Assembly: GCA_026387575.1 (NCBI GenBank)
Contig: JAPLLK010000035.1
Location: 1 to 32,611, forward strand
Origin: Nitrospirota bacterium
GTDB taxonomy: Bacteria > Nitrospirota > Thermodesulfovibrionia > Thermodesulfovibrionales > UBA1546
DNA length: 32,611 bases
Direction of reading: 5' to 3'
In this document: positions 1-32,611 of the stretch, piece by piece
Position numbering within the stretch: position 1 is the stretch's first letter
Layout: the number at the start of each line of letters is the position of its first letter
Program-made: the position numbers and the translations under genes
The notes under the pieces: generated by a model
Database searches by the model: none
Seen by the model: the letters and a program-made list of their open reading frames with translations, nothing else
Told to the model about the DNA's origin: nothing

Positions 1-724
1 AATAGGCTTCAGCCATCCAGAACTGTGCATTGCCTGCAAGTTTATCTTTCGGAAACGCCTTCAGAAACGCCTCAAATTTTTCTCTCGCCTCTTTGTATTT
101 CTTGTCTTTGAAGGCGGTGTAAGCTGCTGCATATGCTTTTAGAGGGTCGTTTATTTCAGGGGTTTTTGCCTCCGGAGCTTTTGTCTCTCTAGTCTCGAGT
201 TTCTTTTCTTCTTTTACATCCGGTTTGCTTTTTGCAGTAGCGTCTGCTTCTGTTTTTGAAGAGAGCTTTGTCTGCATTTCCTTTGTCTGCGTTTCAAGGG
301 CGGTTATCTGAGAGCGGAGCAGGTCTATCTCCGAAGATTTGTCTTTAAGGGACTTGTCAATAAAGTATTTGTTCTCGTCAAACCTTCCTGTCAGCGATTG
401 TAAATCCTTTGAGATGCCTGAGACCTCTGAGCGGAGTGATACCATGCCTTCCCTTATCGCATTTAGCGAATCCTCTTTTACTGACTTTTCTTTAAGGGCA
501 GACAGTTCTGCCTTAAACTCAGATTTTATATCGGAGGTCTCTTTTGCCGACTTTTCTTTAAGTTCAGCAATCTCTGTCTTAAACGCAGATTTTGTCTCTG
601 AGCTCTCTTTTTTGATATCAAAGGAATTTTTTTTAAGCTGATTGATATCAGCCTTCATTACCTCAAGATCATTAGTTATACAGCCTGCAAAAAACAACAA
701 AAGGATTAAAACAAGCCGTTTCAC
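1..724 (-). CDS. cpoB: Tol-Pal system protein CpoB/YbgF, partial (C-terminus outside window)
   Basis: Periplasmic or lipid-anchored helper of the Tol-Pal system, which in known bacteria links outer-membrane constriction with peptidoglycan synthesis. It is absent from the ORF track because it runs off the window. The reading frame starts with GTG at 724, directly after the pal stop (TAAGTG), so translation is probably coupled. The start MKRLVLILLLFFAGC is a clear lipoprotein signal with lipobox FAGC. A long charged coiled-coil stretch follows (about residues 20-120), then a Glu/Lys/Pro/Thr-rich linker. The first tetratricopeptide-like helices (AYTAFKDKKYKEAREKFEAF) come just before the window edge. 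About 241 codons are visible. Identity rests on position after pal plus the coiled-coil/TPR layout. A lipobox is less usual for CpoB than a plain signal peptide. Confidence 0.85.
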   Translation of the reverse strand, partial: MKRLVLILLLFFAGCITNDLEVMKADINQLKKNSFDIKKESSETKSAFKTEIAELKEKSAKETSDIKSEFKAELSALKEKSVKEDSLNAIREGMVSLRSEVSGISKDLQSLTGRFDENKYFIDKSLKDKSSEIDLLRSQITALETQTKEMQTKLSSKTEADATAKSKPDVKEEKKLETRETKAPEAKTPEINDPLKAYAAAYTAFKDKKYKEAREKFEAFLKAFPKDKLAGNAQFWMAEAY

Positions 725-1321
725 TTATTTACCTGCTTTTGCTGGTATAAACTGAACCCTTCTGTTTTTCTGCCAGCAGTCTTCGCTCTGCTCTTTACAG
801 AAAGGTTTTTCCTCGCCATAACTTATTATGTCAAGTCTGTTTTTTGCCACGCCTGATGATACGAGATAATCACTCGCGGATTTTGCCCTTTTTTCTCCAA
901 GCGCAAGATTGTATTCATTAGTGCCCCTCTCGTCACAATGCCCTTCAAGTATCATATTTGCATCATTATTTTTTATCAGCCAGTCAGCGGCAGACTTAAG
1001 TGTCGGCTTTGCATCTTCCCTTATATTATATTTGTCAAAATCAAAATATATATTTGGGAACTGGGAAGCTACTGCCTCAGCCTCCTTGACCTGCACAGTC
1101 TCGACCTTTTTAGGCTCTGCCTTTGCCATAACTGGCTCCTCTGTCTTCATCGGTGTTTTCTTTTCAACCTCTATTTTCTTTTCAGGCTCAACAGGCGCGG
1201 ATTTTTGAGCTGTTTCCTTTGGAGCTTCCTGCGTAACAGGTGTAGTTACTGCTCTTTTTGCACATCAGGCAAAAACAAAAACTAAAACAAAAGCCAAGAA
1301 CAATAAAAAAATCTTCTTCAT
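725..1321 (-). CDS. pal: Peptidoglycan-associated lipoprotein Pal, interrupted by an in-frame TGA at the lipobox
   Basis: Pal is the outer-membrane lipoprotein that binds peptidoglycan and TolB. The ORF track gives only 725-1150, but the natural start is ATG at 1321, preceded by AGGAGG. From there the frame reads MKKIFLLFLAFVLVFVFA, then TGA (1265-1267), then Cys-Ala-Lys-Arg and a Pro/Glu/Lys-rich linker, continuing in frame into the ORF-track protein. The TGA sits exactly where the residue before the lipidated Cys is expected (usually Gly or Ala; GGA to TGA is one base). The OmpA-like domain is intact, with FDFDKYNI and GHCDERGTNEYNLALGEKRA. TGA is used as a normal stop in neighbouring genes, so a recoded genome is unlikely. 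It is either a sequencing error, a real nonsense mutation or a readthrough site. The internal ATG at 1150 would give a protein without export signal. Confidence 0.9.
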
Positions 1322-1427
1322 AAAACCTCCTCCTTTTTTGGCAGTAGTAAGTAGTTGGCAGGTAGCAGTGAAGGGAAGACTTTTTGGCTTTGCCCCTAAC
1401 TACAAACTACCTACTGCTAACTACTAT
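1322..1427. repeat. Intergenic imperfect inverted repeat between tolB and pal
   Basis: The tolB-pal spacer is unusually long for this otherwise tightly packed operon. It holds two similar arms: GTAGTAAGTAGTTGGCAGGTAG on one side, and on the other a stretch whose complement reads TAGTAGTTAGCAGTAGGTAG. The arms could pair imperfectly in RNA around a central GGCTTTGCCCC. The pal ribosome-binding site (AGGAGG on the minus strand) lies at the low-coordinate end. This looks like a degenerate dispersed repeat rather than a terminator, because no clean T-tract follows it in the direction of transcription. Confidence 0.5.
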
Positions 1428-2750
1428 TTAATTCGGTGACCACCTTGGGCCAAAGGTCCGTAACCATGGCGGTGTTATTTTCTTTTGTGATTCTCCGTTT
1501 GCCCTCATTATGTAAATGCTGTTGCCTCCGTTTCTGTCAGACGAGAATATTATAAATCTTCCATCAGGAGAAAATGAAGGGTCTTCATTATTCCCTTTGT
1601 CTGTGAGCTGTATAAGCTCTGAACCTTCAGGAGAGATGATGAAAATCTGGTGTTTGCCTGAAAACCTGCCGACGAATACAATCTTCTTGCCGTCAGGCGA
1701 CCAGCTTGGCGAGGTGTTGTACAAGCCTTCAAATGTCACTCTTCTTACATCATGTCCGTTACTGTTCATTATGTATATCTGGGGAGTACCGCCGCGGTCT
1801 GATACAAATGCAACGAGTTTTCCGTCAGGTGAGACAGCAGGCGAAATCTCTATCCATCTTGCAGAGGTTATCCTTGTAAGTTTTGAGTCTGAAAGCTTAA
1901 TATTATATATGCCGTACGTCTCATCCTGTGATGATGAAAACACAAGCTCATCTCCGTCAGGGGAAAAATTGCCCGCTATATTAAGTCCCCTCGAGGCAAA
2001 AACTTTTTTTTCTGACATTTTTGTAAAGTCTAACAGATATATTCCCCATTGTCCACCCCTTTCAGATGAGTAAACTATCTTGCTGCCGTCCTGCGACCAG
2101 TGCGGCCTGAGAACAAAATTTCCTTGAATTCCAAGCCGTTTAATGCCTGTGCCGTCCCAGTCCATCATATATAGACCTTTTTTGCCCTCATCTTCTGCAA
2201 TAAATGCCACCTTTGTCTTGAATATCCCTTTTTCGCCTGTAATATGCTGGTATATATCGCTTGCAATGCTGTGGCTAAGATGCCTTATTGAAGCCCTTGC
2301 TCCTTTATATTCTTTTCTTAAGACCTCTCTCCCTTCGCTTATATCATAAAGCGAGACAACTGCAGTTAGGTTTTGTTCTCCGCGCACAGTTCCCTTTATA
2401 ACAGCCTCTGCACCGATTACAGCCCAGTTTTTAGGATTGAAAACCTCGGCAGAACTCTCTATATAGGCAGCCCTATCAATGCACAGTAAAAAACCTGTAA
2501 ACTCAAGGTCATCTCTTATGATGTCTGCAATCTGTTTTCCCTCAGTGCCACTGAATTCCTGAATAGCAATGGGAAGTTTTTTTATGGCAGGAGAGGTTAT
2601 ATCAATGTAAATCTTTGCGTAGCAAGTTGAAAGTGAAAAGTTGAAAATTATAAGTGCCATAAAGAAGGCACTTATAAAAACCTTTAACTTTTTCGCCTCA
2701 GGCGAACCCGTCCGAGACGGGAAACTTTTAACTCTAAAGTTTTCTTTCAT
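1428..2750 (-). CDS. tolB: Tol-Pal system beta-propeller protein TolB
   Basis: Periplasmic TolB, partner of Pal and TolA. The mature part starts near residue 46 (KIYIDITSPAIKKLPIAI), the usual N-terminal TolB domain. A six-bladed beta-propeller follows from about residue 180 to the end, with repeated blades of the type SPDGKKIVFVGRFSG, SPDGRFIIFSSDRNG and WSQDGSKIVYSSERGG. The length (440 aa) is normal. The start overlaps the tolA stop by 4 bp (ATGA), supporting this start. The odd part is the N-terminus. Residues 6-22 ([17 protein letters not shown]) are encoded by a 48-bp palindromic repeat that has a second copy at 25966-26013. The hydrophobic core after it is encoded partly by another inverted repeat. 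The repeat supplies the positive n-region of the signal peptide; cleavage is likely after CYA (residue 45). Confidence 0.95.
   Translation of the reverse strand: MKENFRVKSFPSRTGSPEAKKLKVFISAFFMALIIFNFSLSTCYAKIYIDITSPAIKKLPIAIQEFSGTEGKQIADIIRDDLEFTGFLLCIDRAAYIESSAEVFNPKNWAVIGAEAVIKGTVRGEQNLTAVVSLYDISEGREVLRKEYKGARASIRHLSHSIASDIYQHITGEKGIFKTKVAFIAEDEGKKGLYMMDWDGTGIKRLGIQGNFVLRPHWSQDGSKIVYSSERGGQWGIYLLDFTKMSEKKVFASRGLNIAGNFSPDGDELVFSSSQDETYGIYNIKLSDSKLTRITSARWIEISPAVSPDGKLVAFVSDRGGTPQIYIMNSNGHDVRRVTFEGLYNTSPSWSPDGKKIVFVGRFSGKHQIFIISPEGSELIQLTDKGNNEDPSFSPDGRFIIFSSDRNGGNSIYIMRANGESQKKITPPWLRTFGPRWSPN
2649..2676. repeat. 10-bp perfect inverted repeat inside the tolB signal-peptide coding region
   Basis: TATAAGTGCC and GGCACTTATA form a perfect 10-bp stem around an 8-nt loop. 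It encodes residues 25-34 of the TolB signal peptide. It lies just downstream (in tolB direction) of the 48-bp palindromic element, so the first 35 codons of tolB can form several consecutive hairpins in the mRNA. Confidence 0.7.
2686..2733 (-). repeat. 48-bp palindromic element, copy 1, inside tolB
   Basis: The sequence contains two hairpins, TTCGCCT-C-AGGCGAA and CCCGTC-CGA-GACGGG, flanked by AACTTTT motifs. It matches the segment 25966-26013 on the opposite strand with three mismatches over 48 bp. Here it is read in frame as TolB residues 6-22; the other copy is intergenic. This resembles the palindromic elements that insert into coding sequences in Rickettsia, but no relationship is claimed. 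Confidence 0.85.
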
Positions 2751-3421
2751 GGCATAAACCTCAATCCTATTTCCATCTCATGCGGAGGAGGAGAGACAGG
2801 GCTTGCTTTATTAATGGCTCTCAGAACAGAGCGGTCAAAGAGAACATTGCCCGAGCTTTTTTCGACACTGTTTATCTTAACAGTTCCATTCGACATTATA
2901 GTTACCGAGATTACTGCCTCAAGGGTTTTCCCCCATGCCTCGGGGAATGCCCAGCGCTGCCTTATCTCTTTTCCTATCTTTTCAGGATAACCCTCCAATA
3001 TCGCAGCTTCGTTAGCGCTAACCTTTGCAGAAGGAGAGATTTCTTTTGTATCTTTCCCTTGCTTGTCAGCGCCTTTTATGGAAACCATGTTTCTCAGTTT
3101 AACAACGCGCTTTGCCTTTCTTGTTGCCTCTATTGCGGCGATTCTGTCCGAGACGTATTGCTTTGAATCCTCAGAGGCTTTGTTTTTTGAAGGCTCTAAA
3201 GGCAGTTTCATTTTTTGTTCAGATTCTTCTATCTGTGACGCTGTCCCTTCTTTGCCCCGGGCGGGCTGTCCGCTTACTTCAGTGCTGACAAGGCTTACAA
3301 TATACGCAGAAGGCAGAGTAAAATGATTTGCATTTTTAATTGTTATCAGCGCCGTAAAGATAAAAGTCAGGTGAAGCAAAAAAGAGAAGAATGCCGTGAC
3401 TGGAAGGCTTGGTCCCTTCAT
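2747..3421 (-). CDS. tolA: TolA/TonB C-terminal domain protein of the Tol-Pal system
   Basis: Energy-transducing periplasm-spanning protein linking the inner-membrane TolQR motor to TolB/Pal. One membrane segment lies near residues 8-28 (AFFSFLLHLTFIFTALI). A charged linker covers about 50-140, and a TonB/TolA-like C-terminal domain about 145-224 (GKEIRQRWAFPEAW, SVTIMSNGTVKINSVEKSSG, FDRSVLRAINKASP). At 224 aa it is short compared with enterobacterial TolA, but such short forms are common outside that group. It overlaps tolR upstream and tolB downstream by 4 bp each. The position between tolR and tolB makes TolA the preferred name over TonB. Confidence 0.88.
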   Translation of the reverse strand: MKGPSLPVTAFFSFLLHLTFIFTALITIKNANHFTLPSAYIVSLVSTEVSGQPARGKEGTASQIEESEQKMKLPLEPSKNKASEDSKQYVSDRIAAIEATRKAKRVVKLRNMVSIKGADKQGKDTKEISPSAKVSANEAAILEGYPEKIGKEIRQRWAFPEAWGKTLEAVISVTIMSNGTVKINSVEKSSGNVLFDRSVLRAINKASPVSPPPHEMEIGLRFMP

Positions 3422-3825
3422 TTCCCTTCTATGTTTATCTTAGGCTCGGTTATCATTCCGAGTTTCTCTATCCCTGCCTCCTTTATGTCGCTCATCAACT
3501 GGACAACAAAGCCGTAGGGCACATCCTTATCAGCTTTAAGAAAGACATTCGGGTTTAATTTGCTGATTGCAGTAAGCTTCTGCTTTATCTCAGACATAGA
3601 CATGGGTTTGTCATTCATAAAAATAATGCCATCCTTTTTTACAATGAGCGTTATTCTCTCTTCAGAAGGCAGGTCTTTGCCTTTTGCCTGTGGAAGATTT
3701 ACGTCAATGCCCTGTTGGAGCAGTGGCGCTGTCACCATAAAGATTATAAGCAGGACGAGCATTACGTCCACGAAGGGCGTTACATTTATCTCTGAAAGCA
3801 CACCTCTGTTTCTATCAGCCTTCAT
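3418..3825 (-). CDS. tolR: Biopolymer transport protein TolR/ExbD
   Basis: Inner-membrane stator/rotor subunit working with TolQ to use the proton gradient. The 135-aa protein has the typical start NRGVLSEINVTPFVDVMLVLLIIFMVTAPLL. This includes the membrane helix with the proton-carrying Asp of the TPFVDVMLVLLI motif. The rest is a compact periplasmic domain containing the expected FLKADKDVPYGFVVQLMSDIKEAGIEKLGM segment near the C-terminus. Start and stop overlap tolQ and tolA by 4 bp. ExbD is the main alternative name, excluded by the tolB-pal neighbourhood. Confidence 0.95.
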   Translation of the reverse strand: MKADRNRGVLSEINVTPFVDVMLVLLIIFMVTAPLLQQGIDVNLPQAKGKDLPSEERITLIVKKDGIIFMNDKPMSMSEIKQKLTAISKLNPNVFLKADKDVPYGFVVQLMSDIKEAGIEKLGMITEPKINIEGK

Positions 3826-4454
3826 TCTGTTTCCTTTGAAAAGAAGTCAAGGAGTTCTTCTGAGAAATCCTCCATCTCTATAATCAACTGCCGCGCCCTG
3901 CTCAGATAATAGTTATAGGCGATTACAGCGGGGATTGCCGCTGCAAGTCCTGCCGCTGTTGTAATCAATGCCTCTGCAATGCCCGGAGCAACGACTGCCA
4001 ATGATGCCGAGCCGGCAGCGCCTATCCCTCTGAAGGCATTCATAATTCCCCAGACAGTTCCGAACAGGCCGATGAACGGCGTGGTAGAACCCGTGGTTGC
4101 GAGGAAACTTAGATATTTCTCAAGCTTTGCTGACTCAAGCGCCGAGAATCTCCTAAGCGAACGTTTAATCTCAGCCTTATCAACGATATTTTCTGAGGAT
4201 GTAAATTTAAATATATTTGCCAGAGGGCTGAGGTTGATGGAACGTGCAGCAATTAAAAGCCCTTTCAGGTCACGTCCTGCCCTGTATGATCTCAGAAATA
4301 CGTCTGTCTCTTTGTTAGCCCTTGAAATGTAACGGTATTTATAAAAAATGATTGCCCATGATACGACAGAGAAAAACAGCAGGATAAGCAATACCACTTT
4401 AACCACATAGCCTGCCTGAAGAATCAATTGTATTGCAGAGTATTGCATAAGCAC
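3822..4454 (-). CDS. tolQ: Proton-channel protein TolQ (MotA/TolQ/ExbB family)
   Basis: Inner-membrane proton channel of the Tol motor. The 210-aa protein has an N-terminal membrane helix (about 13-35, VVKVVLLILLFFSVVSWAIIFY) and a cytoplasmic region. Two C-terminal helices carry the family motifs FIGLFGTVWGIMNAFRGIGAAGSASLAVVAPGIAEALITTAAGLAAAIPAVIAYN in pieces; the TVWGIM and ALITTAAGLAAAIPAV stretches are diagnostic. It is the first tol gene of the run tolQ-R-A-B-pal-cpoB, where the first four genes overlap by 4 bp each. The start has AGAGAGGTG just upstream as a ribosome-binding site. A 68-bp spacer separates it from the hypothetical gene before it. Confidence 0.95.
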   Translation of the reverse strand: MLMQYSAIQLILQAGYVVKVVLLILLFFSVVSWAIIFYKYRYISRANKETDVFLRSYRAGRDLKGLLIAARSINLSPLANIFKFTSSENIVDKAEIKRSLRRFSALESAKLEKYLSFLATTGSTTPFIGLFGTVWGIMNAFRGIGAAGSASLAVVAPGIAEALITTAAGLAAAIPAVIAYNYYLSRARQLIIEMEDFSEELLDFFSKETE

Positions 4455-4468
4455 CTCTCTTTTATTTT

Positions 4469-4483
4469 GTTTAACTGTTAAAC
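4469..4483. promoter_or_regulatory. 15-bp palindrome upstream of tolQ, possible operator
   Basis: GTTTAAC-T-GTTAAAC is a perfect 7+7 palindrome in the 68-bp spacer upstream of tolQ, close to its ribosome-binding site. It could bind a dimeric regulator of the tol genes, or be chance in an AT-rich spacer. Nothing in the window identifies a cognate regulator. Confidence 0.3.
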
Positions 4484-4522
4484 TTTAAAAAAAATCAGGC
4501 TAAAAGTCAATTGCACGGCTGC

Positions 4523-5197
4523 TCAGCGCCCTTTTCTTGCCTGAACAATTTTTTTAGCGGTTGTGCGAATCACCTCTGCTATATTTCTGTTCTTCTCAAG
4601 AGAAGCAAGGTCTTTTGTCTTTAAGCCATACAAAAGCGGGACTGCCACTCCTGCAGGTGTTTTTGGATTACTCACGACTGCAAGCAGCACTCCGTAATTT
4701 TTCATCCATTCTTTAGTTCTGGTAATTGCCCTCAGCGCTTCATCAGGAATAGAGCGGGAATGCGCAAACATCTCTATCTCCGCTTCTTTTATCTTCGGGT
4801 TGTCAAGAACCGCCATGACTATCTGCTTGTTTGTATCTTTTATTAGAATTGACCTTGCCTCACGCCCACCTCTCATTGCAAGCAGTCTCTTCTCAGCCAC
4901 AGTCAATCCCTGCACCTTCTGGAGAAGGGTTTGAGTGCGCTGTTCATCTGTCTGTTCTGTCTCTTCAAGGAACGCGGATACTTCTACGGGAATCTGTAAG
5001 ATTTTTGCAGCCTCTTCCCTTATATTTTCAGGGGTGTATGGGCTTTCAGCCAACAGTCTGAGGATGTCATGCCGCTGGGTATTTGCCTTTAAAACCTCCT
5101 CAAATATCGCTGTCTCTCCGGACTCTGAAATCAGGGCTTCTATCATCTCTTTGGATGCTATTGAGAAGTCAACTCCTATACCTTTCTGTTCTTCCAT
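4523..5197 (-). CDS. Conserved helical-repeat protein of unknown function
   Basis: I do not recognise a named function. The 224-aa protein has no signal peptide or membrane helix, so it is probably cytoplasmic. It appears all-helical with short repeats resembling HEAT-like or leucine-rich-repeat-variant units. Examples are RQHDILRLLAESPYTPENIREEA-like segments near residue 45, KQIVMAVLDNPKIKEAEIEMFAHSR near 130 and GVLLAVVSNPKTPAGVAVPLL near 170. The recurring pattern is a helix, then xNPKxx, then a helix. Similar uncharacterised proteins are known to me from deltaproteobacteria. It lies 5 bp after tlyA and before tolQ in the same direction, so it is probably co-transcribed with them. A protein-protein scaffold role is only a guess. 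Confidence 0.8.
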   Translation of the reverse strand: MEEQKGIGVDFSIASKEMIEALISESGETAIFEEVLKANTQRHDILRLLAESPYTPENIREEAAKILQIPVEVSAFLEETEQTDEQRTQTLLQKVQGLTVAEKRLLAMRGGREARSILIKDTNKQIVMAVLDNPKIKEAEIEMFAHSRSIPDEALRAITRTKEWMKNYGVLLAVVSNPKTPAGVAVPLLYGLKTKDLASLEKNRNIAEVIRTTAKKIVQARKGR

Positions 5198-5202
5198 TCC
5201 GA

Positions 5203-5934
5203 TTATCCCTTCTTCAAATATAGGAAATATTCTATATTGCCTTTCCGTCCTGCAACAGGCGACTCAAACACACCAACAGTATGCAATCCGGCAGCCTCTA
5301 TTTCTGTTCTCACAGAATCAACTGCCGCAAGCCTTTTTTCTTCTTCTCTAACAATGCCGCCCTTGCCTACCTCTCCCCTGCCTACTTCAAACTGCGGTTT
5401 TACAAGCGCAAGTATTTCGCCATTCTCTTTTAAGAATTCTAACACTTTAGGAATAACCTTTGTAAGAGATATGAAGGAGACATCAATTGTTGCAATGTCA
5501 ATAATATCAGGAATCCTTTTCAGTTCAAGATGCCTGATATTTGTCCTTTCAAGAAGGATAACCCTCGAATCGTTCCTTAAAGACCATGCGATTTGTCCGT
5601 ATCCCACATCAATGCAGTATATTTTCTTAGCTCCCATCTGGAGCATACAGTCAGTAAAACCGCCTGTTGATGAGCCGACATCCATGGTTGTTTTATCTTT
5701 TAAGTCTATGTTGAAAAAATCTATGGCAGCTTTGAGCTTTAACCCTCCCCTGCTTACATATGGGATATCCTCTGACTTTAGGGTTATTGAGGATTCGCTG
5801 TTTATCATAGCGCCTGCCTTTGTGACAGGAGAGCCGTCAACCAGAACATTCCCTTCCATTATCAAAGCCCTTGCCCGCTCCCTGCTTTTTACCAGCGCCC
5901 TGTCAACCATTATCTTATCAAGACGATCTTTCAT
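5203..5934 (-). CDS. tlyA: TlyA family rRNA 2'-O-methyltransferase / S4-domain protein
   Basis: SAM-dependent methyltransferase of the TlyA family, which in mycobacteria methylates ribose in 16S and 23S rRNA. Residues 1-62 are an S4 RNA-binding domain (RLDKIMVDRALVKSRERARALIMEGNVLVDG). The rest is an FtsJ-like Rossmann methyltransferase with the SAM motif MDVGSSTGGFTDC near residue 85, IDVGYGQIAW, and the catalytic Lys region ALVKPQFEVGRGEVGKGGIV near 180. At 243 aa it is full length for the family. It is the first gene of the minus-strand run leading into tolQ. Some members are annotated as hemolysins, but the evidence points to RNA modification. Confidence 0.9.
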   Translation of the reverse strand: MKDRLDKIMVDRALVKSRERARALIMEGNVLVDGSPVTKAGAMINSESSITLKSEDIPYVSRGGLKLKAAIDFFNIDLKDKTTMDVGSSTGGFTDCMLQMGAKKIYCIDVGYGQIAWSLRNDSRVILLERTNIRHLELKRIPDIIDIATIDVSFISLTKVIPKVLEFLKENGEILALVKPQFEVGRGEVGKGGIVREEEKRLAAVDSVRTEIEAAGLHTVGVFESPVAGRKGNIEYFLYLKKG

Positions 5935-6008
5935 ATGAACGTATTATATCAAACATAGCCCTCAGCACAATTTATCTAACATGTAATCAGATAAAAATTT
6001 TAGCGCAA

Positions 6009-6116
6009 TTATTTATCCAGAGGACTCCTCACGCCGAGAATATTCTTGGTAGCCACATGGGTATATATCATTGTGGTCTGGATGCTGCTGTGACCCAACA
6101 AATTTTTATTGAATAA
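6009..6116 (-). pseudogene. C-terminal remnant of an integron-type tyrosine recombinase (IntI-like)
   Basis: The minus strand reads [20 protein letters not shown] and then [11 protein letters not shown]-stop. This is the end of a tyrosine recombinase: the LGHxxxxTT box and the catalytic Tyr in MIYTHV. The tail GVRSPLD is characteristic of integron integrases rather than XerC/XerD. The frame closes upstream with TAA at 6117-6119, and no earlier integrase boxes are visible. Only about 35 of the usual 320-340 residues remain, so the gene is dead. Its orientation, with the missing 5' end toward the cassette gene and attC site on its right, matches the standard integron layout in which intI points away from the cassettes. 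Confidence 0.82.
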
Positions 6117-6165
6117 TTATATTGCAACATGCTGCCTTTTTCAAGAGTTTTATCACTTTTTCTTC

Positions 6166-6194
6166 TTGACTCTATCCCTCTCCTTCACTATAAT
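6166..6194 (+). promoter_or_regulatory. Consensus sigma-70 promoter in front of the cassette gene (Pc-like)
   Basis: TTGACT (6166-6171), a 17-nt spacer and TATAAT (6189-6194) make a near-perfect housekeeping promoter, with transcription expected to start near 6201. It lies between the integrase remnant and the candidate cassette boundary (GTTAATC, 6237-6243). Its position corresponds to the cassette promoter Pc of integrons. It would give an approximately 77-nt leader before the ATG at 6278. Confidence 0.75.
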
Positions 6195-6236
6195 TCATCA
6201 TAATGTTGAAGCAACATAAAATATAATATTATACCA

Positions 6237-6243
6237 GTTAATC
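6237..6243 (+). other. Candidate attI/cassette junction (degenerate GTTRRRY core)
   Basis: GTTAATC lies 35 bp upstream of the cassette ATG and fits the GTTRRRY core-site consensus except for one position (T instead of a purine). If this is the junction, the cassette runs from about 6238 to 6850 (about 613 bp). It would have a very short leader before the gene and attC right after it, as is typical. A relic attI would lie to its left. The call is weak on sequence alone; the position is what supports it. Confidence 0.4.
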
Positions 6244-6277
6244 GAACAGTCATCGATCACAATGAAGGAGGTAGAAA

Positions 6278-6778
6278 ATGTTGAATAAACGCATAGCAAT
6301 AGTGACAATTGTGATGGCTCTTTGTGCTTCTGGCACTGCAGCCATTGCACAGGATGTTAGACAAGAGAAGAACATGTCGTTGACACTTGCCTACGAAGCA
6401 GCCACCGCTGCAATGCAGTTTTGCGCGGAAAAAGGATGGAACGTGTCTGTCGCAGTAGTCGATAGAGCAGGTCAACTCAAAGCATTGTTGCGGGCGGATG
6501 GAGCTGGCCCGCATACCATAGATGCAAGTCGTCGCAAGGCCTTCACTTCGGCATCTGCTCGCAACAACACGAGCGCCATACTCGAAAATGTTCAGAAAAA
6601 TCCCGGTGCTGCCAACCTTCAGTTGATTGATGGTTTCCTTGTCTTGGGGGGCGGCATGCCTATTCGTGTCGGAGACGAAGTGATTGGGGCTATCGGCGTT
6701 GGCGGCGCTCCAGGCGGTCATCTGGATGATCAGTGTGCAGAAGCGGGGATAAACAAGATTCGCGATCGCCTCAAGTAA
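6278..6778 (+). CDS. Exported GlcG/HbpS-type (DUF336) protein encoded on an integron gene cassette
   Basis: A 166-aa protein with a signal peptide (MLNKRIAIVTIVMALCASGTAAIAQ, cleavage likely after AIA, residues 22-24) and one GlcG/HbpS-like domain (about 33-165). Diagnostic stretches are AYEAATAAMQFCAEKGWNVSVAVVDRAG, ADGAGPHTIDASRRKAFTSAS, and the glycine-rich IRVGDEVIGAIGVGGAPGGHLDDQCAEAG. Family members bind haem or related small molecules (HbpS in Streptomyces) or lie next to glycolate and diol metabolism genes; the ligand here is unknown. AAGGAGGT lies 6 nt before the ATG. The sequence is visibly richer in G+C than the neighbours, and a full attC site starts 17 bp after the stop, so it was probably acquired as a mobile cassette. 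No neighbouring gene suggests a pathway. Confidence 0.9.
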   Translation: MLNKRIAIVTIVMALCASGTAAIAQDVRQEKNMSLTLAYEAATAAMQFCAEKGWNVSVAVVDRAGQLKALLRADGAGPHTIDASRRKAFTSASARNNTSAILENVQKNPGAANLQLIDGFLVLGGGMPIRVGDEVIGAIGVGGAPGGHLDDQCAEAGINKIRDRLK

Positions 6779-6794
6779 ACGAGATAGATGCTTC

Positions 6795-6856
6795 GCCTAA
6801 CCTATGCATCCAGGGGACACGGATGAAGCCCTGTGCCGCTGATGCTGCCGTTAGGC
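6795..6856 (+). other. attC recombination site (59-base element)
   Basis: The site starts with R'' GCCTAAC (6795-6801) and ends with R' GTTAGGC (6850-6856). The ends are perfectly complementary and match RYYYAAC/GTTRRRY. Inside, GCATC near 6805 pairs with GATGC near 6841, followed by AG/CT and further partly matched bases (GGGGACA against GTGCCGC), with the unpaired bases expected in attC hairpins. Total length is 62 bp, the short class of attC sites. It begins 17 bp after the stop codon of the GlcG/HbpS gene, as expected for a gene cassette. No second cassette follows; comEC ends 28 bp later. Confidence 0.85.
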
Positions 6857-6883
6857 AAGTGTGAATAATAAACACCGCTTCTC

Positions 6884-9268
6884 TCACCACACACTGAAAA
6901 GCCTCTTTATATTCTTCATCTCTCCGGCAAGGCTTTTTGTCTTTGAAAATCTATAGTCTCTGTGCGTTTTAACTTCAAGCATGCCGTCTTTTTCTGTTAT
7001 TTTTACTGCGCCGTTCATGTCCGTGCGGTATATCTTTGCACCCTCAAGCATATCAAGCGTATTCTGATGTGGATGCCCAAAACTGTTATCCCTTCCCAAG
7101 CTTATCACTGCAATCTCAGGAGATACAACATCATAGAAGGGCTTATATGCTGATGTCCTTCCGCCGTGATGGGGGACTTTAACAACATCACTCTTAAGCC
7201 ATTTGTCAAGATGGATTATATCCTCTTCTGCCTCCTCTTCAATGTCTCCTGTGAATAAAAATGTTTTCTTCCTTCCGCCTGAGGCAGATTCTATCTTTAA
7301 TGTCAAAGAACTGTTATTCCCTCCGTTATCGCCGTTCATTGTATAAAATTCCTTATATGGATGAAGCACATACACCTTATATCCTTTACCTTCAACAATA
7401 TCGCCCCTCTCAAGTATCCTGCGAACTATGCCCGTGCTGTTTCCCTCCGGATAAATAATGCGTCCGCTGTCCCACATCTCTTTAACCTTAAAACGTGCCA
7501 TCAGATAATCTGTTCCTCCCGCATGGTCAGAATCTGCATGTGAAAGAACAAGGGCGTCTATGCTTTTCATGCCGAGATATTTCAAAAATGCAGCCGCTTC
7601 GCGCCCGCTTTTCCCTGTATCCACCACAACAACCTTTTTATCAGGAAGTTCAACAACTGCTCCGTCCCCCTGCCCGACATCAAGATAAGTTATTCCTATT
7701 TCGCCGCCTCTTAAAAAGATATACGCTGACAAATAGACTATTATCAGGAGAGAAGTGATTGCAGGGACAAGTTTTTTCTTGCTTACGAAAAAATAAAAAA
7801 TAAATCCCGCGTAAAAGATTATTACTACAAACAGGGGCAATGCAGGAATCTTTATATCTGAAAACGGGAATTCCGCTGTAAATCTCACGAGATAGACAGT
7901 AATGTCAGTTACTGTCTTTACCAGAGAACCTAACATATAATGTCCTGTAAAAAGAAATATGAGAGACGATATCAGCGACAACGGCAAGAGCACAAAGCCT
8001 ATCAGCGGCGTAATTAAGAGATTGGACAGCGGAGATATAACCGAAAAATAATGAAAGTGATACGCAACCAGAGGCGCTGTCCCCAGAGAAGCTGCAAGCG
8101 TAAGCAAGACAGAAGCCCGCAATATCCTGAGTGAAGAAGCGAAAAAACGTGACAGGATTTTTTGTTCGTCTGCACCTTTGTTCTCCTGCGCTTCAGGATT
8201 CTCCTTGTCCTTTTCATAATCTATTGAAAACCCGATAAACAGCACTGCAAGGAATGAGAGCTGAAAAGAAAGGCTGAACAGAGACTCGGGATTCCACAAG
8301 ACAATCACAAATGCAGCAAACAAGAGTGAATTAAGCCAGAATCTTTTCCTGCCTATCAAAAGACCGATGAGAAACAGACTTATCATTATGAAAGACCTCA
8401 CTGCCGGAATGCTCCATCCTGAAAGAGCAAGATATGCAAGCATGAACGGAAGACTTAGAGCCGCTGCTCCCTGAGACGGCGTGACATAGAGTGTAATCCT
8501 CTGTAACAAACTGTACGGCAGAAATTTTATTACAAACCTGAATAAACCGAACAGGAGAACAGAGAAGATTCCGAAATGTGTGCCTGAAATGCTTAAAACA
8601 TGCGCAAGCCCTGTTGAGTTAAAGGCATCTTTTAAGCCATCGCTCATATTGCCTCTCTGACCTGTGGTTATGGCGGAAACAAGCGCGCCTGAATCAGCGC
8701 TGAAGTTCTCTATAACATATCTGTTAAGTTTTGCCCTTGCATCTTCAAACACTGCCCATATACTTTTTTTGCTGCCCCTTAAGTCTTTGACTTCAATCAG
8801 GTTTGCATAGAGATTGTTGTTTTCGGTCATTCCGGGATTGAACTTTCTATTGTCTCTGCCTATCTTAACCGCTATCTCATATATGTGTCCTGCTTCAAAC
8901 TCAGTATCAGAGAAAATAAAAATATCTTTCTCCTCAATCTCTTTTAATACCTTCCCTGTTTCCTCATCTGCCGCCGAGTTTACATGAAACTCCTGAATAA
9001 ATTTTCCTGTTGATGCCGCAACTGCATCTGAACCGAACACCCCTGACACGATTATTTCTTTTCCCCTGATATTAGGAAAATCAGTCTCAGGCGCATATCT
9101 GAAAAAGGCATATAAAACTCCGAAAACAAGGACAGGGATTAACAGGTATCTTTTCTTAAAAATCAGACTGGCAAGAAACAGAAAAAATATCAGACTGCTT
9201 GTGAAGGGGAAATAATGAAATGAATAAAATAGAATAACACCGGCAAGAAATGAAATGAAAAATGCCAT
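6884..9268 (-). CDS. comEC: ComEC/Rec2 family DNA-uptake channel protein
   Basis: Inner-membrane channel for single-stranded DNA uptake during natural transformation. The 794-aa protein has the full three-part layout. An N-terminal part with two to three membrane helices precedes an OB-like DUF4131 region (about 1-180). The competence membrane domain starts at about 200, with GLAHVLSISGTHFGIFSVLLFG and many helices to about 520. The C-terminal metallo-beta-lactamase-like domain starts at about 530, with ITYLDVGQGDGAVVELP, VVDTGKSG, LSHADSDHAGG and VVKVPHHGGRTS. It follows glmM by 16 bp in the same direction. Other competence genes such as comEA or pilus genes are not in the window. Next to an integron relic, a DNA-uptake gene is suggestive, but the gene is also common in the core genome. 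Confidence 0.95.
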   Translation of the reverse strand: MAFFISFLAGVILFYSFHYFPFTSSLIFFLFLASLIFKKRYLLIPVLVFGVLYAFFRYAPETDFPNIRGKEIIVSGVFGSDAVAASTGKFIQEFHVNSAADEETGKVLKEIEEKDIFIFSDTEFEAGHIYEIAVKIGRDNRKFNPGMTENNNLYANLIEVKDLRGSKKSIWAVFEDARAKLNRYVIENFSADSGALVSAITTGQRGNMSDGLKDAFNSTGLAHVLSISGTHFGIFSVLLFGLFRFVIKFLPYSLLQRITLYVTPSQGAAALSLPFMLAYLALSGWSIPAVRSFIMISLFLIGLLIGRKRFWLNSLLFAAFVIVLWNPESLFSLSFQLSFLAVLFIGFSIDYEKDKENPEAQENKGADEQKILSRFFASSLRILRASVLLTLAASLGTAPLVAYHFHYFSVISPLSNLLITPLIGFVLLPLSLISSLIFLFTGHYMLGSLVKTVTDITVYLVRFTAEFPFSDIKIPALPLFVVIIFYAGFIFYFFVSKKKLVPAITSLLIIVYLSAYIFLRGGEIGITYLDVGQGDGAVVELPDKKVVVVDTGKSGREAAAFLKYLGMKSIDALVLSHADSDHAGGTDYLMARFKVKEMWDSGRIIYPEGNSTGIVRRILERGDIVEGKGYKVYVLHPYKEFYTMNGDNGGNNSSLTLKIESASGGRKKTFLFTGDIEEEAEEDIIHLDKWLKSDVVKVPHHGGRTSAYKPFYDVVSPEIAVISLGRDNSFGHPHQNTLDMLEGAKIYRTDMNGAVKITEKDGMLEVKTHRDYRFSKTKSLAGEMKNIKRLFSVW

Positions 9269-9284
9269 TCTTAACCCGTATTAC

Positions 9285-10628
9285 TTACAAATATTCTCTC
9301 ACAACTTTTGCGATTTCATTCCCCAGCTTCTCTATCAATCGCCTCTCTTTACCTTCAACCATCACTCTTATCTTCGGCTCCGTGCCTGACGGCCTTACAA
9401 GTATCCTGCCATTGCCGGCAAGCCTTTTTTCAGCATTCTTAATTATCGACTCTATTTCAGGGATTGACTTAAAGTCCTTCCTCTTCTCTGTCTCAACATT
9501 TATAAGAACCTGAGGATACAGCGTTATGTCAGATACGAGCTTGGAGAAAGGCTTACCTCTTTTCCTCATCAGATAAAGAACATGAAGGGCGGTGATAGGC
9601 CCATCTCCTGTTGTATTGTAATCAGAGAATATTATATGCCCTGACTGTTCTCCTCCAAAGTTATATCCGCCGGCTCTCATCCTCTCAGCAACAAATCTGT
9701 CTCCGACCTTTGTCCTTATAAATTTAATTCCGTTTTTTTCAAGATAGTGCTCAAGCCCAAGGTTGCTCATAACCGTAGAGACAACTGTATTGCCTTTAAG
9801 CCTTCCTTCTATCTTAAACTCTCGCGCGCATATCCCTATAATCTGATCTCCGTTGACGATTCTGCCCTTTTCATCGCAGAATATTGTCCTGTCAGCATCG
9901 CCGTCATGCGCAATACCGACATGAGCCCTGTGCTGCCTGACTGCCTTCTGGAGCATTTCAGGATAGAGCGCTCCGCATCCATCATTAATATTACTGCCGT
10001 CAGGCTTATCGTTTATCACTACAACCTCAGCGCCGAGTTCACGCAGAACCCACGGCGTTGTTTTATATGCGGCGCCGTTTGCGCAGTCAACAACAACCTT
10101 TATCCCTTCAAGTGTCACGCCTTTGGGCACAGTTGATTTTATATATTCAATATACCTGCCTGTTGCATCATCAAGCCTGTATGCCTTCCCTATATCAGAA
10201 CCTGACGTCCTTTTTGTGCCAAGCCCGTCATCCACAACAAGCTCTTCTATGCTCTTTTCTATTTCATCGGGAAGCTTGAACCCGTCAGCTGAAAAAAACT
10301 TTATTCCGTTATCCTCGTAAGGATTATGAGATGCTGATATCACAATCCCTGCATCAAGCCTCAAAGCCCTTGTAAGAAATGCCACTCCGGGAGTCGGTAT
10401 AGGTCCCACAAGCGTTACGTTCATCCCCATTGAGCAAATCCCTGAGGTAAGGGCGCTTTCTATCATATACCCTGAAAGCCTTGTGTCTTTTCCTATCAGA
10501 ACCATATTCCTGCCATGCTTTTTCCTCAGAACTTTAGCTGCTGCCATTCCAATCCTGAGCACATTTTCAGGAGTCATTGGATGCTTATTTACTCTGCCTC
10601 TTATACCGTCTGTCCCAAATAATTTCAT
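9285..10628 (-). CDS. glmM: Phosphoglucosamine mutase GlmM
   Basis: Converts glucosamine-6-phosphate to glucosamine-1-phosphate for UDP-GlcNAc, the precursor of peptidoglycan and lipopolysaccharide. The 447-aa sequence begins MKLFGTDGIRGRVNKHPMTP. It has the catalytic phosphoserine in ISASHNPYEDNGIKFF (Ser100), the metal-binding loop HDGDADRTIF near 243, the sugar-binding GGEQSGHI near 325 and the phosphate-binding RPSGTEPKIRVMVE near the C-terminus. It follows cdaA and ybbR, the arrangement known from Firmicutes (cdaA-cdaR-glmM), where c-di-AMP synthesis is coupled to GlmM by direct contact. That contact is inferred here from gene order only. Confidence 0.97.
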   Translation of the reverse strand: MKLFGTDGIRGRVNKHPMTPENVLRIGMAAAKVLRKKHGRNMVLIGKDTRLSGYMIESALTSGICSMGMNVTLVGPIPTPGVAFLTRALRLDAGIVISASHNPYEDNGIKFFSADGFKLPDEIEKSIEELVVDDGLGTKRTSGSDIGKAYRLDDATGRYIEYIKSTVPKGVTLEGIKVVVDCANGAAYKTTPWVLRELGAEVVVINDKPDGSNINDGCGALYPEMLQKAVRQHRAHVGIAHDGDADRTIFCDEKGRIVNGDQIIGICAREFKIEGRLKGNTVVSTVMSNLGLEHYLEKNGIKFIRTKVGDRFVAERMRAGGYNFGGEQSGHIIFSDYNTTGDGPITALHVLYLMRKRGKPFSKLVSDITLYPQVLINVETEKRKDFKSIPEIESIIKNAEKRLAGNGRILVRPSGTEPKIRVMVEGKERRLIEKLGNEIAKVVREYL

Positions 10629-10691
10629 ATAAAAGCTCCATTTTAGTATCAGTCGTCAGTTCCGATTACTGACACTAATTACTTACACTGT
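10629..10691. repeat. Low-complexity GTCAGT-type intergenic tract between ybbR and glmM
   Basis: The 63-bp spacer holds short self-similar words: CAGTCGTCAGTTCCGATTACTGACAC and TTACTTACACTGTTCAC. TCAGT and ACTGA pieces could form small alternative hairpins. It interrupts an operon whose other gene boundaries are overlapping or nearly so, so it looks like a degenerate dispersed repeat rather than a promoter. No confident -35/-10 pair is seen. Confidence 0.35.
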
Positions 10692-11333
10692 TCACTTTCT
10701 TCTTATAACAACCTTCACGCTGACTTCCTGTATAGCAGTCCTTATATTCCTGCCGGCCATATCAATGCGCACAGTCTGTGTGAAAGTTTTATCAGTGTCT
10801 GAAATATCAACAGGCTCGGTGCTCAGAAATTTTACTTTGCCTGTCTCTGTCCTTACTCCTTCAATGGCCACATCCTTAGGCAAAACCTCTACAGAACTCA
10901 CAACAAACCCTTCTTTAGGACTGCCAGCCATAATTGCACTTACAGACACGGTCTTAATAATTGTCTTTTCCAGCACAATCCAGACAGACGAGGGGGTTAT
11001 GCCTGTAATGTTAATTGTGGGAGGGAGTTTAATATCCTCCTTGTTTATATAGTATATTCCTTTCCCTTTTTTTGCCTTGCTCAAATCTACATGAACTCTT
11101 ACATCAGACGGCTTCATATTCCTGAGAATTCTATCCTGTCCTTTCAGGCTCACATTTACAGATTTCACTCCCTGCTTAATACTCTCAAACCCCTGCGGTA
11201 TATTTTTAAGTTCCATAGGAACGTCAATTGATATCTCAGACTGTCCCTTCGAGATAACAAAAAACCACAAGATTATTGCCATGACAACTGCAGTAACTTT
11301 CAATCCGAAATTCTCAAGCAATCGCCTTCTCAT
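10692..11333 (-). CDS. cdaR: YbbR-domain protein CdaR, membrane regulator of diadenylate cyclase
   Basis: The 213-aa protein has an N-terminal membrane helix (about 10-28, LKVTAVVMAIILWFFVI) and an extracytoplasmic part with YbbR repeats. The first covers about 33-115 (IDVPMELKNIPQGFE, VNVSLKGQDRILRNM, DVRVHVDLSKAKKG) and the second about 125-205 (VSVSAIMAGSPKEGFVVSSVEVLPKDVAIEG). In Gram-positive bacteria the homologue binds and modulates CdaA. The start overlaps the cdaA stop by 4 bp, so the two are translationally coupled. It has fewer YbbR repeats than the Bacillus protein. The name cdaR is from context; YbbR-like is the safe minimum. Confidence 0.88.
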   Translation of the reverse strand: MRRRLLENFGLKVTAVVMAIILWFFVISKGQSEISIDVPMELKNIPQGFESIKQGVKSVNVSLKGQDRILRNMKPSDVRVHVDLSKAKKGKGIYYINKEDIKLPPTINITGITPSSVWIVLEKTIIKTVSVSAIMAGSPKEGFVVSSVEVLPKDVAIEGVRTETGKVKFLSTEPVDISDTDKTFTQTVRIDMAGRNIRTAIQEVSVKVVIRRK

Positions 11334-12097
11334 TGTGCCGCCTTCTTCTGGGATGTGAACATATCCGTTAATATATCACGGAGAGTCCCCATGTCAATAT
11401 GGGTTTCAAGTTTTCCGCCAATAGCCATAGAGATATTGCCTGTTTCTTCAGAAACTATAATAGCAACCGCATCTGTTTCTTCTGTAAGTCCGAGTCCTGC
11501 CCTGTGTCTTGTCCCCATGGCTTTATCAACCTCAGAGCTGAGCATGATAGGCAGAAAACAACCTGCGGCAACAATCCTGTTCCCTTTTATAACAACCGCT
11601 CCGTCGTGTATCGGAGAGGAAGGATGAAAGATGCTGAGGAGTATTTCACGCGTAACCCTTGCATCAAGCGATGTCCCTATCTCAACAAATTCATTCAGGT
11701 TTGTTTCACGCTCAATAACAATCAATGCGCCAATCTTTCTGTTTGCAAGGGCAACGGAAGCCTTGACTATCTCTTCCAGAGATTTGAGTTCCTCAGCGGA
11801 AGTGAATGACTGCAGAAACGGCGTCTCGCCCATACGCGCAAGCGCCCTTCTGATCTCAGGCTGGAAGAGCACTATAAGCGCTATAACTATCTGCGCCCAG
11901 AAGCTCTGGATTATCCAGTCCATTGTGTAAAGTCCTGTATAACCGGAAAGGAGAGAGGCAAGCAGCAACACCCCAATACCTATAAGCATCTGAACAGCCT
12001 TTGTGCCTTTTATAAACAGAAGCAGACGGTAAAGCAGGAAGGACACGAGAATAATGTCCAGAATATCCTGCCACCTTAATTGCCTGAATATTTCCAC
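11330..12097 (-). CDS. cdaA: Diadenylate cyclase CdaA (c-di-AMP synthase)
   Basis: Condenses two ATP into the second messenger c-di-AMP. Three membrane helices lie in residues 12-80 (DIILVSFLLYRLLLFI, MLIGIGVLLLASLLSGY, IVIALIVLF). The DAC domain then has the catalytic DGA motif (165-167, SPIHDGAVVIKGNRIVAAGCFLPI) and the RHR motif (197-199, GTRHRAGLGLTEETDAVAIIVSEETG). The length (255 aa) and membrane layout are those of CdaA rather than DisA or CdaS. It starts one base after the dCMP deaminase stop and overlaps cdaR. No c-di-AMP phosphodiesterase or riboswitch is recognised in the window. Confidence 0.96.
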   Translation of the reverse strand: MEIFRQLRWQDILDIILVSFLLYRLLLFIKGTKAVQMLIGIGVLLLASLLSGYTGLYTMDWIIQSFWAQIVIALIVLFQPEIRRALARMGETPFLQSFTSAEELKSLEEIVKASVALANRKIGALIVIERETNLNEFVEIGTSLDARVTREILLSIFHPSSPIHDGAVVIKGNRIVAAGCFLPIMLSSEVDKAMGTRHRAGLGLTEETDAVAIIVSEETGNISMAIGGKLETHIDMGTLRDILTDMFTSQKKAAQ

Positions 12098-12098
12098 C

Positions 12099-12578
12099 TC
12101 AAACCCTCTTCTTAAGCCAGTTCTTAGGATTTATTACATGAACGTTTCCGTTTCCATCCGAATAAACCACTCTTGCAATCCGTGCATTGAGTATTATCCT
12201 TTTGCACATCATGCACGGCTCTGAATGGCATTCATCAGCACCGTCATCAGCGCCCGATATATAAATGGTTGCGCCTTCAAGTTCATGAACTGCTGCGCGT
12301 ATTATCGCATTTGCCTCCGCATGAACACTGTGGCAGAGTTCGTATCTTTCACCGTGAGGAATTTGAAGTTCCTTCCTCGTGCATTTCCCGACCTCAAGAC
12401 AGTCTTTCATACCTGCCGGAGCACCGTTATACCCTGTGCTCACGATAATATTGTCTTTCGTAATCACAGCGCCGTACTTGCGCCTGAGACATGTAGCCCT
12501 TGTTGAAACAGCCTTGGCTATGTTTATGAAATATTCATCCCATCCCGGCCTTTTACTCTTCTTTTTGCTTTTAGGCAT
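12099..12578 (-). CDS. Deoxycytidylate (dCMP) deaminase, ComEB family
   Basis: Zinc-dependent deaminase, probably dCMP to dUMP for dTTP synthesis. The 159-aa protein has the zinc and proton-shuttle motif HAE (residues 86-88, SVHAEANAI) and the second zinc motif PCxxC (121-125, SEPCMMCKRII). The substrate loop STGYNGAPAGMKDC is typical of dCMP deaminases. In Bacillus the family member ComEB is encoded beside comEC. Here comEC is three genes downstream on the same strand, so the old name is only partly supported by context. A run of basic residues (KSKKKSKR) marks the N-terminus. Confidence 0.9.
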   Translation of the reverse strand: MPKSKKKSKRPGWDEYFINIAKAVSTRATCLRRKYGAVITKDNIIVSTGYNGAPAGMKDCLEVGKCTRKELQIPHGERYELCHSVHAEANAIIRAAVHELEGATIYISGADDGADECHSEPCMMCKRIILNARIARVVYSDGNGNVHVINPKNWLKKRV

Positions 12579-12631
12579 ATTCTATATTATTAAATTCAGA
12601 GTGCAAAATGCAAAGATGGATGTAAAGAAGG

Positions 12632-13447
12632 CTATCTCCTTGCCCTCAAAAACGCAGTGAAAAAGAGCGCTGTGGTTATCAGGACGATTGTACCGCCCGG
12701 AGAGAGGTCAAATTGATATGAAAGATAAAGCCCTGCTATCGTAGAAAAAAGCGCGGCAGAACATGATATGAGCAGCATCGGATAAAAACTCCTTGAAAGC
12801 AGTTGTGCAACAGCGCCGGGGATGACGAGAAGCGCGGAAACAAGGATAATCCCCACGACTTTGATGGAGATAACAATCGCCACTGCCATAGAGAGCAGAA
12901 AGAGCGATTTAATCAGACGTGTCGGGATACCGCTTACAATCGCAAGCTCTTCGTTGAATGTCGTAAACAAAAGCTCCTTCATAATCACCATAATCACAGC
13001 GAGGATTACTATTGTTACTGCAATTGTCAGCCACATCTCGCTTTCGCTTATTGCAAGGATACTGCCGAAAAGATAGCCGAAAAGGTCTACATTGTAATTC
13101 TTTGAAAGGCTTATCAGAACAATGCCGAGAGCCATTGAGCTTGAAAAGAATACGCCTATGGCGGTATCTTCCGCCACCCGGCCCTTTGAGCTTATTTTCT
13201 CAATTCCGAATGCTACAAGGATGGAATATATCATCGCTGTTATGACAGGATTTACTCCAGCAAGAAAACCTATTGCAACTCCTCCGAATGCCGCATGGGA
13301 GATGCCTGAACCTACGAAGGAGACTCTCCTCAGCACAACAAAGACAGAGACTACACCCGCAAGTATGCTGATAGCTATGCCTGTGACAACAGCCCTCTGC
13401 ATGAACCCGTATGACAAGATTTCCATTATTTTCTCAGCCTCTCGCAT
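12632..13447 (-). CDS. znuB: Zinc/manganese ABC transporter permease ZnuB family
   Basis: Inner-membrane permease of a divalent-metal ABC importer (ABC-3 family). The 271-aa sequence has about eight hydrophobic helices. Family signatures include RRVSFVGSGISHAAFGGVAIGFLAGVNP near residue 40 and VGIILVSALLVIPGAVAQLLSRSF near 200. The start overlaps the znuC end by 22 bp. Together with znuC and znuA it forms a complete importer; the substrate is judged from znuA. Start choice: the track start (MREAEKIMEILSYGFMQRAV) overlaps znuC, and the internal MEILSYGFMQ is an equally good start that would remove seven residues. Confidence 0.92.
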   Translation of the reverse strand: MREAEKIMEILSYGFMQRAVVTGIAISILAGVVSVFVVLRRVSFVGSGISHAAFGGVAIGFLAGVNPVITAMIYSILVAFGIEKISSKGRVAEDTAIGVFFSSSMALGIVLISLSKNYNVDLFGYLFGSILAISESEMWLTIAVTIVILAVIMVIMKELLFTTFNEELAIVSGIPTRLIKSLFLLSMAVAIVISIKVVGIILVSALLVIPGAVAQLLSRSFYPMLLISCSAALFSTIAGLYLSYQFDLSPGGTIVLITTALFFTAFLRARR

Positions 13448-14196
13448 TTATCGCATACCTCAGAATGTATCAGTATATCCACATTCTTGCCGTAGAGCCT
13501 TTCAAGCACATTGTCGTCAAGCGCGCCAAGAGGCGCGCCGTGGTAATAGAGAATTTTATTCAGGCAGGCAATCTCATCAACGTAGGCTGTCACAGCGCCG
13601 ATATCATGCGACACCATGATAATTGTCAGCCCGAGTCTCTTCTGAAATCCTTTAAGGAGATGATAAAAATCCTCCTGCCCGACAACATCTATGCCTGTGC
13701 TCGGCTCGTCAAGTATGAGTATTTTCGGATTGCTCACAAGCGCCCTTGCAATAGAGATGCGCTGCTGTTCTCCGCCCGACATCTCGCCAAACGGAAAATT
13801 CTCATTTCCCGACATCCCTATAAGCTCTATATATTCACCCGCCTTTTCTTTCTCCTTTTTTGAAGGCCATCTGAACAGCCCGAGCTTTCCGTATAATCCC
13901 ATTGTCACAACATCTATTGCCCTTGCAGGGAAATTAATGTCAAGGTTAAGGTACTGCGGCACATATCCAAAAACTCCTTCCTTCAAACATTCCTCGGAAG
14001 ATTTGCCCAGCACACTTACCTCTCCTGCAGAATGCTTAATAAGGCCGAGGATTGACTTCAGGAATGTTGTCTTGCCGCTGCCGTTAGGCCCGACAATGCC
14101 GAGAAATTTTCCTTCTTCAAGAGTAAGGTTTATATCCTTCAGTATCTCTTTACCTCTGAGGATTACAGAAAGTTCTCTTATCTCTAATGCCACCAT
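13426..14196 (-). CDS. znuC: Zinc ABC transporter ATP-binding protein ZnuC family
   Basis: ATPase of the metal importer. The 256-aa protein has Walker A GPNGSGKTT (36-44), a Q-loop near GYVPQYLNLD, the ABC signature MSGGEQQRISIARAL, Walker B PKILILDEPST and the H-loop MVSHDIGAV. The C-terminus (HSEVCDKCERLRK) ends in a short Cys-rich tail, CDKC, which could touch metal, but this is speculation. It precedes znuB and follows znuA by 144 bp. Confidence 0.93.
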   Translation of the reverse strand: MVALEIRELSVILRGKEILKDINLTLEEGKFLGIVGPNGSGKTTFLKSILGLIKHSAGEVSVLGKSSEECLKEGVFGYVPQYLNLDINFPARAIDVVTMGLYGKLGLFRWPSKKEKEKAGEYIELIGMSGNENFPFGEMSGGEQQRISIARALVSNPKILILDEPSTGIDVVGQEDFYHLLKGFQKRLGLTIIMVSHDIGAVTAYVDEIACLNKILYYHGAPLGALDDNVLERLYGKNVDILIHSEVCDKCERLRK

Positions 14197-14340
14197 TTTA
14201 GAGTCAATTCTCTCGATATATAAGCATGGCTGAGCGGAATGAATTTAGAACTGTCGAAAAATATCGCGGAAAGTGAAAGGCAGTTATGCTTATAGCACAG
14301 ATGATGAACGAGAATACTATATCCTGACTTAGTTTCAACT

Positions 14341-15243
14341 TCACTTCATCCCCTCTTCCATCACAGAAAGATTATATCTCATAAGTCCTATATACGTATC
14401 CCTGCCTTTAACATTAGTGCCGCCAATCGGGTCAAGAAATAAAACCTTAGCACCTGCCTCTTTTGCAATCACCTCTGCAATCTTCGGATTAAACTGAGGC
14501 TCTGCAAAGACAATTCTTGAGTTTATCCTCTTTATCTCACTTACAATCTTTGCAATATGTTTCGGGGAAGACTCTCTGCCTGGAGATTCCTCTATAACCC
14601 CTGCGACCCTGAGCCCGTATCTTTTTGAAAAATAGTCCCACGCAGGATGAAAGGTCACATACTCTTTTACACGGAAACTTTTTACTCTATTCATAATCTC
14701 GCTGTGAAGGGCATCTAAATCTTTTTTATATCTCTCAGCATTCTCTCTGTAATAAGCCTCTCCCCCGGGGTCAGCCTTAGAGAGCGCATTTTTTATCTTA
14801 TCCACAACTGTTTTCATCAGCACAGGGTCAAGCCACACATGAGGGTTGGCAGATTCCTGATGCCCTTTTTCTTCAGCGGTGCCTGCGCCGGCATGAGAAT
14901 GAACATGCCTTATCAGGGAAAGCCCTGAAGTTGCATCAACAATAATGAGCTTCATATTAGAAGATGCATTCATCATCTTTTCTGCCCAGAATTCAAGCCC
15001 CGCGCCTGCCTTTATAAAAACCTTTGAATTCTGGATTTCCATCATATCAAGCGACGTGGGCTCAAATGTATGCGGTGATGCAGCCGGTGGGAGCATAACC
15101 TTAACGCTAACTCTGTCTTTGCCAACCTGTTTTGTGACATCACCAAGGGGATGTATGCTCGCAACAACCTTTATTTTTTCTCCAAAGGAGGCATGAGCAA
15201 AAGACAAAAACACTGCTATAAAAATTATTGTAAATCTTTTCAT
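14341..15243 (-). CDS. znuA: Periplasmic zinc-binding protein ZnuA (cluster A-I SBP)
   Basis: Substrate-binding protein of the metal importer. It has a signal peptide (MKRFTIIFIAVFLSFAHASFG) and conserved metal ligands: HPLGDVTKQVGKDRV near residue 32, PHTFEPTS near 58, NPHVWLDP near 133 after a His-rich loop, FHPAWDYFSKRYGL near 196 and the acidic ligand region late in the protein. The His-containing loop (HVHSHAGAGTAEEKGHQ, about 113-129) is typical of zinc-specific rather than manganese-specific members. At 300 aa it is full length. It lies divergent from the MFS gene, with a 99-bp intergenic region in which I see no clear Zur-type palindrome. Confidence 0.92.
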   Translation of the reverse strand: MKRFTIIFIAVFLSFAHASFGEKIKVVASIHPLGDVTKQVGKDRVSVKVMLPPAASPHTFEPTSLDMMEIQNSKVFIKAGAGLEFWAEKMMNASSNMKLIIVDATSGLSLIRHVHSHAGAGTAEEKGHQESANPHVWLDPVLMKTVVDKIKNALSKADPGGEAYYRENAERYKKDLDALHSEIMNRVKSFRVKEYVTFHPAWDYFSKRYGLRVAGVIEESPGRESSPKHIAKIVSEIKRINSRIVFAEPQFNPKIAEVIAKEAGAKVLFLDPIGGTNVKGRDTYIGLMRYNLSVMEEGMK

Positions 15244-15342
15244 ATCTTTTATGCCCTCTATCGTAGCGGTGTTTTAAGATACTGTCAACCCCAAAAATGC
15301 ATTATTCGGGATAAGAGAGATAAGTTTGTGTAAAATATTATA

Positions 15343-16548
15343 ATGGAAAGCACAGAGAGAACATCCGCATTGTATTTCAGGGACTTCCGCCTCTTCTGGT
15401 TTAGCCAGTTGATTTCCCTCTCAGGCACGTGGATGCAGTCTGTTGCACAGGGATGGCTGGTATACTCCTTAACTAAATCTCCTTTTTATCTCGGAATGGT
15501 AGCAGCCGCATCAACCCTTCCCATACTCCTCTTTACATTAATAGGAGGCATTGCGGCAGATAGATTCAGGAAAAGAAACCTCCTGATTACAACACAGGCA
15601 TTATCAATAGTCCCTGCACTTATGCTCGGCATATTTACGGATACAGGCGTAATAACTGTGTATCAGGTAATCTTCCTTGCATTTTTTCTCGGCACAGTCA
15701 ATGCTTTTGACATACCTGCAAGGCAGTCGTTCGTAATTGAGATGGTCGGCAAAGGGCATCTCCTTAATGCCATTGCTCTCAACTCTGCCGCATTTAACGG
15801 AGCGCGGCTCATCGGCCCTGTTATTGCCGGTCTGGCAATAGCATACATGGGGTTTCCCTCATGTTTTTATCTGAATGCCGCGAGTTTTATCCCTGTGATA
15901 ATCGCCCTCTCGATGCTGAAAGCAAAAGGCGATATAAGGAGTACGCAGGGAGGGTTTTTAAGAGACCTTGCCGAAGGTTTTTATTTTATAAAAGGTCAGA
16001 AAAATATCCTTTACATGGTAATTCTCATTGCTGTCTTCAGCCTTTTCGGAATCCCGTTTACAAGTTTTCTGCCTGTCTTTGCCGAGGAGATATTCAATGC
16101 CGGGTCAACAGGTTTGGGCCTTCTTGTAAGCGCAACTGGATTAGGTGCTCTTTCCGCAGCCATACTGCTAGCATTCAAAAGTGATATGAAAGATAAATTG
16201 AGATTTATGTCCCTGTCAGGGTTGTGTTTTTCACTGGCGCTTCTCTGCGTTTCTTTCTCAAGGTTTTTTGCGGTTTCACTTTTACTGCTAATCATGGCCG
16301 GCTGGGGAATAGTAAGTTTTCTTGCAACCGCAAACAGTTTTATCCAGCTGTCAACAACCGACAACCTCAGAGGAAGGGTAATGAGCGTTTATTCTTTTGT
16401 ATTTCTCGGATTTACGCCTATAGGGAACTTTATCATGGGCATGATGTCAGAGCGCATAGGGACAACAAACACCGTTGCGGCAGCATCGCTGGTATGTCTT
16501 TTCGCCGCTATTGTGTTTGCGATGAAACATCTGAAATCTTACAATTAA
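15343..16548 (+). CDS. MFS exporter (MFS_3, EntS-like)
   Basis: A 401-aa inner-membrane transporter with about 12 hydrophobic helices. The N-terminal stretch ALYFRDFRLFWFSQLISLSGTWMQSVAQGWLVYSLT and the loop motif GGIAADRFRKRNLLI near residue 65 place it in the MFS_3 group, which includes the enterobactin exporter EntS and many drug or siderophore exporters. The substrate cannot be told from sequence. It is divergent from znuA and separated from tsaB by a MITE-like element. The ATG at 15343 has no clear ribosome-binding site. TATAAT overlaps the start codon, so promoter and start are uncertain. Confidence 0.9.
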   Translation: MESTERTSALYFRDFRLFWFSQLISLSGTWMQSVAQGWLVYSLTKSPFYLGMVAAASTLPILLFTLIGGIAADRFRKRNLLITTQALSIVPALMLGIFTDTGVITVYQVIFLAFFLGTVNAFDIPARQSFVIEMVGKGHLLNAIALNSAAFNGARLIGPVIAGLAIAYMGFPSCFYLNAASFIPVIIALSMLKAKGDIRSTQGGFLRDLAEGFYFIKGQKNILYMVILIAVFSLFGIPFTSFLPVFAEEIFNAGSTGLGLLVSATGLGALSAAILLAFKSDMKDKLRFMSLSGLCFSLALLCVSFSRFFAVSLLLLIMAGWGIVSFLATANSFIQLSTTDNLRGRVMSVYSFVFLGFTPIGNFIMGMMSERIGTTNTVAAASLVCLFAAIVFAMKHLKSYN

Positions 16549-16560
16549 CTCGATCACTAC

Positions 16561-16715
16561 AGGCAGTCAAAGTTGGAGAAGAATTTTTATACGACACCTC
16601 GAAAAAATAAAACATGGTGGAACTGGAACAAAAAACCTTTGGTTGTTAAGCCACAAACGGCTGATCTCTAATTATCTTGTCGATTATAAAAATTCTGAAA
16701 CAACTTTGACTGCCT
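16561..16715. mobile_element. MITE-like element with long imperfect terminal inverted repeats
   Basis: A 155-bp segment is bounded by a perfect 15-bp inverted repeat: AGGCAGTCAAAGTTG at the left end, CAACTTTGACTGCCT at the right. After four unmatched bases the pairing resumes with AGAATTTTTATA (12 of 12), so the ends match over 27 of 31 bases. The interior has no start-to-stop gene of its own, though one frame stays open across it. No target-site duplication is evident next to the ends (CACTAC on the left, ATTTCC on the right). It is best explained as a non-autonomous insertion element or the ends of a deleted one; the family is not recognised. Confidence 0.6.
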
Positions 16716-16762
16716 ATTTCCCAATTGAAAAAGAAATCCTGATATATTAGTCTGTATATACA

Positions 16763-17467
16763 ATGATAATACTTGCGATAGACACATCAACAATGCTCGG
16801 CGGGATAGCAATCATGGATGAATCCTTGCTGATTGCAGAAAGCAGGCTCAATGTCAGGTCAACACATTCAGAGAGACTTATGACGGAGATTGAGCACTGC
16901 CTCAAACAGTCAGGCATCAAAATATCTGATATTGACGTCTTTGCAGTCGCAGCAGGCCCAGGTTCCTTCACAGGCCTGAGAATCGGACTGAGCACAGTCA
17001 AGGGTTTTTCCTATGCGACAGGAAAACCGATAGTCTCTGTTCCGACGCTTGAAGCGCTCGCATGGAACTTCCCTTGCAGCAAATACCCTGTCTGCACAAT
17101 GCTTGATGCAAGAAAAAAAGAGGTCTACGCAGCATTGTTTAAATGGGAAGAAGAGAATTTCACAAGGCTGATAAACGAGATATCAGCAAAGCCTGAAGAG
17201 TTTGCATGCGATGCGTTGCGCGTTACGCATGATGATAAATTCATATTCGCGGGAGAGGGAGCTGCGCTCTACAGGGATAAGATAACTGAGGCCATGGGTG
17301 AAAAGGCTATATTCGCATCTCCAGAAAAAACAGTCCCATCACCTGCGAATGTCGCAGTTCTTGGACTGAAAAAGGCTAAGGCAGGAGAATTTTCAGAGTC
17401 TATCAGCCTTATCCCCATGTACATAAGAAAATCAGAGGCAGAGGTAAAGTGGAAGAACTTACAATAA
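16763..17467 (+). CDS. tsaB: tRNA threonylcarbamoyladenosine biosynthesis protein TsaB
   Basis: Partner of TsaD and TsaE in making t6A37 on ANN-decoding tRNAs. The 234-aa actin-like-fold protein starts with the ATPase-like motif MIILAIDTSTMLGGIAIMD. It has HSERLMTEIEHCL near residue 37 and the conserved VAAGPGSFTGLRIGLSTVKGFS near 68, which distinguishes it from full TsaD by the lack of its His metal ligands. It overlaps rimI by 19 bp, a common pairing (tsaB-rimI). No TsaD or TsaE is in the window. Confidence 0.95.
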   Translation: MIILAIDTSTMLGGIAIMDESLLIAESRLNVRSTHSERLMTEIEHCLKQSGIKISDIDVFAVAAGPGSFTGLRIGLSTVKGFSYATGKPIVSVPTLEALAWNFPCSKYPVCTMLDARKKEVYAALFKWEEENFTRLINEISAKPEEFACDALRVTHDDKFIFAGEGAALYRDKITEAMGEKAIFASPEKTVPSPANVAVLGLKKAKAGEFSESISLIPMYIRKSEAEVKWKNLQ

Positions 17468-17892
17468 GGGCAATGCGGGAATCTGACCTGCCTTCTGTAG
17501 TTGCAATTGAGCGCCTCTCATTTAGCACACCTTGGTCAGAGACATCCTTCTTGAATGAAATATATAAACACAATTCAACTGCAAAAATTTCTGTTGCAGG
17601 AGAAAGAGTTATCGGATATATGTGCGCCAATCAGATTGCTGATGAGGGGCATATCCTGAATCTTGCAGTCCATCCTGATTTCAGAGGAAGGGGAATTGCA
17701 AATACGCTGGTTAAAAACATCATTGAAGAACTAAAAGAAAAAGCCTGCAGGTTTTTATATCTTGAGGTGAGGGCATCAAACAATGCCGCAAGAAAACTTT
17801 ATGAAGGCTTTGGATTCAGCATTGTTGGAGCAAGAAAGGCGTATTATACAGAGCCAAAAGAAGATGCAGTGATTATGATGCTAAGGATTTAG
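17449..17892 (+). CDS. rimI: Ribosomal-protein N-alanine acetyltransferase RimI family
   Basis: GNAT-fold N-acetyltransferase, 147 aa. The acetyl-CoA-binding motif A is LAVHPDFRGRGIANTLV (residues about 74-90). Motif B follows with FLYLEVRASNNAARKLYEGFGFSIVGARKAYY. These match RimI, which acetylates the N-terminus of ribosomal protein S18. Overlap with tsaB supports the RimI name over other GNATs. The 3' end overlaps the convergent XRE gene by 20 bp. Confidence 0.9.
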   Translation: MEELTIRAMRESDLPSVVAIERLSFSTPWSETSFLNEIYKHNSTAKISVAGERVIGYMCANQIADEGHILNLAVHPDFRGRGIANTLVKNIIEELKEKACRFLYLEVRASNNAARKLYEGFGFSIVGARKAYYTEPKEDAVIMMLRI

Positions 17893-18274
17893 CCTTTTTA
17901 TCTCTCTTTTCCGATAACTCAGCTATACTTTTTATTGTAATCAAAAATCCATCTTTCAAATTTTTATTCTTTATGCTTCTAAAGAGTTTGAGAAGTTCAA
18001 TCTCATTATCGCTCAGTGTGCCATACGGACTAACAGATTCAGATACCATCATCCTTTCTTCATCCAGAACAAACCTGCTCAATGGGATATTCAAGGCATG
18101 TGCAATCTGGGAAAGACGCGATACGCTGATCTCGCTTACTCCTTTTTCGTATTTCTGAATCTGTTGATAGGAAATACCCACCATTTCCGCTAACTCCATC
18201 TGAGATAGCCCGGCTGCCTTCCTCACAATTCTTATCAGACTTCCAATATGTATTTTATCTGTCTCTCTTTTCAT
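17873..18274 (-). CDS. XRE-family helix-turn-helix regulator
   Basis: A 133-aa DNA-binding protein. I moved the start from 18352 to the ATG at 18274 (MKRETDKIHIGS), because the first 26 residues of the longer frame lie in the likely promoter region and look non-coding. The Cro/C1-type HTH covers residues about 11-67 (LIRIVRKAAGLSQMELAEMV, then SYQQIQKYEKGVSEISVSRL). A short C-terminal helical region follows (LSDNEIELLKLFRSIKNK). It is divergent from the response regulator, with overlapping promoter space, so autoregulation and control of that gene are plausible. TTGCAA-N18-TTTATA upstream is a possible promoter. Target genes are unknown. Confidence 0.88.
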   Translation of the reverse strand: MKRETDKIHIGSLIRIVRKAAGLSQMELAEMVGISYQQIQKYEKGVSEISVSRLSQIAHALNIPLSRFVLDEERMMVSESVSPYGTLSDNEIELLKLFRSIKNKNLKDGFLITIKSIAELSEKRDKKAKSLAS

Positions 18275-18338
18275 ATATGCTGCATAATTTTGCTTGTTGC
18301 GATATAAAATGTCTATAAACCAGCAGTTGCAATAAGAA

Positions 18339-18367
18339 TTGACAAACACCACCCTAAGTAGTATTAT
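18339..18367 (+). promoter_or_regulatory. Sigma-70 promoter of the response regulator, probably leaderless
   Basis: TTGACA (18339-18344), a 17-nt spacer and TATTAT (18362-18367). The expected transcription start 6-8 nt after the -10 box falls on or next to the GTG at 18374. This excludes the TTG at 18368 as start and leaves no room for a ribosome-binding site, so the mRNA is likely leaderless. Confidence 0.7.
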
Positions 18368-18373
18368 TTGAGC

Positions 18374-18736
18374 GTGAAGACTGATAATAAAAAAATCTTA
18401 GTCGCTGATGATGATCCCCTCGTAAGAAAATTGTTAAGTAAACTCCTGACTTTTTATGGATATGATGTAGAATGCGTAAACAATGGAAAAGAGGCGATAG
18501 CGCTGATAGAGACAGGCAGCTATGACATCCTTATAACTGACTATCTGATGCCTGAAATGAACGGTATAGAACTTATAAAAAAAGTACGCGATATTAAGAA
18601 ATCATTGGCAATAATTGGTATGAGTTCCTCGGAGGAAGAGAAAGGATTCTTGGCTGCAGGGGCAAATCTTTTTATAGCCAAGCCTTTCAGCCCTTATGCG
18701 CTAAAAAATAGAATTGAGGAAATCTATCTTACTTAG
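18374..18736 (+). CDS. Single-domain response regulator (receiver domain only)
   Basis: Stand-alone CheY-like receiver of 120 residues from GTG 18374 (the track starts two codons earlier at TTG). The acidic pocket is ADDDP (11-15) and the phosphorylation site is Asp56 in DILITDYLMPEMNG. The Thr/Ser switch lies in IIGMSSSEE, and the conserved Lys in FIAKPFSPY. There is no output domain, so it must act by contact with a partner. No histidine kinase is nearby. The divergent XRE gene is the only regulatory neighbour. The 3' end overlaps the convergent heptose kinase gene by 8 bp. Confidence 0.92.
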   Translation: MKTDNKKILVADDDPLVRKLLSKLLTFYGYDVECVNNGKEAIALIETGSYDILITDYLMPEMNGIELIKKVRDIKKSLAIIGMSSSEEEKGFLAAGANLFIAKPFSPYALKNRIEEIYLT

Positions 18737-19697
18737 AAAAATTTCTTATTGATTCCATAATCCTTGCCGGTGTTGTCACTGCTGTCCCGACTTCTCCCAC
18801 AACAATGCCTGCCGCATGATTCGCAATAACCGCTGACTGATGCATGGTTGCGCCTGATGCATGGGCAAGGGCAAAGGCTGCAATAACAGTATCGCCTGCC
18901 CCTGTAACATCATAAACATGCTTTGCAACCGTGGGGATATGCGTGACCCTGCCTTTCTCAAAAAGGCTCATTCCTTCCTCTCCCCTTGTTATCAGCGCTG
19001 ATTTGCATGGAAGTTTTTTGAGAAGTATCCTGCCTGCCTTAATCAGCGATTTTTTGTCTTTTATCTCAATTCCAGCTCCATGTGACGCCTCCATAATATT
19101 CGGCGTTATCAGCGAGACATTCTTATAACAGTGGAAATGACCTGCCTTAGGATCAACAGCAATAAATTTATTTTTTGCCCTTGAAGCCTTTACCACCTCT
19201 GCCACAAGTTCTGAGGAGACAATACCCTTTTTATAGTCGGATATTATAACCGCATCATGGTCCCTGACTGCATTCCTTATGCAGTCAATAATCGCCTCAA
19301 ATGTCCTGCCTACAACCTTCCTTTTTTCCTCCCTGTCAAACCTCACAACCTGCTGGTTATGCGCTATTACTCTTGTCTTGACTATTGTGGGCCGAAGGTC
19401 GTCAAAGATGCACGAGCCGATGCCCTTTTCATCAAGAATGCTTCTTAATACATCGCCTGTCCTGTCTTTGCCAACTATTCCAACAACAGTCACCTGTCCT
19501 TCAAGACTGACAATATTATGCGCCACGTTGGCTGCTCCGCCTAAAAGGAAATCCTCATGTGTAACCTCTACAACAGGGACAGGCGCCTCAGGAGATATCC
19601 TGCTGACCTTGCCCCAGATATAGCGGTCAAGGACAAGGTCACCGATTACAAGTATCTTTTTTCTGCTGAAATTATTGAATACCTTGGAATAATCCAT
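18729..19697 (-). CDS. rfaE1: D-glycero-beta-D-manno-heptose-7-phosphate kinase (RfaE domain I / HldE kinase domain)
   Basis: PfkB-family sugar kinase that phosphorylates heptose 7-phosphate at C1 on the way to ADP-heptose for the lipopolysaccharide core. I prefer the start at 19697 (MDYSKVFNNFSRKKILVIGDLVLDRYIWG) over the track start 12 codons upstream. Motifs are GDLVLDRYIWGKVSRISPEAPVPVVEV near the start, GGAANVAHNI near 50, and the catalytic DVTGAGDTVIAAFALA near 255. It has only the kinase domain (about 322 aa). The adenylyltransferase half found in the fused E. coli HldE is absent here, so a separate rfaE2 is expected elsewhere. Confidence 0.93.
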   Translation of the reverse strand: MDYSKVFNNFSRKKILVIGDLVLDRYIWGKVSRISPEAPVPVVEVTHEDFLLGGAANVAHNIVSLEGQVTVVGIVGKDRTGDVLRSILDEKGIGSCIFDDLRPTIVKTRVIAHNQQVVRFDREEKRKVVGRTFEAIIDCIRNAVRDHDAVIISDYKKGIVSSELVAEVVKASRAKNKFIAVDPKAGHFHCYKNVSLITPNIMEASHGAGIEIKDKKSLIKAGRILLKKLPCKSALITRGEEGMSLFEKGRVTHIPTVAKHVYDVTGAGDTVIAAFALAHASGATMHQSAVIANHAAGIVVGEVGTAVTTPARIMESIRNFSK

Positions 19698-19780
19698 GTC
19701 ATTAAGAATAAAATAACGGGCTTTAAAAATCAATCACGTTATTTAAGGGCAATGCTGAAACCATAAAGCTCGTCTTCCAC

Positions 19781-19810
19781 TTGACAGTAAAGTGAGATAT
19801 TTATTATAGT
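19781..19810 (+). promoter_or_regulatory. Probable sigma-70 promoter for the small cytochrome c
   Basis: TTGACA (19781-19786), an 18-nt spacer and TATAGT (19805-19810) in the divergent region between the heptose kinase and the cytochrome gene. It would give a long leader of about 150 nt that contains the 9-bp hairpin at 19917-19938. A closer promoter cannot be excluded. Confidence 0.5.
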
Positions 19811-19916
19811 GAACTTGCTCTGTCATTTCCAAATTGGGGATATATTCTTCAAAAAGGAAGAGTGTCTATTCTGATTAAGGTTTAAAATCAAACAGATTAA
19901 CTGGCATACAATTTGA

Positions 19917-19938
19917 TTCGCTAAATTATTTTAGCGAA
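19917..19938 (+). promoter_or_regulatory. 9-bp stem-loop in the leader of the cytochrome gene
   Basis: TTCGCTAAA and TTTAGCGAA form a perfect 9-bp inverted repeat with loop TTAT, ending 16 nt before the GGAGGT ribosome-binding site. It is not followed by a T-tract in the plus direction, so it is not a terminator for that strand. It could be an mRNA-stabilising hairpin or a binding site for a dimeric regulator such as a redox-responsive one. The arms do not match the FNR consensus. Confidence 0.5.
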
Positions 19939-19967
19939 AAAATCTTTTATGAACGGAGGTGAATAGG

Positions 19968-20249
19968 ATGAAGAGGATAGTGTCAATCGTTCTTGCCCTT
20001 GTTATGGTAATGGTATTTGCAACTGTTTCCATGGCAGGATGGGATAAATGCAAGGGCTGTCACAAAGAGACAGGTGAACCTATGGTGGTAGGAGGAAAAC
20101 CTGTTTTAACAAAGGCTGATTTGTTAAAAAAGTTCAAGACAGCCGCTGACTTAAAAAAAGCTGCAAAGAATGCGCAGAATCCAATAATGAATGCATTTAA
20201 AGGTGATGCAGATATTAATGCAGCAGCAAAGGACCTCGGTCTTAAATAA
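19968..20249 (+). CDS. Small exported monohaem c-type cytochrome
   Basis: I place the start at ATG 19968, 7 nt after GGAGGT, not at the track GTG 19959, which lies inside the ribosome-binding site. The 93-aa product has a signal peptide (MKRIVSIVLALVMVMVFATVSMA) and one haem-binding motif CKGCH right after cleavage. A probable axial Met follows in NPIMNAFKGD. Size and layout are those of small class I cytochromes c acting as periplasmic electron carriers. Partners are not encoded nearby. The gene stands alone between its own promoter and a strong terminator. Confidence 0.92.
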   Translation: MKRIVSIVLALVMVMVFATVSMAGWDKCKGCHKETGEPMVVGGKPVLTKADLLKKFKTAADLKKAAKNAQNPIMNAFKGDADINAAAKDLGLK

Positions 20250-20263
20250 GCAGGTCTAATCAT

Positions 20264-20307
20264 AAAGAGGGATGAATTCCACATTCATCCCTCTTTATTT
20301 GTTTTTC
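20264..20307 (+). terminator. Rho-independent terminator after the cytochrome gene
   Basis: AAAGAGGGATGAAT pairs perfectly with ATTCATCCCTCTTT over 14 bp with a 5-nt loop (TCCAC), followed by ATTTGTTTTT. It lies 14 bp after the cytochrome stop and before the convergent ilvE end, so it may also help to stop transcription coming from ilvE. Confidence 0.9.
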
Positions 20308-20329
20308 TAAGCTTTAAGCCATTAATTTG

Positions 20330-21247
20330 CTATTTCACATACGTAAGCCATGATTCGTATTTTTTATTCTTCCCTTTTATGCTGTCAAAGAATACAGACT
20401 GCAGTTTTTTTGTAATTCTTCCTGCCCTTCCTTCTCCTATAACTCTGCCGTCAACCTCTCTTATCGGGGTAACCTCTGCTGCTGTGCCTGTGAAAAACGC
20501 CTCATCCGCTATATAGAGTTCATCCCTTGTGAACCGCTCTTCTATGACTTCAATCTTTTCATCACGCGCAATCTTCATTATGCTGTCTCTTGTAATTCCC
20601 TCAAGCACCGAGGTCAAAGGCGTGGTCTTAAGCCTGCCGTTTCTCATAATAAATATATTCTCGCCGCTCCCTTCAGCCACATACCCGTCTGTGTCAAGCA
20701 GAAGCGCTTCGTCGTAGCCTAATGATATTGCCTCTTTCTTTGCAAGCTGAGAATTGATGTAATATCCGCATGCCTTAGCCCTGCCCATCTGTGAGTTTAC
20801 ATGACTCCTTATAAAGGATGACACCTTAACCCTTATGCCGTTTTTCAGTCCCTCGTCTCCGAGGTATGAGCCCCACGGCCATATGCTGATGGCAACCCTC
20901 ACAGGATTATCCTTGGGATATACGCCCATAGCTCCGTATCCTATATATACCAATGGCCTTATGTAGCATTCCTTGGCCTTATTTATCTTAACTGTCTTTT
21001 TTATCGCATCTTCTATATCTCTCTCTGAATAAGGAATCTCGAGCAGAAAAATATGGGCTGACTTAAAGAGCCTCTGAACATGCTCCTTGAGCCTGAAGAT
21101 TGCGGGCCCGCCTTTTGTCTCATAACACCTTATGCCCTCAAAAACTCCAAGCCCGTAATGAAGGGTATGAGTCATTACATGCACATTGGCGTTATCCCAA
21201 TCCACAAACCTGCCGTCCATCCATATCTTTTTTGTCTTCTTTATCAT
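20330..21247 (-). CDS. ilvE: Branched-chain amino acid aminotransferase
   Basis: PLP-dependent class IV aminotransferase catalysing the last step of Val, Leu and Ile synthesis. The 305-aa sequence starts [37 protein letters not shown], a hallmark of IlvE. It continues with the PLP-lysine region [16 protein letters not shown] near residue 155, [20 protein letters not shown] near 180 and [16 protein letters not shown] near 213. It has no operon partners here; it is flanked by the terminator on one side and hemW upstream by 60 bp. D-amino-acid transaminase and aminodeoxychorismate lyase share the fold, but length and motifs favour IlvE. Confidence 0.95.
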
Positions 21248-21307
21248 AGGGATTATTCTATAACAAACATAATGTATAAATCCAGCACAAAACCGGCTAA
21301 AAAATTA

Positions 21308-22435
21308 TCAGTCAAGCCCTAATCCTTCAAACAACCTTATTATAATCGCATTGGATATGACCAGACCTTTTCTTGAAAGCCTCAGATAATCACCTTTTAT
21401 CTCAAGATATCCGTCTTCAATCAATCCCCTGCAGACACCGGACATATCCACTCCAAGGGCTTCTGCCTTTAAAAGACTTATCCCTTCAGTCTTTCTGAGA
21501 TTGAGGAATATAAACTCCTTAATCGCATCCTCACACTTAATCTCCACTGACTCAGCTTCAGGGATTATCTCTTTTTTAATTTCCTCAATATACTTTCTGA
21601 TGTCACCAGTATTTTGAGAGCGGAAGCCTCTTATGAAGGAGTGCGCTCCGGCTCCTGCGCCTATGTATTCCCCCCTGCTCCAGTAATTCAGATTGTGGAG
21701 ACACCTGAACTGTGGCAATGCAAAATTTGATATTTCATAATGCTCATAGCCTTTGGATGTCAAATAGTCTATAGCATAATCATACATTGACAAAACCATA
21801 TCTTCATCAGGCATCTTAACTTCGCTTGATTGTATCAACCTGTATAGAGGCGTATCTTTTTCAGTAGTGAGTTCATAAGAAGATATATGCGCCGGAGAAA
21901 GTTCAACTGCCCTTGATACAGTCTTTCTCCATGAATCATCTGTCTGCCCCGGAATTCCGTATATCAGGTCTATTGAAAAATTATCAATGCCTGAATTTTT
22001 GATTGTCTCTATTGCCTTTAATGCCTCATCAGATGTATGGATTCTTCCAAGCGTCTTTAATTCAGCATCATTGAATGACTGAACTCCGATGCTTAATCTG
22101 TTCACTCCGAGGGAAAGCATTGTATCTATCTTTGATTTATCAACAGTTCCCGGATTTGCCTCAACCGTAATCTCATGAGAATCAGAGAATTTAAAATTAT
22201 TCTTAAGACATTCAAACACCTCTCTGAAGCATTTCTCAGACAGGATAGAAGGAGTTCCTCCTCCCACATAAACAGTCTTCAAGTCGCCAGCATCATTTTT
22301 TTTCAGAATCAACTCTTTGCAGAGGGCATCCGTATAAGCCTTTACAAGTGATTCATCATAGGGCACAGACAAGAAATCGCAGTAAAGGCACTTTTTTATG
22401 CAGAAAGGGATATGGATGTAAAGGAATGCAGGCAT
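21308..22435 (-). CDS. hemW: HemW-like radical SAM protein (haem chaperone; formerly coproporphyrinogen III oxidase-like)
   Basis: Radical SAM protein of 375 aa with the 4Fe-4S motif CIKKCLYC (Cys12, Cys16, Cys19). SAM contacts are VYVGGGTPSIL near 57 and TVEANPGTVD near 93. The next conserved segments are NRLSIGVQSFNDAELKTLGRIH near 120 and NFSIDLIYGIPGQTDDSW near 155. A C-terminal HemW winged-helix-like domain is present. It lacks the extra N-terminal residues of true oxygen-independent HemN, so HemW (haem trafficking) is more likely. It is a monocistronic-looking gene on the minus strand, upstream of ilvE. Confidence 0.9.
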   Translation of the reverse strand: MPAFLYIHIPFCIKKCLYCDFLSVPYDESLVKAYTDALCKELILKKNDAGDLKTVYVGGGTPSILSEKCFREVFECLKNNFKFSDSHEITVEANPGTVDKSKIDTMLSLGVNRLSIGVQSFNDAELKTLGRIHTSDEALKAIETIKNSGIDNFSIDLIYGIPGQTDDSWRKTVSRAVELSPAHISSYELTTEKDTPLYRLIQSSEVKMPDEDMVLSMYDYAIDYLTSKGYEHYEISNFALPQFRCLHNLNYWSRGEYIGAGAGAHSFIRGFRSQNTGDIRKYIEEIKKEIIPEAESVEIKCEDAIKEFIFLNLRKTEGISLLKAEALGVDMSGVCRGLIEDGYLEIKGDYLRLSRKGLVISNAIIIRLFEGLGLD

Positions 22436-22763
22436 GGCTTAGAGTAACACAAAAATCAGAGGATATTTTTCAGGGGCTTTCCCCTCCGACAGAGTCTCTT
22501 TAGCAGAAGACATGCTTGATGAACTTTCGACGCTTACCGAAGTACGCACTAAGTCTCAAAATTTATTGCAATGACATGCTTGCCCTTTGCTAAAGAAAAA
22601 CTCCCTCTCCGCCATCGGCAGAAAAAGAGAAGACAGAAAAAGAAATTACAGTTACTGATGAGGGAAGGAAGATAATCAAGGGGGTTATAACAAAACCTTG
22701 CAAAACCAAGGGGAAAATTAGTAGAATTACTCGTATTCAGATCGATTTTTCAGCAGGAGACTT
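22436..22763. other. 328-bp gene-free divergent region between hemW and pheA
   Basis: It must hold the promoters for hemW (minus) and the aromatic operon (plus), but I see no convincing -35/-10 pair. A short GC-rich inverted repeat, GGGGCTTTCCCC, lies near 22475. One plus-strand frame (22594-22785) stays open for 64 codons with a Lys-rich composition. It has no ATG, GTG or TTG start in its first 55 codons and overlaps the pheA start, so it looks like decayed coding sequence or chance. AGCAGGAGAC precedes the pheA ATG as ribosome-binding site. Confidence 0.6.
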
Positions 22764-23834
22764 ATGGGAGAGATTGAAAAGCTAAGAAATGAGATTGATG
22801 CTGTTGACGAAGAGATTCTTAAACTTCTCAATAAACGGTCGCGGATTGTCCTTGATATCGCAAATATAAAACGCAATACCAAGTCAAAGTTTTACTCGCC
22901 TGAACGTGAGCAGCAGATACTTGAAAAACTGATATCCCTGAATAACGGGCCTTTTCCGAATGATGTGCTGAAGTCAATTTACAGAGAGATACTCTCAGCC
23001 TCATTATCGCTTGAAGAACCTCTAAAGATAGCTTATTTTGGTCCAGTTGCAACGTTCACACACCTTGCAGCGTTAAGGCATTTCGGCTCTTCAGCCGACT
23101 TTGTGTCTGTTGAGAGCATAAAAAGCGTATTTGAAGCAGTTGATTCAGCGAAAGCAGAATTCGGGGTTGTGCCAATAGAAAACTCCACAGAAGGAGTGGT
23201 GAGTTACACCCTTGATATGTTCATGGATTACGACCTCAAGATAATAGCTGAGGTTATGCTTGAGATATCACATAATATGCTTTCTTTGACAGGCAGTAAA
23301 AAGGACATTAAAAAAATATATTCACACCCCCAGCCGACAGCGCAGTGCAGAGGCTGGCTTGAAAAGAATCTTCCGAATGTAGAGATATTTGAAGCTACAA
23401 GCACAGCCAAAGCCGCAGAGCTTGCATCAAAAGATCAGTCATCAGCCGCAATTGCAAGCGAACTTGCCGCAAAGATATACAACCTTAATTTTGTGGAGCG
23501 AAACATAGAAGACAATAAGCATAACTACACACGGTTCCTTATAATCTCAAAAAACATAGCCCCGAAAACAGGAAAAGACAAGACATCAATTATGTTCTCT
23601 ATTAAGGATAAACCAGGCGCCCTTTACGATATCCTTCAGCCAATTAAGAAGGCAAAGATAAATCTTACGAAACTGGAATCAAGGCCTTCCAGAAGAAAGG
23701 CATGGGAATACATATTCTTTGTGGATATGGAAGGACATATAGAGGATAAAAAAGTCAAAAAAACCATAGAAAATATAAAAGGTGGATGTCTCTATCTTAA
23801 ATTCCTCGGCTCTTATCCGCATGGTGGCCAGTAG
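22764..23834 (+). CDS. pheA: Chorismate mutase / prephenate dehydratase (P-protein)
   Basis: Bifunctional enzyme turning chorismate into phenylpyruvate for Phe synthesis. Chorismate mutase (AroQ type) covers residues about 1-85 (LRNEIDAVDEEILKLLNKRS, YSPEREQQILEKL). Prephenate dehydratase covers about 90-270 (IAYFGPVATFTHLAALRHFG, FGVVPIENSTEGVVSYTLD, YSHPQPTAQCRGWL, NYTRFLIIS). A C-terminal ACT domain (about 275-350, KTSIMFSIKDKPGALYDIL, LESRPSRRKAWEYIFFVDMEGH) gives Phe feedback control in the family. The gene ends TAG overlapping the hisC GTG by one base, so it is the first gene of the operon pheA-hisC-aroF-tyrA-aroA. Confidence 0.96.
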   Translation: MGEIEKLRNEIDAVDEEILKLLNKRSRIVLDIANIKRNTKSKFYSPEREQQILEKLISLNNGPFPNDVLKSIYREILSASLSLEEPLKIAYFGPVATFTHLAALRHFGSSADFVSVESIKSVFEAVDSAKAEFGVVPIENSTEGVVSYTLDMFMDYDLKIIAEVMLEISHNMLSLTGSKKDIKKIYSHPQPTAQCRGWLEKNLPNVEIFEATSTAKAAELASKDQSSAAIASELAAKIYNLNFVERNIEDNKHNYTRFLIISKNIAPKTGKDKTSIMFSIKDKPGALYDILQPIKKAKINLTKLESRPSRRKAWEYIFFVDMEGHIEDKKVKKTIENIKGGCLYLKFLGSYPHGGQ

Positions 23835-24907
23835 TGATAAAGGCTCCGGAACATATCAGTGCGCTCCGGCCATACATCCCCGGCAAACCCATAGAAGAAC
23901 TTGAACGGGAACTTGGGATAAAAAACTCCATAAAGCTTGCCTCAAATGAAAACCCTATGGGCCCTTCTCCTGCGGCTGTCAGGGCAATAGCAGCGGGGCT
24001 GAAAAAAACACTGAACAGATACCCTGATGGAAACGGTTATTATCTCAAAAATGCACTGGCAGAAAAACTCTCTATCAAACCCGAAGAGATTATACTCGGA
24101 AACGGCTCAAACGAGCTTCTTGACATAGCGGCAAGGACATTCTTAGCTCCGGGTGATGAGGCTGTTATGGCACATCCTTCTTTCGTTGTTTATTCTATGG
24201 CTGTTCAGGCAGCAGGTGGAAAAGCAGTTCAGGTGCCACTCAGGGATTACAGGCATGACCTTGACGCAATGTTGAATGCTGTAACACCAAAGACAAAAAT
24301 GTTGTTTATAGCAAATCCGAATAATCCGACAGGCACAATGAATACAAAGGAAGAATTTGACAGATTGATGAGAAAAATCAGGAACGGCATACTTGTAGTT
24401 GTTGATGAGGCATACTATGAATATGTTACAAATACCGAATATGCCGACAGCTTTAAGCATTTCAGAACTGGCAGGGACGTATTAATTCTCAGGACATTCT
24501 CCAAGATTTACGGACTTGCGGGACTCAGGATCGGCTACGGCATTGCACATCAGGAAATAATTGCTGAAATAAATAAGGTGCGCGCGCCATTCAACACAAA
24601 CTCCGTTGCGCAAAAAGCCGCAATAGAGGCATTAAAGGACAAAGGCCATATCAAAAAATCAAAGGAGATAAACAACAGAGGCAAAATATATCTCTACAAA
24701 GAACTTTCTTCACTCGGAATAAGGCATGTGCCCACAGAGACAAATTTCATCTACATGCCTGTTGCCGATTCAATGAATATTTATGAGAAACTTCTTCATT
24801 CCGGAGTTATTGTCAGGCCCATGTGGCCTGATGCAATACGGGTGACCATAGGTCTGCCTGAGGAGAACAGGAAATTTACAAACGCACTAAGGAAAGCTTA
24901 CAGCTGA
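23834..24907 (+). CDS. hisC: Histidinol-phosphate / aromatic aminotransferase (HisC family)
   Basis: Class I/II PLP aminotransferase of 357 aa. Motifs: IKLASNENPMGPSPAAVRAI near residue 33, GNGSNELLDIAARTFL near 90, FIANPNNPTGT near 157, DEAYYEY near 192, and the PLP lysine in LRTFSKIYGLAGLRIGYG near 223. Set between pheA and aroF, it probably transaminates phenylpyruvate and hydroxyphenylpyruvate, possibly in addition to histidinol phosphate. This dual role is inferred from context. The start is GTG. The last three residues (Ala-Tyr-Ser) and the TGA stop are encoded by an 11-bp perfect palindrome, so the natural C-terminus has been altered or extended by a repeat. Confidence 0.93.
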   Translation: MIKAPEHISALRPYIPGKPIEELERELGIKNSIKLASNENPMGPSPAAVRAIAAGLKKTLNRYPDGNGYYLKNALAEKLSIKPEEIILGNGSNELLDIAARTFLAPGDEAVMAHPSFVVYSMAVQAAGGKAVQVPLRDYRHDLDAMLNAVTPKTKMLFIANPNNPTGTMNTKEEFDRLMRKIRNGILVVVDEAYYEYVTNTEYADSFKHFRTGRDVLILRTFSKIYGLAGLRIGYGIAHQEIIAEINKVRAPFNTNSVAQKAAIEALKDKGHIKKSKEINNRGKIYLYKELSSLGIRHVPTETNFIYMPVADSMNIYEKLLHSGVIVRPMWPDAIRVTIGLPEENRKFTNALRKAYS

Positions 24908-24920
24908 TAGCTGTAAGCTA
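24896..24920. repeat. Perfect 11-bp inverted repeat containing the hisC stop codon
   Basis: AGCTTACAGCT-GAT-AGCTGTAAGCT: two perfect 11-bp arms with a 3-nt loop. The hisC stop TGA lies at the arm/loop boundary. The ribosome-binding site of aroF (TTGGAGGAA) follows a few bases later. It resembles a small dispersed palindrome. It may act as an intra-operon mRNA-processing or attenuation hairpin, but it has no T-tract. Confidence 0.8.
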
Positions 24921-24935
24921 CTATTGGAGGAATAA

Positions 24936-25961
24936 ATGGACATAATAGTTTTAAACCGGAAGGCTACTGAAAAAAATATCACCCACCTGCTCAAAAAACT
25001 TGAAAGCAAAGGGCTGAAGGCAACTATCTCAAGAGGCACCGAAAAAACAGTTATAGGCGTCATAGGCGATACATCACGGATAACAGAGGAAGAAGAGAAT
25101 GCTGTGCGAGTAATGAAAGGTGTTGAGGATGTGGTTAGAATCCTCAAGCCGTATAAACTTGCAAGCAGGGATTTCAAGGCCCAGAACACGATAATAAAAG
25201 TCAAAGGGAAAGTTATCGGAGGCAAAAAAATACCTGTTATTGCAGGGCCGTGTGCTGTTGAAAACAGGACCATAATGATAAATATAGCCGAGAAGGTTAA
25301 AGCAGCAGGGGCCTCGTTTATAAGAGGAGGCGCTTATAAACCAAGGACATCGCCTTATTCATTTCAGGGACTTGGAGAGGAAGGACTTAAACACCTTGTC
25401 GAGGCGAGCAGGAGAACAGGGCTCCCTGTTGTCACAGAGATAATGGATCCAAGAGATCTGGAAACAATCCTTCAATATACAGACATAATTCAGATAGGAG
25501 CAAGGAATATGCAGAATTTCAGGCTGCTGCTTGAGGTCGGAATGTGCAATAAACCGGTTCTTCTCAAGAGAGGGCTTTCAGCCACAATCAAGGAATGGCT
25601 TATGGCAGCAGAGTATGTAATGTCAAAGGGCAATCAGGAGGTTATACTCTGCGAAAGAGGCATAAGGACATTTGAGACAGCAACAAGGAACACTCTTGAC
25701 CTCAGTGCTGTGCCTGTGCTGAAACAAAAAACGCATCTGCCTGTTGTAGTTGACCCGAGCCACGGCGTCGGCAAATGGGATCTGGTTGCTCCTATGGCAA
25801 AGGCTGCTGTTGCAGTCGGCGCAGACGGCCTTCTCATAGAAGTACATACGAACCCTGAAAATGCAATGTCAGACGGAGAGCAGTCATTAAAACCTGATGC
25901 ATTCAAAAAACTGATGGCTGAATTAAAACCTATAGCAAAGGCTGTTGGAAGAGAAATATAA
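24936..25961 (+). CDS. aroF: 3-deoxy-7-phosphoheptulonate (DAHP) synthase, type I-beta
   Basis: First step of the shikimate pathway: PEP plus erythrose-4-phosphate to DAHP. The 341-aa protein has an N-terminal ferredoxin-like domain (about 1-68, [22 protein letters not shown]). In the Thermotoga enzyme this domain gives Tyr/Phe feedback inhibition. The TIM barrel follows with [12 protein letters not shown] near 106, [21 protein letters not shown] near 130, [14 protein letters not shown] near 187, [19 protein letters not shown] near 207 and [14 protein letters not shown] near 268. TTGGAGGAA is a good ribosome-binding site. It lies in the operon between hisC and tyrA; 67 bp with a palindromic repeat separate it from tyrA. 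Confidence 0.96.
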
Positions 25962-25965
25962 AACA

Positions 25966-26013
25966 AGTTAAAAGTTGCCCATCTTGGACGGGTTCGCCTG
26001 AGGCGAAAAAGTT
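25966..26013 (+). repeat. 48-bp palindromic element, copy 2, between aroF and tyrA
   Basis: Reverse-complement match (45 of 48) to the element inside tolB at 2686-2733. It contains TTCGCCT-G-AGGCGAA and a weaker second hairpin (CCATCTTGGACGG region), flanked by AGTTAAAAGTT. It fills nearly the whole aroF-tyrA spacer, starting a few bases after the aroF stop. Confidence 0.85.
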
Positions 26014-26028
26014 TAAAATTAAAAGTTA

Positions 26029-26886
26029 ATGAAGGATATAAAGTTTAATAAAGTCACTATTCTCGGCGTAGGCCTCATCGGCGCATCATTTGCCCTTGCC
26101 ATGAAGAAAAGAGGACTCTGTAATCACATTGCAGGGTACGGCAGAAGAGAAAATAACCTCAGGAAAGCAATGGATATGAAAATAATTGATTCTTTTGCGG
26201 TTGACGCATCAAAAGCATGCGCTGACTCTGACCTCGTTTTATTCGCTATTCCTGTCGGCTGTTTTACAGAAACTGTCAGAAAGATAAACGGCTCATTTAA
26301 AAAAGGCTCAATTGTAACAGATGTCGGCAGTGTCAAAGGAAAACTTGTCAGGGATATGGAAGCCCTGATGCCTGAAGGTGTAAGTTTCGTAGGAGGCCAC
26401 CCGATAGCAGGAAGCGACAGGACAGGGATAGCCACGGCAGCAGCGGATTTATTTTCAGGCGCAAGGTGCATATTAACACCAACGGAAAAGACGGATAAGG
26501 CTGCTCTAAAAAAAATCACCGCATTATGGAAGTCGCTCGGCGCAGCAGTTTCTGCTATGGATCCAGAGGAGCATGACAGGATATACGCTGCCGTAAGCCA
26601 CCTCCCTCATATTATTGCCTCTGCAATCGTCAATACAGTGGCTGATATAAACAACTCTTATCTTAAATTTGCAGGCCAGGGGTTTAAAGACACAACCCGG
26701 ATTGCGGCAAGCTCCCCTGAATTATGGCGCGACATATCCCTGATGAACAGAGAGAATATTCTTGAGTTCATAAAGCTTTTTAAAAAAAATCTCGACAGCC
26801 TCAGCGGTTACTTAAAGAAATCAGATTCTGAGGCTATTGAAAAGAAATTTAAAAAAGCCAAGGCGCTGAGGGAAGATGTCAGATAG
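26029..26886 (+). CDS. tyrA: Prephenate dehydrogenase TyrA
   Basis: NAD(P)-dependent oxidative decarboxylation of prephenate to hydroxyphenylpyruvate (or of arogenate) for Tyr synthesis. The 285-aa protein has the Rossmann motif [19 protein letters not shown] (residues 11-29), [10 protein letters not shown] near 67, [10 protein letters not shown] near 95, and the substrate-binding [15 protein letters not shown] near 119. [13 protein letters not shown] follows near 188. No ACT domain or chorismate mutase is fused. It has no clear ribosome-binding site because a repeat occupies the upstream spacer. It overlaps aroA by 11 bp. Confidence 0.95.
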
Positions 26887-28168
26887 GATTGAATTAAAAA
26901 AAGCAAAAAGATTAAAGGGCGAAATCATTCCTCCGCCGGACAAATCCATATCTCACAGGGCAGTTATCCTCGCGTCTTTAGCAAAAGGCAAAAGCGTTGT
27001 CAGGAATTTTCTCAGAGCTGAAGATACAATGAGCACCCTTAATGCGTTCAGAAAACTTGGCATCAAAATAGAGGATAAAGGTAAAAAAATAATTATAGAG
27101 GGCAAGGGGATTCATGGTCTCAAGGAGCCCGCAGACATAATTGACTGCGGCAATTCAGGCACAACAGCAAGGCTTCTTTCAGGTATTCTTGCAGGGAATC
27201 CGTTTTTTTCCGTCCTTACAGGCGATGATTCTTTAAGGCAAAGACCCATGGCGAGGGTTATAAATCCCCTTAAAGAGATGGGAGCAGAGATTTCAGGAAG
27301 GGATAAAGGCAAATACCTGCCCATTGCAATTAGAGGCAAAAGGCTGAATGCCATAAACTATAATATGCCTGTTGCAAGCGCACAGGTCAAATCAGCACTG
27401 CTTCTTGCAGGTCTCTATGCAGACGGAGAAACAAAGATATCGGAGCCGATAAAATCCCGCGACCATACAGAGCGGATGCTGTCATCCTATGGAGTCAGGA
27501 TTGACATTGAAGGGCTCAAAATAAAGATTAAAGGCGGGCAGGAACTAAAAGCAAAAGATATGGATGTGCCCGGTGATTTTTCATCCGCAGCATTTTTCAT
27601 TGTAGCTGCACTGCTGATACCTGACTCTGATATAACGATAAAAGGCGTTGGCATAAATCCTACAAGAACAGGGCTGCTTGATGTCCTTAAAACAATGGGG
27701 GCAGATATAGAATTGACGAATATTAGAAATATCTCGGGCGAGCCTGTCGCCGACATACACTGTAAAGGAGGCAGAGGCTTAACGGCTGTAAATATAACAA
27801 AGGAACATATCCCTGCTCTTATTGATGAGTTCCCAATACTCTGCATTGCAGCAACACAGGCAGATGGTATGACCACAATACGCGGTGCGGAAGAACTCAG
27901 GGTTAAAGAATCAGACAGGATAAAGGCAATGGCAACCGACATGAGGAAGATGGGCGTAGAAGCAGAGGAACTCAGCGATGGAATAAGAATCAACGGCAAT
28001 GCAAATCTTAAAGGCGCATCCATAAACAGCTATGGAGACCATAGGATAACAATGGCATTTTCAGTTGCGGCATTGATTGCAAAAGGCAGAACTACAATAA
28101 ACGGAATATCGTCAGTGAACATATCATTCCCGGGATTTTTTGAGATGTTGAAAAGGTTAACACGCTGA
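26876..28168 (+). CDS. aroA: 5-enolpyruvylshikimate-3-phosphate synthase AroA
   Basis: Sixth shikimate step, transferring enolpyruvyl from PEP to shikimate-3-phosphate. The 430-aa protein has PPDKSISHRAVILASLAKG near residue 16, DCGNSGTTARLLSGILAG near 90, DDSLRQRPMARVINPL near 118, PVASAQVKSALLLAGLYADG near 164, and RVKESDRIKAMATDMRKMG and SYGDHRITMAFSVAAL in the C-terminal lobe. It is the last gene of the aromatic operon. In many bacteria cmk follows aroA directly; here about 3 kb with a TIR gene, an IS remnant and ettA lie between. Confidence 0.97.
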   Translation: MSDRIELKKAKRLKGEIIPPPDKSISHRAVILASLAKGKSVVRNFLRAEDTMSTLNAFRKLGIKIEDKGKKIIIEGKGIHGLKEPADIIDCGNSGTTARLLSGILAGNPFFSVLTGDDSLRQRPMARVINPLKEMGAEISGRDKGKYLPIAIRGKRLNAINYNMPVASAQVKSALLLAGLYADGETKISEPIKSRDHTERMLSSYGVRIDIEGLKIKIKGGQELKAKDMDVPGDFSSAAFFIVAALLIPDSDITIKGVGINPTRTGLLDVLKTMGADIELTNIRNISGEPVADIHCKGGRGLTAVNITKEHIPALIDEFPILCIAATQADGMTTIRGAEELRVKESDRIKAMATDMRKMGVEAEELSDGIRINGNANLKGASINSYGDHRITMAFSVAALIAKGRTTINGISSVNISFPGFFEMLKRLTR

Positions 28169-28275
28169 ATTTAGGAGAAAAGGGAATAATATTGAAGGGG
28201 AAATTGGGAGTGTTACATAATTGTGGGGAAAGCTTTGAAGAAGAAACATTGAATGAGAGTAGTAATTAGTTTATT

Positions 28276-29139
28276 TCACGTTCTGTAACGTATATAGTTG
28301 ATTCCTTCCAGTAAGGGTATAAAGGTTGCAGAAATATGCTCCTTCGGGAATTTGATATACTCACTTGATCCGAGTAATCCAGGCTGCAAAGTCACACATT
28401 CCTCAACCAATGGAAAGACGGGTGTGCCGATAGCACGTGAATATACGGCTTCATCTCGTATCCAAGCTGATTCCCCACTTTCAGAAATTAGATAAATACA
28501 GAAATCTATGTCAGCACGCAAGCTGTCTTCAACTTTTTCATTTATATTACGCGGTTGATAAGGCCTACCTGAAGTTGATATTACATTAATCAATGAAAGA
28601 AACTTTTGCAACTCTATTACATATGGTTCCGTTGCTTTATCAAAGCGGTATGATATAAAGCACTTTAACGGTCTATATCCTGATACTGGCTTGTGGTCTG
28701 TGCCCTCTGCACGGATAGGTTCAGATGCTTTTGATTGCTCCTCCTTAGGTGGAGGAGGTTCTAAAGATAAAGTTTTTTCAACAAAAGATGGAACGGTTTC
28801 GGCAAAACTATGTTTATCAAAAAAATAGTTAACATTAAAAGTATCTCCATATTGTCGAAACAGCATCAAATATAAATCATCTGGAAATCCAAGCACATTT
28901 AGATTTCGAAACCTTACGGACAGAGATCTGGGGCTTCCCTCAAATGATACAATCGTTGATAGATCATCCAGAGACAGATATTTGCTTTCAGTGCCAATAT
29001 TGCTCACATCGTAAGAAGCCGATATTCGTAAGTTAGACGGCTCGATACCAGCTTCTTTTGCGAGTCCAAGAACGGCTTGTTTCAAGGTCCCCACGTCAAG
29101 TTTGGGTAAAGAATATGATTTGGTCATCTCAATACTCAT
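28276..29139 (-). CDS. TIR-domain protein with unrecognised N-terminal domain (candidate NAD-consuming defence effector)
   Basis: A 287-aa soluble protein. Residues about 155-280 look like a TIR domain: beta-strand PLKCFISYRF (157-166), then FCIYLISESGESAWIRDEAVYSRA. WIRDE (Trp226-Glu230) matches the WxxxE catalytic pattern of NAD-cleaving TIRs such as SARM1, and GTPVFPLVEE follows. Residues 1-115 form a domain I do not recognise (SLSVRFRNLNVLGFPDDLYLML), joined by a Pro/Glu-rich linker (EPPPPKEEQSKA). It lies convergent to aroA, next to a transposase remnant. Bacterial TIR proteins of this size often act in anti-phage systems, but no Thoeris or CBASS partner gene is visible. It could also be a signalling adaptor. 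TTTACA-N15-TATAAA just upstream is a possible promoter; MTKSYSLPKLD is an alternative start. Confidence 0.8.
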   Translation of the reverse strand: MSIEMTKSYSLPKLDVGTLKQAVLGLAKEAGIEPSNLRISASYDVSNIGTESKYLSLDDLSTIVSFEGSPRSLSVRFRNLNVLGFPDDLYLMLFRQYGDTFNVNYFFDKHSFAETVPSFVEKTLSLEPPPPKEEQSKASEPIRAEGTDHKPVSGYRPLKCFISYRFDKATEPYVIELQKFLSLINVISTSGRPYQPRNINEKVEDSLRADIDFCIYLISESGESAWIRDEAVYSRAIGTPVFPLVEECVTLQPGLLGSSEYIKFPKEHISATFIPLLEGINYIRYRT

Positions 29140-29222
29140 GTGGCATTTTATACAATTTAAGAAAAAATGTAAATTAGTTGGGGGTAGTCATTAATGGTAA
29201 TTTTCATAGATTATCACTCTCC

Positions 29223-29254
29223 TGATCTTCCCCCGATTTAACGGACACTGAGTT
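29223..29254. mobile_element. Putative insertion-sequence terminal end
   Basis: TGATCTTCCCCCGATTTAAC followed by GGACACTGAGTT directly follows the transposase-fragment stop codon on the minus strand. Its form resembles terminal inverted repeats of IS3/IS481-type elements. The matching other end is not found before ettA, so only one end of the element survives. Confidence 0.45.
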
Positions 29255-29257
29255 AAG

Positions 29258-29350
29258 TTAGGCTGCCATAGCCTCCAGCTCAAAAGATACCTGCGCTTGG
29301 GTCAGGTTCAGGTCTTGATTCTTGAAATAGAAGTACGAAGATGGTGTGGC
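29258..29350 (-). pseudogene. C-terminal fragment of an insertion-sequence transposase
   Basis: The minus-strand frame reads ATPSSYFYFKNQDLNLTQAQ then VSFELEAMAA-stop (29258-29260). This looks like the C-terminal tail of an IS transposase of the IS3/IS481 kind, ending just before a terminal-repeat-like sequence. Upstream the frame is closed by TAA after about 30 codons, and ettA follows within 25 bp, so the rest was deleted. Family assignment is tentative, because the DDE core is missing. Confidence 0.5.
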
Positions 29351-29373
29351 TTAAAAATTGAAATGAAGAAATC

Positions 29374-31059
29374 CTATCCTCTCGTCAAATGCCTGTACTT
29401 GATGCGATGCGGCTGGTCTGCCGCTGCGCCGAGTCGCGTCTTTCTGTCCGCTTCGTATTCTGAATAATTCCCATCAAACCAGACTACTTTGCTGTCGCCT
29501 TCAAAAGCGATTATGTGTGTAGCAATACGGTCGAGAAACCATCTGTCATGGCTGATGACAACTGCGCAACCCGCAAAATACTCCAAAGCCTCTTCAAGCG
29601 CGCGCATTGTATTCACATCCAGATCATTGGTAGGTTCATCAAGCAAAAGCACATTGGCTTCTTCCTTAAGCATACGCGCAAGATGTACGCGGTTTCTCTC
29701 TCCGCCTGACAGCATGGAAGCTTTTTTCTGCTGATCGCTGCCGGAGAAGTTGAAGCGTGCAACATAGGCGCGCGAGTTGAACTGCCTCTTGCCAAGTTGA
29801 ACGACATCCAGCCCATCGGAGATAATCTCCCATATAGTCTTCTTTGGGTCGAGGTCGTCACGACTCTGATCTACGTATCCCAGCTTTACGGTTTCTCCAA
29901 TTTTGAATGTGCCTGAATCAGGCTTTTCCTTCCCGGTTATCATATGGAAAAGGGTGGTCTTCCCCGCTCCGTTCGGCCCGATTATGCCGACAATTCCTCC
30001 GGGTGGAAGGGAGAATGTCATGCCCTCCATAAGGATATTATCGCCGTATGCCTTGCTCACATTGTCAGCCTTGATGACTACGTCGCCAAGACGGGGACCC
30101 GGCGGGATATAGATTTCGAGATCCTTTGAACTTTTTTCAATATCTTGACTGAGGAGCCTCTCATAAGAAGTGATGCGCGCCTTGGCTTTTGCATGGCGTC
30201 CTTTGGGAGACATCCTTATCCACTCAAGCTCGCGCTGCAGGGTCTTCTGCCTTTCGCTTTCGGACTTCTCTTCCTGCTCAAGACGGTTCTTCTTCTGTTC
30301 CAGCCACGATGAGTAATTGCCTTTCCATGGAATCCCCTGTCCCCTGTCGAGTTCAAGAATCCATCCGGCGACATTATCGAGGAAATACCGGTCATGAGTC
30401 ACTGCAATAATAGTGCCGACGTAGTTTTTCAGATGGTGTTCCAGCCACGCCACTGTCTCGGCATCGAGGTGGTTGGTCGGTTCGTCCAACAGCAGGATAT
30501 CGGGCTTTTTCAAGAGGAGTCTGCAAAGCGCCACGCGCCGCCTTTCTCCTCCTGACAGCACTTTAACCGGTGTATCTCCATAAGGACAACGCAGGGCATC
30601 CATGGCCATCTCAAGACGCGAATCTATATCCCATGCATCCATTGCATCGAGTTTCTCCTGTACTTTTCCCTGACGTTCAATAAGCTTGCTCATTTCATCG
30701 TTAGACATCGGCTCTGCGAATTTTTCATTAATCAGGTTATACTCTTTGAGAGTATTAACTATCTCCTGCACGCCTTCTTCCACGATCTCACGCACTGTCT
30801 TGCTGTTATCAAGCTGCGGCTCCTGCTCAAGGAGACCTATGGTGTGTCCAGGCGACAGGACTGTCTCGCCGTTGAACTCTTTATCAACTCCTGCAAGAAT
30901 GCGGAGAAGCGAGCTCTTCCCTGATCCATTCAGTCCGAGGACGCCTATCTTTGCCCCGTAGAAATAGGAGAGATAGATATCTTTTAAAACCGTTTTGTTA
31001 TCATGATGCTTGCTTACTCCGACCATGGAGTAAATTACCTTATTCGGCTCGCTGCTCAT
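29374..31059 (-). CDS. ettA: ABC-F protein EttA (energy-dependent translational throttle)
   Basis: Cytoplasmic ATPase that binds the ribosomal E site and adjusts translation to the ATP/ADP level. The 561-aa protein has two ABC domains without membrane helices: Walker A GLNGSGKSSLL (about 42) and GPNGAGKTTLF (about 357), with signatures LSGGERRRVALCRLL and LSGGERNRVHLARML. Walker B is LLLDEPTNHLD in the first domain and LLLDEPTNDLD in the second. The arm insertion and inter-domain linker (KNRLEQEEKSESERQK, MSPKGRHAKAKARITSYERL) are typical of EttA; YfmR/Uup are less likely given length and linker. It is oriented against the flanking aroA and cmk genes, in the accessory segment. Its sequence looks somewhat richer in G+C than the aromatic operon. 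Confidence 0.94.
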   Translation of the reverse strand: MSSEPNKVIYSMVGVSKHHDNKTVLKDIYLSYFYGAKIGVLGLNGSGKSSLLRILAGVDKEFNGETVLSPGHTIGLLEQEPQLDNSKTVREIVEEGVQEIVNTLKEYNLINEKFAEPMSNDEMSKLIERQGKVQEKLDAMDAWDIDSRLEMAMDALRCPYGDTPVKVLSGGERRRVALCRLLLKKPDILLLDEPTNHLDAETVAWLEHHLKNYVGTIIAVTHDRYFLDNVAGWILELDRGQGIPWKGNYSSWLEQKKNRLEQEEKSESERQKTLQRELEWIRMSPKGRHAKAKARITSYERLLSQDIEKSSKDLEIYIPPGPRLGDVVIKADNVSKAYGDNILMEGMTFSLPPGGIVGIIGPNGAGKTTLFHMITGKEKPDSGTFKIGETVKLGYVDQSRDDLDPKKTIWEIISDGLDVVQLGKRQFNSRAYVARFNFSGSDQQKKASMLSGGERNRVHLARMLKEEANVLLLDEPTNDLDVNTMRALEEALEYFAGCAVVISHDRWFLDRIATHIIAFEGDSKVVWFDGNYSEYEADRKTRLGAAADQPHRIKYRHLTRG

Positions 31060-31209
31060 CTTCTTTCATATCCTTTCATCAAGTCATCGCGGTTTGGAAT
31101 TACGCGGTTTTGAAGTATATCATAATCAGGGCAATGGAGAAATTTCCAACGTATACTTGTTGCCTTTTCTAAATCGCTCAACTTAGGTTAGAATATCAAT
31201 TATTAATTC

Positions 31210-31866
31210 ATGGGAAAGGTAATCGCCATAGATGGCCCTTCAGGTGCAGGTAAAGGGACAATTGCCAAACTCCTTGCCGGAGAACTTGGGTTCAGCTACC
31301 TTGACACAGGCGCGCTTTACAGGGCAGTTGCGCTTGCACTAAGGGGAAAAGGGGTCGCACCTGAAGACAATAATGAAAAACTGAAGACTATTCTGAGAGA
31401 TATGGATGTCAGGTTTGCGGATGGGAAGGTCTTTCTTAACAACAAAGATGTTTCTGAGGCAATCAGGACTCCTGAAATAGGACATTATTCATCTGTATTT
31501 TCCGCAAGAAAGGTTGTAAGGGATTTTCTTCTTGATATTCAGAGAAGCGCCTCGCGCCATTCCGACCTTGTTGCAGAGGGAAGGGATATGACAACAGTCG
31601 TATTCCCTTACGCATGGAAAAAATTTTATCTTGATGCATCTGTTGAAGAGCGGGCAAAAAGGCGCTATCTCCAGTTGAAAAAAAAGGGAATCAACATAAC
31701 CGAATCAGAGGCAAAGAAAGATGTTGTGGAAAGAGACGTAAGGGATTCAGGCAGGGACATTGCCCCGCTCAGGAAAGCTGATGATGCTGTCATCATAGAT
31801 TCCTCAAGCATGACCATAGACAAGGTTTTAGAAAATATTATGAAAGTCGTAAGGGCTAACAATTGA
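31210..31866 (+). CDS. cmk: Cytidylate kinase
   Basis: Phosphorylates CMP and dCMP with ATP. The 218-aa protein has the P-loop IDGPSGAGKGTIAKLLA (8-24) and the conserved LDTGALYRAVALAL near 32. The CMP-binding region includes TPEIGHYSSVFSARKVVRDFLLDIQR near 89, and LVAEGRDMTTVVFPYA near 120 and the lid KDVVERDVRDSGRDIAPLRKADDAVIID near 167 complete it. It overlaps plsC by 4 bp. The order cmk-plsC-ispH is widely conserved and is intact here, whereas the link to aroA is broken by the insertion. Confidence 0.96.
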   Translation: MGKVIAIDGPSGAGKGTIAKLLAGELGFSYLDTGALYRAVALALRGKGVAPEDNNEKLKTILRDMDVRFADGKVFLNNKDVSEAIRTPEIGHYSSVFSARKVVRDFLLDIQRSASRHSDLVAEGRDMTTVVFPYAWKKFYLDASVEERAKRRYLQLKKKGINITESEAKKDVVERDVRDSGRDIAPLRKADDAVIIDSSSMTIDKVLENIMKVVRANN

Positions 31867-32495
31867 CTTTAGCTTACAGGTTTGCCACAACCTTTTTCTT
31901 CCTGCTCTTTAAAATCTTTTTCAGGTTTAAGATTATAAATATCGAAAAAGTTCCTGAAAAAGGCGGCGTTATAGTCGTGTCAAACCATGTCAGTCATTTA
32001 GACCCTCTGGTAATAGGCGCTGCAATAAGAAAAAGGCAGGCAACTTTCATGGCAAAAAGAGGGCTTTTCAAGATACCGCTCATTGGCGCCTTTGTAAAAA
32101 CATTCTCATTTCCTGTTGACAGAGATACTCCTCAGCCATCTACGATAAAAGAAGCGGTGAGGAGGTTAAAGAAAGGTGAACTGATAGTTATGTTTCCTGA
32201 AGGCGGCAGGAGCAAAGACGGCAGTCTTCTTGATGCAAAGAGAGGAACGGGATTAATAGCATCGCTGTCAGGGGCAAAAGTTATTCCTGCTTATATTGAC
32301 GGCACGAACACGGCTCTGCCTGCCGGCGCTAAGTTTATAAGGCTTTCAAGTATCAGGATTATATTCGGCGACTCCATAGAAACAAAAGACAGAGAATCAG
32401 GCAAGGATTTTCAGGAGAGAATTGGTAATGATATAATAGAAGCAATAAGAAATCTGAAGGATAAAATGTCATTGCGAGGAAGTCGTAACGACTGA
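31863..32495 (+). CDS. plsC: 1-acyl-sn-glycerol-3-phosphate acyltransferase PlsC
   Basis: Membrane acyltransferase making phosphatidic acid. The 210-aa protein has an N-terminal hydrophobic helix (FATTFFFLLFKIFFRF) and the catalytic HX4D motif in VSNHVSHLDPL (His42, Asp47). The acceptor-binding motifs are FPVDRD and the MFPEGGRSKDGSL block near 117, and IPAYIDGT closes the set. The start is TTG in a TTGA overlap with cmk. The last nine residues (MSLRGSRND) and the stop are encoded by the first part of a dispersed repeat; the ancestral protein probably ended shortly after NLKDK or with a different tail. Confidence 0.93.
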   Translation: MTLAYRFATTFFFLLFKIFFRFKIINIEKVPEKGGVIVVSNHVSHLDPLVIGAAIRKRQATFMAKRGLFKIPLIGAFVKTFSFPVDRDTPQPSTIKEAVRRLKKGELIVMFPEGGRSKDGSLLDAKRGTGLIASLSGAKVIPAYIDGTNTALPAGAKFIRLSSIRIIFGDSIETKDRESGKDFQERIGNDIIEAIRNLKDKMSLRGSRND

Positions 32496-32542
32496 CGAAG
32501 CAATCTAAAAAAGTGAGACTGCTTCGCTGCGCTCGCAGTGAC
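32468..32542. repeat. 75-bp dispersed REP-like repeat spanning the plsC stop
   Basis: Bounded by GTCATTGCGAG at the left and CTCGCAGTGAC at the right (10 of 11 complementary), with an internal palindrome AGTCGTAACGACT and the words GAAGCAATCT and GACTGCTTCGCTGCGCTCGC. Very similar strings are found as repeats in many unrelated bacterial genomes. Here it ends 11 bp before the ispH start codon and supplies the plsC C-terminus. Confidence 0.85.
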
Positions 32543-32553
32543 AGGGTGAATAT

Positions 32554-32611
32554 ATGAAAATAATAGCAGCTAAGACAGCAGGATTCTGTTTTGGAGTAAA
32601 GAGAGCCGTTG
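32554..32611 (+). CDS. ispH: 4-hydroxy-3-methylbut-2-enyl diphosphate reductase IspH, partial (5' end only)
   Basis: Only 19 codons are in the window: MKIIAAKTAGFCFGVKRAV. The AGFCFGVKRAV motif, with the first Cys ligand of the Fe-S cluster, is diagnostic for IspH (LytB), the last enzyme of the non-mevalonate isoprenoid pathway. AGGGTGA precedes the ATG. Its place after cmk-plsC is the conserved order; in many lineages rpsA follows. Confidence 0.9.
   Translation, partial: MKIIAAKTAGFCFGVKRAV

Follow-up and report, generated by a model that had tools for sequence, protein, structure and literature searches.

A lone gene cassette for a predicted exported HbpS-family protein, probably stranded in a decayed Nitrospirota integron

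The window analyzed here is a stretch of 32,611 nucleotides (contig JAPLLK010000035.1) from a Nitrospirota genome of the Thermodesulfovibrionales (GCA_026387575.1; 98 contigs, 1.63 Mb). Between two native minus-strand genes, comEC (6884-9268) and a tlyA-type rRNA methyltransferase gene (5203-5934), it carries an intact plus-strand open reading frame (6278-6778), an attC site downstream of it and, upstream, the 3′ end of an integron-integrase gene (intI). The names comEC, tlyA, dxs and cooC were assigned by inspection of the translations. The 6278-6778 gene is real and foreign, and gene and element are of known kinds.

The open reading frame encodes 166 amino acids (aa), signal peptide included. 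Residues 34-158 match the HbpS-like profile PF03928 (DUF336) with 121.7 bits against a gathering cut-off of 25 bits, covering profile positions 2-127 of 128, and no other gene of the genome contains this domain. The N-terminus (MLNKRIAIVTIVMALCASGTAAIAQ) combines a basic start with a hydrophobic core (11-residue Kyte-Doolittle mean of up to 3.0) and an AIA/Q cleavage motif; judged by inspection and hydropathy, residues 1-24 resemble a Sec signal peptide, and the predicted mature form has about 14.7 kDa. The G+C content of the gene is 51.9%, compared with 43.7 ± 2.2% (s.d.; maximum 49.6%) in the 29 native genes of the window, while its codon usage lies 2.2 s.d. under the native mean and within the native range. 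An earlier note on this DNA, made from the sequence alone, had described the product as an exported member of the HbpS/GlcG family encoded by a gene richer in G+C than its neighbours; the family assignment and the composition were confirmed, and the predicted signal peptide agrees with export.

The closest solved structure is HbpS (85.9 bits). An AlphaFold2 model of the protein (mean pLDDT 87.4) superimposes on HbpS (3fpw/3fpv) with a TM-score of 0.89 by target length, an rmsd of 1.5 and 40% identity; the structure matches that follow are DESPIG_02683, NahX, OrfY, EfgA and PduOC. The protein resembles HbpS of Streptomyces reticuli (HbpS-SenS-SenR system; PDB 3FPV, 3FPW and 4BMW) in its fold and predicted export, and the GAGP and GAPxG..D motifs as well as HbpS residues K83 and D143 are retained. 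It differs in that HbpS has a Tat signal and the protein described here a predicted one of Sec type, and in that its gene lacks an adjoining kinase or regulator gene and is carried as a cassette. EfgA (PDB 6BWS and 6C0Z) and the C-terminal domain of PduO (5CX7) share the PF03928 fold, but are located in the cytoplasm or in a microcompartment, whereas export is predicted here. Four residues, H79, K87, D150 and C153, are invariant in an alignment of 13 sequences and are the leading candidates for contacts with the ligand.

With HbpS as the closest structure and export predicted, the protein might bind or degrade haem and act against haem or iron stress as HbpS does, and the neighbours of its relatives in Holophagaceae (see below) include SCO1/SenC and a DUF4405 membrane protein. 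The haem contact Thr113 and the D/EXXE iron motifs of HbpS have been tested (PMC3754957). In the alignment, Thr113 corresponds to Phe120 and Lys108 to Gln, and all three iron motifs are broken (E43XXE46 to Q..A, E78XXE81 to D..R, and D141XXE144 to H..D), so the features of HbpS for haem and iron are not kept. In PduOC, haem is coordinated by His18 (PMC4923194); the corresponding column, aligned via HbpS and OrfY with less certainty in this helix, contains Tyr39 and varies even among close relatives. The link to haem drawn in the earlier note therefore lacks the backing of residues, and we consider the haem reading rather unlikely, though the conserved H79 and C153 could be alternative ligands.

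A sensor or binder of a small aldehyde such as formaldehyde, comparable to EfgA, is improbable. The formaldehyde contacts of EfgA are K57, S114 and D121 (PMC8153426), two of which are conserved (K87 and D150), and one close relative of the protein is from the methylotroph Methylobacillus. However, the Lys and Asp residues do not discriminate EfgA, as they are conserved across the whole family, the third contact is replaced by Gly, EfgA is cytoplasmic, and the structural match to it is weaker than that to HbpS.

On plasmids of Salmonella, Variovorax, Vibrio and Pantoea, exported homologues are encoded next to a histidine kinase gene and a response regulator gene, a neighbourhood that is frequent among exported relatives. 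No kinase or regulator gene was found beside the cassette copy, whose neighbours are comEC and tlyA. Since the exported plasmid homologues occur in the layout of HbpS-SenS-SenR, a ligand-binding or sensor subunit is favoured, and the likeliest role of the protein would be that of an orphaned extracytoplasmic subunit, kept as a cassette and parted from its kinase.

The attC site (6795-6856, plus strand, 62 bp) begins 17 bp past the stop codon. Its outer R boxes (GCCTAAC/GTTAGGC) are complementary at 7 of 7 positions, its inner boxes are GCATC/GATGC, and a shuffled window is expected to contain 0.017 sites of this quality; the foreign composition ends at this site. Only one attC is present. Sites with the same R boxes were found in 6 of 121 genomes of the order, the source genome included, and the flanks examined in the other five (L173, L174, L175, L176 and L177) contained no integrase match.

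No perfect GTTRRRY sequence marks the left edge of the cassette. The best candidate is GTTAATC at 6237-6243 (plus strand) and the alternative is GTTGAAG at 6205 (plus strand), each with one mismatch. The promoter that the earlier note had placed ahead of the gene was located as a promoter-like sequence, TTGACT-17-TATAAT (11 of 12 consensus positions; 6166-6194, plus strand), reading into the putative cassette. A second such sequence, TTGAAA-17-TATAAT (11 of 12; 6116-6144, minus strand), would drive transcription across the remnant of intI in the direction of tlyA. If the edge lies at 6237, the gene would have a 40-base leader containing AAGGAGGT, which lies just 5′ of its ATG, and the 6166-6194 sequence would belong to the integron platform, like a Pc promoter. 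A comparison of 6105-6290 with the regions beside the intact intI genes of the family, made in search of attI and Pc, gave only chance matches of 13-14 bases, and the Pc/attI reading of this segment is tentative.

The intI remnant (6012-6104, minus strand) comprises the last 31 codons and the stop codon; the codon for the catalytic Tyr is kept and the rest of the enzyme is missing. It scores 33 bits against positions 284-314 of TIGR02249, and is approximately 90% identical to the tails of IntI proteins of two sister species (G004 and G007), whose genes are intact or nearly so. The remnant adjoins the native tlyA promoter region and is situated about 170 bp upstream of the cassette gene on the opposite strand, which is the normal orientation of an integron, and this arrangement argues for a decayed integron. 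A complete integron has a functional intI, and no further IntI match at or above the cut-off was found in the source genome; with the rest of the gene lost, the cassette appears to be stranded. Neither this remnant nor the rearrangement joint described below is mentioned in the earlier note on the gene. The canonical attC and the opposed intI tail thus bear out the claim of the earlier note that the gene is a cassette gene.

Comparable losses through truncated or missing intI are known from Xanthomonas (PMC12444791). The locus resembles single attC and CALIN-type remnants in combining attC and a cassette with the lack of a working intI. It differs from CALIN-type remnants in having one attC (two were required in the Xanthomonas study, PMC12444791), an intI tail that still adjoins, and a rearrangement joint. 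Our literature search found no integron study for the phylum Nitrospirota, and nothing relevant on integrons in combination with DUF336, GlcG or haem binding.

The PF03928 domain is absent from all 15 other genomes of the family, and homologues in the phylum sample, several of them from Nitrospira, are about 50% identical. The nearest relatives are encoded by three metagenome-assembled genomes (MAGs) of Holophagaceae (Acidobacteriota; 77% identity over the full length), followed by Methylobacillus (73%) and then other Betaproteobacteria. In a maximum-likelihood tree, the gene groups with Holophagaceae with incomplete support (89/84) and is clearly separate from the Nitrospira/Nitrospinota clade (99/99). 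Vertical inheritance, named in the earlier note as the finding that would argue against a cassette origin, was rejected on the distribution of the domain and on the position in the tree outside the Nitrospirota homologues. A viral origin was also rejected (no relative of the gene was found in viral contigs), as was a recent plasmid origin (the best match to plasmid DNA, at 68.5%, extends over 32% of the query).

DNA identity to the Holophagaceae relatives is 69%, synonymous sites are saturated and pN is 0.15, which indicates that these bacteria are not recent donors and that strong constraint has acted on the protein along the path between them; owing to the saturation, selection after the transfer is beyond the reach of dN/dS. 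The G+C content of the relatives is 64-70% as against 52% here, pointing to an unsampled donor or a long residence. Given the intact frame, the strong promoter-like sequence and the strong constraint along the path to the relatives, it is plausible that the gene was kept and is expressed after transfer.

The phylogeny proposed in the earlier note did not lead to other cassettes: the nearest relatives are not cassette genes, and the flanking DNA of the close relatives L039-L043 and L045 yielded no attC. At a stricter setting, the pattern finder, whose negatives are weak because on six loci of class 1 integrons it recovered only two distinct sites (one of the aac(6')-Ib type and one of the aadA/catB3 type), found no attC in 434 kb of the relatives' loci apart from those of one Nitrospira MAG (L071). 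This locus has three attC sites (2414-2480, 2810-2872 and 4107-4169) without intI, the first of them beginning 144 bp 3′ of an HbpS-like gene. As the latter is preceded by a chromosomal gene and has no GTTRRRY edge, it is regarded as a neighbour of the attC sites and not as a demonstrated cassette.

These chromosomal relatives without attC, together with the position of the locus on a rearrangement joint and the lack of a perfect GTTRRRY at the left edge, would suit an ordinary lateral transfer or rearrangement, in which the attC and the IntI tail are there by chance or are unrelated neighbours. We consider this decidedly improbable, since an attC so close to the stop codon, an IntI tail upstream in canonical opposite orientation and a foreign composition that ends at the attC are very unlikely to coincide by chance.

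In four related genomes (G001, G003, G004 and G006), comEC is followed by a gene encoding a CooC-like ATPase, and in G001, G002, G006 and other genera dxs is followed by tlyA, with small genes or inserted genes, respectively, in between in some cases. In the source genome, comEC is followed by the attC, cassette and intI tail and then by tlyA (6000-6880), while on another contig (G000, C23, 37768-38002) the CooC-like gene comes immediately after dxs. This sister joint contains neither attC nor intI. The presence of dxs-cooC and comEC-tlyA junctions, in place of the comEC-cooC and dxs-tlyA junctions of the relatives, puts the block on the joint of a reciprocal rearrangement; judged from gene order, the cassette block of approximately 870 bases lies on one joint of an inversion-type rearrangement private to the source genome. 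In G006, dxs and tlyA are separated by a GC-rich stretch (L090:7940-8955) whose opposite strand apparently encodes a small exported protein, so foreign DNA enters this gap in a relative as well.

It is very unlikely that comEC and tlyA were wrongly assembled together across a repeated integron sequence: in this family, assemblies do break at IntI ends, and the contig pairs described below for G006 and G010 share a segment resembling an assembler overlap, but both flanks come from the same species-level genome (88% identity to congeners for comEC and 92-94% for TlyA), the genome contains no second copy of the cassette, and the reciprocal dxs-cooC joint is not predicted by a single misjoin.

The reading we prefer, with a probability of about 0.78, is that a lone cassette with a gene for an exported HbpS-family protein has been left in a decayed integron of this Nitrospirota genome, the model of export and ligand binding included. 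An IntI would have inserted the cassette beside the promoter of the platform, and the subsequent loss of intI, save for its last 31 codons, would have fixed the cassette in place. Transcription would start from the promoter-like sequence at 6166-6194, and the product would be exported by Sec, fold as an oligomer of HbpS type and bind a small molecule outside the cytoplasm. As an extracytoplasmic ligand-binding or sensor subunit without its own kinase, it may act as a scavenger or buffer, or as a partner of a resident kinase.

Across the genomes of the family, many loci carry an intact IntI gene or an isolated IntI tail. Two contigs of G006 (C5 and C26; L129 and L130) and two of G010 (C63 and C61; L124 and L125) have exactly 141 bases of the IntI 3′ end in common, followed by different housekeeping flanks, which is consistent with at least two copies of intI per genome in G006 and G010. 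In G012, G005, G008 and G010, a newer IntI 3′ end runs directly into an older type of tail, beside housekeeping genes that differ from case to case (stacked tails at L120:7531-7626, L121:2406-2438, L123:17192-17257 and L124:4529), and IntI tails of this kind are present at an M48 peptidase site in 3 of 14 genomes. No attC arrays were detected beside the intact intI genes of the family by the pattern finder, which misses divergent sites. The tails suggest that platforms have been replaced repeatedly in the family; the assemblies are fragmented, and rearrangement through the platforms is possible. That the platforms are generally multi-copy and repeatedly gained and lost, leaving scars of intI 3′ ends, with recombination between copies rearranging the chromosome and stranding cassettes, is a tentative and at present doubtful proposal.

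If it is true, the window would represent one relic of a process, acting throughout the lineage, by which integrons shape the order of genes. The locus described here would in any case illustrate how capture by an integron, followed by decay of the integrase, may turn a foreign gene into an ordinary chromosomal one, and its protein offers a clean and small test case for the ligands of orphaned HbpS-like domains.
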